Source of the DNA: Candidatus Lambdaproteobacteria bacterium RIFOXYD2_FULL_50_16 | GTDB taxonomy: Bacteria; SAR324; XYD2-FULL-50-16 | DNA length: 53,176 nt | Reading direction: 5' to 3' | Assembly: GCA_001783695.1 (NCBI GenBank) | Contig: MFNE01000026.1 | Coordinates: forward strand, 74,948 to 128,123 | Part shown: piece by piece, positions 1 to 53,176 of the stretch | Layout: every line of letters starts with the position of its first letter | Numbering within the stretch: the stretch's first letter is position 1 | Program-made: the position numbers and the translations under genes | The notes under the pieces: generated by a model | What the model was told of the DNA's origin: nothing | What the model saw: only the letters and a program-made list of their open reading frames with translations | The model's database searches: none

Positions 1-484
1 GTTGTAAAGAAGCCAGCGTAACAGGTGGCAGCCACTCTGCATACTAGGCACCCTTTTTCAATATATTTTTATTCTATTTTTCTGCAAGTTAAAAAAAAAG
101 TGGGTCAAAGGGCCCAAATATTTCCTGCAGATGGCTTTGTTTAATAGCTTTGTGGCTGTTAAATGGCTGAACTAGGCGGTTGTTTCCACCTACGATTTTG
201 CCAAAAATTTCCACTTAATCTTGACTTAGGGGCAGTGGAGTTTGCATTACAAACCGTTTAAACCCTTCCGCCTTGGGAGGAAGGGTAAAAGAACCTGGGT
301 ATTGGTACCTGCTTTAGTAGCTGGCAAAAGAGCCGAAGCGTTAAGCTTGCCTTCTCCAGTCGCCCCGCCAGAAGTAGCAGGGGCCTTGGCTAAGACCGGC
401 CCTAAAATAGCGCGGGCCGCTTTTGTATCTAAACATACCCCAACTACAGCCAATTGGTCGTTTGTGATAACATGAACTAGGTTT
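1..484. other. Intergenic/edge region without a supported gene
   Basis: No convincing gene is visible. Two overlapping short frames exist on opposite strands (242-475 plus, 247-453 minus), but both begin at TTG without a ribosome-binding site and resemble no family I know. The only clear structure is a perfect 8-bp inverted repeat (262-269 with 279-286, 9-nt loop). It lies downstream of the minus-strand cyclase gene and could act in transcript ending, but no long U-run follows it. A homopolymer A-run sits around 91-99. Confidence 0.5.
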
Positions 485-1411
485 TCAAACCGTTGTTGAC
501 TCAGGGGTGCAGATCTTGTTTCGACCTGTTTGTTTGGCGAGGTACAAAAGCTTGTCGGCTGAATCGATTAATTCTAACTCAGTTTCGTTGCTATATTGAA
601 CCACGCCACCGCTGATGGTGGTTTTTAGACCCTGGTGGGGCCAAACGATTGCTTCGATGGACACCCGAATTTTTTCGGCGGCCTGTCGGGCCGATTTTAG
701 GTCGCTTGCGGGCAGAATCACTAAAAACTCTTCTCCTCCATATCGCCCAGCAATATCCGCCTGCCGCACCCCGGACTTGATGGTCGCCGAGACCTTTACT
801 AGTACCTCATCACCTATTTGGTGCCCATAGTTGTCGTTTACTTTTTTAAAAAAATCGACGTCAAACATTACAATCGAAAGTGGGCTTTTATACCGCTTGG
901 CTTCGGAGACCTCGCGGGCTAACATTTCAAACACAAATTTGTGGTTAAAAAGCCCGGTTAGACCGTCGGTAACCACCATTCGCTCAAGCTGTTGGTTTTT
1001 TTGCTCTAGTGTAACTAACGCCCTTCGTAGATTTAGGTGGGTTCGAACCCTAGAAAGCAGGACTACGGCGTTAAAAGGCTTGGTCACATAATCCACCGCG
1101 CCCACCGCAAAGCCTTGAATAATATCTTTGACTTCGGTTTTAGCGGTTAAAAAAATCACCGGGATTTCCGTAGTAGCAGGGTTTTGCTTGAGCAATTCGC
1201 AGGTTTGATACCCGTCGATTCCGGGCATCATCACATCCAGCAAAACCAGATCAGGAGCAACCGTTTGCGCCACCTCTATGGCCTGCTCGCCCGAATAGGC
1301 TACGTTAATAAGATAGTTTTCTTTCTTAAGCAAGGTGCCCAAAAGTTGAATGTTCTTTTGGGTATCATCGACAATCAAGATGCGAGCTGGTTCGGAGGTG
1401 ACGCTGGACAT
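485..1411 (-). CDS. Response regulator with GGDEF output (diguanylate cyclase)
   Basis: This protein would make c-di-GMP from two GTP under phosphorelay control. The N-terminal receiver (about residues 8-125) has the acidic pair in VDD and the phospho-acceptor Asp in LLDVMMPG, with the conserved Lys in TKPF. A short coiled linker leads to a GGDEF domain (about 145-305) with an intact GGEEF active site. RQAD lies five residues upstream, matching the RxxD product-inhibition I-site. The architecture resembles WspR/PleD-type cyclases. The ATG lies one base after the stop of the upstream hybrid kinase, so the two are almost certainly co-transcribed and probably partners. It is complete (308 aa). 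The output pathway (motility or biofilm) is inferred. Confidence 0.93.
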   Translation of the reverse strand: MSSVTSEPARILIVDDTQKNIQLLGTLLKKENYLINVAYSGEQAIEVAQTVAPDLVLLDVMMPGIDGYQTCELLKQNPATTEIPVIFLTAKTEVKDIIQGFAVGAVDYVTKPFNAVVLLSRVRTHLNLRRALVTLEQKNQQLERMVVTDGLTGLFNHKFVFEMLAREVSEAKRYKSPLSIVMFDVDFFKKVNDNYGHQIGDEVLVKVSATIKSGVRQADIAGRYGGEEFLVILPASDLKSARQAAEKIRVSIEAIVWPHQGLKTTISGGVVQYSNETELELIDSADKLLYLAKQTGRNKICTPESTTV

Positions 1412-1412
1412 A

Positions 1413-4154
1413 TCAATTGGGTTGAAGAAAGGTTTCTAAATCGCTTAACAATCCCGTAAAGCCGGTCAGACTTTCCTTTAAACGGTTGGCCTCAAAATCA
1501 CGTGCCTCTGTATAGATTAACTTAGCCCAATCGGACAAGGGTGGATAGGGCGTCTCTAGGGTTTCTTTTAATAAATCTTCAGCAAATTTTTCCGCATCGT
1601 TTAAAGTCAGGGTCTTTGCAATGGAAAGTCTGCGGGGATTATAATGTTGTTCTAAGCGTTTTAGTAGGGCAGATAAGGCTTTGGGATCAGCAACCGCGGG
1701 TTCAGGGGGCTCTATGCCCTCTTCTTTCGGTTGGATCAAATCCGAGTCGGAAGCCTCTTTAAGATAGGGTGCTAACTTAGCAAACAAAACGGCTTTAACA
1801 ACCGGCTTGGGGACCAACGCATCACAAACGGATAAGATTCGGGCTTCATCCTCTTTCATTACCGAAGCAGTCACCGCGATGACGGGGATATTTTTTAGGT
1901 TAGGGTCCTTTTTTAATTGGGCAGTCGCTTCGTAACCGTCCATTTGGGGCATTTTCATGTCCATTAAAACCAGATCAGGCCGGACCTGTTCGACCAACGC
2001 TAAAGCCTCTAAACCGTTTTTTGCTTCATAAAAAGTAAAAGGACAGGCAGCGCAGTAACTCTTAATTAAACTTCGGTTGATCTCCAGATCGTCCGCCAAT
2101 ACCAACACTGCGGGCGCAAATTTTCGCTCTATAAAGGGTTCCTCAAGTTCATTGACTCTGGCCTCAGGGAAGGGGGCCGTTTTGATGTTTTTAAGGAGTA
2201 CCGTAAAGCTCGAACCTTTACCTAACTTAGATTTAAGCAAGATTTGGCCGCCCATCATTTCAACCAATCTCTTGGTAATGGCAAGCCCTAGGCCGGTGCC
2301 TCCCTTTTGCAGGGAAGCGGACCCAGCCTGTTCGAAGGCCCCAAAGATATTTTCTTGATGCTCTTTGGCGATACCAATTCCACTATCTTCAATTTTAAGC
2401 ACCAGATCCACCAACCCGTCGGCTTGGGGCCTCGTTTTGGCAGAAAGTCTTATATAACCCGATTCCGTAAATTTAACCGCGTTACCAACTAAATTTAGCA
2501 AAATCTGCCTCAGTCTTATTTCGTCTAAAACCAGGGCCAAAGGAAGTTTGGGGTCTAAGGCTAGTCTAAATTCCAGCCCCTTTTCTTCTACCTTGTGAGC
2601 AAAAAGTTGGGCGATTTCGCCGAGTAAGGGCCTGGGGTCGATGGCGTGATATTCTAAGATCAACTTGCCCGATTCTACCTTAGATAGGTCTAAAATGTCG
2701 TTGATCAAGGTCAAGAGCGCTTGGCCTGCGCTAAAGATACTGTTAAGAAAAAGCTTGTCCTCCTCATTTTGCGCTGTACTTCGCAAGAGGTCGGTAAATC
2801 CCAAAATAGCGTTCATTGGGGTGCGGATTTCGTGGCTCATGTTGGCCAAAAAAGCTGATTTTGAGCGATTAGCCTGTTTGGCTTCTATCGTGGCCTTGAT
2901 CAGAGTTTGTTCCACTTTTTTCCGCGAGGTAATATCCTCTTTGGTCCCCAAATAATGGGTGATGATTCCGCGGCCATCTAAAATCGGGGAAATATGGGTG
3001 AGTTCATAAAAAAGCTCTCCGTTTTTTTTCTTGTTTAGTAATTCCCCGCGCCACTCCTCCCCCTTTTTAAGGCTCGACCACATAGAGCGGTATATTTTTT
3101 TAGGTGTTTTACCTGATTTTAAGATCCGAGGATTTTTGCCCAGTAATTCTTCTTTGGTATAGCCCGTTAGCTCGCAGAATTTTGGGTTTACATATTCAAT
3201 ATGCGCTTTGGTGTCAGTGATAACTATGCTGGTAGGGCTTTGCTCCACGGCCAAAGACAGTTTGCGAAGCTGATCTTGTCTTTGTTTTTTAATGCTAACA
3301 TCTCGAATCGCCACCAGGATTGAAACCGTCCCTCCCTTAGGAATCCGCGAAAGCGCTACCTCCACCTCAAAAAAACCACCGGTTTTGGCGGTTGCTTGCC
3401 AAGAAAAAAGTTGGCTCCCGGCTTGATCGTGAAGAAATAGTTGATTGGCGAGGCCTTGTTTAGGGCAACGGGGCCCAAAAAGGTAGTCTTCTAACCGACT
3501 GCCGATCAATTGATCGCGGCTTTGCCTTAACATTAACTCGGCCTTGTAATTGGTGTCAGTAACTTGGCCAGAGGGGTCCAAAATCAAAATCGCGTCCAAC
3601 ATCCCGTCGAATATCGCCTGCAACGCTTGGCGACTGTTTTTAAGTGCCTGTTCTGTTGCTTGGCGTTCTAAAACCTCAGAGGATAACCGCAGGTTTAGTT
3701 CAGAGAGTTGAGCTAGGTTTCTAGCTTTGGATATTCGATTTAAATCAAGATTTAAAAATACCTGTACCTTAGAGAGTAGTTCACTCATCTCAAAGGGTTT
3801 GGTCATAAAATCCACCGCACCGGCCGCATAAGCCCGTTCGCGATTGGTCTCAGAGGTATAAGCGGCGGTTAAAAAAAGGATAGGCGTCGGGCGACTAGGT
3901 TTAATGTCGCTCATTCGTTCAGCGACTTCAAACCCGTCCATCTCGGGCATTTGGATGTCTAAAATGGCTAAGGCAAATTCGGACTCCCGGTATAGAGCCA
4001 AAGCTTCCCGCCCACTATGCGCAGAGACAATTTGAGCCTGGAATTTACGCAACAACCTCGACAAGGCCTGTAGATTTGGGTCTTGGTCGTCAACAATCAA
4101 TATTTTAGGTAGTTGATCCATAAAAGGCGACTTAATCCAGTTTTCCGCTAGCAT
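1413..4154 (-). CDS. Cytoplasmic hybrid sensor histidine kinase (REC-PAS-PAS-HisKA-HATPase-REC)
   Basis: A 913-residue kinase with no evident membrane segment. In order: receiver 1 (about 18-135, Asp in LDIQMPEMDG), a PAS domain (about 180-290), a PAS-PAC (about 295-415), HisKA with the phospho-His in MSHEIRTPMN, HATPase with N box (NLVGNAVKF), G1 (DSGIGI) and G2 (GTGLGL), then receiver 2 (about 685-805, Asp in MDMKMPQMDG). A 100-residue helical tail follows that lacks an Hpt phospho-His motif. The ATG at 4154 has AAAGG four bases upstream; an internal Met at residue 12 is an alternative start. The diguanylate cyclase gene follows after one base, so this kinase probably controls c-di-GMP synthesis. 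The PAS ligand cannot be read from sequence. Confidence 0.93.
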   Translation of the reverse strand: MLAENWIKSPFMDQLPKILIVDDQDPNLQALSRLLRKFQAQIVSAHSGREALALYRESEFALAILDIQMPEMDGFEVAERMSDIKPSRPTPILFLTAAYTSETNRERAYAAGAVDFMTKPFEMSELLSKVQVFLNLDLNRISKARNLAQLSELNLRLSSEVLERQATEQALKNSRQALQAIFDGMLDAILILDPSGQVTDTNYKAELMLRQSRDQLIGSRLEDYLFGPRCPKQGLANQLFLHDQAGSQLFSWQATAKTGGFFEVEVALSRIPKGGTVSILVAIRDVSIKKQRQDQLRKLSLAVEQSPTSIVITDTKAHIEYVNPKFCELTGYTKEELLGKNPRILKSGKTPKKIYRSMWSSLKKGEEWRGELLNKKKNGELFYELTHISPILDGRGIITHYLGTKEDITSRKKVEQTLIKATIEAKQANRSKSAFLANMSHEIRTPMNAILGFTDLLRSTAQNEEDKLFLNSIFSAGQALLTLINDILDLSKVESGKLILEYHAIDPRPLLGEIAQLFAHKVEEKGLEFRLALDPKLPLALVLDEIRLRQILLNLVGNAVKFTESGYIRLSAKTRPQADGLVDLVLKIEDSGIGIAKEHQENIFGAFEQAGSASLQKGGTGLGLAITKRLVEMMGGQILLKSKLGKGSSFTVLLKNIKTAPFPEARVNELEEPFIERKFAPAVLVLADDLEINRSLIKSYCAACPFTFYEAKNGLEALALVEQVRPDLVLMDMKMPQMDGYEATAQLKKDPNLKNIPVIAVTASVMKEDEARILSVCDALVPKPVVKAVLFAKLAPYLKEASDSDLIQPKEEGIEPPEPAVADPKALSALLKRLEQHYNPRRLSIAKTLTLNDAEKFAEDLLKETLETPYPPLSDWAKLIYTEARDFEANRLKESLTGFTGLLSDLETFLQPN

Positions 4155-4170
4155 AGCGCCTTTAGAACTT

Positions 4171-4200
4171 TTGGCACAAGGGGTTATCCTCTGGTAGTAT
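4171..4200 (+). promoter_or_regulatory. Putative sigma-70 promoter of the hemerythrin/lipoprotein pair
   Basis: TTGGCA (4171-4176) and TAGTAT (4195-4200) are separated by 18 bases, about 80 bases before the hemerythrin ATG. The region is the divergent gap shared with the hybrid kinase. This is pattern matching only. Confidence 0.38.
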
Positions 4201-4279
4201 AAGCAAAAGGGGTGACAAAGGTTGGTTTTTTGTTGTAGTTTTGCCAGAAGACTTGACTTTTCAAACCTCGGAGAAACTT

Positions 4280-4702
4280 ATGTCCTTTATTGAATGGCAA
4301 GACCAACTGGCGACCCATATCTTTGTGGTTGATCAGGAACACCGCTTTTTGATCAAGACGTTGAACAAACTCCATGAGGTGGTCAACGAGTCTCAATTGA
4401 GTCAACAGGCACGAGATACTTTGGTTATGGAGGTTCTTAATGACCTGACCTTTTACACCCAAACCCATTTTGTGGTCGAAGAGGAATTGATGCGGGTATA
4501 TGCTTATCCTGGACTAGTTAACCACAAAGCTGAACATGACAGCTTTGTGGCCAAGGTGGGTTACCTTACCGGTGAGATCAAATCACATCCGATGGACATT
4601 TCGAACCATTTGTTAGGTTTTTTAAAGGATTGGCTGACCAAACATATCATGGTCATCGACTCGAATATGGGGAAGTTTCTTACAGAAAAGGGGCAAAACT
4701 GA
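4280..4702 (+). CDS. Bacteriohemerythrin (O2-binding di-iron protein)
   Basis: A 140-residue four-helix hemerythrin. Ligand motifs are visible in order: IEWQD near the N-terminus, VDQEH, HFVVEEELM, HKAEHDSF, and HIMVIDSNMG at the C-terminus, matching the His/Glu/Asp set that binds two irons and O2. The frame is open upstream to 4241, but the ATG at 4280 is preferred: GGAG lies seven bases before it and family members begin just ahead of the W-Q/D motif. The stop overlaps the next ATG by one base (TGATG), coupling it to a Cys-rich lipoprotein. It may store or deliver O2 or sense it for nearby signalling proteins; that role is inferred. Confidence 0.93.
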   Translation: MSFIEWQDQLATHIFVVDQEHRFLIKTLNKLHEVVNESQLSQQARDTLVMEVLNDLTFYTQTHFVVEEELMRVYAYPGLVNHKAEHDSFVAKVGYLTGEIKSHPMDISNHLLGFLKDWLTKHIMVIDSNMGKFLTEKGQN

Positions 4703-5010
4703 TGTTTAAGGGAATCAAGATTTGGTGGATGGTGGGTGGGATTTTTTTATTGGTCGGTTGCAACTCGGACTCTAATAATCCATACGTCAAACGGTGCCAG
4801 CAGACCTGTGAGACTAGCCCCATATTGATTGGGCTTGCCAGCAAGGTTGCTTATAAACCGATAAAACTCTGCAAACAACGCTGTGTTGATACGGAAGGCA
4901 CTTGTACAGATCAAAAAATCTCCAGCCGAGACCACCAAGCCTGTGTTTTCTTTGGAATTAATGCGGGAAGAAAACCAGGGGAATCGGGGCCCTTGTTAAA
5001 ATTCAATTAA
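4702..5010 (+). CDS. Small cysteine-rich lipoprotein, unknown function
   Basis: The 102-residue product starts with a signal segment of about 20 residues ending in the lipobox LLVGC, so it should be lipidated. The mature part contains a CQQTC pair, a CKQRC pair and two more Cys, i.e. two CxxxC motifs typical of helical-hairpin disulfide or metal-binding folds. The ATG overlaps the hemerythrin stop by one base and is preceded by AAGGGG, so the start is well supported despite an open frame beginning earlier at 4630. I recognise no family. Its tie to the hemerythrin is striking, because the two would sit on opposite sides of the inner membrane. Confidence 0.72.
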   Translation: MFKGIKIWWMVGGIFLLVGCNSDSNNPYVKRCQQTCETSPILIGLASKVAYKPIKLCKQRCVDTEGTCTDQKISSRDHQACVFFGINAGRKPGESGPLLKFN

Positions 5011-5135
5011 CCGACTGTTATGGACTTTGCCGGGACAGCCTACCCCCAGCAAGCTAGCGTAAAAGGGTATCCCTTGGCCTGTGGAAGCTCTTGGTTTAAG
5101 GCGCATTCCACCCGACAAACCAAAGCATTGAAGGA

Positions 5136-5348
5136 TTACCGCTTCGGCGACCTCTTGGTTTGGTCCAGTTCAAGGGGCTGGGAAAGTTCAAAACTTAGAG
5201 CCTCAATGGGAGTTATCCCCGGCGAGGGCACCTTGGGTAAAATTCGTTTCTTTTGGTCAATTTGATCTGCAAAGTGAGCGGGGCCGGTTTTGACTTGCGT
5301 GCAACTAGCCAAGGCTATCAGTCCAAAAAACAGGATTAGCTTGTTCAT
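5136..5348 (-). CDS. Small lipoprotein (70 aa), third gene of the MltF-MORN operon
   Basis: The start at 5348 gives MNKLILFFGLIALASC, a signal peptide ending in a textbook lipobox (LASC); the remaining ~54 residues are polar and without a recognised domain. AGAGG lies four bases before the ATG. The ATG overlaps the TGA of the MORN-repeat gene (ATGA), so translation should be coupled. The frame extends upstream to 5378, but that start would put a charged stretch before the signal sequence. Function unknown; position suggests it works with the MORN protein and lytic transglycosylase at the envelope. Confidence 0.68.
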   Translation of the reverse strand: MNKLILFFGLIALASCTQVKTGPAHFADQIDQKKRILPKVPSPGITPIEALSFELSQPLELDQTKRSPKR

Positions 5349-7177
5349 TTTGCCTCTAAAAGCTGGTCTTGATACCAAAGTCCAGAAAACACAGCGCCGT
5401 TGACCGAGGTATAGGTCCCTTGACCTTGGCGCAGGCCCGCTTGGAAGTGTCCATCAAAGATCGAGTAAATTTTGTCGGGCATTTGGTAATTATAAAGCCC
5501 TGACCCTTCGGGCCGATTCTCGACCCAGTCCCCTTGGTAAATGTCCCCATTTTTATACTCAAAAGTACCGGCTCCATGCCTAAGCCCGTGGGCGAAGTCG
5601 CCCTTATAGACCCCCGACTTAGGGTCAGACAGACTTCCAGACCCAGAATAAAGACCCGCTTTAAATTCCCCTACATACTCAAAACCACTTTTGGCCTTGT
5701 ATTTTCCGTTCCCTTCGAAGCGGTCATCTCGAAAATCACCTTCATATTGATCGCCGTTTCGGAAACTAAAGACTCCTTTGCCACTGCGTTTTTGTTCTTT
5801 AAATTCGCCTTGATATTTGTCCCCATTTTTAAAGCGGTACTCCCCCTGACCTGAAAACATACCTAGGTCAAACTCCCCTTTATAGGTGTCACCATTGGTA
5901 AAGGTTAAGGTGCCTTGGCCTTGGGCGCGGCTGTTTTTAAAGTCCCCTTGCAAGCGGTTTGCGTCTTTATAGGTCAAGACTCCTGGGCCGTCGAAGTGGC
6001 TCAATTTGAAGTCCCCTTTGTAAACATGGCCTTCGGTGAAGAAAAAGACCCCCTTGCCTGAAAACTGGTTGTCTTTAAACTCGCCCTGGTACAGGTCTTT
6101 GTTGGCAAAATGCATCACCCCTTGGCCCTGTTTGATATCTTCCTTGAAGTTCCCTTCAAACTGGTCTCCGTTTTGATAGAAGTACAAACCTTTACCTTCA
6201 AATTTACCACCCAAAAAAGGCCCTTGGTATCGGTCTCCATTGGCAAAGATCGCTTGGCCCTTGCCTTGGCGTAATCCTTTGAAAAATCCGCCTTCATAGC
6301 TATCCCCGTTGGCTAGCTTTTCCTTGCCCTGGCCGTTTAGTAAGCCGTCTTCAAACTGGCCTGAAAAGGAGTCCCCTAATCGGTTGGTTTTTTCGCCCTT
6401 GCCTGTGGCTTTGTCTTTGATAAAACTGCCAATATAATGGTCACCATTCGCCCAGGTCATATCTCCCTGACCGTCCATCTGGCCCATCACAAAGTTGCCC
6501 TCATACCGATCATTGCCAACTGTTACCAATAACCCTTGAGCGTGGTACCGGTCTTCTTTGAAGTTCCCTTCATAAAAACCCCCTGTATAATGAGTGAATT
6601 TTCCAGGACCTTCTTTGAGGTCATTTACGTAATAACCTTCATAAACATCGTTGTTGGCAAACTTATAGCGACCTTTGCCCTGTTTTTTACCTTGCAACAA
6701 GGTCCCTTCAAACGTATCGCCATTGCCGAACCGATATAATCCAAAGTTTTGCTTTTTGCCTAAAATAAACACGCCGTCATATTGGTCGCCATTGGCAGAG
6801 GTGAAAACCCCTTTGCCATGTTTGTAGTCCCCCTTAAAGCTACCCACATATTTTTCCCCAAAATGACTGGTCCACTCTCCTTGGCCTTCCTTATTATCCC
6901 CTTTAAATTCACCAATGTACTTGTCCCCATTTGAATAATTAAAGGTGCCACGGCCTGACTTTTGATCCTCCGAATAGGCTCCTTCAAAGAGGTCACCGTT
7001 TTTATACAGGTATTTTCCTGCGCCATTTTTCTGTCCGGCTTTGATTCGGCCCCAATACTGATCCCCATTTGGGTAAACATAGGGCTCTTTGAGGTAGTCC
7101 CCATCGATAGGTACCTGGGCCCAGAGGGGTAGAGCCAAAACAAAAACCAGGGTGAAAATTAGGGCAATGTGTTTCAT
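5345..7177 (-). CDS. Secreted protein built of 24 MORN repeats
   Basis: The 610-residue protein has a Sec signal peptide (to about residue 21, ...LPLWAQ). After a short lead-in, the rest consists of 23-residue MORN units with the pattern Y/F-x-G-x-F...G-x-G...NGD. I count 24 near-complete units (23 residues, two slightly longer at the end) plus a C-terminal part-unit, with no other domain. MORN repeats form extended beta-hairpin ribbons that bind proteins or lipids; here the signal peptide puts the ribbon in the periplasm or outside. The start overlaps the stop of the lytic transglycosylase by one base, and its stop overlaps the next lipoprotein start, so it is the middle gene of a tight operon. 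A scaffolding role in cell-wall turnover is inference. Confidence 0.9.
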   Translation of the reverse strand: MKHIALIFTLVFVLALPLWAQVPIDGDYLKEPYVYPNGDQYWGRIKAGQKNGAGKYLYKNGDLFEGAYSEDQKSGRGTFNYSNGDKYIGEFKGDNKEGQGEWTSHFGEKYVGSFKGDYKHGKGVFTSANGDQYDGVFILGKKQNFGLYRFGNGDTFEGTLLQGKKQGKGRYKFANNDVYEGYYVNDLKEGPGKFTHYTGGFYEGNFKEDRYHAQGLLVTVGNDRYEGNFVMGQMDGQGDMTWANGDHYIGSFIKDKATGKGEKTNRLGDSFSGQFEDGLLNGQGKEKLANGDSYEGGFFKGLRQGKGQAIFANGDRYQGPFLGGKFEGKGLYFYQNGDQFEGNFKEDIKQGQGVMHFANKDLYQGEFKDNQFSGKGVFFFTEGHVYKGDFKLSHFDGPGVLTYKDANRLQGDFKNSRAQGQGTLTFTNGDTYKGEFDLGMFSGQGEYRFKNGDKYQGEFKEQKRSGKGVFSFRNGDQYEGDFRDDRFEGNGKYKAKSGFEYVGEFKAGLYSGSGSLSDPKSGVYKGDFAHGLRHGAGTFEYKNGDIYQGDWVENRPEGSGLYNYQMPDKIYSIFDGHFQAGLRQGQGTYTSVNGAVFSGLWYQDQLLEAK

Positions 7178-9195
7178 TAAAAAGCCTGTGAGGGGATAAA
7201 TTCGGCGTACATGACATAACGTTTTTGGATCTCTTTGACATAACCAACGGGCTCACTTCCCCTGCAAAAGCCGTATTTTGCGGACTTATGGTACTGGGGC
7301 TGTTCCAAAAGGATTATTGCCCGCTCCACGTTGTTCTCCCAACGGTCTGGGTCTAGCCCTAATTTTTGAGCTAAAATACGGGCGTCACTGACGTGCCCAA
7401 AACCAGCGTTGTACGAAGCGAGCGTAAAATAGACCCGATCTTCTAAACGAGGGACCCGCTCGAAGCGGTTAAACATTCGTTTAAAATAGGTAACCCCGGC
7501 GCGAATGCCTGTGGCAGGCTCCAGCAGATCGGTAGCAGGGGATTTTAGGCCCAATTCTTTGCCTGTCGCAGGCATAACCTGCATCAATCCTAAAGCCCCG
7601 GCTCGGCTACGGGTTTTTGGGTCAAAGCGAGATTCTTGGAACATCTGGCTAGCAACAAGTCGCCAATCCAGGTTGGCTTTGAGGGCTTCTTGGTGCAAAA
7701 TCTCGTCGTAAGGGGAAATTTTTCCTGAAGCGTCGGCCCGGTCCATTCCACGGGCCATATTTATTAGGCCCTTGTTGGCAGTATATTTGATCTTCATTAT
7801 ATTGAAAAAACCGGACTTGCGGTTTTGATCAATATAATCATTTAACTCGGCTAAAAGCTCGGGATTGTCTTTGCGGACAGCAAATGCCAACGGCTGGTTT
7901 TTAAATAACACCCCAATCGATTGCAGCTTGCGGCCAAAAAACCGCTCGGCGTCCAGAGAGATTTGATCCGCTACACTCACTTCGATCAATCCTTGTTCTA
8001 GTTGGTCAAGCAGTTGTTCTGTTTCCACGTCTTCGGGCACCGGCGAAATCTCAAAAGGGCCATATTTTTCTTGAAGCGCTTCTAAATGTTGATAAGCGCT
8101 CGAACTTAGCCGCACATGAATGGTCTTACCTTTAAGGTCCTCAAGTCCTTTAATCGCCTTGTTGCCCGCTTTGACCACCACCAGTTCGTCGGTAATCAGA
8201 TAAGGCTTGGTAAAAGCGACTTGGGTCTCTAACTCAGCAGTAATCGGAAAAACGGAGCCAATCAAATCCCCTTTTTTTTCATTAAGCCAAGGGGCTAGTT
8301 CAGATTGGTAACTAGGTAAAACCACCTCTAAATGATATTTTTGTTTTTGGGCGAAGTCCTTTAGGATTTCGTAATCCATTCCAAAGTGGTTACCTTGGGC
8401 AATAAAAAAGCTAAGTAACTGATTGGTAGTCAACATCCGCAAATTACGCCCAGCCCCGTTTTGTACACTGCCTAACAATCCACCATTATTCGCCAACGCT
8501 TGGCTAAATAAAAACTGGTTAGTTTGTTGGCGCAGCCCTTGGGATTGAGGGCGCATGAAGAAGGCTATCCCCTGATTTTGAACAAGGGTTTCTTTGATCT
8601 CCAATTTAGGGAATCCCTGTGAGACTCGGTCCCAGAGAAAATTGCTGACCACCGTGGCGTCGCACTCGCCGTTTTGCACCCGTTCGAGTAAATCTTGAGA
8701 GTTAATAAAACTTGAGACCTCTTTTTTTTCGTACCCTTTACTGGGCAGGTCTTCTAAAAGAAGGGCTTCAGGGCTGTGTTGGCGGAAACAAAGGGACTTG
8801 GGTTTGCCCCCTTTATGAGCGATAACCACTTGATCAATGGTCAAATAGGTTATCGACTGGGTGAGTTCTGCAAAGCCTGGGGGAACCCCACGAATCGCGG
8901 CTACATCAACATTTCCTCGTTTGACCGCGTTGGCCATGTCCTCGACTCGCTCAAAGGTTTTAACCTGTGGAGTAAGTCCCAAATCGAGCGCCAGTTCAGA
9001 GGCGATTTGCCGGTCTAAAGTGATCGGGTCTGCGATTCCAGAACGGTGTTTTGAGGGTTCGATCCAGATACCAATTTTAAGTCTTCCACTTAAAAAGATA
9101 TCCAAGTAATCATCTTTCTGTTGAGTCGTAGCGCAACTGCTAAAGGTAGCGATAAGAGCAAATAATATAAGCAGGTTAACTTTTGTTACGCTCAT
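7177..9195 (-). CDS. MltF-like lipoprotein: two solute-binding domains plus lytic transglycosylase
   Basis: The start at 9195 (ATG) gives a lipoprotein signal with lipobox FSSC; a longer TTG frame begins at 9228. The mature protein has two SBP_bac_3-like lobes in tandem (about 30-240 and 245-480), then an SLT/GEWL transglycosylase domain (about 510-640). Its catalytic Glu is in MFQESRFDP, followed by GALGLMQVMPAT and the SYNAG motif. E. coli MltF has one SBP lobe; two are unusual. It would cleave peptidoglycan glycan strands to 1,6-anhydro products from an outer-membrane anchor, probably under ligand or muropeptide control. It leads an overlapping operon with the MORN protein and a small lipoprotein. 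Confidence 0.9.
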   Translation of the reverse strand: MSVTKVNLLILFALIATFSSCATTQQKDDYLDIFLSGRLKIGIWIEPSKHRSGIADPITLDRQIASELALDLGLTPQVKTFERVEDMANAVKRGNVDVAAIRGVPPGFAELTQSITYLTIDQVVIAHKGGKPKSLCFRQHSPEALLLEDLPSKGYEKKEVSSFINSQDLLERVQNGECDATVVSNFLWDRVSQGFPKLEIKETLVQNQGIAFFMRPQSQGLRQQTNQFLFSQALANNGGLLGSVQNGAGRNLRMLTTNQLLSFFIAQGNHFGMDYEILKDFAQKQKYHLEVVLPSYQSELAPWLNEKKGDLIGSVFPITAELETQVAFTKPYLITDELVVVKAGNKAIKGLEDLKGKTIHVRLSSSAYQHLEALQEKYGPFEISPVPEDVETEQLLDQLEQGLIEVSVADQISLDAERFFGRKLQSIGVLFKNQPLAFAVRKDNPELLAELNDYIDQNRKSGFFNIMKIKYTANKGLINMARGMDRADASGKISPYDEILHQEALKANLDWRLVASQMFQESRFDPKTRSRAGALGLMQVMPATGKELGLKSPATDLLEPATGIRAGVTYFKRMFNRFERVPRLEDRVYFTLASYNAGFGHVSDARILAQKLGLDPDRWENNVERAIILLEQPQYHKSAKYGFCRGSEPVGYVKEIQKRYVMYAEFIPSQAF

Positions 9196-9358
9196 GAGAA
9201 TAGGGGAAGTTTTGATAGAATTGACCAATTAGGTTAAACGATTGGATGAGCAAAGGTTGACCATTTTAGGTTAGATCGTCAAGGTTACTAAGTGCTATGC
9301 AGTCTAGATCTACAATGGTATTCTAAAATCAACCGGTTTTTTTATTTATAGGAGCGCA

Positions 9359-10570
9359 ATGAACACAAAGATTGATCTGCACCAAACCGTTTTGGCCCTT
9401 TCAGAGGCATTGGATTTGGTTGGTGTTGACGGGTTGCAACACGGAAAGCGGGTTGCTTACATGATGGTACAAGGTTGCTCGGGACTGCCTCCGATTTTAA
9501 ATGAAACGGAAATGTTTCAGTTAGGGATGTTACATGACATAGGGGTAAGCAGCACCGAAACCCATCAATATTTAGTAAAACACTTAGCTTGGGAAGGGGC
9601 TGAAGAACACTGTGATGTGGGTTTTCACCGGTTAATGCGCTTTGCACCCTTGGTTAAACTCGCGCCTTATGTGTTACACCACCACACCCGCTGGGATGAA
9701 TACCCCAGTTTAGGGGTACCCCCAGACGTCGCCTTAATTGCGAACTGGGTTTTTTTAACAGACCGGGTGGATGTAATGGCCGCAGGGCATTATGCCCATG
9801 ATATATTAGAAAAAAAAGAAGAAATCATTGCCAAGGTCGGTTACTTAAAGGGGCGTTATTTCGCCCCTGAATTGGTGGAGTTATTTTTACGGCTTTCTGG
9901 AAACGACGCCTTTTGGTTGGACCAAGAGCCGCGCCATTTGGTTCAATTTTTACAAAATGAAGTGGCTAGGTTACCTTTGGTCGATATTAGTTACAAAGAA
10001 CTAAAGAGTTTAGCCCAGATTTTTGCAGAGATCGTAGATACCAAAAGCCAGTTCACCCACGAACATTCGCTAGGGGTGGCTAGGTTGGCTAAGTATTTGG
10101 CGGTGCAATTCAAGGTGGATTCGGAAAATATAGAGCGCATTGAAATTGCGGGTCTGCTTCACGACTTGGGAAAGCTACAAACCCCAGACGAAATCTTAGA
10201 TAAACCAGGTCCATTGGACGAAGGGGAGCGCGCTCGGCTGAACCATCACAGCTACGAAACTTTTCAGATCTTGCATAAAATTACCGGCTTAGAGGATGTG
10301 GCTAATTGGGCTGCGTTACACCACGAATCCCCCAATGGTAAAGGATATCCCTTTCAACGCAAAGGGGGGGATTTGCCGATTGAGGCCCGGATTATTGCCG
10401 TTGCCGATGTGTTTCAAGCATTGGTGCAAAATCGTCCTTACCGCGTGGGTTTACCTGACTCAAAGGTTCGCCAGATCATTTTGGATTTTGCTGCGACCGG
10501 CAAATTGGACTCTGAAATTGCGAGTTGGGTTGCTGAACGGGTAGAAATATGTCGGCCTTTGGCGCAGTAG
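9359..10570 (+). CDS. Tandem HD / HD-GYP domain protein (c-di-GMP phosphodiesterase)
   Basis: The C-terminal half (about 215-400) is an HD-GYP domain with LLHDLGK, HHSYET, LHHESPNGKGYP and the RIIAVADVFQAL helix, the metal-binding set of enzymes that hydrolyse c-di-GMP. The N-terminal half (about 10-190) looks like a second, divergent HD domain: MLHDIG, then HHHTRWDEYP in place of GYP, and TDRVD. No receiver or membrane segment is present. ATG at 9359 follows GGAG by four bases. It is divergent from the MltF-like gene and lies upstream of a hemerythrin. With the cyclase at the window start it gives the region both halves of c-di-GMP turnover. Confidence 0.92.
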   Translation: MNTKIDLHQTVLALSEALDLVGVDGLQHGKRVAYMMVQGCSGLPPILNETEMFQLGMLHDIGVSSTETHQYLVKHLAWEGAEEHCDVGFHRLMRFAPLVKLAPYVLHHHTRWDEYPSLGVPPDVALIANWVFLTDRVDVMAAGHYAHDILEKKEEIIAKVGYLKGRYFAPELVELFLRLSGNDAFWLDQEPRHLVQFLQNEVARLPLVDISYKELKSLAQIFAEIVDTKSQFTHEHSLGVARLAKYLAVQFKVDSENIERIEIAGLLHDLGKLQTPDEILDKPGPLDEGERARLNHHSYETFQILHKITGLEDVANWAALHHESPNGKGYPFQRKGGDLPIEARIIAVADVFQALVQNRPYRVGLPDSKVRQIILDFAATGKLDSEIASWVAERVEICRPLAQ

Positions 10571-10605
10571 GTAAGGCATTACCTTTATATTGCATCAATG
10601 GTTGG

Positions 10606-10634
10606 TTGACCATTAGCTTCGGCTCTTTTAGAGT
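10606..10634 (+). promoter_or_regulatory. Putative sigma-70 promoter of the second bacteriohemerythrin
   Basis: TTGACC (10606-10611) and TAGAGT (10629-10634) have a 17-base spacer and lie about 35 bases before the hemerythrin ATG. The ribosome-binding site GGAGG follows an unusual run of G residues (around 10654-10664). Confidence 0.42.
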
Positions 10635-10670
10635 ACCTGTTAATATACTTTAGAGGGGGGGGGAGGTGTT

Positions 10671-11111
10671 ATGGGCTCTGCTGTTTGGTCTGCTGACCTA
10701 GAAGTGGGCCTGCTTTGGCAGGATCACCAACACAAGCGTTTTTTTGTCATTCGGGACCAGCTAGCCCGTAGCTCAAAGCTAGAAGACAAACGGTCTTTTA
10801 AGTTGGCCCTGTTACAGCTTGAAAATTATGTGCAAGACCATTTCTCCTTAGAAGAAATCTACATGAACCAGTCTAATTACCCTGGTTCAGCAGACCACTT
10901 TAAGGAACACCAAATCTTTATCCATAAACTCAACCGCGCCAAGCGGGAGTTTAAGTTGTACCTAAAGGAATTGGCGGAAGAAGGTTACACCGGAACCAAC
11001 CCTTGGCTGGACCTTAGCCTGGATTTAGAGATTTGGTTTGTAGAGCATATCAACGGGACGGATCGCAGGTTGGCCAATTGGATTATAAGTCATCCAGTAC
11101 AGCCCACCTAG
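10671..11111 (+). CDS. Bacteriohemerythrin (second copy)
   Basis: A 146-residue hemerythrin-fold protein, divergent from the copy at 4280. Ligand motifs: WQDHQHKRFF, HFSLEEIYM, HFKEHQIF and WFVEHINGTDRRL, giving the expected His and Glu/Asp ligands for a di-iron site. The ATG has a strong GGAGG six bases upstream. Monocistronic: the ODP-linked kinase ends 12 bases downstream on the other strand. Probably an O2-binding protein for sensing or delivery near the inner membrane; which partner it serves is not evident. The internal region after the fourth helix start is a little longer than usual. Confidence 0.92.
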   Translation: MGSAVWSADLEVGLLWQDHQHKRFFVIRDQLARSSKLEDKRSFKLALLQLENYVQDHFSLEEIYMNQSNYPGSADHFKEHQIFIHKLNRAKREFKLYLKELAEEGYTGTNPWLDLSLDLEIWFVEHINGTDRRLANWIISHPVQPT

Positions 11112-11123
11112 TTTTGGCCGTGT

Positions 11124-12026
11124 TTATTGGGGCAGTTCAATAATAAAACAACTGCCTTGGCCCTCGATAGAAGTGACCCTAAATTTTCCTCCCATCAATT
11201 GGCAAAGCTCTTGAGTCAGGAGCAGACCCAGTCCGCAGCCCTTTTCGGCTTGGGTTCCTGGTTGCGATAAAAAGGGTCCATTCGACAAGAGTTCAGCAAT
11301 CCGTGGTTCACTCATCCCCACCCCCTGATCGGTCACCGATAACCGCACCCAGGCCTCTACTAATTCGCCATCCACCGTGATTCGGCTTGCTGGCGGAGAA
11401 AATTTGATTGCGTTGGAGATGAGATTACGAATAATCGTTTGCAACATATTCAAATCTGTGGTGACTTCCAACCCTTGCGGAACCAGGTTGACCAATTCGA
11501 CCCCTTTTTTACGGGCTAGTTCGTCGTAAAGATAGACCTGTTCTTTAAAAATCGTATTTAGTTTTAATCTATTAGGCTGTGGTTTGAGCTTTTTATTTTG
11601 GGTGCGGGTCCATTCTAAGAGATTGTCGATAAGCTCCATAGTCCCCACCGAAAGATGGTGGAGCATGTTGATAAAATCTTTGCGCTGGGTCTCGTCAAAC
11701 TTGTCATAAGACTCGGCCAGCCCTTGGGAAAGCCCCACTAAATTAGCAAAAGGGGCGCGTAAATCGTGAGCCATGATCTGTAATAACCGTTCGCGGGTTT
11801 TATTAGCCTCAATTAGTTCGGCTTCTAGTTTTACCTTGGCGTCCAGTTCGATTCGTAGGGTTTTCTTGCTGTGGTTTATATCGTAAATCGTTGCGGTCAA
11901 AAGACTGGCTTTGACTTGGCTAAGGTAGGCCAGACAACGCATGTTAAGCGCTTTTTCTGCCAAATTGCGGTTGGCTTCTCTGACCTCGGCTAGATCACGA
12001 GTGCGATTTTTCGAAGTGTCCTTCAT
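11124..12026 (-). CDS. Soluble histidine kinase partnered with an ODP oxygen sensor
   Basis: The 300-residue kinase has no transmembrane segment or recognisable sensor domain. It has an N-terminal helical/coiled region (about 1-85), HisKA with phospho-His in MAHDLRAPF, and HATPase (about 185-300) with NLISNAIKF, DQGVGM and GCGLGL. Its ATG overlaps the TGA of the upstream ODP gene (ATGA), a strong sign of coupled translation and partnership. The simplest reading is that the di-iron protein supplies the O2 or iron signal that this sensorless kinase lacks. No dedicated response regulator is adjacent. Kinase identity is firm; the sensing link is inferred from gene order. Confidence 0.88.
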   Translation of the reverse strand: MKDTSKNRTRDLAEVREANRNLAEKALNMRCLAYLSQVKASLLTATIYDINHSKKTLRIELDAKVKLEAELIEANKTRERLLQIMAHDLRAPFANLVGLSQGLAESYDKFDETQRKDFINMLHHLSVGTMELIDNLLEWTRTQNKKLKPQPNRLKLNTIFKEQVYLYDELARKKGVELVNLVPQGLEVTTDLNMLQTIIRNLISNAIKFSPPASRITVDGELVEAWVRLSVTDQGVGMSEPRIAELLSNGPFLSQPGTQAEKGCGLGLLLTQELCQLMGGKFRVTSIEGQGSCFIIELPQ

Positions 12027-12763
12027 GGGTGATGGAGGTCAATCCCGCAGGGGAGTTTTCTTAAGTGCTCCATAGCCTGTCCAATGTAGTCACCCTCTAA
12101 TATAGAACCATGTTGAGGTAAAATCCGCCTGATGTCCAAGCCTCGAATCCGGTCTAAAAAATCGACTAACACTTTATTAGAGGGGATAATAATCTGGTGC
12201 CAACGATTCATAGATTCAAAGACATGCTCCGTGGCAAATAAAGACCAATGGTCTGACAATCCCCCAAAAAGGTCGGAGGTAAACAGGCTTTTGGTTTCGT
12301 GATCGTAGGTGATAATGCCAAAAGGCGAATGGAGGTATGGGGTATGGAAAAATTCTAAGACCCGCCCGCTTTTGAGTTTTAATTGGTAGTGGTTTTTGTC
12401 CACCTCAAAAAATTTAGAATGCACCCCATAATGTTGAATCAATCGGGTTTGACTAGAGTGGTTTATCAGTAACAAGTCAGGTCGCCCAATCAAATCCTCA
12501 ACCACTGCCACGTTGCCACAAACATCGGGGTCTTGATGGCTTAAAACTAGGTGACTGATCTCCTCTGGGTTGACTACGTCGATCACCTTGCGCATTACCA
12601 CCGCAAAATGTGGGATCGAGCCTGGATCAAATAGGATCACATCCTCATCATCGAGTAAAAGATAAGGGTTGCAATGGAGGTCAGCTTCCCGATCATAAAA
12701 TCCTACCCAATAAATGTCGCGCAAGATAGCAATCGCATTTTCGTAATCTGGAGATCGGCCCAC
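12023..12763 (-). CDS. ODP-type oxygen-binding di-iron protein (metallo-beta-lactamase fold)
   Basis: A 246-residue stand-alone flavodiiron-like lactamase domain without the flavodoxin half. The metal motif reads SHQDPDV: compared with HxExDH of flavodiiron enzymes, the Glu is Asp and the last His is Val. Other ligands are visible as His in TPYLHSPF, Asp in FTSDLFGG and His in LPQHG. This matches the oxygen-binding di-iron protein (ODP) group known from Treponema chemotaxis, which binds O2 rather than reducing it. The start is GTG at 12763 with AGG seven bases upstream. The stop overlaps the histidine kinase start, so the pair probably forms an O2/iron-sensing system. Confidence 0.85.
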   Translation of the reverse strand: MGRSPDYENAIAILRDIYWVGFYDREADLHCNPYLLLDDEDVILFDPGSIPHFAVVMRKVIDVVNPEEISHLVLSHQDPDVCGNVAVVEDLIGRPDLLLINHSSQTRLIQHYGVHSKFFEVDKNHYQLKLKSGRVLEFFHTPYLHSPFGIITYDHETKSLFTSDLFGGLSDHWSLFATEHVFESMNRWHQIIIPSNKVLVDFLDRIRGLDIRRILPQHGSILEGDYIGQAMEHLRKLPCGIDLHHP

Positions 12764-12885
12764 GAGGTTGCCTGTAAAGGGTTCAAAGATAGGTACTTAT
12801 TGGATAGGTTAATCCATTGCGGGACCCTTGACAATTTATTTCCATTGCAAATCCTAGCTAAACTAAACACGAACCTTGCAAGCTG

Positions 12886-15800
12886 TCAGACCAAACGTTG
12901 CAACAAGTCTAGCTCTTGTTTGAGTTGCTCTTTTAGCTCGCTGCTTTCGGGGAAGCGGTCCAGAACAAAAAGGGCGGTGCTGATCACGTCGAAAAAGCGG
13001 GGATTTTTAGGAAGGGTTTTTAGACTGCAATATTTATCCAAGATCCGGGTTCGCAGCCTTCCTTCATCGTGGTAAACCCGCCAGACCCCAGATTGTTCTG
13101 CAAGGTCAAATTTATTTAACCCACTAGAACGATCCCAGAAATCAACGGATAATTGCATGACTTTGACCACTAATTCCCGTAAATCAGCTCGTTTCGCCTG
13201 TAAACCCGAGACCGGGCCTAAGGCCAAAATCCAATCGCCGCCTTTGGCCACCTGAACCAAGTTGGCACTTAAGGGTTCTAATAGGTCAGAGACCGTTTTA
13301 AGGGACTCTAACTTCTGCCACTCACCTGCTTGCGCTTCAGGATCCTGTTTGGTTATTTGATCTATACTAATTGGCAGAAACAATGCATCAAGGCTTGGTA
13401 GAATCTCGGTCTCTATGGCGAAGAGGCCTTTTGCGGTTTTATTGGCAAAGATAGGTTTAAACCCGAAATCAAGCAAAAGGATTGGTTGGAGGTTGGTATC
13501 TAGGGTTTGCAGTAGCAAGTCCCGAGAAAGGGACAGTCGGCTGCGGGCTTGCTCTAAAAACATGACCTGGGAGCGTAAGGCCTCGTTTTCGGCGATTTGC
13601 AGATGCATTTCAATGCGGGCAATCAACTCTTGCTGAAGAATGGGTTTGCTCAAATAGTCATTTGCGCCTGCTTCGAGCGCCATGCCTAGGTCGCCAGCCT
13701 GATTGCGGGCGGTCAAAAGTAAGATAGGAAGCTGTTTGGGAGTAAACTGCTGACGAATCCTGGTTGAAACCTCGAACCCATTAAGAATCGGCATCATTAC
13801 ATCTAAAAGTACCAAGTCAGGGCTGTACTCCTCTAATATTTCCAGCCCCTCTGGTCCACCCGTCGCCAAAAGGACCTCAAATCCATGTTGTTCCAAAATC
13901 CTTTGTAAGAGGGCCCGGTTGCCTGGTTCATCATCAATCACTAAAAGTTTAACCCCTCTAGGATCCGTCTTCTTTTGGTTTAATGAAGAACTTGCCGGGC
14001 TCCAATCAATCCCTTCCTTTGGTATTAAAACGGGCGGGTTTTCCCCTTGCCCGGCTCTGGGCAAACTGAAACTAAACCGACTCCCTTGCCCAGGGCGGCT
14101 GTCTAACTTAAGTTCACCCCCTTGAAGCTCAATTAATTTAAGGGTTATCGAAAGCCCTAATCCGGTTGAGCCCATTTCGCTGACCACGGGTCCAGCTTGG
14201 GTGACAAATCGTTCAAACAGTTTAGACCAGTTTTTTCGAGCAATACCTTGGCCCGTATCTTCAACACTAATCCACACCAAATTCGGCATAACCTCCGCAG
14301 ACAAAGTAACATGGCCTGATTCGGTATATTTGATGGCATTGCCTAAAAGATTAAATAAAATCTGTTGTAGTCGGCTTTCGTCGCCAAGCACCCAGGGCAA
14401 GTCTGGGGGGAGGTTAAAGACCAGCTTTAGGTTTCGATCCTTGACCAAGGGAGTTAAGAGATCAAGCACCATCCTGGCCATAGGAGCGAAGTCCAGAGGC
14501 CTGATATCTAATTTAATTTTACCGTTTTTTAAAGAAGAAAAATCCAAAATATCACGGATTAAATTGGTTAATTTTTTCCCCATTGAGGTCACCAAGCGCA
14601 TCTGGTCTTGTTCGGCAGCGGTGAGTTTTGGGCCAATGGTTTCTAAAAGATTTTCGGTTAAACCAATCATCCCAAAAAGGGGGGTGTTTAATTCATGGCT
14701 GGTGTTGGCCAAAAAATCGTCTTTAAGTTGGTCGAGCCGGGTCAATTCCAGGTTTTTATGCTCGATTTCGTTTACATAGGCGGTCTTTTGTTCCAAAAGT
14801 TGCCGACTGGTCTCGATCACCTTAACATCCATCAAACGGATTCGGTGGGCCAAGGCAAAAACCAGAAGCAGCACAGACGCGGTTAACCCAAGATGCACGG
14901 CTTGATCCACCAATAAACTGCCTTTGACCACCGCTAAAAATTGCAATGCCAACGCGATACCAGAGGTCTGCATAATAAAAAAGGCGGCGAGAAAAAAGCT
15001 GGAACCAGGGACTTGGCGAAGACGACAATAAAACCCTAATAAGAACATCCCACTAAAAACCGCCAATGAAAAGAGAACCAAGATCTTTGAGGCCAATTGG
15101 TAATCAATCCAAAATAACAAGGGCAAATTGACCCATAACGCCCAACTTAATATTTTAAAAGGCCAAATTAGCTGGGGGTTATGCTGTTTAATCGCCAAAA
15201 ATTGCAAAGAGAAGCGCAATGAGGTCAACAGCAACAAATGCACCATTAACCCAAACAGCCGGTTATAGGTCCAAGTGCTTAAGTCAGGGATTAGGTAAAA
15301 CCGAAACAACCCATCAAATACTGAAAAAGTAAATATCCCAGACAGGATCATTAAAGAATATTCAAAAAATACTTGGTCCTTTAAAATCAGGTAACTAAAG
15401 ATTGAAAGAAAAAAGGTAAACAACAATAAACCATAAAAAAGCCCATGAAATAAGAGATTCCCATTTCGGTTACGTGCCAATTGTTGGGGGGTATAGAGGC
15501 TAAAAATGAGAGGAACCGAGCCCTCATCTTCGATTCGCAGCAGGTGGGGGCCATTTTTTAGGTGAAACAATGGCATTAAATGAAACTCACTCAGCTGAGC
15601 GAGCGGTACGGATTCACCGGCCTTTAAGGGGCCACTTGGGTCAAGCAGGTTCCAAAATTCCACTTTATCTATTAAGGGAGAACCTAATTCTAAATAATAA
15701 TCCTCATCTCCTGTCAAAGCAGATAGATAAAACCAATAGGCTGAATTCGAAAAGCCGAAATTATAAACTTGACCTTGTCCTTTGGTGAATTGCCCAGATT

Positions 15801-15960
15801 GGTAGGCAGCAAAGGCTTGATCCCTTGTCAGTTGACCAGTTGAGTCTTTTAAATATTCAATTTTTAACTCGGCTGCTGGTGCTAAATTAGGGGTCAAAAG
15901 GCACCAAAATAAGCATAGCAACCATCCAATTCGTTTGGGCAAAAGGGGCCTCGCAAACAT
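12886..15960 (-). CDS. 7TMR-DISM hybrid sensor histidine kinase
   Basis: A 1024-residue membrane kinase. A signal peptide (to about residue 29) precedes a periplasmic 7TMR-DISM extracellular domain (about 30-160), then seven hydrophobic segments (about 185-390), a coiled coil, HisKA (phospho-His in TSHELNTPL), HATPase (NLLGNAIKY, DTGQGI, STGLGL) and a receiver (about 675-795, Asp in LLDVMMPILNG). The last ~220 residues form a coiled coil, a PAS-like stretch and a C-terminal block with WRVYHDEGRLRTRILDKY and LPKNPRFFDV. I recall a similar block in other 7TMR-DISM hybrid kinases but cannot name it. The ODP-kinase operon lies 122 bases downstream on the same strand. Confidence 0.9.
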   Translation of the reverse strand: MFARPLLPKRIGWLLCLFWCLLTPNLAPAAELKIEYLKDSTGQLTRDQAFAAYQSGQFTKGQGQVYNFGFSNSAYWFYLSALTGDEDYYLELGSPLIDKVEFWNLLDPSGPLKAGESVPLAQLSEFHLMPLFHLKNGPHLLRIEDEGSVPLIFSLYTPQQLARNRNGNLLFHGLFYGLLLFTFFLSIFSYLILKDQVFFEYSLMILSGIFTFSVFDGLFRFYLIPDLSTWTYNRLFGLMVHLLLLTSLRFSLQFLAIKQHNPQLIWPFKILSWALWVNLPLLFWIDYQLASKILVLFSLAVFSGMFLLGFYCRLRQVPGSSFFLAAFFIMQTSGIALALQFLAVVKGSLLVDQAVHLGLTASVLLLVFALAHRIRLMDVKVIETSRQLLEQKTAYVNEIEHKNLELTRLDQLKDDFLANTSHELNTPLFGMIGLTENLLETIGPKLTAAEQDQMRLVTSMGKKLTNLIRDILDFSSLKNGKIKLDIRPLDFAPMARMVLDLLTPLVKDRNLKLVFNLPPDLPWVLGDESRLQQILFNLLGNAIKYTESGHVTLSAEVMPNLVWISVEDTGQGIARKNWSKLFERFVTQAGPVVSEMGSTGLGLSITLKLIELQGGELKLDSRPGQGSRFSFSLPRAGQGENPPVLIPKEGIDWSPASSSLNQKKTDPRGVKLLVIDDEPGNRALLQRILEQHGFEVLLATGGPEGLEILEEYSPDLVLLDVMMPILNGFEVSTRIRQQFTPKQLPILLLTARNQAGDLGMALEAGANDYLSKPILQQELIARIEMHLQIAENEALRSQVMFLEQARSRLSLSRDLLLQTLDTNLQPILLLDFGFKPIFANKTAKGLFAIETEILPSLDALFLPISIDQITKQDPEAQAGEWQKLESLKTVSDLLEPLSANLVQVAKGGDWILALGPVSGLQAKRADLRELVVKVMQLSVDFWDRSSGLNKFDLAEQSGVWRVYHDEGRLRTRILDKYCSLKTLPKNPRFFDVISTALFVLDRFPESSELKEQLKQELDLLQRLV

Positions 15961-16327
15961 GGTTAGCCTATGTAAATATTTGAAATTAAAATGGTGTTAA
16001 TCAACCTGGGCCCAAAGTAGCCCAAAATGTCCCGGCAATTTTCTTGTTTCTTGTCTTTTAACAAGCTAGGGTTTTAACACCAGCAAAGTCGGTGTTCGTT
16101 TCGACGAATTCCGCCTTGAGGAGCCCTAGAGCGTGAAGGCCGTTACACCTCCTCCAACGAACCTTTCGTTCTGGGCTCCTTTAGGGTTATCCTGCAATTC
16201 AGCCCTAAGTCCATCGGAAACCAGTCCAAAGTTTTACCCGTCCCGCAAGTGTTAGGCTTTGCGGGGCGGGTAAGACGACTCATCTTAACAAACCTAGCTG
16301 GCTTAGGTACAAGAAAAGTCGGATTTT
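15961..16327. other. Hairpin-rich 367-base intergenic segment, candidate structured RNA
   Basis: No gene is visible, but several inverted repeats are packed together. They are AACACC 16076-16081 with 16091-16096; TTCGT 16095-16099 with ACGAA 16104-16108 closing a TTCG tetraloop; AGGAGCCC 16119-16126 with 16173-16180; AACGAA 16156-16161 with 16165-16170 (3-nt loop) nested inside the last; TTAGGG 16181-16186 with 16203-16208; and a 15-bp stem with one mismatch, 16234-16248 with 16259-16273. The last stem is about 55 bases beyond the PAS gene stop and may help end that transcript, though no U-run follows on either strand. The remainder could be a leader of the 7TMR kinase or an independent RNA. 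It does not match tmRNA, RNase P or SRP RNA by eye. Confidence 0.4.
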
Positions 16328-18547
16328 TTATATCTTCAGATCTTCCTTTAGAACTAAAACCACGGTGCCCTTTAGATGGTGCCCTTGGATGGTGACCTGA
16401 GATAGGTTCTGTTTTTTGGGAGTGTAGGGCAGTTTTAGGGAAAAAGTGAGATCTTCTTCAGTCTGCGAGCTCAACTGTTCAATAAGCTGGTTTCGAGCTG
16501 AAGTATCAAAAAGGCTTAAAAAGTCCTCTAACGTACTGTCCTTTTTGGGGTCTAGTCCCAGCAATCGACCAGCACCTTCAGACCACCTACAACAGTCTTT
16601 ATCGAGATCAATTACTCCACTATGGAGTCCGCTTTGGTTTTCCAAAACCGCCACTTGATTTGTTAGTTGTTTAAGTTGGGCTTTGGCTTCAACCAATGGA
16701 CTTTGATTACGCAAAATCAGTAAGATTTGGTTGGCCAGGACTGGGATCATTCGGACTGCAAAAACCTGGGGCCCCCTGGCGGTGGGCAGGGCAAAGTTAA
16801 TCGATACTTGGGCGCTACCTTCAGCGATTTGGGCCAACCCTTTTTCCACTTTATCCCAAGGCTCACCAGAAAACGCCTGCGCAAAGGAATGACCAATTAG
16901 TTTGTGCGCACCAATTCCCAATTCCTCGAAATCTCCCAGTTGATACCCACAAACCACCCCTTTAGGGTCCAACCAGAGATAGATATCCCCAAACGCTTTG
17001 AAAATAGTAGAGACCTCGATTCGCTTGGCCAGACTTTCGTATTGTAACTTTTTCCGCGCAGTCACATCCCGAATCACCACTACAAAAAATTCCGCCCCAC
17101 GGTTTTCAATAAAGTGACTCGAAACCTCGGCTTCAAACTTACTGCCATCTTTGCGGCAGCCGACAGTTTCAATAAGGGCTCGGCCACGCGCCTTGGTATG
17201 TTGGCTGATAGTTTGCCACTGGGAAAGTCCCTTTAAGTTATCGTCTATATCAACAACACTCAACTGCCTCAATTCTTCGTCCGTATAACCAAAAATAGAA
17301 AGCATTTGTTCATTAAAATCAACAATGCGTCCTGTATCTGCGGCCAAAATAGCAAAAGCGTCAGCACTTTTATCGATCATCTCTTTGAAAAAAACCGCCT
17401 TTTCTTGATTTTCATAAAATTCACTCAAGTCTTGCAAAACGGCTAGAAACCCTTGGGGAACCCCCTGGCTGATCTGTGGAACGTAGGTTGTTAAGCAATG
17501 ACGACGACCCAATTTGGGATGATTATAATCAATGTCGAACTGCACCTTTTTGCCAATTAACGCTTTTTCGATCCAAGGTAAGGTCTGTTCAGCCAAGAAT
17601 TTGGGAAGGATGTCGTCCACTTTTTTGTTTAAAACATCCGACATAGGTCGATTTATCCAATCACAATAGCTGCGATTTACGTAAAGATATTTTTTGCGTT
17701 GGTCGATATAGGCCACCATGAGGCTAGTGGAGTCCCCCAAACTACCCAAAATCCGCTGTTCCCCAGCGGCGCGCTGTGGGCTAACGTCCTGAATCAACAT
17801 TAAACCAGAGAGTTCTGCATTGGATAGCGCTTGGGGCAAGAGGTGAACCAATAATTCTAACTCTTGAACTACCACTTCAAAAAGGCTTCCTTTGCCCTCA
17901 ATAGCGGACTTGCAAGCCAATTGATGGGCCGTAAACTTTTCACCAAACTGAGAAAGATCGAGCGGCTTGCCCGTTAAATCGTCAGGGGCTAGGCCTAAGC
18001 GGTATAAGATTTCACCGCCAGCTAGCAACACGTTTAACGAGGAATCAAACCAAACAACCGCTGTGTTGGGTAGGCTTTTAAACAAGCCATTCATAAAGCT
18101 CTGTAAATCTTGTAGCTTTCTGCTTATCCGCCTAAAGTATTGGGTAAATTTGTGTCCGATTTGAATAGGGTCATTAGATTTGACCCAATAGTCTTCCGCC
18201 CCCATTTCCGCCGCTTTTTGGTCATTTTCCGTTTGGAAATGTTCCCCTACTAGAATTATAGGGACCCCTTTGGCGTAAAGACTGCTGATTAAATTTTGCG
18301 CTTTTTCCCAAGCTCCAGGTGTATCAATTTCGGCGATTATTAAATCGGCAATATGACTCCATTCACCCGAAGGGTTCTGATTTGAATCAATTAGCTGAAA
18401 CTGGGGCTGCATCTCCAGATAGGTCTTTGCTGCGTCCCAGGAAGGATCGAGGAGCAAAATCCGGCGGCGACGTTTTGTAAGGAGATAGTGGGGCATGGCC
18501 TGTCTTAAAAAAGTTAGACAATCGGATCGTAGCGGATTAACCCACAA
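16328..18547 (-). CDS. Degenerate-receiver multi-PAS protein with no output domain
   Basis: About 739 residues if begun at TTG 18547 (AAAAGG nine bases upstream); an ATG at 18496 is the alternative. The N-terminus (about 25-135) looks like a receiver fold but lacks a clear phospho-acceptor motif. Four to five PAS domains follow: about 150-260, 270-385, 390-500 (classic FGYTDEELRQLS and RDVTARKK), 510-630 and a C-terminal one near 650-735. No kinase, GGDEF, EAL, HTH or chemotaxis domain is present, and the protein ends in the last PAS. It lies 27 bases after the ZIP transporter gene. It may be a sensory adaptor for a separate kinase; that is inference. Confidence 0.75.
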   Translation of the reverse strand: MWVNPLRSDCLTFLRQAMPHYLLTKRRRRILLLDPSWDAAKTYLEMQPQFQLIDSNQNPSGEWSHIADLIIAEIDTPGAWEKAQNLISSLYAKGVPIILVGEHFQTENDQKAAEMGAEDYWVKSNDPIQIGHKFTQYFRRISRKLQDLQSFMNGLFKSLPNTAVVWFDSSLNVLLAGGEILYRLGLAPDDLTGKPLDLSQFGEKFTAHQLACKSAIEGKGSLFEVVVQELELLVHLLPQALSNAELSGLMLIQDVSPQRAAGEQRILGSLGDSTSLMVAYIDQRKKYLYVNRSYCDWINRPMSDVLNKKVDDILPKFLAEQTLPWIEKALIGKKVQFDIDYNHPKLGRRHCLTTYVPQISQGVPQGFLAVLQDLSEFYENQEKAVFFKEMIDKSADAFAILAADTGRIVDFNEQMLSIFGYTDEELRQLSVVDIDDNLKGLSQWQTISQHTKARGRALIETVGCRKDGSKFEAEVSSHFIENRGAEFFVVVIRDVTARKKLQYESLAKRIEVSTIFKAFGDIYLWLDPKGVVCGYQLGDFEELGIGAHKLIGHSFAQAFSGEPWDKVEKGLAQIAEGSAQVSINFALPTARGPQVFAVRMIPVLANQILLILRNQSPLVEAKAQLKQLTNQVAVLENQSGLHSGVIDLDKDCCRWSEGAGRLLGLDPKKDSTLEDFLSLFDTSARNQLIEQLSSQTEEDLTFSLKLPYTPKKQNLSQVTIQGHHLKGTVVLVLKEDLKI

Positions 18548-18574
18548 ATGCCAAAGCCTTTTAAATATTTAAGA

Positions 18575-19363
18575 CTAGAAAAACTGAATTATTCCAAAAG
18601 CAGCAAAACCACTTAAGGTGGCGTAGAGCATTATGCGACGATTTTGCGGGAGTTGAGAGGCACTTAATAGGCTATCAAAGGCCACAAAGACCAAAAAACC
18701 ACTAGATAAGGCCAGCATAAAACCCAATACAGAGGCAGGCAAATAGTGAATAAGTACGAAATAGGCAAGTACGGCCCCGATGACCTCGGCCAGTCCAGTG
18801 AGGCCTATTAAAACCAAAGTTTGATCGCTTGAACCGGTGGCAGCTTGCAAGGGGCGGCTTAAGGTAGCACCCTCAGCGAGGTTATGTAGGCCTAAAGCAA
18901 TCGCCAAGGCAAGTCCTAACCAAGGATCAAATAAGGTTGATACCAACAACGCGATTCCTTCGGGAAAACTGTGTCCCCCCATGGAAAGAACCATAAATAT
19001 CCCCTGACGGCGAGTGGGGGTAAACGACATTGGATCAGTAAGATTGCGGGCTTGGTGGGGATTTTGCCCAGAGGGTACCAACCGGTCCAAAAGGACCATA
19101 CTAAAGAGACCTAAAAAAAATCCAAGACCCGCCGCCCATCGGCCTGGATTTTCGCCAAGAAACCCAATCAGGCCTGCTTGGGCCTCAATCAATAACACTG
19201 CTAAAGCGGTATAAACCAAAGCCCCAGAGGAAAAACCAACCACCCAAGTATAACCCACAAGGTTAAAGCGGGCTTTAAATAAAAGAACAGCTCCGACTAA
19301 AGAAAAGGAGCCGGAAAGCAGACAAAACAATAGGCCCCATCCCAGATGGTCTTGAAATTCCAC
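18575..19363 (-). CDS. ZIP-family divalent metal transporter
   Basis: A 262-residue polytopic protein with about eight hydrophobic segments. The metal-binding helices carry HSFPEG (about residue 130) and HNLAEG (about 160), matching the paired H-x-x-P/A-E-G motifs of ZIP transporters such as ZupT, which import Zn2+, Fe2+ and related ions. A polar, His-poor loop lies before the first motif. The start is GTG, three bases after the stop of the CZB chemoreceptor, so the two share a transcript. A zinc-responsive chemoreceptor next to a zinc-type importer is a sensible pairing. Substrate range is inferred. Confidence 0.88.
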   Translation of the reverse strand: MEFQDHLGWGLLFCLLSGSFSLVGAVLLFKARFNLVGYTWVVGFSSGALVYTALAVLLIEAQAGLIGFLGENPGRWAAGLGFFLGLFSMVLLDRLVPSGQNPHQARNLTDPMSFTPTRRQGIFMVLSMGGHSFPEGIALLVSTLFDPWLGLALAIALGLHNLAEGATLSRPLQAATGSSDQTLVLIGLTGLAEVIGAVLAYFVLIHYLPASVLGFMLALSSGFLVFVAFDSLLSASQLPQNRRIMLYATLSGFAAFGIIQFF

Positions 19364-19366
19364 GGT

Positions 19367-21250
19367 CTAGTGTGTGGCCTTTTGCATTTCTTTTAACAGG
19401 CCGCAAAGCTGCTCGGACAAGGGGTAAAACCTCGCCAGACCTATCTTTGCCTGTGAATCTTCACCTGCTCTAAGGGCATTGATAACGTTACCAATGATAT
19501 TGTGAATCTCTTCATGTAGCGGCTCAATTTTGGCCATTTGTGGAAAACTGCCGTATTCCTGAAGCGCCCCACCATAAAGCCACTTACCAAACCGGCAGGC
19601 CTGATGGGAGACAAATTGAGCATCATCAATTGGGTCTTGGCCTGCGATTAGGCGTTCAAGTCGCCCTTTCCAAAGCTGGTGATCATTAATTGCTTTTTCG
19701 AAAATGGTGGAGTCGGCAAGCTTAAAGCGTTTGATCATTTCCCCTAATTGACCAGAAACGTCTTCGGTTTCCTTAACCGAATCGTTGATTTGCTGCATCG
19801 AACTAGCCACTTCTCTGGAAACTAGCGCCATCTCTGCGCTATTGGCGGTTAGCTGTTCGACCCCGCCCGTTAAATTTGAAAGTAGTTTGGCAATCTCACC
19901 AATGGCCATAGTGGTCTCTTTTACGGAACCTGTGATCTCCCGGCTGGTCACGGATTGGGATTCTGCTGCCCCTGATATCGCCTGCGAGCTATCAGCAATT
20001 CCAATGACTGATTTAACGATTTGATTGATTATTTTAGAGGCTTGGCGAACCTGCTCTTGGACGCCGGAAATCTTGTTGGAGATGGACTCGGCAGACTTGC
20101 CGGTCTGATCGGCTAAGTTTTTGACCTCATGGGCAACTACCTCAAAACCCTTGCCCAGCTTGCCAGCGGAAACGGCCTCAATGTTAGCGTTAAGAGCCAA
20201 CATGTTGGTTTGCGCCGCAACTTTACTGATCATTGAAGAAACCGAACCAATCTCCATAGCCGCGTCGTTAAGCTCTTGCATCGCTTTGTCCGCTTTGGCG
20301 GCCATGGTTTGGGCTTCGGCGATTACTGTGGTGGCCTCTTGCGACATTTTGGCTACTTCCTGGTTACTCGTGGCCATCTGTTCAATAGAAATCTCCACCC
20401 CTTCCATGGTACTGGCGATTTGGTTAGCAGCGGCAGATATGCTATTTACGCCTTCACTAATTTCTTTGGTTCGTCCGGCTACAGAAATGACGGTGGCGGT
20501 CATTTCTTGGGCTGCTGCGGCGACGGTTGAAGACCGGCGATTGATATCATCCGTATTTTGGTTCAATAATACCGCCGAGGTGTTGATCTCGCGGATCATG
20601 TTGTTGAGCTCGGAAGTCATTTTTTGTAAGGCCTTACCTAGCCCGTCTTGGGGGCTAGAAAGGGTAATGTCCATGGCCAGGTTGCCCGTAGCGATCAAGT
20701 CGGTGATCTTCGTTTTTTCACGAAGATTTTTTACCATTAACTCTAAGGCCATCCCCATTTTGTCGTCTGAACCTATCTGGGCCACTTCAATCTCAAGGTT
20801 GCCATGAGCAATGTCTTGCATTGATTTTATTTTACTTCTTAAATTATTGATTAGATTGTGGACCGCCTCCCCCAAACTGTCTTGGGCGCTGATCCGCTCT
20901 AATTGGACCGAGCGTTCACCCACCGCCAACTCATCTAAGACATCCACCTTATTTTGCAGTTGGCTAATAAACTTTTTAAATTTTATCGCCACAGGCCCTA
21001 ATTCGGTTTCACTTATACCTGGGGTTTCGGTGAGGTCCCCGGTACTAGTGACGTAGTCAAGGTATTTATCCAGTCCCGAGCCGCCTGAAAGGCTGGCGTT
21101 AATCGCGATCCAGGCCCCCAGCAAAACGACAAAAGCCAAGCCCAACAAAAGGTAACTAGTTGAGCCTTCCTGGCTAGCGCCAAAAAAACTGAGTAGGATG
21201 GAAACAACACCAGCAAGAGCGAGAAGAGTAACTTTGGGTTTTGCGGACAT
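19367..21250 (-). CDS. Poly-HAMP methyl-accepting chemotaxis protein with C-terminal CZB domain
   Basis: 627 residues. Two hydrophobic helices near the N-terminus (about 7-50) with almost no periplasmic loop anchor it, so sensing is likely cytoplasmic. Repeated HAMP-like segments (about 55-245) contain parallel blocks such as GNLEIEVAQIG and GNLAMDITLSS. The signalling hairpin (about 250-505) has the tip-like segment QTNMLALNANIEA. The tail (about 530-625) is a CZB zinc-binding domain with His in DHQLWKGRL, CRFGKWLYGG, and LHEEIHN, known in other bacteria to sense Zn2+ or hypochlorite through its Cys. The ZIP transporter gene follows after three bases. Confidence 0.92.
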   Translation of the reverse strand: MSAKPKVTLLALAGVVSILLSFFGASQEGSTSYLLLGLAFVVLLGAWIAINASLSGGSGLDKYLDYVTSTGDLTETPGISETELGPVAIKFKKFISQLQNKVDVLDELAVGERSVQLERISAQDSLGEAVHNLINNLRSKIKSMQDIAHGNLEIEVAQIGSDDKMGMALELMVKNLREKTKITDLIATGNLAMDITLSSPQDGLGKALQKMTSELNNMIREINTSAVLLNQNTDDINRRSSTVAAAAQEMTATVISVAGRTKEISEGVNSISAAANQIASTMEGVEISIEQMATSNQEVAKMSQEATTVIAEAQTMAAKADKAMQELNDAAMEIGSVSSMISKVAAQTNMLALNANIEAVSAGKLGKGFEVVAHEVKNLADQTGKSAESISNKISGVQEQVRQASKIINQIVKSVIGIADSSQAISGAAESQSVTSREITGSVKETTMAIGEIAKLLSNLTGGVEQLTANSAEMALVSREVASSMQQINDSVKETEDVSGQLGEMIKRFKLADSTIFEKAINDHQLWKGRLERLIAGQDPIDDAQFVSHQACRFGKWLYGGALQEYGSFPQMAKIEPLHEEIHNIIGNVINALRAGEDSQAKIGLARFYPLSEQLCGLLKEMQKATH

Positions 21251-21298
21251 GGGAACCTTTAGGTGGTCAGTACAGGCGGGTCGCCTTTATCTCGTTAC

Positions 21299-21326
21299 AT
21301 TGTATAGAAAGGCATGCAAAAAGCAA
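21299..21326 (-). promoter_or_regulatory. Putative sigma-70 promoter of the CZB chemoreceptor-ZIP operon
   Basis: On the minus strand TTGCTT (21321-21326) and TACAAT (21299-21304) are 16 bases apart, about 49 bases before the chemoreceptor ATG. The 250-base gap around it (21251-21500) shows nothing else convincing. Confidence 0.42.
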
Positions 21327-21500
21327 GTAGTGCTGAATAATTAAAGTGGCTTTTTAACAAACCAATTTTTAAAACTTTCACTTGATCTTTATTGAAAGCG
21401 TAATAAACCGGGGGGATTTTTTGAAGAGGTGTTTATAGCAGGGTTAAAAGTATTTTTGCCGCCTGATTGTTTCCACGTCTGCAACCGAGCGATCCCTTTT

Positions 21501-22346
21501 CTAAGGGGAAAAAGTCTTTTCGGGATGATTTTTGTGGTACTGTTCCGTTTCAATTGAGAGCAGGTCTAGATGGTTGGTCTCCTCTTCTGCAAGGTCTAAA
21601 AAGAGTTGTTTGGTTGCTCCGATCTCGGCTCTTTGAGCCAGACGCATATAAAAGTCATAGGCTTGAGCCTCAATCCCCATGGCAAAGTCAAAGACATCTT
21701 CAGGCCGATTTAGAAATAACCGAATGTGTTCGATCAATTGGTCAATTCGGGTGCCGGTCTCGGCAATTTGACCTAAAAGTGGATTGTCTTCGAGAAAGTC
21801 TGGATTTTCACAACTGCAAACGATAGACTCTTTGTGCTGGTCTTCAAAACTGGCTAACCTTTTGAGTAATTCTCGGCAAGGTTCGTCAACAATGTGTTGT
21901 TGTAAATCAATATAAATCCGCTTTAAACCCTCTTCCATTACATAGGCCATTCCCAAGGCGTCTTTGAATTGGGTTTGAGGATGAATTAAATGAAGGTTGT
22001 GTTCATAAGCGCCAGTGGCCGATTTCCCGTTCCAAACTAAAAATCCCCCGGCCAACGATTGGGCCTTAACCCGAGCAAATTGCGAAAGCCACTGGCAGGC
22101 TGCTTGGCTTCGACTGCCCGCACGGCAATATACGAAATACTCTTTATTTTGATCTATCTCGCCTTTGCCTGCAATCAACTCTGGCAAAGGAACCAGCCGA
22201 GCACCTGGGATGTGCCCAGCAGCATATTCAGCCGGTTGGCGTACGTCTAAGATTTCGTAGGTGCTAAGGCTTTTACTGCGCATCAGGGCTTTGGCCTCTT
22301 CTAGGCTAATACTTTGAACCGGAGGCATCACATCGTTCCACTTCAT
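21501..22346 (-). CDS. Rhodanese-ferritin-like fusion (sulfurtransferase plus rubrerythrin-type helices)
   Basis: 281 residues from the ATG at 22346 (GGGAAG six bases upstream); the frame is open to a TTG at 22364. The N-terminal rhodanese domain (about 12-115) has ILDVRQPAEY and the active-site loop YCRAGSRS, whose Cys takes up sulfane sulfur. The C-terminal half (about 130-275) is a four-helix ferritin-like domain with ExxH-type signals: EEGLKRIY, FEDQHKES, GIEAQAYDFY and EEETNHLDLL. It is divergent from the persulfide dioxygenase gene across a 112-base gap, so the two are probably co-regulated for persulfide or H2S handling. The di-iron role is inferred. Confidence 0.9.
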   Translation of the reverse strand: MKWNDVMPPVQSISLEEAKALMRSKSLSTYEILDVRQPAEYAAGHIPGARLVPLPELIAGKGEIDQNKEYFVYCRAGSRSQAACQWLSQFARVKAQSLAGGFLVWNGKSATGAYEHNLHLIHPQTQFKDALGMAYVMEEGLKRIYIDLQQHIVDEPCRELLKRLASFEDQHKESIVCSCENPDFLEDNPLLGQIAETGTRIDQLIEHIRLFLNRPEDVFDFAMGIEAQAYDFYMRLAQRAEIGATKQLFLDLAEEETNHLDLLSIETEQYHKNHPEKTFSP

Positions 22347-22458
22347 AGTTCGCTTCCCATTCAATAAGCCCAGTCAAGGTGGTTACTCGCCATCGGACAA
22401 AGACGATGGTAAACTAAGCTAAGCAGTTTGAGAAAAAAATTCAACTCTAAAGGAAATT

Positions 22459-23151
22459 ATGGGCAAGTTAACTATAAGACCGCTTTTCGACGCCCCTACT
22501 TCTACCTTTACCTACTTGCTTTATTTAGAAACTGGGCAAGCGCTTTTGATTGATTCGGTAAAGGAACAGTTCGAGCGGGATTTAAAATTGGTCTCCGAAT
22601 TAGGCCTATCCTTAAAATATTTAATAGAGACCCACGTCCACGCAGACCATATAACCGGAGCAGGCTTATTATCCGAAAAAACGGGTGCTAAAATAGTTTA
22701 CGGGGCCAAGTCTGGCGTGCAAAGTGCGGATTTATTAATCAATGACGGCGAGTCAATCGACTTGGAGGGAACCTCAATCATCGGTCTTTCGACTCCAGGG
22801 CATACCGCCGGCTGCACAAGTTGGTTAATAGAGGGCCAGGTCTTTACTGGTGATAGCCTAATGATCCGGGGATGTGGGCGGACTGATTTCCAGCAAGGCA
22901 GCTCCGAGGTCTTATACCAAAGTGTGCATCAACAACTTTTTTCCCTAAGCGATCAAACCCGGATTTATCCAGGTCACAACTATCAAGGGCATCCATGGAG
23001 CACGGTGGGAGAAGAAAAAATGTATAATCCCAGACTGGGGGGCCAAAAAAGTTTGGAAGAGTTTAAGCGAATTATGGACAATCTTAAGCTGGCCCCTCCG
23101 CAGCGTTTGGCTCAATCGGTGCCCGCTAATCTTAAGTGTGGTAAAGACTGA
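22459..23151 (+). CDS. Persulfide dioxygenase (ETHE1-like, metallo-beta-lactamase fold)
   Basis: A 230-residue iron enzyme that should oxidise glutathione persulfide to sulfite. ETHE1-type hallmarks: THVHADHITGAG (metal ligands), TPGHTAGCTSW, FTGDSLMIRGCGRTDFQQG and YPGHNYQGHPWSTVGEE near the C-terminus. These separate it from glyoxalase II. The ATG is preceded by AAAGGAAATT. The frame is complete and slightly shorter than the human enzyme. The divergent rhodanese-ferritin gene supports a role in sulfane sulfur metabolism. The MoCo-carrier-like gene converges on it 41 bases downstream. Confidence 0.93.
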   Translation: MGKLTIRPLFDAPTSTFTYLLYLETGQALLIDSVKEQFERDLKLVSELGLSLKYLIETHVHADHITGAGLLSEKTGAKIVYGAKSGVQSADLLINDGESIDLEGTSIIGLSTPGHTAGCTSWLIEGQVFTGDSLMIRGCGRTDFQQGSSEVLYQSVHQQLFSLSDQTRIYPGHNYQGHPWSTVGEEKMYNPRLGGQKSLEEFKRIMDNLKLAPPQRLAQSVPANLKCGKD

Positions 23152-23192
23152 CCGGGAGGGTTGGGATATAATACCATGGGATAACCCCTTGT

Positions 23193-23687
23193 TCAGGGGG
23201 AGGGCAGCATCTCCAAAAGTGTAACCCAATGTTTTATCAGTTGTTTAGTGTAAAGATAACCTTGCGGCCAGCCCGAGGCGCGAGGTCCGGCGAAATTGAA
23301 GGCATGCACTCGAGTCTCTAAGTAAAAAGCTAAAAGCAGTTTGGCTCCCTCTGCGGGGGTGAGCAAGTTGGCATCAATAACTAGGTGGGGCTTGTTCGCT
23401 TCCTGGCAGAATCTTTGAGTCAAGGCACTCCCACCTTCTAAAGAACCTTTAGCAATAATTATGGTAGCGGGACTTTCTAAAACATTGCGTTGGGTCCGGC
23501 CTACATAACCGCCTGTGGTCTCGATTAGAGGATACTTTCGGTCAATAGGTCCGTCTTCAGCGCGGCGGCCTTTGGGGCAGTAACCGCCAATCTTAAACCC
23601 AGAGTCCAGCCCTTGGTCTAATGCAGCCCGGTCCACCCCGGTCTGGCCTCCAGAAAGGATTTGAATGGATAGGGCTTGACTGAACAT
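23193..23687 (-). CDS. YpsA/SLOG-type putative molybdenum cofactor carrier protein
   Basis: 164 residues with a Rossmann-like SLOG fold. The N-terminus has SGGQTGVDRAALDQGL, then GGYCPKGRRAEDG and ATIIIAKGSLEGGSALT, the signature of the putative molybdenum carrier family (PF12694-type) whose algal relative binds molybdenum cofactor. It should be cytoplasmic. No molybdoenzyme or cofactor biosynthesis gene is visible in the window, so the ligand may be another nucleotide-like molecule. It is divergent from the FmdB gene over 45 bases, in which a perfect 6-bp inverted repeat (23684-23689 with 23694-23699) spans the start codon. Confidence 0.82.
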   Translation of the reverse strand: MFSQALSIQILSGGQTGVDRAALDQGLDSGFKIGGYCPKGRRAEDGPIDRKYPLIETTGGYVGRTQRNVLESPATIIIAKGSLEGGSALTQRFCQEANKPHLVIDANLLTPAEGAKLLLAFYLETRVHAFNFAGPRASGWPQGYLYTKQLIKHWVTLLEMLPSP

Positions 23688-23732
23688 ATCTTAATATGTG
23701 AATAATAACATAAACAAAAGTTAGAGGAAACT

Positions 23733-23939
23733 ATGCCCCTGTTTGATTATCATTGTGACCAATGCGGTCAAACCTTTACCGAGCTTCGCAAAGGCGAGCA
23801 AAAAGACCAACCTATCGACTGCCCAAGCTGCGGCAGCACCCAAACCCAGCGCCTAGTGACTAGTTTCGCCCTGGGTGGCCAAGGCGGAAGTACCTCTAAA
23901 ACCGCAAGCCCCGGCTGCGGATCGGGCGGCTTTAGTTGA
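23733..23939 (+). CDS. FmdB-family zinc ribbon protein
   Basis: A 68-residue protein beginning MPLFDYHCDQCGQTF with a second pair CPSCG at about residue 30: the four-Cys zinc ribbon of the FmdB regulatory family. The Gly/Ser-rich tail with a further Cys is typical. GAGG lies seven bases before the ATG. The family was named for a link to formamidase regulation, but most members have no known function. A weak hairpin follows the stop. Confidence 0.9.
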   Translation: MPLFDYHCDQCGQTFTELRKGEQKDQPIDCPSCGSTQTQRLVTSFALGGQGGSTSKTASPGCGSGGFS

Positions 23940-24240
23940 GCCAGCTAAGCAAGACCGCGTGACGGTCTAAGACCCTCTTTTAGCAAATTTCGTCTCTATC
24001 TTAATCTGACCTGGACTTTTTAGGGAAGTGAAAAAAGAACAAACGTACTCTATCATTGGGTAAAGACGGGTTTGGTCTAAAAAATACCGACTAGTACAAA
24101 AACATTAATCTGCCAATAACTTAGCTATTCCAACCACCTTATTGACGAAAAAATTAAATAGGTTGGTTAAAATGGGCTTTGAGTTGCATTAAAAAAAGGG
24201 ATATAATCCCCCAAAATGCACCCAAACGTTGAGGTAAAAG
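23940..24240. other. Intergenic region between fmdB-like gene and fliG
   Basis: 301 bases without a gene. A 6-bp hairpin (23952-23957 with 23963-23968) followed by a pyrimidine stretch may be a weak terminator for the FmdB gene. The fliG promoter lies at 24179-24207. CCAACC (24130-24135) and GGTTGG (24161-24166) form a spaced inverted repeat just upstream of it, a possible operator. Confidence 0.45.
24179..24207 (+). promoter_or_regulatory. Strong sigma-70-type promoter of fliG
   Basis: TTGAGT (24179-24184), a 17-base spacer with a seven-A run, and a perfect TATAAT (24202-24207). The start would lie near 24214, giving a leader of about 27 bases that contains the GAGG ribosome-binding site. 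No flagellar sigma-28 or sigma-54 motif is evident. Confidence 0.72.
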
Positions 24241-25254
24241 GTGGCAGTAGGCAAGTTAACCGGGCCCAAAAAAGCGGCCATTTTGCTTCTGGCGCTGGGC
24301 GAGGACGGCTCGGCAGACGTTATTAAAAACCTGGAAGACCGCGAGATTCAACAGGTCGGTTATTACATGGCCCGCTTCACCGACGTGGCCCCTGAAGAGT
24401 TGGATAACGTGTTAGAAGAGTTTTACCGAAAGGTCGCCCTACAAGACCAAGGGGTGGCGATCAACGCTTCCGGTGACTTCGTTAAAAACGCCATTTCTAA
24501 AGCCTTGGGTGATGACCGCGCCAAGGACTTGGTCGATAACCTCAAGTCTTCGACCGACGAAGAGGGTTTGGATAGTTTAAAGTGGCTCGAACCCAAGGTG
24601 ATTGCCGGGTTTATTATGAACGAGCACCCCCAAACCATCTCCTTGATCCTAGCCCACCTAGAAGATCCAGAACAAACAGCGATGGTGCTCAAAGAACTGC
24701 CTGAAAACCTTCAAGCAGACGTGACCTACCGCATGGCGATTTTAGAGGCCATCCCGCCAGGGGTTGTTAAAGAAATCGAGGAAGTTTTGGCCAAAGAGCT
24801 TAAAAACTCCGGGGCCGCCTCGACCGCCAAGGTGGGGGGTATCGAGTCAGTGGCCGAGATGCTCAACACCATGGACAAATCGACCGAATCTCGGATTTTG
24901 GCAACTATCGAGGAATCGAACCCCGATTTGGCCGAACAAATCCGCGAGTTGATGTTTACCTTCGAGGATTTGGTTTTGGTCGATCCAAACGGAATGCAGC
25001 TTATCCTCAAAGAGGTTCCGCAAAACGATCTGGTCTTGGCACTAAAAACGGCGTCCGACGCCCTCAAGGAACATATCTTCTCCAACATGTCCGAACGGGC
25101 CGCCGACATGGTGCGCGACGACTTGGAAGCCTTGGGCGCGGTGCGGGTGGCCGACGTGGACGCGGCGCAACAGAAGCTGGTCAAGGTGGCCAGAAAACTC
25201 GAAGAAGAAGGCAAGATCATCATCTCCGGCGGCGGTGGTGGCGACGTGGTTTAA
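24241..25254 (+). CDS. fliG: Flagellar motor switch protein FliG
   Basis: 337 residues with the usual FliG layout: an N-terminal domain (LTGPKKAAILLLALGED), the middle domain with EHPQTISLILAHL (the EHPQ motif that binds FliM), and the C-terminal domain whose charged helix interacts with the stator (about 280-310). It ends in a Gly-rich tail. The start is GTG with GAGG seven bases upstream. The gene stands alone between its own promoter and a strong terminator, with no fliF, fliH, fliI or fliM beside it, which is unusual because fliG normally sits in a large flagellar operon. Wobble positions look richer in G/C than in neighbouring genes, consistent with strong expression. Confidence 0.95.
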   Translation: MAVGKLTGPKKAAILLLALGEDGSADVIKNLEDREIQQVGYYMARFTDVAPEELDNVLEEFYRKVALQDQGVAINASGDFVKNAISKALGDDRAKDLVDNLKSSTDEEGLDSLKWLEPKVIAGFIMNEHPQTISLILAHLEDPEQTAMVLKELPENLQADVTYRMAILEAIPPGVVKEIEEVLAKELKNSGAASTAKVGGIESVAEMLNTMDKSTESRILATIEESNPDLAEQIRELMFTFEDLVLVDPNGMQLILKEVPQNDLVLALKTASDALKEHIFSNMSERAADMVRDDLEALGAVRVADVDAAQQKLVKVARKLEEEGKIIISGGGGGDVV

Positions 25255-25267
25255 GGTTTTTGCGTAA

Positions 25268-25316
25268 GCATAAAAAAACCTCGCTTAGCCAGTTGCTAGG
25301 CGAGGTTTTTTTATGC
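25268..25316. terminator. Strong bidirectional intrinsic terminator after fliG
   Basis: Two 22-base arms (25268-25289 and 25295-25316) are complementary with one G-T wobble around a 5-base loop. The GC-rich core (ACCTCGC...GCGAGGT) is flanked by A7 and T7, so it should terminate in both directions. It starts 13 bases after the fliG stop. Confidence 0.92.
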
Positions 25317-25339
25317 CTGGAATTTGCGCTATACAAAGA

Positions 25340-25520
25340 CCCCCGCAGTGGTAGGAGAGCAAATTGGGGAACTTGCACCACCTTGGGGGCCTTCGGAAAA
25401 AAAGGCCCGCCTAAACCTTGGAGGAAACCCGAGGTTTATTTTCCTCTTTAGTTAAGACGGGCCCAAACTAGACCGATGCGTGGGCCTTTGATAGAATATA
25501 TCTATATTCCGATAAACGGA
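25340..25520 (+). promoter_or_regulatory. Hairpin-rich leader upstream of alanine dehydrogenase
   Basis: Between the fliG terminator and ald there is no gene but much self-complementarity. There is a nested helix of CCCCC 25340-25344/GGGGG 25385-25389, GTGGT 25348-25352/ACCAC 25377-25381 and GCAAATT 25359-25365/25370-25376 (one mismatch). GGGCCTT 25387-25393 pairs with 25402-25408. GAGGAAA 25421-25427 with 25440-25446 competes with TAAACC 25412-25417/GGTTTA 25433-25438. A perfect ATTCCG/CGGAAT hairpin (25506-25522) lies just before the coding region. This could be a cis-regulatory RNA; I cannot match it to a known riboswitch class, and no clear promoter is seen. Confidence 0.38.
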
Positions 25521-25557
25521 ATTGTCTAGTGCCAAAAGTAACCTAGCTAACCAACCG

Positions 25558-26598
25558 ATGAAAATAGGCATCCCTAAAGAAATTAAAACCGCCGAACGGC
25601 GTGTCGCCTTGACTCCAAAAGCTTGTGAGGCATTAGTACAGGCCGGGGCAGAGGTGTATTTAGAAACCTTGGCCGGTGATGAGGCCGGTTTTGCCGACTG
25701 GGCCTATCAAGCGGTAGGGGTAGGTTTAGTAAAAGACGCAACCGCCTTGTACCAAGAGGCTCAATTGGTGGTTAAGGTCAAGGAACCGCAACCCTCTGAA
25801 TGGGCCGACCTGCGCCCAGACCAACAGCTTTTTTGTTATTTACACTTGGGTGGGGATCCCAAACTTTGCCAAGCACTTAAAAACATTGGCTTAAAAGCTT
25901 ACGGCTTTGAGACCGTAGGCCAAGGTGGAGAAACCCCACTCTTGGCGCCCATGTCAGCCATAGCGGGCCGTTTGTCAGTGCAATTAGGTGCGCGATTTTT
26001 ACATCGGGTAAAAGGCGGACGAGGGACCTTATTAGGGGGTGTAAATGGGCATCCAGCCGGGCAAGTTTGTGTGTTGGGAGGCGGTGTGGCTGGGCGCGAA
26101 GCGGCCACAATCGCTTTGGGGCAAGGGGCCAAGGTCACCTTACTAGACCTAAATGCAGATCGGTTGTCCCAGTTAAAAAAGGAATTGCCTAATTTACAGG
26201 TAGCCCTAAATCAAGGGAATATCTTGGAGGAGTTGCTTCCGAATACCGATTTATTAATTGGTGCAGTTTATTTGAAAGGGAAAAAAGCCCCATTGGTGGT
26301 TTCGAAAGCCCTATTAGGACTCTTACCCAAAGGGGCTGTGGCCGTTGATATTGCGATAGATCAGGGGGGTTGTTTTTGGAATCCCCGGCCCTGTACCCAC
26401 GAGGATCCCTTTTATATAGAACGAGGTATTTTGCGTTCAGCAATCACCAACCTCCCAGCAGCGGTCCCCCAAACTGCCAGTGAGATGTTATCAGCGGCGA
26501 TTTTGCCTTACGTAAAAGCTTTAGCACTGGGCTGGGAGCTTCCAGGCCTTAAAGAGGGTTTAAACCTGGAAGCTGGGAACCTAAAAATAGAACTCTAA
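25558..26598 (+). CDS. ald: Alanine dehydrogenase
   Basis: The product interconverts L-alanine and pyruvate plus ammonia with NAD. From the ATG at 25558 it begins MKIGIPKEIKTAERRVALTP, the standard N-terminus including the substrate Arg. Further hallmarks: KVKEPQ (substrate Lys), CYLHLGG (catalytic His), PMSAIAGR, the NAD-binding VLGGGVAGREAA and VDIAIDQGGC (catalytic Asp). Length (346 aa) is slightly short of the usual ~370. The frame runs back to a TTG at 25522, but the extra residues do not fit the family. Neither start has a good ribosome-binding site, which may matter given the structured leader. It ends five bases from the convergent chemoreceptor. Confidence 0.92.
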   Translation: MKIGIPKEIKTAERRVALTPKACEALVQAGAEVYLETLAGDEAGFADWAYQAVGVGLVKDATALYQEAQLVVKVKEPQPSEWADLRPDQQLFCYLHLGGDPKLCQALKNIGLKAYGFETVGQGGETPLLAPMSAIAGRLSVQLGARFLHRVKGGRGTLLGGVNGHPAGQVCVLGGGVAGREAATIALGQGAKVTLLDLNADRLSQLKKELPNLQVALNQGNILEELLPNTDLLIGAVYLKGKKAPLVVSKALLGLLPKGAVAVDIAIDQGGCFWNPRPCTHEDPFYIERGILRSAITNLPAAVPQTASEMLSAAILPYVKALALGWELPGLKEGLNLEAGNLKIEL

Positions 26599-26603
26599 AG
26601 ACC

Positions 26604-28697
26604 CTAAAATTCGGCGAAGTCGTCCCGCATGGGAATCGCATGGGAGGGTTTTACCACCTTGCCCGTCTTACCTGTTTGACCCGTGTGGGGCAGGGACTGA
26701 CGAGGAACCGCTTTAGCCTCTTGTTGGTTTTCCACTTTAGTTAACTTGTGTTTACCTAGGTTGAGGCGTTTTTTAGGAGCCGTATCCTGTTCGGTTTTAA
26801 CCCCAAAGTGCAACGCTGTTTGCTCGACCAGTGCTTTTAGAGCTTCAGCCTGAGAATTCAGCTCCTCTGCGGCAGCGGCAGATTCTTCGGCATTGGCTGC
26901 ATTAGACTGGGTAACTTGGTCCATCTGTGCGATAGCTTCTGTCACTTCTTCCACCCCAATCGCCTGTTCCCTTGAAGCGGTTTTGATGTTTTCCACCAAA
27001 CCATCTACATCGTGCATCTTTGAAGCTTGTTGTTTCGAATAACCTGAGATCGAATTAACCAAATCAGCCACTTCATTGGACTTAGTTAAGATATCTTGCA
27101 ATACCCGGTCACCATCGGTGACGTAGCCCGCCCCTTGTTTGGCTTTTTGATTGGATTCTTTGATCAAACCCGCAATCTCTTTCGCACTGGACTTGGAATT
27201 TTCGGCCAGTTTAGAAACCTCGTCCGCAACCACCGCAAACCCTTTACCTTGTTCGCCAGCCCTGGCTGCTTCTATAGCAGCGTTGGTAGCCAGCATCTTG
27301 GTTTGATGGGTGATTTCGTTGATTACCTCGATAATATCAGAGACTTTGTTGCTCGTATCCGAAATTTCTTGCATTGATTTACTAATCTGCGCCATCGCGT
27401 GAACGCCCTTTTTGGCTGAATCCCTAGCCTCTTGGGCAAGCTGCGAGGCGGATTGCGCGTTTTCAGCAGACTGGGCTACCATTTCGGTCATTTCTTTAAC
27501 CGCAGTTCCCGTGTGCTCGGCTCCAGAAGCGTTGCCCTTGGCTTGGCCTGAAACCTCTTCCATCGAGGCGGAGACCTCTTCGAGGCTGGCTGCTTGCTCG
27601 GTGGCCCCTTGGCTTAATTGCTGGGCGCCGCTAGAAATCTGGTTTGAAGCGGAAGCCACTTGGTCGGAAGCCACATTGAGGTCGGCCACCAACCGGGATA
27701 AAAAGGCCACTTCGCCCCGCGCCGCCCAAGCAATAAGCAGGATCACCAGCACCACCGCCACTAGCACAAAAGCCGAAATCCCATAAACCTGTTTTTCTAA
27801 AGCGACCACCGGGATATCCACCTCGGCCATGCTAATCTCGGCTAAGATAGCCCAATTAAGGCCTTGTACCTTTATGGGGGCGTAGGCGGAGATTACGTGG
27901 TTTTGGTTATAGTCGAGGATCTCTTGGACCCCGCTGTTTCCCGCTAACGCTTCCCTCGACGAAACCGTATCCACTTTGCCTTTTTCCGGGTTTCTAAAAC
28001 TGGCCAGGACACTATGCCCTTCTTTGTCGCGGTAGGAGTCGGAGCGCATCAGCAGGTCGGAGCCCAGCAGATAGGTTTCGCCCGTCTCCCCCATGCCGTC
28101 GCGGATTTGCATGATATGGTCGATCTCCTCAATTGATAGCTGCAAGGCCACCACCGCTTCTATCGAACCGTCTTCATGAATAATCGGGTGGGCGACAAAA
28201 GCAGCGGGGTCCCCGTTCGAAGGGGCGTAGGGCGCAAAGTCCACAATCGCGAAATCCTTGTTTTTAACCGCTTGGCGGAAAACCTCGCCTAGGCCGGTGT
28301 TGGCATATTTGCCATTTAAGAGGTTGGTCTGGTAGTCCGCTTCCTTGGCCACCGTGTAAAAAACATAGCCGTCAGGGCGGATCAAAAAGAGGTCATAATA
28401 CCCAAAATCCTTTTGGTATTTTTCCAAATATCGCTCGTTGGCGGTATAATTCTCGTTAAAGCTTTCAACGACTAGAGACAGTTGGTGGGTTTCATGTTCG
28501 ACTTGGTCGAAATAGTCGATAAGCACCCTTTTTTTGATCTCTCGGACCGCTAGCAGGGAGTTTCTAGCCTGGTCTTCCAAGGCCTTTTCCGACTGGCTAA
28601 GTGCCAGATAACTAAGGGACACCAAAGGAACAATGCCGATTATAGCGATTAACAAGATCCCGACTAGTACTTTTCGGCTGAAGGTCATGGATTTCAT
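26604..28697 (-). CDS. Methyl-accepting chemotaxis protein with periplasmic dCACHE sensor
   Basis: 697 residues from the ATG at 28697 (GGAG seven bases upstream); the frame is open to 28736. TM1 is at about 8-28, a double CACHE domain at about 40-290 ([16 protein letters not shown] in the distal and [12 protein letters not shown] in the linking part), and TM2 at about 305-325. The signalling hairpin (about 380-640) has the tip [19 protein letters not shown]. Methylation-helix repeats [12 protein letters not shown] are visible. The C-terminal ~55 residues are a flexible basic tail without a clear CheR/CheB pentapeptide. dCACHE receptors often bind amino acids or organic acids; the ligand cannot be read here. 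Confidence 0.93.
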
Positions 28698-28779
28698 GGG
28701 TTTCTCCGTTTGCCTGGTTCTGGACCAGGCTTGCATAGGGTGTCTAAAGGAACCAAACCAAAAGCTCTTTTCACTAGGT

Positions 28780-28809
28780 ATTGTACCTTACTCTTGAGCA
28801 AAATCGCAA
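28780..28809 (-). promoter_or_regulatory. Putative sigma-70 promoter of the dCACHE chemoreceptor
   Basis: On the minus strand TTGCGA (28804-28809) and TACAAT (28780-28785) are 18 bases apart, giving a leader of about 75 bases before the ATG at 28697. Confidence 0.48.
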
Positions 28810-28856
28810 TCTGTTATCGTAGGTTCAGGCTTTTGGGGATTTACCCAAGCATTAGG

Positions 28857-29156
28857 CTAGAAAACCAGAATCCGGTCTGAACGTTGTTGCAGCATAGCGT
28901 GTTGAAGTTGGGTGCCACGTTTGATCTTTCGGGGGACTGTTTGAAGATCTATTTTAAATTTACGCGCTGAGGTTTCGCAAAAACTAATCCCAGCCCCCGA
29001 TTCAGCTAGTTCTAAAAGAGCGGGTTCATGAAGGAGCTTAACCCCCTGATCATTAATAAAAATTTTAAGTGTATAGCCTTGACCCAGAGCCGCCTTGGAA
29101 AATCCAATCAGATGTTTCAAGTATTGCTCATCCATCACCAAGATTCCGATCTGCAT
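28857..29156 (-). CDS. DsrE-like protein, third gene of a sulfur-relay-type operon
   Basis: 99 residues with an alpha/beta pattern like the DsrE/TusD fold: strand (MQIGILVMDE), helix (LKHLIGFSKAAL), strand (TLKIFINDQGVKLL), and a late Cys in ISFCETSARKF where DsrE proteins place the sulfur-accepting Cys. The ATG has AGGAG four bases before it, overlapping the stop of the 58-residue gene. It would act as a cytoplasmic persulfide carrier. The assignment rests on fold pattern and Cys position, so it is moderate. Confidence 0.7.
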   Translation of the reverse strand: MQIGILVMDEQYLKHLIGFSKAALGQGYTLKIFINDQGVKLLHEPALLELAESGAGISFCETSARKFKIDLQTVPRKIKRGTQLQHAMLQQRSDRILVF

Positions 29157-29163
29157 TGGTCTC

Positions 29164-29340
29164 CTATTTCCAGGTGATTACTTGATCCGCGTCCACAACC
29201 TTGGCCAAGAGCGTTTCATAGTCAGGGGCTGGGTACAGGGGTTCCTCCAGGACTTCATGGCCCAAATTTCGCTGAGCCGCTTGCAACTGAGCAAGATCGG
29301 GGTCTTCTTGGGGTTCCTTATAAAGGTATAAAATCTTCAT
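29164..29340 (-). CDS. 58-residue protein between two DsrE-like genes
   Basis: A short gene of 58 residues, starting MKILYLYKEPQEDPDLAQLQ and ending VDADQVITWK. The ATG overlaps the stop of the first DsrE-like gene (ATGA) and its stop lies seven bases before the third gene, so it fits exactly between the two. A beta-strand start, a helix, and a strand-like end with an aromatic/Lys terminus suggest a small alpha/beta domain, perhaps a reduced DsrE/TusB-like subunit. No Cys is present, so it would not itself carry sulfur. Family unknown. Confidence 0.75.
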   Translation of the reverse strand: MKILYLYKEPQEDPDLAQLQAAQRNLGHEVLEEPLYPAPDYETLLAKVVDADQVITWK

Positions 29341-29612
29341 AGGAGCGGTAAAATTTGATCAAACTGGGTTAGTCTTTGGGCAAGCTCTTCTGGACTAAGA
29401 GACATTCCTTCGGCAGCAGAGGCAAAGTTGGAGTGAACCGTCAGATCCATTTCGAGGCAATTTTTATACTGGGATTGGGTCTCATCGTCCTCGGCTAAAG
29501 GGCGCTCTAAGAGGAACACCTCGGCTTGGTCGTCTAAAAGCAATAGACCTAAAGCCATTCGTAAAGCTTCCGATTGTCGATCCCTGGTCAGAATAGCGAA
29601 TTTTTTTGACAT
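29337..29612 (-). CDS. DsrE/DsrF-like protein, first gene of the sulfur-relay-type operon
   Basis: 91 residues from the ATG at 29612 (GGGGG seven bases upstream); the frame is open to 29666, but the promoter lies there. The pattern KKFAILTRDRQSEALRMALG, then AEVFLLERPL, fits the DsrE-type alpha/beta fold in which a helix follows the first strand. One Cys sits mid-protein (YKNCLEMD). It overlaps the 58-residue gene by four bases. With the two downstream genes it recalls DsrEFH/TusBCD heteromers, but no TusA, TusE or dissimilatory sulfite reductase is in the window. The nearby persulfide dioxygenase and rhodanese support a sulfane-sulfur role. Confidence 0.66.
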   Translation of the reverse strand: MSKKFAILTRDRQSEALRMALGLLLLDDQAEVFLLERPLAEDDETQSQYKNCLEMDLTVHSNFASAAEGMSLSPEELAQRLTQFDQILPLL

Positions 29613-29637
29613 AGGCACGCCCCCTTTTGATACCTTG

Positions 29638-29666
29638 AGGATACGCTCAATAGGAAGCTTGCGCAA
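29638..29666 (-). promoter_or_regulatory. Putative promoter of the DsrE-like operon
   Basis: On the minus strand TTGCGC (29661-29666) and TATCCT (29638-29643) have a 17-base spacer. The start would lie about 20 bases before the ATG at 29612. A 5-bp inverted repeat (TTGAG 29635-29639 with CTCAA 29646-29650) overlaps the -10 box and could be an operator. Confidence 0.48.
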
Positions 29667-29820
29667 GTTTGTACTGCTACCTTTCTGCTGGTTTTTTCGG
29701 TTTCCAAGAACGGCCCAAACTATTAATTAAAAAAATGCTGAATCCGCTTTGGGGCTTGCCTAAGAACCTAAGGCCTCTTAAATTGATGAGATTAACCGGA
29801 GTCGAGGTTTTGGGAGGAAA

Positions 29821-31113
29821 ATGGACACTAAACAGGTGGTGATTGTTGGTGGTGGGTTTGCCGGACTCAACGTAGCCAAGGGGCTTGCCAATAAATCTGG
29901 GGTTGAAGTGACGCTGATTGATCGGCGCAATTATCATCTTTTCCAGCCTCTGCTTTACCAAGTGGCCATGGCCAGCTTGAGCCCTGCTGAGATTGCCCAG
30001 CCAATTAGGGGATTATTTGGGGGCAGCCGGAACATCCGGGTTATCCAATCTGAAGTGACCGGGGTTGATCAAGAGGGCAAAAAGGTCAATACCGATCATG
30101 GCGATTACCCTTATGACTATCTGGTGCTTGCCTGCGGGGTGCAGCACTCTTACTTTGGCCACGAAGAATGGGAGGCCTTTGCTCCAGGTCTTAAAACCAT
30201 CGAGCAAGCCACCGAGATTCGCCGCCGGGTATTGACGGCCTTTGAAATGGCCGAAAAGGAAAAAGACCGCCAAGCCCAAAAGAAACACTTAACCTTCGTG
30301 GTGGTTGGTGGCGGGCCCACGGGGGTCGAGTTGGCGGGCGCAATTGGGGAGATGAGCCGCTATACTTTGGCTGAGGATTTTTGGCATATAGACCCTAAGT
30401 TGGCCCGCGTGATTTTGATTGAGGCTGGCCCTAGAATCTTGCCGAGTTTTGACCCCAAATTAGCCAGCCGCGTAGCCCGTGATCTGGAGGGGCTTGGGGT
30501 GCAAGTGTGGACCAGTAGCTTGGTAACGGGTGTGGATGTGGACGGGGTTGATGTGGGGGAAGAGCGGATTTTATGCTCGACTGTACTTTGGGGAGCCGGG
30601 GTCCAGGCTAGCCGACTTAATAAAGCGTTAGAAGTGGTGAGAGACCCGCAAGGGCGGATTGTGGTGGAGCCTGACTTAAGCCTGCCTGGGAAAACAGAGA
30701 TCTTTGTTATTGGTGACCAAGCCAGCTTTTCTCATTATGATGGCAAGCCCCTGCCCGGTATGGCTCCAGTGGCTATGCAAGAGGGGAGGAAAACCGCAAA
30801 AAATATTTTGGCTGAACTGGCGGGTAAGCCTCGCCAACCCTTTAACTACCTCGACAAAGGGCAAATGGCTACGATTGGCAAATCGCGGGCAATTGTTGAG
30901 TATGGGCCTATTAAACTAACTGGATTTTTTGCCTGGGTGTTATGGTTAGTGATCCATATTTACTACCTCTTAGGGTTTAAAAATCGGCTGTTTGTGATGG
31001 TCCAATGGGCTTGGGCCTATCTTAGTCAAGCCCGTGGGGCTAGACTAATTGTATCCAAAGAATGGCGGTTTTATCAGCCCAAACCCAAGAAGGAAGAGCC
31101 AAAGAATCTCTAG
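29821..31113 (+). CDS. ndh: Type II NADH dehydrogenase (NDH-2)
   Basis: 430 residues. An FAD-binding motif (VIVGGGFAGLNVAKGL) opens the protein, a second Rossmann motif (VVVGGGPTGVELAGAI) binds NADH, and IFVIGDQA is the second FAD contact. LFQPLLYQVA near residue 40 and the C-terminal amphipathic/hydrophobic anchor (about 365-405) are typical of NDH-2, which passes electrons from NADH to quinone without pumping protons. GGAGG lies four bases before the ATG. It is divergent from the DsrE-like operon. Lack of the paired Cys of sulfide:quinone oxidoreductase argues against that alternative. Confidence 0.92.
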   Translation: MDTKQVVIVGGGFAGLNVAKGLANKSGVEVTLIDRRNYHLFQPLLYQVAMASLSPAEIAQPIRGLFGGSRNIRVIQSEVTGVDQEGKKVNTDHGDYPYDYLVLACGVQHSYFGHEEWEAFAPGLKTIEQATEIRRRVLTAFEMAEKEKDRQAQKKHLTFVVVGGGPTGVELAGAIGEMSRYTLAEDFWHIDPKLARVILIEAGPRILPSFDPKLASRVARDLEGLGVQVWTSSLVTGVDVDGVDVGEERILCSTVLWGAGVQASRLNKALEVVRDPQGRIVVEPDLSLPGKTEIFVIGDQASFSHYDGKPLPGMAPVAMQEGRKTAKNILAELAGKPRQPFNYLDKGQMATIGKSRAIVEYGPIKLTGFFAWVLWLVIHIYYLLGFKNRLFVMVQWAWAYLSQARGARLIVSKEWRFYQPKPKKEEPKNL

Positions 31114-31175
31114 GGTGCTTCCCTTAGACGAATAATTGAGTTATATAGATTGGAATCATTTAAAGCGGAGCGCGG

Positions 31176-32936
31176 ATGCCCATCGACGTCACCAAGCTAA
31201 ATCAAGAACAAGTAAGCTGGTACACCTCTATTTTGATCAATACCGTCTTAGCAGACGCCAACGTCGCTAGTTCAGAGGTAAAGTATATCAAACAGGTAAT
31301 CAAGGTAATTGACGATCCAGACGCCCGCGATAAACTTATCCGTTCCCTAGAAGACAAAAAGCTCACCCCGCTTACCCAGCCCAAAGGACTGGTAAAACGC
31401 CAGTTGGGAGAGATTCTGACCGAGCTTTTAGAAATTTGTATCTCCGATTTGGAACTAGAACGAATCGAAGAGGAATGGGCCTGGAAAGTAGCTAAGGTTT
31501 TTGACTTCCATGATATGTACACCCGCGAATGTATCACTTGGGCTAACGAGGGCTTGGTTGCCAAACGTCTCCAACAAACCTTGATCTCAAAAACTATTAA
31601 TGATGAAGAGTTTATTGTTCCGATCAAGGCGCTCAACGTCGAACAAAAAAAGTGGTACGTAGATGTGATTGTTTCGACACTAATCAATGAAGGGGTCAAG
31701 GAACAATACGAAGTTGATCTCTTGAAAAAGATGCTGATGAGTTCTGAGTCGAAAGACGAACAATTGCAGTTACGTCAGCACGTATTAATGAAGCACCGCC
31801 CCCCGCTCAAACGGCCTCCAAAAATGCCGGACGAGTTGTTGGTGATGATTTTTATGGAAGTAGTGCAGATCTCGATTCGCTTAGGCGAAATGGGTTATAC
31901 CGCCTCCCAATATCTTAAGGTCCTGGCCGATTTGAGCCGGATGCCCACAAAAACCTATACAGACGTTATGGATTGGTGCAACCGGCTGGTTGCTTGGAAG
32001 CAACGTAAAAAAAACTTGCTCGCTAACGTCCGGCTTAACACCTCCGACGAGGATCAAGAGGCCGAAAGCAGGGGCCTTTTGGTCACACACCCCCAGTGCA
32101 ACAGTATCCAAGTGCGTAAGGTTAAATGTTTTATCTGCGAATCGACCGAGGAATTCAGTTTCTTTCAAATCAAAGCAAACAGTCACAAATTGGCCAACAA
32201 TATCTTTAACGTCCAGGCGTATAAAGAAGCAAACGAAGGATTCGACCTGTTTGACTATAACAAAGTTCGGGTCTGTGTTTGCCCTCATTGTTATTTCGCT
32301 TCGATCAAAAAGGGCCACTTCAAGCTTAATGACAAAGAAAAGACTCCCAAGGAATTAGATGACCGCCGGTTCCAAGAACAATGGGTCGGCTCGATCGAAA
32401 AGCGGGCTGCACTTTTAGGTGAGTACCGCCTTGAGATTAAGGACATTGGTCGTAGCAACAACACGGTTTTAAATACCTACGAATTGGCGATTCAAGCCTC
32501 CCAAGAGCTGGCCGCCCAGTGGGACTCGGACCAGTGGCGGGCGCAGGTGATCAACCTGAAAATGCATCAAGCCGAAATCCTCTGGGGCCAAGGACGCAAT
32601 GAGGAAGCTCAAGCAAAACTGCAAGACGCTTTAACCGAGGCGGAACGATTGTTTGTTAAATCAAAGGAAAACACTACTGCCTTTAGGTTGGGTCGATTGT
32701 TGTTGATGGGGGCCTTGTACTTTACTAGTAGCGACAAAATGGGCCAATATTACGAATTTTTTAGGACCTTTAAAGACGAACGCGCTAAGGGGCTGCCCAA
32801 TGAAGAGCAGGCCGAATTTATGCGCTATTTTACGGAAGTGGGAAATATTTGGGACCGCCGCGAACTGTATGCCAAGGCGGAGCTAGATGGATTCCACATT
32901 AAAAAATTCAAACGCGCTAAAAAAGAAGAGGAGTAG
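31176..32936 (+). CDS. TerB-like/DUF2225-like zinc protein with TPR-like C-terminus
   Basis: 586 residues, soluble. Two related N-terminal helical segments (about 8-70 and 150-210) share the pattern W-Y...I-N-T/S...A/E followed by a charged helix, like the TerB-type helical domain. The central part (about 310-390) has paired CxxC-like motifs KCFICES and VCPHCYFAS, matching the zinc-binding DUF2225 family. The C-terminal third contains TPR-like helices (ELAIQASQELAAQWDSD, QAEILWGQGRNEEAQAK). GGAG precedes the ATG by six bases. Function is unknown; it stands alone between NDH-2 and the dodecin gene. Confidence 0.72.
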   Translation: MPIDVTKLNQEQVSWYTSILINTVLADANVASSEVKYIKQVIKVIDDPDARDKLIRSLEDKKLTPLTQPKGLVKRQLGEILTELLEICISDLELERIEEEWAWKVAKVFDFHDMYTRECITWANEGLVAKRLQQTLISKTINDEEFIVPIKALNVEQKKWYVDVIVSTLINEGVKEQYEVDLLKKMLMSSESKDEQLQLRQHVLMKHRPPLKRPPKMPDELLVMIFMEVVQISIRLGEMGYTASQYLKVLADLSRMPTKTYTDVMDWCNRLVAWKQRKKNLLANVRLNTSDEDQEAESRGLLVTHPQCNSIQVRKVKCFICESTEEFSFFQIKANSHKLANNIFNVQAYKEANEGFDLFDYNKVRVCVCPHCYFASIKKGHFKLNDKEKTPKELDDRRFQEQWVGSIEKRAALLGEYRLEIKDIGRSNNTVLNTYELAIQASQELAAQWDSDQWRAQVINLKMHQAEILWGQGRNEEAQAKLQDALTEAERLFVKSKENTTAFRLGRLLLMGALYFTSSDKMGQYYEFFRTFKDERAKGLPNEEQAEFMRYFTEVGNIWDRRELYAKAELDGFHIKKFKRAKKEEE

Positions 32937-33167
32937 TTTGCTCAAACGACCCTCAATTTTGATCACTGGGGCGCGTAGGGAGATTTGAATTGCCTGGTTT
33001 TTTGTGTGTAGCCTTTTGTCCAGGTTGGGTTCGTACCGATATGGGCGGGGCGGGGGCTCCCTTGAGTGTTGAGGACTCGGTCCAGGGGTTGATCCCAGAC
33101 CGATAAGCTGACCCAAAGTGGCCAGGGTAGCTTTATTAATCACCAAGGCCGACGTTTGGCTTGGTAA

Positions 33168-33380
33168 TCATTCCAAGCGAAACCCGATCTGCAAGGTCAC
33201 CTGGAACAAAACTTGGTTGTCCTTGGCCGCGTCGATGTGCCCGCGAATCTCTTTGACTTCAAACCACGACATGTGGCGCAGCGACTCTCCAGCCTTGTCG
33301 ATGGCCTGTTTGATCGCCTCTGAAACCCCAAGCGGCGAGGTGCCGATGATCTCAACCTTTTTATAGACGCTCTCGGTCAT
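33168..33380 (-). CDS. Dodecin (flavin-binding storage protein)
   Basis: A 70-residue protein with the dodecin signature: VYKKVEIIGTSP, a long helix (GVSEAIKQAIDKA), MSWFEVKEIRGHI with the flavin-stacking Trp, and FQVTLQIGFRL at the C-terminus. Dodecins assemble as 12-mers that store flavin and protect against its photochemistry. AGGAG lies six bases before the ATG. Monocistronic and opposite to its neighbours. The 230 bases between it and the TerB/DUF2225 gene hold no convincing gene. Confidence 0.94.
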   Translation of the reverse strand: MTESVYKKVEIIGTSPLGVSEAIKQAIDKAGESLRHMSWFEVKEIRGHIDAAKDNQVLFQVTLQIGFRLE

Positions 33381-33538
33381 AATTCTCCTTTGGTTTATTC
33401 GTTTTAAGATAGTTTAACAGTGATTGTTTCTTTAAGCCAGTCTGGTCCCGAGTTCCTCTTTGATTAGCTATAAAAAAAGGTCAAATCGGCATGATCCTTG
33501 TATTTGAAAGGGCCAGTTTCCCTAAGCCGCTAAAGGTT

Positions 33539-35347
33539 ATGTCTCGCACTCTGATTTTATTATTAATGGTCCTTTTTTCCCTCAGCGGTTGCGGGGATAG
33601 AGCATTAGAACAATTAAAACAGCAGTCTGGCAAAGACAGACCCTACCAAGCCTATAACTTCGAAAACTGGGATCTAAGGGGGATGGACTTTTCTGGAGCC
33701 AACCTGAAAGAGGTAAACCTACGTTACGCGGACCTTAGAAAGGCGGTTTTAAAAAAGGCCGATCTCAAATATGCAGATCTCCGCGCGGCCCGTTTTTTGG
33801 GCGCTGATTTTACCGGCTCCAACCTTCCATTAGCGCAACTCTTTGAAGCCGACCTGCGGGGCGGAATATACGACGATATAGATTGGCGAGGTTACGATTT
33901 CGAACGGACTTCGCTATTTAATACCAGTTTTAAGCGGTCGCTGCTGGCTGGAGTTAGCTTTGAAAGTTGCGATTTAAGGCAATCCGATTTTTCCGAAACC
34001 GACCTACGTCAAACCCAATTCAATTTTGCCCAGCTAACCAAAACAAAGTTTATCGGCGCCAATCTAACTGGCGTCGATTTGAGTAATCAGGACCTTAGAG
34101 AGGCAGACTTTAGCAAAGCTAACCTGACGGGCACCTCTTTTCATGGCTCCAACCTGGAGGGGGCCAAAATTGAAAATGCCATAATTAATGGCACCGATTT
34201 CACCAAAGCTAATCTGGCGGGGATCGACTTTTCTGGCGCAGTGATTGAGTCGGCAACGTTTAAAGGGGCTATCTTAGTAAAGCCTAAATTTAATTCGGCC
34301 CAGATCAACCGGATCAATTTTGACGGGTTCGACTTCACCAAAGCCAGCTTTAGAGGTGCTTGGATTCGCCATACCAGTTTTATCGAGACCAACCTGACAC
34401 AAGCCGATTTTTCGTTTGCCCTTTTAGAGGACGTGCTTTTAAAAAACTCTAAATTAACCAACGCCAATATTACGGAAGCTGATTTTTCTAAAGCCTTGCT
34501 TTATAAAACCGATTTTTCGGGAGTGCGTTTTACGGGCGCCCTGTTTCCCACGGTAACAGAAAAGAATTCTGGGCTGATATTTGTCCAAGCCCCGATGGGA
34601 TGTTATCTGATGGGGGATACCTTCGGGGAGGACATCGGGTTTGATGTGTCCCCACACCGGGTTTGTTTAGGGGATTTTTTTATTGCGCAGCGCGAAGTGA
34701 CTCAAGAGCAATTTGAAGCGGTTATGGGGTACAACCCTAGCTATCATCGAAACCGCGAAAAACGCACCCCCGTTGAAAACATCTCCAATTTGGAAGCAGA
34801 TAATTTTATTGTTCGCTTAATGGCTAAATCAGGCTGGACCCTTAGGCTACCAACCGAAGCCGAATGGGAGTATGCTTGTCGCGACTTAGGGGGCAACGGG
34901 CGTTTTGGTAACGGCACTAATTTAGCCAATCCCAAGGAAATTGCTTTTAATGCCCAAATGAGTGAGCTTGGACAAAAACGTCTGTTGCGCCAGGAGAATA
35001 AAATCTACCAATCAGGTCTTAATTGGGAAGAACCGGTACCGGTGGGGATGTTTAAACCGAATCGCTTAGGGTTATATGATATGAGTGGCAACGTCGCTGA
35101 ATTGGTGGGCGACCCTTGGGACACCAACGCTTATCAACAAGACGTTGCCGCCAATCCCAAATTAAAACTGGAGCGTTCAGCCCATGGGGTTAGAGGAGGC
35201 CATTATGGATCAGGAGCCAGCCACATTCGCTGCTCAAAACGCAGTTTTATGATGGACCAAGAGATTGACCGGAGGATCGGCTTTCGGGTGGTTAAAGAAA
35301 TCACCGAGTCTGATCTTAAAGACGTCAAACGGTTTCAGTTAGAGTAA
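33539..35347 (+). CDS. Lipoprotein fusing pentapeptide repeats to an FGE/SUMF1-like domain
   Basis: 602 residues from the ATG at 33539, chosen because it gives a signal peptide ending in the lipobox LSGC; AAAGG is only two bases upstream. Residues about 35-340 are pentapeptide repeats of the A(D/N)LxX type (FSGANLKEVNLRYADLRKAV and many more), forming a right-handed beta-helix. Residues about 345-600 form an FGE-sulfatase/SUMF1-like domain: EVTQEQFEAVMGYNP, LRLPTEAEWEYACR, LYDMSGNVAEL and GFRVV. The active-site Cys pair of true formylglycine-generating enzymes is not seen, so it may be a binding rather than catalytic version. The next gene starts two bases later. Confidence 0.87.
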   Translation: MSRTLILLLMVLFSLSGCGDRALEQLKQQSGKDRPYQAYNFENWDLRGMDFSGANLKEVNLRYADLRKAVLKKADLKYADLRAARFLGADFTGSNLPLAQLFEADLRGGIYDDIDWRGYDFERTSLFNTSFKRSLLAGVSFESCDLRQSDFSETDLRQTQFNFAQLTKTKFIGANLTGVDLSNQDLREADFSKANLTGTSFHGSNLEGAKIENAIINGTDFTKANLAGIDFSGAVIESATFKGAILVKPKFNSAQINRINFDGFDFTKASFRGAWIRHTSFIETNLTQADFSFALLEDVLLKNSKLTNANITEADFSKALLYKTDFSGVRFTGALFPTVTEKNSGLIFVQAPMGCYLMGDTFGEDIGFDVSPHRVCLGDFFIAQREVTQEQFEAVMGYNPSYHRNREKRTPVENISNLEADNFIVRLMAKSGWTLRLPTEAEWEYACRDLGGNGRFGNGTNLANPKEIAFNAQMSELGQKRLLRQENKIYQSGLNWEEPVPVGMFKPNRLGLYDMSGNVAELVGDPWDTNAYQQDVAANPKLKLERSAHGVRGGHYGSGASHIRCSKRSFMMDQEIDRRIGFRVVKEITESDLKDVKRFQLE

Positions 35348-35349
35348 CC

Positions 35350-36384
35350 ATGAAAATCGGACACCTACTTTTTTTGTGGTTAATTTTTTGCCCGCTCGCT
35401 TTTGGCTTTGAGGCGGAGGTAGGTTCCCATCAGGATCAGTACCGGTATTATTCGAGAGAAAGCTTGTTAACCGGTCGCGAACAAGACTTCCGCCACGAAG
35501 AGTCGGTCCAATGGGGTAAGATGGGTTTTGCTTGGGGAAACCACCGGTTTTCTGCAGAAAAGAAACAGATTACCGAGAAAAGCTTGAACCGGATAGATGG
35601 AGTTTTGGACCAAAGGGTTAGTGAAGAAATCATTCCACGCTGGGATTATCATAAAAAAAATCTTCAACTTTCCTTGTGGCGTGAGATTCTCAGCCCACTT
35701 GAGCAAAACGGGACTTATGGTCTGGCTTGGGCCGAAAACAAACAGTTCCCCTTGGACAACTTAAGGGCTAAGGTGGAAAAAAATCGGGAATACATCGAAT
35801 TTAACCTGGGCTTTGACCGGGATCGAAAACTAATTGAAGGTTCCCAAATTGAGCAGCGGTATTATCTTTGGCAAGAATTTGCTTTGGGGGCCTATAACCA
35901 AAGGCAGCGAGGTTGGCGGATCAACTTACGCCAGCGGCAAGAGGTTTTTCCGGTGGTGTTGGCGCAAAAAAATTGGCTTACTGGGTTCGAATATAAAAAC
36001 GATCAGCCCGCTAAACCCTCCACCCAAGCCTATTGGAAGTCGAGCTTGTTTAAGGTGGAACAGTATATGTTAGGCGAAACTGTGGGGATTGCGGTTCGGC
36101 TGGAAAACGATTTCACCTTTATGTTGGCTGATTCGCAGCAGATAATTGGGCTTCACCTTAAGCTTTCCAGCCTCAAGGAAAGCTTTGATCAGACCGACTA
36201 CCAAACCCCTTACCGGGTCGATGCGGCGGGCGGGGAATTACGAGAGTCTTTGGTTTACCAGGGCCAGACCCACCTTTGGTCTAGCCCGATACTTTTAGGC
36301 TGGAGTTATCGCTATACGGACCTACCGGTTATGGCGACCTATCGTGGTGACCAATTCGAGATCTTTTTAGCTTTCAACTATTAA
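35350..36384 (+). CDS. Putative outer-membrane beta-barrel protein paired with the pentapeptide lipoprotein
   Basis: 344 residues with a clear signal peptide (to about residue 20, cleaved near FGFEA). The rest alternates polar and aromatic residues in short strands with Arg/Tyr/Trp-rich turns (RYYSRESLL, YLWQEFALGAYNQRQ, WSYRYTDLPV) and ends FLAFNY, an aromatic C-terminus of the kind used by outer-membrane barrels. I recognise no family. It follows the pentapeptide/FGE lipoprotein after two bases, so the two are probably one functional unit at the outer membrane. Confidence 0.65.
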   Translation: MKIGHLLFLWLIFCPLAFGFEAEVGSHQDQYRYYSRESLLTGREQDFRHEESVQWGKMGFAWGNHRFSAEKKQITEKSLNRIDGVLDQRVSEEIIPRWDYHKKNLQLSLWREILSPLEQNGTYGLAWAENKQFPLDNLRAKVEKNREYIEFNLGFDRDRKLIEGSQIEQRYYLWQEFALGAYNQRQRGWRINLRQRQEVFPVVLAQKNWLTGFEYKNDQPAKPSTQAYWKSSLFKVEQYMLGETVGIAVRLENDFTFMLADSQQIIGLHLKLSSLKESFDQTDYQTPYRVDAAGGELRESLVYQGQTHLWSSPILLGWSYRYTDLPVMATYRGDQFEIFLAFNY

Positions 36385-36400
36385 TCCCCCTTCGTTTTCA

Positions 36401-36432
36401 AAATGTGAATATTTCACAAAATATTCACATTT
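36401..36432. promoter_or_regulatory. Perfect 14-bp-arm palindrome, likely operator of the NO-type operon
   Basis: AAATGTGAATATTT (36401-36414) and its exact complement (36419-36432) are separated by CACA. It lies 63 bases before the hemerythrin ATG, where an operator is expected. It could bind the operon's own TetR protein or a Crp/NnrR- or Rrf2-type NO regulator; the half-site does not exactly match FNR or NsrR consensus sequences as I recall them. AT-richness argues against a terminator. Confidence 0.68.
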
Positions 36433-36494
36433 GCGTTGCCACGCAGCCTCTAGACCGCTAGTCTATGAGTCAGAAGTCTAACCGAGAGGAACCT

Positions 36495-36923
36495 ATGGCT
36501 GAATCAATTACCAGTTTTATGACCGCCGACCATCAACACTGCGACCATCTATTTGCTAAGGCAGAAGAGGCTATTGAACAGCAAAATCCATCTCTAATGG
36601 AACAGTTTTTAGTAGAAATGGCCCGACACTTCCGTTTAGAGGAAGATCTTCTTTTCGGGGCTTTTGAGGAAGAAACGGGCATGCATGGCAGTGGCCCTAC
36701 CGAGATGATGCGTATTGAGCACAAACAGATGCGAGCTTTAATGACCCAAATCGAAGGGGCCATAAGTGTTAAAGACTTCGAGCAGGTGCGCAGGGCCGGT
36801 GAAACCTTGCTGATATTGATGCAACAGCATAATCTCAAAGAGGAAAATATGTTGTATCAGATGATGGACATGCACTTAAATGTCCCCGATGTAATTAAGC
36901 AACTCAAAGAATTGAACCACTAA
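36495..36923 (+). CDS. Hemerythrin HHE-domain protein of the NO-type operon
   Basis: 142 residues from the ATG at 36495 (AGAGGA about five bases upstream); an earlier in-frame ATG at 36465 lacks one. Helical, with iron-ligand motifs DHQHCDHLF, MARHFRLEEDLLF, EHKQMRALM and HNLKEENMLY: a hemerythrin-type di-iron fold distinct from the two bacteriohemerythrins, closer to the cation-binding proteins found in NO-response clusters. It is the first gene of a four-gene operon with zero or overlapping spacing, behind a long palindrome. It could bind O2 or NO, or assist iron centre repair; this is inference. Confidence 0.88.
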   Translation: MAESITSFMTADHQHCDHLFAKAEEAIEQQNPSLMEQFLVEMARHFRLEEDLLFGAFEEETGMHGSGPTEMMRIEHKQMRALMTQIEGAISVKDFEQVRRAGETLLILMQQHNLKEENMLYQMMDMHLNVPDVIKQLKELNH

Positions 36924-37142
36924 ATGTCGCTGATTACCCTAGAATGCCGCCAAATGGCCCCGCCTGAACCGATGGTAGCGGTTTTAGAGGCGCTAAATAA
37001 TCTGGCCCCTGAGGATCAAGTTTTGATGATTCATCGCCACAACCCGGTTCATCTTCTGCCCATTTTAGCGGCCCGAGGTTTTGCCTATCAAGTCAAAGAA
37101 AAAGGGGAAAATCAGATCGAAGTGTTGATCTGGAGACCCTAA
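36924..37142 (+). CDS. DUF2249-domain protein
   Basis: 72 residues with the DUF2249 pattern: LECRQMAPPEPMVAVLEAL, then DQVLMIHRHNPVHLLPIL and a C-terminal strand (QIEVLIWRP). The fold resembles TusA-like alpha/beta sandwiches. The family is a regular companion of hemerythrins and NnrS-like proteins in denitrification and NO-response loci, but its function is unknown. The ATG follows the hemerythrin stop directly (TAAATG), and the next gene follows its own stop in the same way, so the trio is translated as a unit. Confidence 0.83.
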   Translation: MSLITLECRQMAPPEPMVAVLEALNNLAPEDQVLMIHRHNPVHLLPILAARGFAYQVKEKGENQIEVLIWRP

Positions 37143-38402
37143 ATGTACCAAGGAATCAGTCTCGACCAAGCCCCTCCCCTTTTTGTTCCGCTCCGTTTTT
37201 TTCTTAGCGCCCCCTTGTTTGTGGTTCTTGGTGGAATAGAGTTGTTATGGTTTGGCAGTGACCTTATAGGCGCGGCCTACGCCGAACCGGCAATCGCCTG
37301 GATCCACCTTTGGACCTTGGGGTGGCTGGCGATGGTGATGTTTGGGGCCTACTATCAGATGATCCCGGTGATGATTGGCGGTCAAGTCCCGGCCCCTTAT
37401 CTGAGCGGATGGGTCCATGGACTTTTGGCTTTAGGGGTTTTGCTGTTTCAAGGTTATTTCCTCTTTCCCGAGTTTTCCCCATTCTGGTTGGCGGGGATAA
37501 GTCTTGGGCTAAGTATCGGCCTGTTTATTGGGCAGATCGCTTGGGCCTTGGTGCGAGTAAAGGGTGAAAACCGGCCTACTTTGAGCGCCATGCGACTCTC
37601 CTTAGTTTGTTTGGGTATCACTTGGTTCTTGGGCCTTTGGCTGCTGGCCGGGCACGGGGGGTGGGGGCCAGAAATTCACGGCGTGAACCGTGACCTGCAT
37701 TTGAGTTTTGCTTTGTTTGGTTGGGTCGGATTTTTGATAATTGGGGTCAGCCTGCATTTAGTACCCATGTTTTACATTACCCCACCCTTTGATAAACTAG
37801 TAGCCCAACGAGTTTTGCGGCTATTGAGTATCACCCTAGTTTTGCTAACCTTTATCCAGTTAACTGGTATAGAAGCGTGGCTCTGGGTTCCGGTGGCTTT
37901 TGGGTTTAGTGGGTTTGGATTGTATTTATTTGAATTAACCAAAATTCTAAACCGGCGCCGACGAAAAAAAGTAGATCCAGCCGCTCGGTTATTATACCTA
38001 GCGATTGCTTGGGGTTGGGTGGCGTTGGGGCTGTTTGTGCTGGGGCTTTGGGGAAAGGATTTGGCCCTTAAAGAAGGTGCGGTTTTGATTTTTTTATTGG
38101 GGGTGTCCGTAAATTTTACTCACGGAATGCTTTATAAAATTGTTCCGTTTTTAATCTGGTTTCATCGATACAGCGCCCGCGTTGGAGAACCAGGGGTACC
38201 CTTGATGGGAGACCTACTGACTGACCCTCAAGCCTACCGAGAAGGCTTGATTTTAAATGGCTCCTTGGCGGCATTACTGGTTGGATATAGCTTAGGCGCA
38301 CCGGTTTTATTTGGACTGGCCGCTTTGGGTTTAGTTGGGGGACATTTATATTTGATCCGCCTATTTTATTTAGCCCTAAACCCGACCCCAAAAGCAATAT
38401 GA
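37143..38402 (+). CDS. NnrS/heme-copper-oxidase-I-like polytopic membrane protein
   Basis: 419 residues with about twelve hydrophobic segments. Conserved-looking His residues occur in IHLWTLGWLAMVMFGAYYQM, DLHLSFALFGWVGF, SLHLVPMFYI and NFTHGMLYKIVPF, a spacing that recalls NnrS and the heme-copper oxidase subunit I-like proteins of NO operons. It may bind heme and relieve nitrosative stress at the inner membrane. It lies between DUF2249 (stop directly before ATG) and a TetR gene (ATGA overlap). Family placement is moderate; the membrane topology is clear. Confidence 0.75.
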   Translation: MYQGISLDQAPPLFVPLRFFLSAPLFVVLGGIELLWFGSDLIGAAYAEPAIAWIHLWTLGWLAMVMFGAYYQMIPVMIGGQVPAPYLSGWVHGLLALGVLLFQGYFLFPEFSPFWLAGISLGLSIGLFIGQIAWALVRVKGENRPTLSAMRLSLVCLGITWFLGLWLLAGHGGWGPEIHGVNRDLHLSFALFGWVGFLIIGVSLHLVPMFYITPPFDKLVAQRVLRLLSITLVLLTFIQLTGIEAWLWVPVAFGFSGFGLYLFELTKILNRRRRKKVDPAARLLYLAIAWGWVALGLFVLGLWGKDLALKEGAVLIFLLGVSVNFTHGMLYKIVPFLIWFHRYSARVGEPGVPLMGDLLTDPQAYREGLILNGSLAALLVGYSLGAPVLFGLAALGLVGGHLYLIRLFYLALNPTPKAI

Positions 38403-38992
38403 AACCCCCGAAAAACCAAAAGGTCGCCCAAGCGATTTTGGACGCTGCCCAGGCCCGGTTTTTGACTCAAGGGTTTCAAAAAACTAGCATCGCCGATTTG
38501 GCAGCCGACTGCCAAATGTCTCCCGCGAATTTATACCGTTATTTTGACGGAAAAAAGGAGATTGGGGCCCAAGTAGTTGCGAGATTTGTTAAGCATAGCC
38601 GAGCGTTAGCGGATCAATTTAGAAACCTTCCTGATTTGACCGCGGCTAAACGAATTGAGGGATTTTGCCTAGAAATTCTTCGGTTTAACCACCATGTCTT
38701 TTTATCCCAAACCCATCTTTTTGAGCTGATCCGGTTGATCTCTAACATAAGGCCGCAAATGGCCAAAGAACATGTGGGGATCAAGGTTGAATTTCTCGAA
38801 CATTGTTTAACCTTAGGCCTTAAAAATGGCGAATTTGCTCCTGGCGAGGTTTCAGGGCAAACCCTCTTTAACGGGCTGATTAAGTTCCTAATGCCCCACT
38901 TTATAGCCCCCCCCGCCCCCCCACTACCCGAGTTGGAATCCCAAGCTTTGTCTGTTTTACAGCTCTTGTTTAAGGGGCTGGCCAAAAGGTGA
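38399..38992 (+). CDS. TetR/AcrR-family transcriptional regulator
   Basis: 197 residues. The N-terminal HTH has the family pattern AILDAAQARFLTQGFQKTSI, then MSPANLYRYFDGKKEI; the C-terminal ligand domain is helical and unassigned. The ATG overlaps the stop of the NnrS-like gene (ATGA), making it the last gene of the operon. The likely operator is the long palindrome at 36401-36432, which would make it autoregulatory, but this is not shown by sequence. A Pro-rich turn lies at about residues 170-180. Confidence 0.9.
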   Translation: MKPPKNQKVAQAILDAAQARFLTQGFQKTSIADLAADCQMSPANLYRYFDGKKEIGAQVVARFVKHSRALADQFRNLPDLTAAKRIEGFCLEILRFNHHVFLSQTHLFELIRLISNIRPQMAKEHVGIKVEFLEHCLTLGLKNGEFAPGEVSGQTLFNGLIKFLMPHFIAPPAPPLPELESQALSVLQLLFKGLAKR

Positions 38993-39277
38993 GCTAAGTT
39001 GTATTCACCTATCAAATATATATTGTTTATTCCACTTTGACCCAATATACTGACCCAGTGGCAGTTCCCAAACCGGCCCAATCCAATTGTAATGAAATCT
39101 TTGGCCTTTATTTCGAGGCGGCCCTATTGGTCGCGGGTTCACGCCACGGAGCCATGATGGAAGCCCCATACGGGGCCCTTGGTCTGGCTTTTTAGAGTTG
39201 CAACAAAACCCTTATGAGTTAACCTGGCTATACACAAAACGGTTGAAAACCGGTCAAATCGAAGATTAGGAATAAAT

Positions 39278-41575
39278 ATGACCCTCAAAGCGAAGTTGAT
39301 TCTAATGGTAGCAGTACCCCTTTTGGGGGTTGCTGGCTTTTCCATCAACGAGATCTTAAGCCAAAACAAACTCTCTGGTGAGATTGACCGAGTGCGGGTT
39401 TTGGCGCGGCTGTCTCAAAGGAGCAGTTCCTTGATCCATGAGATGCAAAAGGAACGGGGGTTAAGTTCGGGGTTTCTAGGCTCTAAGGGGACAAAGTTTG
39501 TTGAAGATTTGCCCCGCCAACAGGAAGTGACCAATCTTCAACTCCAGCAGTTCCGCAGTTTTTGGCAAGAATTTGATCAAAAACAAGGCAGCCTGGAGAT
39601 TAGTAAATTAATCGGTGAGGCCAACGAGCGGTTAAGCGAGATTGAAAACCTCCGCGAAGGGGTGAAAAGCCAATCTAAACCGGTGGGTGAGGTGCTGGAA
39701 TATTACTCTGGCACTATTGGCAAGCTTCTAAACGCGGTCGAAGCGACGGTTATGATAACGCCAGATCCAGACATGGCCCGGCTATCTACCAGTTACGCCG
39801 CTTTTTTGCAGGCTAAGGAACGAGCCGGAATTATACGGGCAGTGCTTTCAAACGTCTTTGCTAAAGGGGAGTTTACAGGGCAACTGTTTAACCGGTTTTC
39901 TGAATTAGTGACCCAGCATAAAACCTATTTGCAGGTTTTCACCTCCCTTTCAGATCAAGAAAATAGAGAGTACTTGATCGAAAAGATGAGTGACCCTTCG
40001 GTGACCGAAGTAGAGCGGATGATCCAATTGGCTTTTAAGGAAGAAGCCAAAGGTAAGTTGTTTAACCGGCTGGCATTTGAGTTTGGTTATTCCAACTTTA
40101 TTCACAACTATAAAAATTACGTTTTACGCGGACAACGCAAATATAAGGAACAGCTAGAGTTAAATCTAGCATCGCTTCGCAAGATTGGCGCAGAATTAGA
40201 GGCCAACCCAGATCTGGACCAAGGAGACTTGCGTAACCTAAGGGTGGTGTTGTCCACTTTGGAGGCTTATGGAGCCCAAATCCCTTTTGTCAGTAGCCAG
40301 TGGAGCAAGCAGACTCCAGTAACTAAAATTGACGCATCTATTGAAATAGACGACGCCCCAGCTAGAAAAGCGTTGGAGGCGTTGGTAATCCGCCGATTTG
40401 AGGTCGATCCGACCCATTGGTTCAATGAAATTACAAAAAAGATCAACTTACTAAAGGAAGTTGAAGATCACCTGATGGCCGGAATCATTAAAAAAGCCGA
40501 CCAGATGCAATCAGGGATCTTGCTTGTATATTTATTGGCAGGCTTGGTGTTGGTCGCCACCTTGTTTGTTGGGGTGAGCCAGGGCCGCAATATTGTTGCG
40601 CTTTTAGAAAAATTGATCACCGATTTGCGGCATTCGGCTAATGAAGTAGCTTCGGCCGCTGATGAAATCGCCCGCAGTTCAAATGCCCTTTCTTCGGGAG
40701 CGACCCAACAGGCGGCTAGCTTAGAAGAATCCTCCGCCTCGATGGAGGAAATGGCGAGGCAGGCCGAGGGCAACGCTTTGGCGGCCGAACAGACCTCAGA
40801 AAGCATGACTCGTTTAGCTCAAGTGGTCAAAAAATCGCTCGAATCCTCGCAAAATGCGTCTTTATTAGCAGGGAAAGCGAATAATTCCGCGAAAAAAGGG
40901 ATGGAGGCGATGGAAAATATTTTAGGAGCCATGGATCAGGTCAAAAAGGGAAGTGACGAGATCACTGAAATTGTAGCGGTAATCTCTGAAATTACTCACC
41001 AGACCAAGATGTTAGCGACAAACGCCGCAATTGAAGCGGCTAGGGCTGGCGAACATGGTAAGGGATTCGCAGTGGTTGCCGATGAAGTCGCCAAGCTGGC
41101 AGAAAATTCCAAGGCTTCAGCTAAGTTGATTACCAATCTGATCAAAAGCAACGCAAAAAATACTGAAACCGGGGACGAACTGGCGCATAAAGGGGAAGAA
41201 GTGCTACGAGAAATCTTGCAGCATTCAGGGCAAGTGACAGAGATAATGAATGAATTGAGTATAAAAACCAGTCAACAGGTCGATGGAATCTTGTTGATGA
41301 ACGAACAGGTGGAAACCATTTGCTCTGCCTCAAAAGAGCAATCCTTGGGGGTTTCGCAGATCAACCGGGCCCTAGAAGAGATGGACAAGGTCACCCAGTC
41401 TAATGCGGCTACTTCACAAGAGGCCGCGGCCGCCGCTGAGGAACTCAATGCCCAAGCGCAGATGTTAAAAGACTTGGTGGCCGAGGTTTCCACACAAGTG
41501 GGCGGAAAAGCCGCGCAGCTATCCTCGCACGAATTGCAGGTTGTGCCACGTGAACATCGAAGACTTAGGGAATAA
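39278..41575 (+). CDS. Methyl-accepting chemotaxis protein with NIT-type sensor
   Basis: 765 residues. TM1 at about 8-25; a large helical periplasmic domain (about 40-390) with [20 protein letters not shown], the motif of NIT (nitrate/nitrite-sensing) domains; TM2 at about 410-430; a HAMP-like linker; and a signalling hairpin (about 450-730) with the tip [19 protein letters not shown]. The Ala/Glu-rich methylation segment and C-terminus resemble the dCACHE receptor's. AGGA lies seven bases before the ATG. It follows the NO-type operon by 285 bases, in which I see only short hairpins (such as 39163-39176). Nitrate or nitrite is the likely ligand. Confidence 0.9.
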
Positions 41576-43496
41576 GCTTGAGTTTATCAAATAATAAGGC
41601 AATCGCCCCTTGGACATCTGGGCTCCGCCAGAGGTTATCCGGCAAAAAATGGAATGCTGCAAGCATAAAACTAGCCGCCGTTTTCTGGGCCTGTAGGTGG
41701 TTTAAATCGATTGCCTTAAACTCCAACATATCTAAGGTTGCCTCGTAGCCACTGTCTTCCTGATCCTCGTTCCCTTCGTCCAATTCTAGTTTGCGACTGC
41801 GCACATGGAGAACAGGGCTAAAGTTTCCGGTTAACATAGTAAAGTAATAGGGCTGGATTTGTAGTGCTAAGAGTTCATCCAATTTATTTTCATCTTTGGC
41901 TTTAATCGTTCCGTCGGGTTCCAGATAGGTGATACCAAAACAGAGCAAAATAGGTTCGTTTTCCGCGTCCCGGGCAAGATAGGTGGCGTGAGATTCATTA
42001 ATTTCTTTAGTGAATTGAGGAGGCTTATAACGGCAATGATCCAAAAATACCCCTTTCTTGGACATATGTTTTAGCAGCAATTCCATTCCATCTTTGAACC
42101 GGTCCAACTCCGCCATTCCTCCAATCAAACGGCTATTGGCAGCGGTGGCGCGCAGGCCTCCCCCCTGTTTGTACCCTCTAAAGCCGACTACCGAGGTTTT
42201 GACTGGTTTCATCTTGCGAAGAAGCCTGGAAAAGTTGTCGTCCTTGTCTAGGATCAAAGGAGCTTCAATTCCTTCTATTCCGGGGGCCTCATTAAAACAG
42301 TCCTCTAAATCTTTTATGGCGGCTTCGTTGCCACTGATTTCCGAAACTAGCTTGCCAATAAAGCCTTCGACCTCATGAATCACCAAAAGCCCTTGGAATT
42401 TCAAATCCATTAGACCAGAAAAAACCTGTCCCAAGAGACTTTTGTCTTCGACCCCTTTTTCATATTTAGCTTTGGCATTAGCAAAGAGTTGGGCTAGATC
42501 GGGATAGGGTTCTTTAAGGAGTTTAGAAAACAGGTCCTTTAAGTCCTTAATCAAAGCATCCAAGGTGGTGGGGGCCAAGGTTTCTAAAAATTTAGCCAGT
42601 TCCAGCTTAGTTGAGGGTAAACCATAACTGACAACGTCGGTCATTTTTTTTATCAAGGAGGTAGGGGGGATCAACTGGCGGTTGGTCCACAAAAAAGCTG
42701 CGCAGATTTTTGCCAGATCGGCCCCGTCCACCCCCATAAACCGACCAGGCTCCAACAGCCTTACATAAAAGTCGCGTAAATAATCAAAGCGTTTTTTTGC
42801 GTAGATAGGCAGTGATTTATGCCCTTGCAAGTTGCCTATCGTCTTGGCCAAGACCACTCCAAGATCGGGAGAGGGTTTTAAGGTCAAGGCAAGGTCGGTC
42901 AAAGCGCGGTTTTTAAGGAATTGGCGCAGTAAATCAAGGCTTAGATCCGGGTCAATTTTTAGCCGGTTGGCTTCTTCAGAAAGCTGTTTTGGGTCAATTA
43001 ATTCGAGCAAAGACTCGGCCATTTCAAACCGAAAGGTAACCATCCCGTGAATTTGGCTGTCTTTCGTGCGCTCGTTAAATAAATCGGTCCGCTCGATAAC
43101 CTTGGAGGTAACCCGATCCGTTCCCTCAAAACTCAAAAGAATACTCATGGCCAAACGTCTTGCTTCGTCTGGATCCGAAAGGTTAGACATTAACTCGGTA
43201 ATGGCCTCCTGACTGGATAGAAAAGCCAAGGTTTCCAGAGTAAAGAGTCGTTTAGCTTGATTAAACCCATTTAGCTTGGACAAGGTTTCGCCAAAAGACT
43301 GAACTGCTTGGTCCATAATGGCTTCATCGCCTTCTAGTGCATTACCCACCGCCTCTTTGATCCAATTAGGGTCCATTTTCGGAAAAGATTCGATTAGCTG
43401 AACCAAGGTTACATCTCGCCCAGGGGCTTCGATTCGTCGCCGGCGCTGGAGCCGTAAAAACTGCTCTGCTTGGCTAGCAAGACTAGTTGAGCTCAT
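41565..43496 (-). CDS. Unrecognised 643-residue cytoplasmic protein
   Basis: From the ATG at 43496 the protein has 643 residues, no signal peptide or membrane segment, and mostly helical character. The N-terminal third looks like helical repeats ([20 protein letters not shown] and similar), the centre has ARM/HEAT-like character, and the C-terminal third is mixed alpha/beta with two conserved-looking stretches ([25 protein letters not shown]). I recognise no family or catalytic motif. The start overlaps the end of the upstream sensor kinase by 14 bases, so the two are coupled and probably partners. Its 3' end overlaps the NIT chemoreceptor's end by 11 bases. A start at 43571 is possible. Confidence 0.7.
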
Positions 43497-45810
43497 GGTC
43501 CTTAATGTCCTTTTTGGAGGGTTCTGGTAGGCTAAGGCTAAATTTGGCACCTTTATTGGGTTCAGACTCAACGCTGATATTTCCTTTTAATAGTTTCATG
43601 ATATCAGAGCAATATGGCAGCCCTAACCCAGTTCCCTTTTCACCAAGGGTTCCTAAGGTGGTTGTAGAATATTGCTCTTCAAACAAATATTCGATTATAG
43701 CAGGTTCGATCCCCAGGCCATTGTCCTCAACAACTAGAGTCGAATTTTTTCCTTTTGGGACATAGAGGGTCACTTGGTCGCCACTACTGCAAAATTTGAT
43801 ACTATTCGAAAGCAGGTTAGCTACCACTTCCCCAAACAAGAATCCATCGGTCACCACGATGGCATCGGTAGGAATTAGGTTTTGTAAAATAATCCCCTTT
43901 TGATCGGCAGCATCTTGATATTGATGGATATGAGGCTCGATTAAGTCAAAAAGGTGGTATTCTTGATTGTCAATGCGAATACGCCCGGTTTGGATTTTAT
44001 TGATATTGATCAACTTATCGACCATATCAAGCAATCTTTGCCCAGATTCGATACTAGACTCCATTAATTGCCGGTGTTTAGGGTCTAGGTTGGGCTCTTT
44101 TTTTACGATTCGGCGTAGAATCCCTAAGATCGAAAAAAACGGGGATTTAAGATCATGGGCTACCAAGCTTAAAAACGCAGTTTTTACTTTAGTGGCTTCT
44201 TCTGCCGCTTTTTTGGCTTGTTCTAACCCTTCGGTCAAGATTTGACGCTCTGCAATCTCGGCCAACATGCGGGCGTTTGCCTCTTCGAGTTCGAGGGTTC
44301 GAACCACCACCTTTCGCTCCAACTCGTCTTGATGGCTAAAAATCTGTTTTTGAGCCAATTGGAATTGATGAACCGTTTTGATCCGCAGAGCCAGGGAGGT
44401 TAATAGTTCGTTTTCTTGGGGCAAAAACGGCTCTCCCGGCGGTTCAAAAATATAACCAACTTCTAAAAAACCCGTAGATTGACCTTCGATTACAATCTCT
44501 TCTCGCTGACTAACGACCGGTTGACGGTAGTTTTTGGAGTGCCAAGAATATCCGTCGATGGTAATACAAGCGACGCAGGATTCTCGGTAGGTCCAGGCCC
44601 GGGGGATCAGTTCGATTAACTGACCCACCATTTCTTTGAATTCTAACCTGTCCGACTCAGTTAAACGACTGATATCGTATAAAAAATGTAGCTCTTCATT
44701 GCGCTTTAGAAGCAATTCATTTTGCGCCCTTTTTTGGGATTCAGAAAAAGCCAGTCGTTGTTGGTGCCAAGCTAGGTAGATCGAAAAAAAGGTTAGCAAA
44801 AAAATGAGTGAAGCGTAACCCAAGTAAATGGAGGTCATGCGCTGGTAGTGATCTTCGCGAATGGAATCCTTGGAAACAAAAGTAACAATCGTCCATTTTG
44901 GCGGATTTTGACTGGAGGGCCGAATAGGCAAATGGGAAATATCCAGCGCCCCTAAATTAATTTGATCAAATACAACCAAACCTCGGAGATCAAAAAAATT
45001 GCCGTTTTCATTTTTACTTACTATTGGCCAAAAATCTGGGAATTGGTTTTCAAAACGGAATTTTTCTCTCCCAGGCACCGCAAAGCCCCATTCTTGCTCG
45101 GGATTAGGGTGGGAAAGAAAGAAACCCGCTTGGTTGAGTACCATTAATTCTCCGTCACCTAAATAGGCGTTGTGCCTAATATCGGCCAATATCTTGTAGC
45201 TCAAATAGTTCACTACCAATACTCCCAGTTTTTTTCCTTGGTTATAAATGGGCATGGATATTCGCAAGGTTGGCTTGAGCGGGTATTCTAAGTCCCCATT
45301 TTCAATATTAAGATCTAAATCGCTGAATATATAGTGGTTTCTGGTTAAAGGCATTGCCTCTTTATAATAGGATCTTTCCTGTTTGTTTTGCAGCAATTCC
45401 TTGGGAACCACAACCGGTTGACCTGGTTGGTGCTGGTGGATTCTAAATATTTCATGACCGTCTAGGTCGAGTAACCGGCATTGGTCAATGGATTGGTTGG
45501 CCCTAATAAAGTTCAGAATATCTTGAATGTCATGTTCTTGAAGATTATCCTTTTGGGAAAGCTGCTGAAAAAGATGAATGTCTTGGCTTAAAAAATAAAA
45601 CGCGACCAGCAGATTGGAAAGATTGTTTTCGATGGATTGAATTTGCAATTGGTGATGTTGCCCGATCTGCTTAACCAGTGTTTCCTTGGACTCGTTCCAA
45701 TGATTTTGGTCAAAAACATATAACAGAGAGCTAGCTGCAAGAAAAAAAGGCAGGAACAAGGTTAAAAAAACCTTTAAAATCTGTCTTTTGCTGATTCTTT
45801 GAACGAGCAT
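43483..45810 (-). CDS. Membrane sensor histidine kinase with CACHE-type and GAF-like domains
   Basis: 775 residues. TM1 (about 13-30), a periplasmic CACHE-type domain (about 40-325, with RLLDLDGHEIFRIH and LGVLVVNYLSYKI), and TM2 (about 335-355) precede a GAF-like cytoplasmic domain (about 385-500), a coiled coil, HisKA (phospho-His in VAHDLKSPF) and HATPase (NLLSNSIKF, DNGLGI, GTGLGL). No receiver is attached. It overlaps the following unknown gene by 14 bases, and no response regulator is adjacent, so the unknown protein may be a dedicated partner. An ATG at 45810 is used; no strong ribosome-binding site is visible. Confidence 0.92.
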   Translation of the reverse strand: MLVQRISKRQILKVFLTLFLPFFLAASSLLYVFDQNHWNESKETLVKQIGQHHQLQIQSIENNLSNLLVAFYFLSQDIHLFQQLSQKDNLQEHDIQDILNFIRANQSIDQCRLLDLDGHEIFRIHQHQPGQPVVVPKELLQNKQERSYYKEAMPLTRNHYIFSDLDLNIENGDLEYPLKPTLRISMPIYNQGKKLGVLVVNYLSYKILADIRHNAYLGDGELMVLNQAGFFLSHPNPEQEWGFAVPGREKFRFENQFPDFWPIVSKNENGNFFDLRGLVVFDQINLGALDISHLPIRPSSQNPPKWTIVTFVSKDSIREDHYQRMTSIYLGYASLIFLLTFFSIYLAWHQQRLAFSESQKRAQNELLLKRNEELHFLYDISRLTESDRLEFKEMVGQLIELIPRAWTYRESCVACITIDGYSWHSKNYRQPVVSQREEIVIEGQSTGFLEVGYIFEPPGEPFLPQENELLTSLALRIKTVHQFQLAQKQIFSHQDELERKVVVRTLELEEANARMLAEIAERQILTEGLEQAKKAAEEATKVKTAFLSLVAHDLKSPFFSILGILRRIVKKEPNLDPKHRQLMESSIESGQRLLDMVDKLININKIQTGRIRIDNQEYHLFDLIEPHIHQYQDAADQKGIILQNLIPTDAIVVTDGFLFGEVVANLLSNSIKFCSSGDQVTLYVPKGKNSTLVVEDNGLGIEPAIIEYLFEEQYSTTTLGTLGEKGTGLGLPYCSDIMKLLKGNISVESEPNKGAKFSLSLPEPSKKDIKDHELN

Positions 45811-45911
45811 GTTTTGTGGTCAAAGGGACTGATGCACAAAAATAAAGCGGATGGCCCTATTGTGTGATAAACCGGACAATTCTGCAATTAACTTAATATG
45901 GGGGAGAGAAA

Positions 45912-45934
45912 TGAGCCCCTGGGAAAGGGGCTCA
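45912..45934 (-). terminator. Intrinsic terminator of the SpeD/SpeE operon
   Basis: TGAGCCCC and GGGGCTCA (45912-45919 with 45927-45934) form a perfect 8-bp stem with a 7-base loop. On the minus strand it is followed by ATTTCTCTCC, a moderately U-rich tract, and begins six bases after the SpeD-like stop. Confidence 0.72.
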
Positions 45935-45940
45935 CCCTTA

Positions 45941-46333
45941 CTATTGACGGGTCAAAACTTGCTGATTGTAGCTCTTGGCTTTAAAAAACTCGGCCGAGAA
46001 AGCAGCAGCGGCATCGGCGTCGTAGGCTTTACAGCTGAAGACGTCCAAATAAGCAGCATTGGTGTTGTTTGCGAAATGGCCTGAAATCAGGCTGGTTTCG
46101 ATCAACTGGGTCATTGAAAAGCCGGTAACTTTTTCATCGGCACCAAAATGCACGATCTGAGTTTCCCCAAAAGCTTTCATTTCCAGCAACTTCACTAAAC
46201 GTGCTACGTATTCAGTAATTGCTTCGCGACTGCGAATCAATTCTGGATCGCACTCGTACAAATCAATCGCCGTTGACCAGCCCCAGGGCTGAGTTTCAGT
46301 TACGTGCGACGTTATAGGTCTGGTCGAATTCAT
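45941..46333 (-). CDS. Divergent SpeD-like protein (possible neofunctionalised pyruvoyl decarboxylase)
   Basis: 130 residues with the AdoMet decarboxylase fold pattern: an N-terminal strand, a central VTGFSMTQLIETSLISGHF in place of the usual ESHxSIHTWPE, then YLDVFSCKAYDADAA, which matches the SpeD DIFTCG segment. A Ser that could form the pyruvoyl group is kept, but the preceding residue is Thr rather than Glu and the adjacent His is Leu. The gene overlaps the end of the SpeD-SpeE fusion by 38 bases; AAGGAG lies ten bases before the ATG. Published work, as I recall it, shows SpeD homologs that became ornithine or arginine decarboxylases. That would supply putrescine here, but it is unproven. 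Confidence 0.72.
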   Translation of the reverse strand: MNSTRPITSHVTETQPWGWSTAIDLYECDPELIRSREAITEYVARLVKLLEMKAFGETQIVHFGADEKVTGFSMTQLIETSLISGHFANNTNAAYLDVFSCKAYDADAAAAFSAEFFKAKSYNQQVLTRQ

Positions 46334-47588
46334 CGATTCCGCTCTCCTTAGTTATGACTTGGAAATCGCCGGCCAAAAGATTGGCGACGAAAGGGGGTTG
46401 GGCAGTCAACCCTTGATGGGTCCGCCCGTTGTACAACTTGAGCCCGGTTACTCCACGGTCCTTAAGGCGTTGTTCGATTAAATCGACGCTTTGGTGGTCC
46501 ACTTGGGTTTGAGCCGAGCAGAATGCGAAGCCCATTTCGGCTCCGTACAACGGTACAAATTGCAGACCATGAGCAACCTGGCCAAAAACAGAAGCCAAGG
46601 TCACCCCGATCCGACCAAAGACAGCAGGGTGGAAAAAGGGATAAACCGTATGCAATGATAAAATCGACTCAGGGCCCTTCATGGCACCCTTTACGGTTTC
46701 GTAAAACTCTTTGGTGTAAAGACTACGCGCCGGACCGATGGGATCGGTCAGGTCTAAAATAATCACATCGAACCGTTCCTTAGTTTGGGCAAGATACTTA
46801 AATCCGTCACCAATAATAAGCTCGGTTCTAGGGTCTTTGAAAGCCCCTTGGTGAACAGCTGGCAAAAATCGCTTTGAGACCTCAATCACCCGGTCATCAA
46901 TTTCGACCATTACCGCCCGCTTGACCGTATTGTGCTTAAGCACGTTAGCCAACACACCTCCATCACCAGCACCAATGATTAGAACCTGCTCTGGCCGCTC
47001 GTGAGCGGTCATGGCGGGCTGAACCAAGGGTTCATGGTAAAAATGCTCGTCTTCTTCAGAGGTCTGATAAAACTTGTCGATTCTAAGTAAACGACCAAAG
47101 TCTTTGGTGTGATAAACCTCCACTTCTTGAAGCGAGTCTTCACTTTTATATAGGATCGCTTCGGGTTTGATAAAAAATCCGTAGTCTTTAGAAAAGTACT
47201 CGGTATATTTATCGTCTTCGAAGTCTCGATAACCTTTGATGATCTTCTCGTTTACATCCAAAGGCTCAAACAGGTCTTTTAGGCTTTGGGCTAAAACCAA
47301 GGCCTTGTTGGTGTTGTCCTGTTCGTAATTACACACCGAGATATCCAGGTTGAGATAAAAATCTCGCTCTGGCCAAGTGTGAATATTGAGGTGCGACTCG
47401 GCCAAAACCACCGAGGCCGTAACCCCTCCGCCGTCACCAAAACCGTAACCGGCTTCAGCAACGATCTCCAGACCAGCCAACTTCACCTTGAGTTTAAGAA
47501 CCTCTAACAAGGCTTTTTGGTCAGTAAAAAGATGCCGACTGTTGCGGCAACGAATGTATTCGGCGATAACGTGGATTACTTGTCTCAT
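46296..47588 (-). CDS. speDE: SpeD-SpeE fusion: AdoMet decarboxylase plus spermidine synthase
   Basis: 430 residues. The N-terminal domain (about 1-120) is bacterial S-adenosylmethionine decarboxylase with an intact autocleavage motif LAESHLNIHTWPE, where the Ser becomes the pyruvoyl group. The C-terminal domain (about 135-415) is spermidine synthase: HEPLVQPAM, LIIGAGDGGVLANVLKH, VEIDDRV and ILDLTDPIGPAR. The fusion puts both steps (decarboxylated AdoMet, then aminopropyl transfer to putrescine) on one chain; such fusions are known but not common. A divergent SpeD paralog overlaps its 3' end. The ATG at 47588 has only a weak upstream GAAG. Confidence 0.93.
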   Translation of the reverse strand: MRQVIHVIAEYIRCRNSRHLFTDQKALLEVLKLKVKLAGLEIVAEAGYGFGDGGGVTASVVLAESHLNIHTWPERDFYLNLDISVCNYEQDNTNKALVLAQSLKDLFEPLDVNEKIIKGYRDFEDDKYTEYFSKDYGFFIKPEAILYKSEDSLQEVEVYHTKDFGRLLRIDKFYQTSEEDEHFYHEPLVQPAMTAHERPEQVLIIGAGDGGVLANVLKHNTVKRAVMVEIDDRVIEVSKRFLPAVHQGAFKDPRTELIIGDGFKYLAQTKERFDVIILDLTDPIGPARSLYTKEFYETVKGAMKGPESILSLHTVYPFFHPAVFGRIGVTLASVFGQVAHGLQFVPLYGAEMGFAFCSAQTQVDHQSVDLIEQRLKDRGVTGLKLYNGRTHQGLTAQPPFVANLLAGDFQVITKESGIDEFDQTYNVARN

Positions 47589-47971
47589 TGCGGCTTCACG
47601 GCGAAAGGAATGAGCTATGCAGGGCTAGAAAAAAAGATAATCTGGTCCCCTTGTTACTTTTTTTCAAGCTTTTTTTTTGCCCTGGTTAAAATTTCCGTTA
47701 CGGCCTTGATACATCCCCATGTAGGGGTGCTGACAAAAAGGGCCAAAAACGGATTTACCGATTTTGGGAGGCAACCCCTCAAAAAACCTTGGATCTGGAG
47801 CCAATACTTTATATGCTTTTTGTTTAAAAAATACCTCTTCTTCTGCCAAACGGTACCGCCTTCTCAGGGTTTGATTGTACCTAAATTTTAATGGTGACGG
47901 CAAGAGCAATCGCAAACCCCTTGGCAAAGGCGGATTTAAAGGACTATAAAAGGGAAAAGGAAGAGGATAAA
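47589..47971. other. Divergent intergenic region between speDE and the receiver gene
   Basis: 383 bases. A minus-strand frame (47664-47927, 87 aa) exists but resembles nothing and lacks support. Two long A/T homopolymer runs (around 47662-47689) lie upstream of speDE. A promoter for the receiver operon is at 47921-47950. A small GC hairpin (47711-47723 area) is the only other structure. Confidence 0.45.
47921..47950 (+). promoter_or_regulatory. Putative promoter of the receiver/pseudo-ABC operon
   Basis: TTGGCA (47921-47926) and TATAAA (47945-47950) with an 18-base spacer. The start would lie near 47957, just before the GAGG ribosome-binding site of the receiver gene (ATG 47972). Confidence 0.45.
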
Positions 47972-48349
47972 ATGGGACTGTTTAAAGAAAACTTTGTGGT
48001 ACTGGTCGTTGAAGATAGTCAGGCACAATTGACCTTGATCAATAAAATCATAGCTAAGATTGAAGGGGTAGAGACCCTATTGTGTCGCGATGCTTTTGAG
48101 GGGTACGCTATATTAAGAGCAAAACCTGATATTGGGTTGATTATATTAGATGTAAATCTTCCCTTTGCCTCTGGCTTGGGATTACTGAAAAAAGTGCGTA
48201 GCCTTCAAAGTTATAAAACTCTTCCAGTTTTGATCTCGACCGCTGAAGAGGACACCCAATTGGTCGTAGAAGCAGGTGCGACTGGTGTTTTGCAAAAACC
48301 CTTTAATTTCGAACAACTCAAATCCTTTATCACGAATTATCAGCGGTAA
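47972..48349 (+). CDS. Single-domain response regulator (receiver only)
   Basis: 125 residues from the ATG at 47972 (GAGG five bases upstream). A lone receiver with VVEDSQAQ, the phospho-acceptor Asp in ILDVNLPFASG, the Thr/Ser in ISTAE and the Lys in LQKPF. No output domain follows, so it probably acts as a CheY-like or phosphorelay shuttle. It heads a five-gene run with a small membrane protein, a cupin, a degenerate ABC ATPase and an unknown protein. Residues upstream to 47891 are in frame but outside the domain. Confidence 0.92.
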   Translation: MGLFKENFVVLVVEDSQAQLTLINKIIAKIEGVETLLCRDAFEGYAILRAKPDIGLIILDVNLPFASGLGLLKKVRSLQSYKTLPVLISTAEEDTQLVVEAGATGVLQKPFNFEQLKSFITNYQR

Positions 48350-48358
48350 AGAGGCCAA

Positions 48359-48556
48359 ATGGTTGAACCCGATTGGTTATGGTTTGTGGGGCTTGGTCTT
48401 CTTTGTTTGACCCTGCTTTTAGGGATTGTCATAAAACTTGTCGAAATCAGACGACTCTTAAAAAACCGGCGTCGTTTTATTGACCAACTGACGAATCACT
48501 ATGAACGTATCGAAGATCGATCAAAAACTGATCGATCAGGTAGCCGCGAAGGCTAA
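48359..48556 (+). CDS. Small single-pass membrane protein (65 aa)
   Basis: A hydrophobic segment (about 7-27, WLWFVGLGLLCLTLLLGIVI) is followed by a strongly basic stretch (RRLLKNRRRF) and a short charged tail: a type of small anchored protein that could tether partners to the inner membrane. GAGG is four bases before the ATG, nine bases after the receiver stop. Its 3' end overlaps the cupin gene by 56 bases, more than usual, so the exact stop of the pair's arrangement deserves checking. No family recognised. Confidence 0.62.
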   Translation: MVEPDWLWFVGLGLLCLTLLLGIVIKLVEIRRLLKNRRRFIDQLTNHYERIEDRSKTDRSGSREG

Positions 48557-48995
48557 GGCCAACCCTCGATTGAGGATGAACCATAATTTTCATCAGCCCC
48601 AAGACTTGGTTCAACGAATGCTAAACGCGATTGAACCGGGCAGCTATGTGCGCCCTCACTGTCACGCTAACCCTCGCAAAGACGAAATATTTTTGTGCCT
48701 GCAAGGGGCCGGTGCGTTGGTAGTTTTTGATGAAAGAGGGAGTGTCTCCCAATTTTGTCCGTTAAAGCCCAATGCGGGCTATTTTGGGGTCGATGTCCCC
48801 GCAGGCACCTATCACACCATCTTAAGCTTGGCTGAGAGCAGTGTTTTTTACGAAGTTAAATTAGGCCCCTATTTGCCAACCAACCACAAGGACTTTGCTG
48901 ATTGGGCTCCAGAAGAGGGCAGCCAAAAGGCCAAGGTTTATCTGGAAGAATTAGTCCTATTGGCCAAGGAAGAAATGGGCTGGTTGGAGCGATAA
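48501..48995 (+). CDS. WbuC-like cupin metalloprotein
   Basis: 164 residues of the WbuC cupin group: a short helical lead (KIDQKLIDQVAAKAK), ARLRMNHN-like segment, then VRPHCHANPRKDEIFLCLQG with the cupin His/Glu metal ligands, VVFDERG, and DVPAGTYHTIL with the second His motif. Family members are linked to polysaccharide loci elsewhere but lack a known reaction. It overlaps the small membrane protein gene and abuts the degenerate ABC gene (TAA followed by GTG), so it belongs to the same operon. Confidence 0.85.
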   Translation: MNVSKIDQKLIDQVAAKAKANPRLRMNHNFHQPQDLVQRMLNAIEPGSYVRPHCHANPRKDEIFLCLQGAGALVVFDERGSVSQFCPLKPNAGYFGVDVPAGTYHTILSLAESSVFYEVKLGPYLPTNHKDFADWAPEEGSQKAKVYLEELVLLAKEEMGWLER

Positions 48996-49682
48996 GTGGC
49001 CGCGCTGGTAGAGATGAGCAATGTCGGATTGTTCCCTGGTGAAGAATGGGGGCTTCGCGGGGTTGATCTGGAGCTTCACTGGGGGCGTAGATACCTGATT
49101 CAATTAAAACAAAAAGACCAGCTTAATGGGCTATTGGGGATCATGGAGGGCCGGTTTAAGGCTGACCAGGGCGTGGTCACCAAAACCCGTGAGTATTTGT
49201 GTCGTTCAGATCGGCAGCTTCTGGGGGATAAAGTTTACCGCCGGAGCGCAGGGGCGATTTTGGCGGTGGAGAGTCAGCCGATTTTTCGCTTTGGGGAGGA
49301 GCGCCGGGTCAAACAAACCATGATGCTCCAGATCAAGGCTTGGCACCTGCGCCATTTCCCGATTTACAAGCTACATGGCCTTGATCGGGTTCGTTTTGCA
49401 CTACTGCATCTGGCTTTTCAGGAGACTGGCTTAATTCTGTTAAGCCAGATTTTTTTTAAGGCCTTAGACGAACCGATGTTAGCCCTGTTTTTAGAGTTTT
49501 TGCAAAAAAGCCCTTGTGCCTTAGCGATTGCCCAAGCAGATGAAGAGCCCATTCCCGAACTTGAGGCTTGGTTAGAAGGAATTAAATATGAGACGATTGA
49601 CCTTCGCGGGGAGCGCCGTTCTCGAATCGGTGTTGAGTCGGGACCCAGGGAAGAATCGGGGGGCATAAAACTTGAACATTGA
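48996..49682 (+). CDS. Degenerate ABC-ATPase-like protein (pseudo-ATPase)
   Basis: 228 residues. It aligns position by position with ABC nucleotide-binding domains, but every catalytic motif is changed. Where the P-loop should be it reads LIQLKQKDQLNGLLGIMEG, with the Walker A Lys replaced by Leu. The signature region reads KLHGLDRVRFALLHLAF. Walker B reads LILLSQIFFKALDE, with Ser for the Asp and Gln for the catalytic Glu. The switch His appears as AIAQADEE. The surrounding hydrophobic spacing is kept. It therefore probably binds a partner without hydrolysing ATP. GTG start, directly after the cupin stop, with GGAG six bases upstream. Confidence 0.72.
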   Translation: MAALVEMSNVGLFPGEEWGLRGVDLELHWGRRYLIQLKQKDQLNGLLGIMEGRFKADQGVVTKTREYLCRSDRQLLGDKVYRRSAGAILAVESQPIFRFGEERRVKQTMMLQIKAWHLRHFPIYKLHGLDRVRFALLHLAFQETGLILLSQIFFKALDEPMLALFLEFLQKSPCALAIAQADEEPIPELEAWLEGIKYETIDLRGERRSRIGVESGPREESGGIKLEH

Positions 49683-49722
49683 ACCCATTATCCTCGGTTT
49701 ACTTTTCACTGGAAAAGGTTAA

Positions 49723-50007
49723 ATGGACGAAAAAACGCTAAACGCCCAGGTCAAGGAATTTGCGGGTCAACTTTGCGACCAAGCGGCGGGTTATAAGGAG
49801 CTTTTAGAAGCAGCCAATCTTCTGATTGATCAGGCGATACTGCTTATTCGCCAAGGGGCATTGGAGACCCAGCCTATTTCTACGATCGCAGAATTAACCC
49901 CCGTGCAACCTGGTCCAAACATAAGCCCAACCCCGGCCCCGCCAGCCCTTGCTGAAGGCAGTGCACCTAAGTCGGACCTACCCATTGCGGCGGCCTTTCG
50001 GCTTTAA
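49723..50007 (+). CDS. Unrecognised 94-residue protein
   Basis: A helical N-terminal half (DEKTLNAQVKEFAGQLCDQA and a second helix to about residue 48) is followed by a Pro/Ala/Ser-rich low-complexity tail (about 55-90). One Cys is present. AAAAGG lies four bases before the ATG, 40 bases after the pseudo-ABC gene. Its stop overlaps the convergent epmA stop. No family is recognised; position suggests membership of the receiver/pseudo-ABC operon. Confidence 0.6.
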   Translation: MDEKTLNAQVKEFAGQLCDQAAGYKELLEAANLLIDQAILLIRQGALETQPISTIAELTPVQPGPNISPTPAPPALAEGSAPKSDLPIAAAFRL

Positions 50008-50927
50008 TCGTTGATCGCCAAGGTTTCTCTGATATCGTCCGAACCCAACTCAATCATCAAGACTCGGTCAAGCCCCATGGCCAATCCGGCGCAATCGGGT
50101 AGGGTATCTAGCGCCGACAAAAGTGGTTCGTCTAAAGGTAGTGCTAAATCACCGCGCTCTAAACGTTTCTGATTAACCAAATCAAAGCGATTCCGCTGTT
50201 CGGCCCTTTGCTTTAATTCAAAGTAACCATTGCCCAATTCCAGTCCCTTATAAAAGACCTCAAAGCGACAGGCTTGCCCGGTTAAAGGGTCCAGGCGGGC
50301 TAGCGCGGCCATAAAAGGGGGGTAGTGGAACACAAAAACCGGGGATACTTCTCCCAAGTGGGGCTCAATGTAACTAGAAAAAAGAAAATCTAATCGATCC
50401 TCCTGGCTCACCGCAGCACCTAAAAGAAAAGAGGGGGCGCTCTCCCCTCGTTTATTTATTAGGTTTAAAAATTGTGCTTCGTTTAAACTTAAAGGGTCTA
50501 AACCCAGATGGGCTTTAAAAAGCTCGCCATACGCAACGCGCTCGGCTTTGGGCCAGTTAAAAACGGTTTGCTGCAATTGATCGGTAAAATCCATCAAACC
50601 CGCTAAGTCCGCCCCCACCACATAGTATTCAAGGAGCGTAAACTCAGAGCGATGGCGTTGGCCTTGTTCTTCTTTGCGAAAGGATTTGCAGATTTGATAA
50701 ATTGAGCCAGACCCCTTTGCTAAGAGGCGTTTCATGGCATATTCGGGCGAGGAGTTGAGGTAAGGACCTTGCGGGCCTATGGCAAAAGGCTCGATATGGG
50801 GCTCTAAAGCCGGGTGGGCAACCATCAGCGAGGTTTCCACCTCTAAAAGTCCGGCTTTGGCCATAAATTGACGAAGCCGAGCTAAAAGCCCGGCCCTCGC
50901 CATTAGTTGCGGACCAACTGGCCTCAC
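50004..50927 (-). CDS. epmA: EF-P beta-lysylation ligase EpmA (LysRS-like)
   Basis: 307 residues, a class II synthetase catalytic core without an anticodon domain. Visible motifs: LEVETSLMVAHPALEPHIEP (motif 1 region), FRKEEQGQRHRSEFTLLEY (motif 2) and GLAMGLDRVLM (motif 3). EpmA attaches (R)-beta-lysine to the conserved Lys of EF-P. The start is GTG and overlaps the efp stop (GTGA), so modification enzyme and substrate are translationally coupled. EpmB, which makes beta-lysine, is not in the window. Confidence 0.95.
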   Translation of the reverse strand: MRPVGPQLMARAGLLARLRQFMAKAGLLEVETSLMVAHPALEPHIEPFAIGPQGPYLNSSPEYAMKRLLAKGSGSIYQICKSFRKEEQGQRHRSEFTLLEYYVVGADLAGLMDFTDQLQQTVFNWPKAERVAYGELFKAHLGLDPLSLNEAQFLNLINKRGESAPSFLLGAAVSQEDRLDFLFSSYIEPHLGEVSPVFVFHYPPFMAALARLDPLTGQACRFEVFYKGLELGNGYFELKQRAEQRNRFDLVNQKRLERGDLALPLDEPLLSALDTLPDCAGLAMGLDRVLMIELGSDDIRETLAIND

Positions 50928-51487
50928 GACTTGGCCCGCTCCATGTATTCGCCAGTGCGGGTGTCGACGCGGATGCGCTCCCCTTGAGTAATAAATAAGG
51001 GAACCATCACTTGAGCCCCAGTGGACATGGTCGCTGGTTTTAGGGTGTTCGTAGCGGTATCGCCCTTTAAACCAGGTTCGCAGTAAGTGATCTCCATTTC
51101 CACAAAGTTGGGCAGGGTTAAGGTAATGGGCTGACCTTTATAAAAGATCACCTGCACCAACATTTGTTCGAGCAACCACTTCCATTCCTCGCCCAATTGT
51201 TCTTTGGACATTTCGGTTTGTTCATAATTGCCGGTGTCCATAAAGACGTACTTGTCGCCTTCAGGATAGAGGTACTGCATCTCCCGCTCAATTACATCTG
51301 CTTTATCAACCTTTTCGCCAGACTTCAGGGTCCGCTCGATCACGTTGCCGTTAAGCAGGTTTTTGATCTTGACTCGGTTAAAGGCTTGGCCCTTGCCCGG
51401 TTTAACAAACTGATTCTCAACAATGGTATAAGGAACCCCGTCCATCTCAATCCGGAGACCTTTTTTGAATTCGTTGGTATTGTACAT
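50924..51487 (-). CDS. efp: Elongation factor P
   Basis: 187 residues, full length. EF-P relieves ribosome stalling at Pro stretches. The modification loop is KPGKGQA with the target Lys at residue 32 (equivalent to E. coli K34). Later motifs LPNFVEMEI and TGEYMERA are typical. The next gene, epmA, overlaps its stop by four bases and should modify that Lys. The ATG at 51487 has a GC-rich but weak ribosome-binding region. No promoter stands out in the ~105 bases upstream, which also contain the end of the Crp-family gene. Confidence 0.97.
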   Translation of the reverse strand: MYNTNEFKKGLRIEMDGVPYTIVENQFVKPGKGQAFNRVKIKNLLNGNVIERTLKSGEKVDKADVIEREMQYLYPEGDKYVFMDTGNYEQTEMSKEQLGEEWKWLLEQMLVQVIFYKGQPITLTLPNFVEMEITYCEPGLKGDTATNTLKPATMSTGAQVMVPLFITQGERIRVDTRTGEYMERAKS

Positions 51488-51593
51488 CGCCCGTTTTGGT
51501 TAAGGTTTCGGCCAAGATGGCAGGTTTAAAAAAAAAGGGCAATGGAGGGGAATATTTAGGCCCCAGCCCGTGTTTGGGCGGGCTGATCAGGCA

Positions 51594-52277
51594 TTAAGTG
51601 CGGGCGATTTCTTCTAAGGCGGCAAGGTCTTTGATAACCGTTCGGCGCTTAATCGTGTCGATGAGCCCAGCTTGGCGAAACTCCATAAAAGCATATGAAA
51701 CGGTCTCACGAGTGGTAGCAATCGTGTTGCCAATCTCTTGATGGGTGATCAAATAGTCGATCAAGGTGCCTTCGGGGTCTGCCACGCCATACTTAGCACT
51801 AAGGTCGAGCAGCAATTGCGCCACCTTGGCATTGGCGCTTTTAAACAGCAACCCTTCCATCAGGTTTTCGGTTTGCATTTGCTTCTTGGACTGCCGCTCT
51901 AAAAGCCACTGGGCGATCTTAGGGTCTTTTGCCACCCGGTCAAGCAACACCTTTTTGCTCATCACATGCACGATGCTGTCTTGTTTAGTGACAGCGATGT
52001 TTTTCCAATCCATCCCACTCAAAGCTTCGGTGTCGCCAAAGACGTTACCTGGGCCCAGAAGCTCCAAAATAATCTCTTTGCCCTCATTGGTGCTACGGTA
52101 AATTTTTACTTCACCGTGGCTCAAGTAATAGACTTGGTCGGCAGGTTCGCCTGGGCTAAACAAAACGGTGCCCCTTGGAATGGTGGTCAGTTTAGCCCAT
52201 TCCATAAAGAAATGGGTAACCTCTATTGCGTTAAAACTTTGGTAGGTTTCACGCCCGATCAATCCAGAAACTCCCAT
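51594..52277 (-). CDS. Crp/Fnr-family transcriptional regulator
   Basis: 227 residues: a cyclic-nucleotide-binding-type beta-roll (about 25-130, with LSHGEVKIYR and FGDTEALSG) and a Crp-type winged helix (about 165-220, with HQEIGNTIATTRETVSYA). The Cys cluster of FNR is absent, so an Fe-S sensor role is unlikely, and the phosphate-binding loop does not clearly match cAMP binders. The ATG at 52277 follows AAGGAG by seven bases. Its promoter (52315-52343) is strong. It is divergent from the fumarase gene. A short hairpin (51565-51584) after the stop lacks a clear U-run. Confidence 0.92.
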   Translation of the reverse strand: MGVSGLIGRETYQSFNAIEVTHFFMEWAKLTTIPRGTVLFSPGEPADQVYYLSHGEVKIYRSTNEGKEIILELLGPGNVFGDTEALSGMDWKNIAVTKQDSIVHVMSKKVLLDRVAKDPKIAQWLLERQSKKQMQTENLMEGLLFKSANAKVAQLLLDLSAKYGVADPEGTLIDYLITHQEIGNTIATTRETVSYAFMEFRQAGLIDTIKRRTVIKDLAALEEIART

Positions 52278-52314
52278 GTTGTCTCCTTACAGACTAGGTT
52301 GGTTCGTTGTGACT

Positions 52315-52343
52315 ATCTTACAAAGTTTTCGCTATTTTTGCAA
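52315..52343 (-). promoter_or_regulatory. Strong promoter of the Crp-family gene
   Basis: On the minus strand TTGCAA (52338-52343) and TAAGAT (52315-52320) have a 17-base spacer; the start would lie about 30 bases before the ATG. Immediately upstream of the -35 box is the TATAAAA tract cluster, which could act as an UP element. Confidence 0.66.
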
Positions 52344-52351
52344 GGGTATTC

Positions 52352-52377
52352 TATAAAATATATAAAACTATATAAAA
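52352..52377. repeat. Three phased TATAAAA tracts (UP-element-like / curved DNA)
   Basis: TATAAAA occurs at 52352-52358, 52361-52367 and 52371-52377, spaced 9 and 10 bases, close to one helical turn. It lies in the divergent gap between the Crp-family gene and fumarase. Confidence 0.62.
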
Positions 52378-52485
52378 TAAATTTGTCGAGCAACTTACTC
52401 AAGTAATAGGTGACAAGCTGCCCCTATTTTTGACAGAATGCGACTCGATAAGCTTTTGCAGCCTAACCTTTGCCCACAAATCACC

Positions 52486-53160
52486 ATGGCAGATTTTAAT
52501 TTTCAAGAAATCTTTGAGTCTGGACCAGATCAAACGATCTATAAAAAGATCAGCAGTGAACATGTCCAGTCGTTGGAAGTGGGAGGCAAGGAGTTTTTGG
52601 TGGTTGAGCCTGAAGGCCTTACTTTGTTGGCAAAACAGGCGCTTAAAGAGGTATCCCACCTCCTTAGACCAACCCATTTGGCAGGCCTAAAACGAATCCT
52701 GGAAGACCCTGAAGCCAGCGAAAACGACCGCTTTGTGGCCACGAACCTATTAGAAAATGCTATTATTGCCGCCGAACGGGTCTTTCCAAGCTGCCAAGAT
52801 ACGGGCACGGCCATTGTGATGGGTAAAAAGGGGGAGCAGGTGATTACCGGGGCCAATGATACCGAAGCGCTCTCAAAGGGGATCTATCAAGCCTACCAAG
52901 AGGCCAACCTGCGTTATTCGCAAGTGGCCCCCCTGACCATGTATGATGAAAAAAACACAGGTACCAACCTGCCCGCTCAAATAGATCTCTACGCTACCCA
53001 GGGAGCCCAGTATAAATTTTTATTTATGGCTAAGGGGGGGGGCTCGGCCAATAAAACCTATTTGTACCAAGAAACCAAGGCGTTACTTAATCCAGATCAA
53101 TTGCTTCGTTTTTTGAGCAGCAAGATCAGAGGGTTGGGCACAGCAGCTTGTCCGCCTTAA
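52486..53160 (+). CDS. Class I fumarate hydratase, interrupted by an in-frame TAA and cut by the window end
   Basis: A 4Fe-4S class I fumarase (FumA type). From the ATG at 52486 it begins [10 protein letters not shown]; the frame is open from 52438 but that start fits the family less well and neither has a good ribosome-binding site. [18 protein letters not shown] holds the first Fe-S Cys. Also visible are [29 protein letters not shown] and LGTAACPP. In this family the next residues are Tyr-His-(I/L)-A. Here the Tyr codon is TAA (53158-53160), and the frame then reads on as HLAIV. So either the gene carries a nonsense mutation or one base is miscalled. The remaining ~300 residues, with two Fe-S Cys, lie beyond the window. 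Confidence 0.85.
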
Positions 53161-53176
53161 CACTTAGCTATCGTTA

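Follow-up and report, generated by a model that had tools for sequence, protein, structure and literature searches.

Organization of the three-gene locus

The window, meaning the whole stretch of 53,176 nucleotides analyzed from Candidatus Lambdaproteobacteria bacterium RIFOXYD2_FULL_50_16 (SAR324), contained three genes overlapping in series on the minus strand. They encode a lytic transglycosylase (P0001), a secreted MORN protein (P0002), and a small lipoprotein (P0003), and their features are listed in Table 1. At the first junction the TAA stop of the transglycosylase and the ATG start of the MORN gene had base 7177 in common (TTTTTAATGAAACAC), an overlap of 1 base. At the second, the MORN and small lipoprotein genes shared the 4 bases ATGA at 5348-5345 (GGCAAAATGAACAAG). 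The start of the transglycosylase at 9195 was an ATG, which is codon 12 of a longer ORF opening with TTG. Gene order, overlaps, domain content, and catalytic motifs were established by reading the ORFs and their alignments, and the Sec signals were judged by hydrophobicity and inspection. The re-reading confirmed the coordinates, strand, overlaps, and single operon of the initial annotation, and the signals and domains agreed with its description of three envelope genes (a transglycosylase, a Sec-signalled all-MORN protein, and a small lipoprotein). The GC content of the three genes was 0.46-0.49, compared with 0.468 for the window, so composition gave no sign of recent acquisition.

Table 1. 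Features of the three-gene locus in window coordinates.
Feature	Position	Strand	Basis
MltF-family lytic transglycosylase P0001, lipoprotein, 672 aa	7177..9195	-	Pfam, NCBIfam, PDB MltF 5aa2, sensor profile
Sensor 1, extra N-terminal solute-binding domain, residues ~30-248	8451..9108	-	MltF sensor profile, hhalign, BLAST
Sensor 2, canonical MltF sensor, residues ~250-475	7771..8448	-	Sensor profile 3.6e-26, alignment to 5aa2
SLT catalytic domain, residues 495-660	7216..7713	-	Pfam SLT, motif alignment
Secreted MORN protein P0002, 610 aa, Sec signal 1-20, repeats at residues 41-596	5345..7177	-	Pfam MORN, repeat register
Small lipoprotein P0003, 70 aa, lipobox LASC, family none	5136..5348	-	Sequence features

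The operon was flanked by genes for an HD-domain (HD-GYP-type) protein and two hemerythrin-domain proteins, at 9359-10570, 10671-11111, and 4241-4702, all on the plus strand. Immediately beyond the downstream end of the operon, the other strand carried a small lipoprotein-like ORF with no Pfam match (4630-5010, plus strand, from about 4702, MLFKGIKIWWMVGGIFLLVGCNSDSN...). The wider window was rich in sensory genes, including methyl-accepting chemotaxis proteins (MCPs) with CZB, dCache, and NIT domains, and it also held 7TMR-DISM and PAS proteins bearing kinase and response-regulator domains. In addition, one protein at 33491-35347 (plus strand) combined pentapeptide repeats (6e-57) with an FGE-sulfatase domain (9e-32).

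The transglycosylase and its doubled sensor

P0001 had a signal with a lipobox-like site at Cys21 and matched the Pfam families SLT (4.9e-23) and SBP_bac_3 (5.6e-22). Residues 252-661 were collinear with residues 54-460 of MltF (PDB 5aa2, 1.1e-43), and the SBP_bac_3-type domain lay directly N-terminal of the SLT domain, as in MltF. In the alignment to 5aa2 the SLT (family 1) motifs FQES, with the catalytic Glu, GLMQVMPAT, and SYNAG were all present. The highest identities of P0001 were 33-34%, to MltF-like proteins of Klebsiella and Bacteroides in plasmid records. The NCBIfam MltF model NF008112 gave 334.1 bits against an equivalog cut-off of 354, and P0001 was therefore classed as MltF-like and not as MltF. 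The known P. aeruginosa MltF structures (5aa1-5aa4, 4oyv, and 5a5x) and MltF2-like proteins have a sensor followed by SLT, like residues 252-661 of P0001; P0001 differed from MltF by one additional N-terminal sensor, a missing pocket Arg, and the score below the cut-off. A single-sequence AlphaFold2 model of P0001 had a mean pLDDT of 34. The sequence comparisons supported an assignment of P0001 to the MltF type of lytic transglycosylase, extended by one solute-binding domain, and we infer that it has enzyme activity, lies at the outer membrane, and is switched.

The nature of the N-terminal domain was examined by several comparisons. Pfam SBP_bac_3 matched residues 27-250 alone only weakly (E 0.0037); it was the best family, and the next was another solute-binding family. 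A sensor profile was built from 12 MltF sensor domains of relatives, with P0001 left out. It matched P0001 twice, at residues 62-229 (i-Evalue 1.6e-9, 23.7 bits) and at residues 252-471 (3.6e-26, 78.1 bits), the E-values referring to one-sequence searches. On these matches, the alternative that residues 30-250 form some other kind of domain was rejected. With hhalign against the MltF sensor profile, sensor 1 reached 97% and sensor 2 98.8%, whereas the SLT domain, used as a control, reached 0.1%. Moreover, sensor 1 and sensor 2 matched each other by BLAST with an E-value of 6.8e-6. The simplest account of these similarities is that the N-terminal domain arose by tandem duplication of the MltF sensor. 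The initial annotation had described two solute-binding lobes in place of the one in MltF; the second sensor was borne out, and the wording was not, as MltF has one two-lobed domain and P0001 has two such domains. The profile searches proposed there for each domain recovered SLT, both sensors, and MORN.

The occurrence of the doubled sensor was surveyed among genomes, plasmids, and phages. In 52 genomes of the phylum there were four full-length MltF relatives besides P0001, all from another family of the same class, each of about 455-490 aa with a single sensor. Two further phyla, represented by 291 and 77 genomes, were searched as well; among the matches listed, none reached over sensor 1, and the second phylum (77 genomes) held eight full-length MltF relatives with a single sensor each; a third, small phylum of 17 genomes gave no match at E 1e-20. 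Among 72,556 plasmid records, 36 matched P0001, none of them across 80% of the query, and the four plasmid relatives read (from Klebsiella, Bacteroides, and two rhizobia) each had a single sensor. Three phage records matched P0001, none over sensor 1, and a scan of viral contigs with P0001 found no relative. A scan of 84,980 genomes with 8-mer peptides of the sensor region, of low sensitivity at this divergence, returned only a Citrobacter amino-acid-binding protein (27%). Two candidates for a second double-sensor protein were rejected. The apparent extra domain of a 580-aa relative (locus L079) was a stretch without sensor similarity that resembled upstream non-coding sequence, and the extra stretch of a Sinorhizobium match starting at query residue 190 was of the same kind.

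Thus, the extra sensor was absent from the 12 genome relatives and the 4 plasmid relatives read. Since all other full-length MltF relatives inspected had a single sensor, a double-sensor MltF is rare within what was searched, and uniqueness is not claimed. The double sensor of P0001 is the part of the initial argument that stands.

The MORN protein and the small lipoprotein

P0002 contained 23 repeat units in a strict 23-residue register from residue 41 and one further unit after a 4-residue insertion, and the register bore out the exact count of 24 repeats given in the initial annotation. Within the repeat, G3 and G14 were invariant and G12 occurred in 22 of the 24 units. The Pfam MORN family (PF02493) matched with an E-value of 4.5e-92, the YxGxF...GxG consensus fitted, and on inspection the signal sequence (MKHIALIFTLVFVLALPLWAQ) looked like a Sec signal. 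The nearest solved relatives were eukaryotic MORN1 proteins (6t4d, 4.4e-44). The MORN1 proteins of Trypanosoma and Apicomplexa (6t4d, 6t4r, and 6t68) consist solely of 23-residue MORN repeats, like P0002; however, eukaryotic MORN1 is cytoplasmic, whereas P0002 is Sec-signalled. A structure model of the MORN protein was all-beta with a pLDDT of 62, and its best Foldseek match (E 0.11, to beta-helical proteins) was not significant, nor was any other; the sequence match to MORN1 was relied on instead. MORN1-type proteins are elongated, nine repeats spanning about 80 Å (PMC7725318); at 8.9 Å per repeat, the 24 repeats of P0002 would extend over about 21 nm by extrapolation.

MORN proteins in prokaryotes are already on record (PMC7725318), and the MORN4 work cited in PMC11595200 indicates that MORN repeats can act as protein-binding modules. 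In Fusobacterium, MORN-type proteins, of other MORN variants than P0002, copurify with FtsX/EnvC (PMC5915739). A previous study of SAR324 mentions a phage island that includes a MORN region (PMC4782131). In our study, MORN matches were found in 34 of the 52 genomes of the phylum, with up to 46 per genome. A signal-like hydrophobic N-terminus, defined as a Kyte-Doolittle maximum of at least 2, was present in 22 of the 24 MORN relatives with a complete N-terminus. Secreted all-MORN proteins, which the initial annotation had considered unusual in bacteria, are therefore common in this phylum. The relatives mostly had 4-30 repeats, and one of them had 30. Secreted MORN proteins were strongly multiplied in one class of the phylum (for example at 7532-9856 of locus L093), and two loci, L099 and L100, carried clusters of four to five MORN genes within 17 kb. 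The MORN expansion in that class looks more interesting than the single MORN gene of the window.

P0003 had a clean lipobox, and its gene was preceded by an AGAGG Shine-Dalgarno-like stretch. No known family was found for it in Pfam or NCBIfam, and the 51 other genomes of the phylum gave a single marginal match (E 0.007). Going by sequence features, namely the signal, the lipobox, and the 4 bases shared with the MORN gene, P0003 is probably a real gene.

Possible roles of the three products

In P. aeruginosa, MltF is switched on by muropeptides that engage its N-terminal domain, and it is inhibited by the Sel1-repeat protein IltA, which is itself sequestered by the outer-membrane lipoprotein LiiA (PMC10746161). 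The trio likewise comprises an MltF-type enzyme, a repeat protein, and a lipoprotein. It differs from that system in that IltA has three Sel1 repeats where P0002 has MORN repeats, LiiA is larger than P0003 and two-domain, and the genes of IltA, LiiA, and MltF are unlinked whereas the trio is linked. The likeness is one of composition, and no homology is claimed. As the same three kinds of part are present, we tentatively favor, at somewhat less than even confidence, a lineage-specific operon in which a double-sensor transglycosylase is placed or restrained by a MORN rod and a lipoprotein. The first product would be an outer-membrane-anchored lytic transglycosylase of the MltF family, its regulatory part enlarged to two sensors by a tandem duplication. 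The inner sensor 2, in the canonical position beside the catalytic domain, would probably still switch the enzyme, and the outer, more diverged sensor 1 would serve as a further input or as a binding arm. The second product may be a rod about 21 nm long, built from the 24 MORN repeats and soluble in the periplasm, that binds proteins along its groove, and the third a small outer-membrane lipoprotein. Rod and lipoprotein would most likely localize or restrain the transglycosylase, as IltA and LiiA do for MltF of P. aeruginosa. A physical interaction of the three products is speculative.

About equally likely, and held with the same tentative confidence, is that the three genes are chance neighbours: an ordinary wall-turnover enzyme, an unrelated secreted MORN protein with a surface or envelope role, and an orphan lineage-specific lipoprotein. 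The initial annotation had proposed a co-occurrence check and made its own model depend on conservation of the trio. The trio was seen once: it was found in no other genome searched, including 51 others of the phylum and none of the same genus, and was thus not conserved in this sample. No transglycosylase-like ORF adjoined the MORN gene at the loci inspected from the same family (L091, L103, L104, and L107), and the MltF loci L108-L110 had no MORN gene, the neighbouring ORFs being judged by their first residues and the earlier transglycosylase search. Furthermore, MltF and MORN presence in the phylum were not associated (MORN in 3/5 against 31/47; Fisher p = 1.0). The phylum is rich in secreted MORN proteins, Sec-signalled like P0002 and, in the loci read, without an adjoining transglycosylase, which also favors chance. 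However, the two consecutive overlaps suggest translational coupling, which is commoner for functionally linked products, and the only MltF-like gene and the only MORN gene of the genome stand side by side. Since the trio was confined to one searched genome, it was regarded as a variant particular to this lineage and assembled from known parts, which may plausibly cooperate.

What the sensors of P0001 might bind was considered from the pocket residues. In amino-acid-binding proteins of this family, an Arg and an Asp hold the carboxylate and the amine of the ligand. In our alignments, the Arg in the motif TxTxxR-xxxFxFGPxY and the Asp in (V/I)ADSN were each present in 11 of the 12 relatives. 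In sensor 2, a Leu replaced the conserved Arg and the Asp was kept. In sensor 1, the Arg position fell at a gap of two residues with a Gly close by, and a Ser replaced the Asp; this domain was also shortened and far more diverged than sensor 2. With the Arg gone from both sensors and the Asp from sensor 1, ligand switching has perhaps been lost, and on these alignments both sensors may bind something else, or nothing. The loss of both residues from sensor 1, its shortening, and its lower profile score would also fit a domain that is no longer a sensor and serves as a protein- or glycan-binding arm through which the enzyme docks, perhaps to the MORN rod or to the lipoprotein. This reading is possible but rather unlikely, as the divergence could also mean a new ligand; it concerns one part and is compatible with the placed or restrained transglycosylase preferred above. 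The model of the initial annotation, in which both sensors ligand-gate the enzyme and the three proteins assemble on a MORN ribbon into a single remodelling complex, is improbable: two MltF-type sensors, the muropeptide switching of P. aeruginosa MltF (PMC10746161), and the shared operon are in its favor, and the pocket residues and the lack of conservation of the trio are against it.

Tandem solute-binding domains before an output domain are also known elsewhere. BvgS-type sensor kinases have tandem venus-flytrap domains ahead of a histidine kinase output. The arrangement in P0001 is similar, but the BvgS-type output is a histidine kinase acting through the membrane, whereas that of P0001 is a wall-cleaving enzyme. 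The doubled MltF sensor asks whether one enzyme integrates two wall signals.

Bacterial MORN repeats are widespread, and hardly any have a known function. The locus bears on where lytic transglycosylases are put to work and how they are kept in check. If its products do not interact, it is an ordinary operon. A single MltF-like gene overlapping a single MORN gene offers a simple test case for MORN control of wall hydrolases. It is conceivable, though improbable, that the locus is a self-contained MORN-based control module, in which a periplasmic MORN rod of about 21 nm and a lipoprotein anchor would place or check a tandem-sensor MltF-type enzyme. If true, bacteria would have their own MORN scaffold for wall remodelling.

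Follow-up and report, generated by a model that had tools for sequence, protein, structure and literature searches.

A di-iron ODP-family protein coupled to a soluble histidine kinase, and a kinase N-terminal segment that may read it

The closest described counterparts of the gene pair presented here are the ODPs (oxygen-binding di-iron proteins) of Treponema denticola and Thermotoga maritima (Muok et al. 2019), each of which serves a cytoplasmic chemoreceptor. In chemotaxis, ODP is reported to contact its cognate receptors directly (PMC6978683) and to affect the ordering of CheA (PMC7666581). We analysed a stretch of 53,176 nucleotides, hereafter the window, from a Candidatus Lambdaproteobacteria genome of 3.14 Mb, in which an ODP gene is followed by a histidine kinase gene (Table 1). 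The window ODP belongs to the same family as the T. denticola and T. maritima proteins and shares their ligand set, with HxDPD and PQHG; in both cases a stand-alone sensor subunit is paired with a partner devoid of a sensor domain. On the other hand, the partner in the window is a HisKA kinase of the ordinary kind, which starts with a segment of 60 residues, whereas that of the described ODPs is a chemoreceptor acting on CheA. Besides, structural alignment gives only 26-28% identity between the window ODP and T. maritima ODP (TmODP), and in the tree the ODPs that have MCP partners are placed elsewhere.

The ODP gene and its coupled kinase

The preliminary description of this locus had taken the upstream gene for an ODP and not a flavodiiron enzyme, and this identity holds. 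The protein scores 191.6 bits against PF19583 of Pfam (gathering cut-off 27.2), its best matches among PDB sequences are TmODP and T. denticola ODP (TdODP), and TmODP entries are the top structure matches of its AlphaFold2 model (pLDDT 92), at TM 0.80-0.84 (6qwo and 6qrq at 0.83-0.84). The ligand set is complete (H76, D78, D80, H145, D164, Q217, H218) and invariant in 16 of 16 aligned ODPs. HQDPDV occupies residues 76-81 and includes the hydrophobic residue that follows HxDPD; aligning the ligands of the 16 ODPs also bore out its earlier interpretation, as Asp takes the place of the flavodiiron Glu and Val that of the final flavodiiron His, and the Gln typical of ODPs is retained ahead of the last His. 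According to a paper on the MBL superfamily (PMC7785958), T. maritima ODP has a Gln at motif 5 instead of the third motif 2 His; this Gln would correspond to Q217 (PQHG) of the window protein.

These features bear on the idea that the ODP is an enzyme (O2/NO reductase-like or an MBL-fold hydrolase) and that the kinase responds to its product or activity instead of its binding state. The window ODP does share its fold (sequence E-values down to 1e-10, structure E-values down to 1e-16) and most ligand positions with the flavodiiron proteins (FDP, ROO, flavorubredoxin), among them NO/O2 reductases. Yet a domain search returned the MBL/ODP domain alone, without the flavodoxin domain that would act as electron supply, and the replacement of Glu and the last His together with the extra Gln, a ligand difference documented in PMC7785958, likewise argues against catalysis. 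We consider an enzymatic role highly improbable.

Table 1. Coordinates of the genes and elements discussed; positions without a locus prefix refer to the window.
Feature	Position	Strand	Details
ODP (oxygen-binding di-iron protein family), metallo-beta-lactamase fold	12023..12763	-	246 aa, GTG start
Soluble histidine kinase, HisKA (His87) and HATPase_c	11124..12026	-	300 aa, ATG start; Pfam, intact H/N/G1/G2 boxes
ATGA overlap of ODP stop and kinase start, translational coupling	12023..12026	-	sequence; 4-nt GTGA overlap in L001
Conserved N-terminal kinase segment, residues 13-62, proposed ODP-reader	11841..11990	-	L001 comparison, profile A3, helix model
Bacteriohemerythrin	10671..11111	+	TIGR02481, 72.9 bits; convergent with the pair, same arrangement in L001
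HD-GYP-like protein	9359-10570	+	convergent to the pair; place kept in L001
Segment plus coiled-coil protein of G077	L079:5374-5781	-	135 aa
ODP-GGDEF-response regulator fusion	L032:4767-6767	-	666 aa
Two tandem ODP genes in the window's own genome, G000:C22	L042:6004-8126		4-nt overlap
ODP-like gene	L066:1102-2079	-	Cys4 insert kept
ODP-like gene	L073:1117-2115	-	Cys4 insert kept
Rubrerythrin-like gene	L085:7209-7724	+	overlaps end of an ODP gene
Cys4-insert ODP genes			L002, L051, L052, L054, L055, L058, L059, L060, L074

According to Pfam, the partner of the window ODP is not an MCP chemoreceptor but a HisKA/HATPase_c kinase, both of whose domains pass their thresholds (HATPase_c 83.2 bits; HisKA 27.2 against a cut-off of 26.9), with boxes HDLR at 87, NLISNA at 201, DQGVG at 233 and GCGLG at 263. 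The ATGA overlap reported before is real, the two open reading frames having these four bases in common, and the two-gene operon contains no response regulator. The kinase had also been called sensorless. This is accurate insofar as neither Pfam nor NCBIfam recognises a sensor domain N-terminal to its core, but what precedes the core is a strongly conserved segment and not a mere linker.

Judged by the ODP, the nearest relative is L001 (Candidatus Lambdaproteobacteria RIFOXYD2; ODP ~77-78% identical), whose gene order matches that of the window: a 7TMR-DISM-like hybrid kinase, ODP, kinase, convergent bacteriohemerythrin and an HD-GYP-like gene. Since this related genus keeps the order and an overlap (here GTGA), the pairing is not due to chance, and the neighbourhood check proposed in the preliminary description thus came out in favour of the pair. 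Among 52 genomes of the host's own phylum, only three other ODPs are close to that of the window (78%, on the L001 contig, 54% and 41% identical). Across five genomes, ODP and partner genes are coupled by overlaps of 4, 4, 19 and 1 nt and, in one case, a gap of 2 nt. Separately, the genome of the window has two tandem ODP genes at L042; they adjoin a gene for a 208-residue, helical-looking protein without a Pfam assignment, and a kinase core is encoded nearby in an open frame of 1243 residues.

A conserved segment beside ODP genes

Between the window and L001 kinases, residues 13-62 are 78% identical (39/50), as opposed to 39-40% for the HisKA and HATPase_c regions. The two cores are mutual best matches among the dozens of kinases in these genomes, and the core has therefore simply diverged faster than the segment. 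The latter takes up about 50-75 N-terminal residues (profile A3, see below, matches residues 12-71). It has no significant match in Pfam, NCBIfam or PDB sequences, that is, no homologous family or solved structure was found in these three collections, and no relatives turned up in the viral contigs searched. In the predicted kinase structure (seven homologue rows, mean pLDDT 72, pTM 0.49), it forms the first part of a single helix, 17-109, that continues into the DHp helix bearing His87; this is a weak prediction because the model has few homologues.

The same segment is found on other proteins. In G050 (ODP 54% identical to that of the window), the downstream gene overlapping the ODP gene encodes a GGDEF protein whose N-terminus matches the window segment at 23 of 50 positions. 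In G077, a member of another phylum (ODP 58% identical), the ODP is followed by a protein that consists of the segment and a coiled coil and is encoded directly ahead of a 1036-residue membrane PAS kinase; this small protein (L079) might serve as an adaptor through which a second sensor kinase comes under the influence of ODP. In G528, the segment starts a PAS-GGDEF protein whose gene overlaps that of an HQDPDV ODP by one base.

A 60-position profile, A3, was built from the window, L001, G050 and G077 segments and scanned against 52 own-phylum genomes, 395 of a second phylum and 277 of one class in the latter, amounting to fewer than 724 distinct genomes because some genomes are in both of the last two sets. 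Five loci matched at E <= 4e-14, every one of them touching an ODP gene, and all else was noise (E >= 0.003). Four of these are training members, with G528 alone out of sample; its match was a genuine prediction, and the neighbour proved to be an ODP. The five A3-linked ODPs form one clade (support 0.999), and pairwise identities of ODPs and segments correlate with r = 0.91 over 10 non-independent pairs. Within the genomes scanned, the segment is exclusive to ODP neighbours and the effector behind it is swapped, a kinase being the direct partner in two of the five pairs. Judged from sequence, this suggests that the segment may be a plug through which ODPs drive various outputs. For the locus itself, an ODP feeding a two-component kinase, as put forward in the preliminary description, is still the most economical reading, but the conserved unit is ODP plus segment, given the orthologs beside segment-bearing GGDEF proteins.

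Alternatively, the segment could be a plain dimerisation or signalling coiled coil that makes no contact with ODP, the two proteins being co-expressed for separate roles, with ODP acting e.g. as an O2 scavenger or iron buffer. The unbroken helix of the model does resemble many signalling helices, and soluble kinases and GGDEF proteins commonly start with a short coiled coil. A generic coiled coil, however, should also occur away from ODPs, whereas A3 matches were ODP-adjacent in every scan, including the predicted one. Besides, conservation of the segment far exceeds that of the kinase core, and its divergence parallels that of ODP. We thus regard a coiled coil of this kind as an unlikely explanation. 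In principle, a separate short protein could also be the real ODP partner.

A second segment type and the four-cysteine ODPs

In the second phylum, many ODPs adjoin class III nucleotidyl cyclases, whose N-terminal segment is of another kind; on Fusobacterial plasmids, ODP overlaps a GGDEF gene, and in Desulfoluna it overlaps a SpoIIE phosphatase gene by ATGA. A profile derived from the cyclases only scored 25.3 bits against the Fusobacterial GGDEF segment (best of 300 shuffles 6.4) and 4.7 bits against the Desulfoluna SpoIIE segment, the latter score being reached by 6 of 300 shuffles and no proof in itself. A second SpoIIE protein, from G306, bridges the cyclase-type and Desulfoluna segments by eye. 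The combined profile, A5, gave 11 matches in the 395 genomes, 11/11 beside an ODP; the G177 match and the SpoIIE protein of G306 had no part in building the profile. In the host's own phylum, it produced one weak 19-residue match (E 0.001).

A single homologous N-terminal segment common to all ODP partners is rejected for now. Aligning the window-type with the cyclase/SpoIIE-type segment by hhalign yielded 9.2, compared with 9.9 ± 1.9 for shuffles, and the cyclase HMM scored 0.0 bits against the window kinase, with 156/300 shuffles as good. Because both comparisons are at shuffle level, A3 and A5 are kept as two separate families.

All A5-type ODPs carry a four-cysteine insert, which was not seen in the other ODPs examined with intact ligands. 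This insert (C-x2-C-...-C-...-C) follows after about residue 180 in window ODP numbering, in proteins whose partners are cyclases, Fusobacterial GGDEF proteins or SpoIIE phosphatases and which have HxDPDL in place of HQDPDV/I; it could be an Fe-S or Zn site. The ODP-like proteins of L066 and L073 have lost the di-iron motif (NYDPRL and SADPRL), and the gene immediately downstream of each encodes a soluble kinase of the HisKA type with a short N-terminus. Taking A3 and A5 together, we see about even odds that ODPs make up a general plug-in sensor system, in which each subfamily comes with its own reader segment and this segment is transferable to kinases, to diguanylate or class III nucleotidyl cyclases and to PP2C/SpoIIE phosphatases, and that the Cys4 subfamily may add a second metal centre, replacing the di-iron site in some members.

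Several further arrangements were recorded along the way. One Fusobacteria isolate has near-identical ODP-GGDEF pairs on three plasmids (CP102406-CP102408; L074-L076), in one of which the GGDEF gene is annotated in two pieces. A natural single-chain fusion of ODP, GGDEF and response regulator is encoded at L032, in a genome of the same family as that of the window, and L046-L049 are further ODP-GGDEF fusions by sequence. Such single chains were dismissed as proof for the A3 segment, as G046 and L046-L049 join ODP and GGDEF via other linkers. The rubrerythrin-like gene at L085 overlaps an ODP gene that itself comes after a class III cyclase gene, and small genes of a similar kind are found beside L054, L056 and L090.

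Proposed mechanism and comparison with known systems

We favour the reading, with a probability of roughly 0.6, that the pair is a two-gene cytosolic split sensor kinase, in which ODP docks on the N-terminal helix of the kinase and tunes it according to its iron/O2 state. ODP would be the sensor subunit, predicted to bind iron at the H/D/D/H/D/Q/H site and, by analogy with the T. denticola and T. maritima proteins, to take up O2 as a stable peroxo adduct. The kinase would be the output subunit, its first ~60 residues serving as ODP receiver in the form of a helical extension continuous with the His87 dimerisation helix. Signalling helices are thought to act by a register change of the helix pair; here, the iron/O2 state of the docked ODP may shift the helical register and thereby alter autophosphorylation or phosphatase activity. 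Like docking itself, O2/Fe occupancy and control of the kinase, we infer this shift and the direction of its effect. In the sister systems, the putative receiver would be joined to GGDEF, PAS-GGDEF or a stand-alone coiled coil; with the same receiver on different outputs, evolution would therefore keep ODP and receiver and swap the output.

A variant of this scheme, overlapping with it and differing solely in the ligand, retains the split kinase but has ODP sense mainly iron (or nitric oxide) and not O2, with the kinase controlling iron or redox stress genes. T. denticola ODP was reported as an Fe(II) and O2 sensor (Muok 2019, as cited in PMC7319448), and bacteriohemerythrin and rubrerythrin-like genes adjoin several ODP loci. 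Sequence does not separate the ligands, though, and hemerythrin-like genes occur elsewhere in the window as well, which is why the adjacent hemerythrin was not counted as evidence of a shared O2 circuit either. We hold the variant to be somewhat unlikely, less so than the alternatives above.

If the split sensor kinase reading is correct, a single O2/iron sensor could be connected, via a transferable segment of ~60 residues, to several outputs based on second messengers or phosphorylation. This would provide a testable rule for predicting O2/iron control of soluble kinases and cyclases that are annotated without a sensor, and represent a means of O2 sensing without haem or PAS domains in anaerobes and microaerophiles.

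Part of this has precedent. Muok 2019, as summarised in the TREND paper (PMC7319448), reported fusions of ODPs as well as operons that combine them with other signalling genes; the idea of ODPs feeding signalling proteins other than chemoreceptors was in print already. The earlier label 'little-described' is hence only partly right, and the kinase pairing may itself stand in Muok 2019. The summary in PMC7319448 names neither such a conserved segment nor its exchange between effectors, and we have not found a conserved, ODP-exclusive reader segment moving between enzyme types described. A further parallel is the PqsE-RhlR system. PqsE, which is among the structural matches of the window ODP model, likewise has the MBL fold and acts through binding to a signalling partner; however, PqsE is no ODP, and its partner is a transcription factor, in contrast to the kinase of the present pair.

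Follow-up and report, generated by a model that had tools for sequence, protein, structure and literature searches.

We describe a phylum-wide family of pseudo-ATPases, ABC domains lacking the motifs for ATP use that are kept by selection across most of SAR324, on the basis of a gene from Candidatus Lambdaproteobacteria bacterium RIFOXYD2_FULL_50_16, a member of this phylum. The gene lies in a stretch of 53,176 nucleotides, hereafter the window (GCA_001783695.1, contig MFNE01000026.1, positions 74,948 to 128,123 of the forward strand), as a single open frame of 228 codons with a GTG start (48996-49682, + strand), and its product, referred to below as the pseudo-ABC protein, was assigned through its predicted fold and its homologues. 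The explanation towards which we lean is that of a pseudo-ATPase, i.e. an ABC domain without ATP use that would be kept as a protein- or RNA-binding module and that most likely comes from the second nucleotide-binding domain (NBD2) of an ABC-F protein.

Searched as a single sequence against Pfam, NCBIfam and the PDB (phmmer), the window protein returned no match; only profiles and folds were thus informative, and its recognition as an ABC protein was not trivial. The ABC domain proposed for this frame by a first-pass annotation, made from the DNA letters alone, was recovered concordantly by AlphaFold2, Foldseek, VIA-align and profile-profile comparison. The AlphaFold2 model built on the family alignment (pLDDT 89.7, pTM 0.83) displays a complete ABC nucleotide-binding domain, with a best Foldseek E-value of 1e-10 (EttA) and a VIA-align superposition onto ABC domains of Z 16.8 and rmsd 3.2 over 187 residues, and comparison of the family profile with sixteen intact SAR324 ABC domains (hhalign) gave a probability of 97%. 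A second model was produced for a homologue from another family of the phylum (f3), ~20% identical to the window protein, using an alignment from which sequences of the window's own family (f1) were left out; it reached a pLDDT of 87.8 and showed the ABC fold again, with a better Foldseek score (E 2.4e-14). Structure prediction, a check set beforehand, therefore returned an ABC fold for both the window protein and a distant homologue and, within the limits of prediction, establishes the protein as an ABC fold with an alpha/beta core and a helical subdomain.

The residues expected of an active site have been replaced within this predicted fold. Aligned with intact ABC domains, the former Walker A motif or P-loop (residues 37-44, 49104-49127, + strand, as are all motif positions given here) reads LKQKDQLN in place of GxxGxGK[S/T], with Leu43 at the position of the Lys, as the first-pass annotation had stated, and Asn44 at that of the Ser/Thr. 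At the end of the former Walker B (49443-49451), Ser150-Gln151-Ile152 replace Asp-Glu-Pro, which places the claimed changes of the Walker B Asp to Ser and of the catalytic Glu to Gln at the right columns. The joint alignment described below also agrees with the claimed loss of the signature, where HGLD (residues 127-130, 49374-49385) stands for SGGE with one Gly surviving, and of the switch His, which is Ala181 (49536-49538). The same alignment shows that the D-loop is retained (Leu157-Asp158, 49464-49469, the Asp being found in 31 of the 42 family members), so that the annotation's description of every catalytic motif as replaced holds for Walker A, Walker B, signature and switch, but not for the D-loop. 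As a separate observation, the gene contains a hairpin of 10 pairs with eight consecutive T after it (49426-49456, + strand), which spans the Walker B codons and resembles an intrinsic terminator; among 14 members compared it is specific to the window, being absent at the same codons from the 13 relatives, and Rfam gave zero matches around the gene.

Loss of the motifs extends to the whole family. In a joint alignment of 42 family members with intact Uup, YbiT-type and transporter domains, Walker A is lost in 42/42, all three P-loop glycines are gone from practically every member, and no homologue retains an intact P-loop or the full motif set (0/42), an outcome that sides with the first-pass annotation on its orthologs. 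Within the family decay is graded, a Lys occupying the Walker A Lys column in 15/42 members and the Walker B Asp being retained by 12/42. Neither the window protein nor any of 24 members tested matched the Pfam ABC_tran model (PF00005). Judged from sequence, the pseudo-ABC protein is not a functional ABC ATPase, as it lacks the motifs of Walker A, Walker B, signature and switch. Other positions are newly conserved: the Q-loop Gln, present in 23/23 intact ABC-F NBD2 domains, is Ser or Thr in 39/39 near-full-length members and is followed by Asp or Asn in 39/39 (Ser71-Asp72 in the window protein, 49206-49211), and the former P-loop shows EEQ or a similar sequence, the third glycine position being occupied by Q in 74%. 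This combination of [S/T][D/N] and EEQ-like residues is the pattern to be expected if the pocket region were re-used rather than drifting. The family was also examined for the uniformly positive charge that RNA binding would suggest, and none was found, the net charge ranging from -10 to +13.

Homologues were collected by whole-genome search, some being picked up only by profile. In 52 SAR324 (Candidatus Lambdaproteobacteria) genomes, a strict profile search, which excluded from the count matches weaker than 1e-38, these being intact ABC-F proteins of ~600 aa, detected the family in 42. It is absent from the other 10, two of which are more than 90% complete (G028 and G029), indicating that loss or strong divergence occurs. 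Across 285 genomes from other phyla no small protein of this type was found, the only profile matches being frames of 512-776 aa (E 1e-14 or better), a size as expected of ABC-F. Identity to the window protein is 48% in the nearest relative, 30-42% in the rest of f1, 24% in family f2 (same order) and ~20-28% in families f3 and f4 (same class).

Several comparisons point to ABC-F proteins as the nearest intact relatives. Among PDB sequences, the family profile matched Uup best (2e-28, the best stretch being NBD2), followed by ExpZ, YheS, ABCF1 and EttA, whereas matches outside ABC-F were far weaker (CcmA 2e-8, P-glycoprotein 3e-7). Profiles built separately for f1, f3 and f4 each scored Uup NBD2 top among SAR324 ABC domains, with a small margin for f1 (19.9 vs 14.3 bits). 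ABC-F chains also topped the Foldseek lists of both models, EttA, Uup and Arb1 making up the first nine for the f3 model, while in VIA-align they were tied with transporters. In a maximum-likelihood domain tree, the pseudo-ABC family forms one clade (100/99) on long branches; its sister position by Uup NBD2 is unsupported (47/26), and neither YbiT-type NBD2 (p 0.256) nor transporter domains (p 0.073) were rejected as alternative sisters. Profile, fold and sub-family comparisons thus place the nearest similarity with NBD2 of ABC-F (Uup/EttA), a sister relationship that the tree alone does not resolve, and descent from such a domain is likely, with profiles and Foldseek in agreement and the tree not showing it.

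The pseudo-ABC protein nevertheless departs from each of its closest counterparts. With Uup NBD2, its best match in the PDB and among SAR324 domains, it shares the order of strands and helices, but Uup has a linker and a C-terminal domain besides its two ATP-binding domains, whereas the pseudo-ABC protein is one domain with neither linker nor ATP motifs. EttA, the translational throttle and best fold match of both predicted models, differs in being a two-domain active ATPase of the ribosomal E site. CcmA, involved in cytochrome c maturation, is likewise a single compact domain (~205 residues) of similar fold (VIA-align Z 16.0), but it is an active ATPase and its sequence match, as given above, is far weaker than that of Uup. 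The window protein holds one nucleotide-binding domain in 228 aa and gave no match to the ABC-F linker PF12848 (ABC_tran_Xtn); because two domains and a linker were both tested for and neither was found, we do not class it as an ABC-F member.

Under the pseudo-ATPase explanation that we favour, ATP binding and hydrolysis would have been lost in a SAR324 ancestor and the domain retained as a protein-binding or RNA-binding module; the present protein would bind no ATP and would act by constitutive binding in place of an ATP cycle. Its binding site may be associated with translation, either on the ribosome or on an ABC-F factor of the same cell, for instance one of the YbiT type. This step is the weakest of the explanation and we put it forward tentatively, in view of the ABC-F ancestry, of the ubiquity of ABC-F in SAR324, where 15/15 good genomes carry the linker domain, and of the efp-epmA neighbourhood in f1. 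Uup/EttA-type ABC-F factors bind the ribosomal E site. In f1, the pseudo-ABC gene faces convergent epmA in 7/9 loci and efp in 6/9, NCBIfam models having identified both genes in the window; in Bacillus subtilis, genetic cooperation links ABC-F to EF-P (PMC11381351). A more specific version, in which a free-standing, ATP-independent factor derived from one ABC-F domain binds the ribosome or ABC-F factors and bears a newly selected EEQ-like/[S/T][D/N] pocket, is conceivable but doubtful.

Gene context varies across the phylum. In most f3 loci the pseudo-ABC gene is divergent from tsaE-tsaB, and in some it stands 46-149 bases ahead of dnaG-rpoD. The f4 copies lie ahead of lolD-bamA-skp-fabZ, in the same orientation (lolD, tsaB, rpoD and fabZ being partly named by eye from sequence). 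As neighbours differ between families, the association with efp is confined to f1. The neighbours are housekeeping genes, and as none of them is common to all families across 30 neighbourhoods, context does not name the function.

The alternative that best withstands these data, although we consider it unlikely, is that of a cytoplasmic adaptor or regulator unlinked to translation, whose remodelled pocket would for example hold a small ligand, or which would work with an operon neighbour such as WbuC in f1. The conserved EEQ-like and [S/T][D/N] residues are compatible with it, as the pocket region may be reused, and in the window a WbuC-family cupin (48501-48995, + strand; TIGR04366, E 5.9e-46) ends at the base directly preceding the GTG start, WbuC adjoining the pseudo-ABC gene in 6/9 f1 loci with gaps of 0-91 nt. 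Outside f1, however, WbuC is not a neighbour, and no partner recurs in all families. The surrounding region of the window holds further genes. Downstream, a small protein of 94 aa with a Pro-rich tail (49723-50007, + strand) has weakly matching counterparts in the equivalent position in two f1 relatives (E 7e-4 and 0.016). WbuC is preceded by a response regulator and by a one-helix membrane protein of 65 residues (47891-48556, + strand), both recurring in the nearest relative (G002), and on the opposite strand (45941-47588) an AdoMet decarboxylase and a spermidine synthase are fused in one frame (SpeD-SpeE), the fusion overlapping a second, separate AdoMet decarboxylase gene.

Less probable again is a silent, non-hydrolytic half of a heterodimer in an ABC transporter or lipoprotein-release machine, paired with an intact domain such as LolD. 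Known degenerate ABC sites generally retain ATP binding, and the inactive site belongs to a pair that works; the silent half of known degenerate exporters still binds ATP, which speaks against such a role for a protein devoid of its P-loop. The f4 arrangement ahead of lolD is the only point of context in its favour: among the neighbouring genes examined at 30 loci, lolD in f4 was the only recurring adjacent ABC gene, and no lolD or transporter gene adjoins in most f1, f2 and f3 loci; a membrane subunit encoded elsewhere in the genome would escape such a comparison. Transporter domains were not formally rejected as sister in the tree, but by similarity ABC-F comes ahead of LolD and other transporter domains. 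Silent sites are common in heterodimeric ABC exporters, whose substituted catalytic residues are kept by selection (PMC7756269), and which provide the nearest known analogy to the pseudo-ABC protein; those exporters, however, generally keep the P-loop and act in membrane transporters, whereas here the P-loop is gone and no transporter partner was seen.

That the protein specifically serves the Uup ATPase, as a substitute for Uup NBD2 or as its competitor, appears very improbable, even though that domain is the closest intact one. Existing Uup proteins have both domains intact, near-full-length Uup-type proteins occur in just 17/52 genomes, and genus g9 and family f4 carry the pseudo-ABC gene without a detected Uup, a distribution that makes an obligatory pairing unlikely and by which we reject an obligatory dependence on Uup. 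As an aside on these proteins, the first domain of SAR324 Uup-type ABC-F (e.g. L173:4598-6394, - strand) is short, its Walker A and Walker B being 112 residues apart against 144-146 in the phylum's YbiT type, so that the Uup-type Arm appears truncated.

Substitution patterns bear on whether the gene has a function at all. In close pairs, dN/dS is ~0.13-0.42, a value drawn nearly entirely from f3, a sister family of f1, as f1 itself holds no pair close enough, and it reveals purifying selection in those pairs. Together with the presence of the family in 42 of 52 SAR324 genomes, it lends support to the first-pass suggestion of selection for a non-hydrolytic role. A decaying relic without function, to which the fast divergence between families (~20% identity) and one copy in 42 with an early stop could be credited (G005, f1, L057:7480-7800, with an in-frame TAA near the N-terminus that reflects decay or an error of sequencing), is largely refuted already by the open frames found phylum-wide, by these dN/dS values and by the confident fold predicted for two distant members, and we give it next to no credence.

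In our literature search, whose coverage omits most subscription journals, no description of a motif-less or single-domain ABC-F protein was found, and the family described here is recognised by neither Pfam nor NCBIfam; its phylum is known chiefly through metagenomes. The total loss of P-loop, Walker B, signature and switch, and yet the retention of the protein across most of the phylum, suggest that the ABC fold may be selectable purely as a binding module. If the pseudo-ABC protein acts on the ribosome, it would represent a single-domain, ATP-free derivative of ABC-F that could help to separate the effects of binding from those of hydrolysis.
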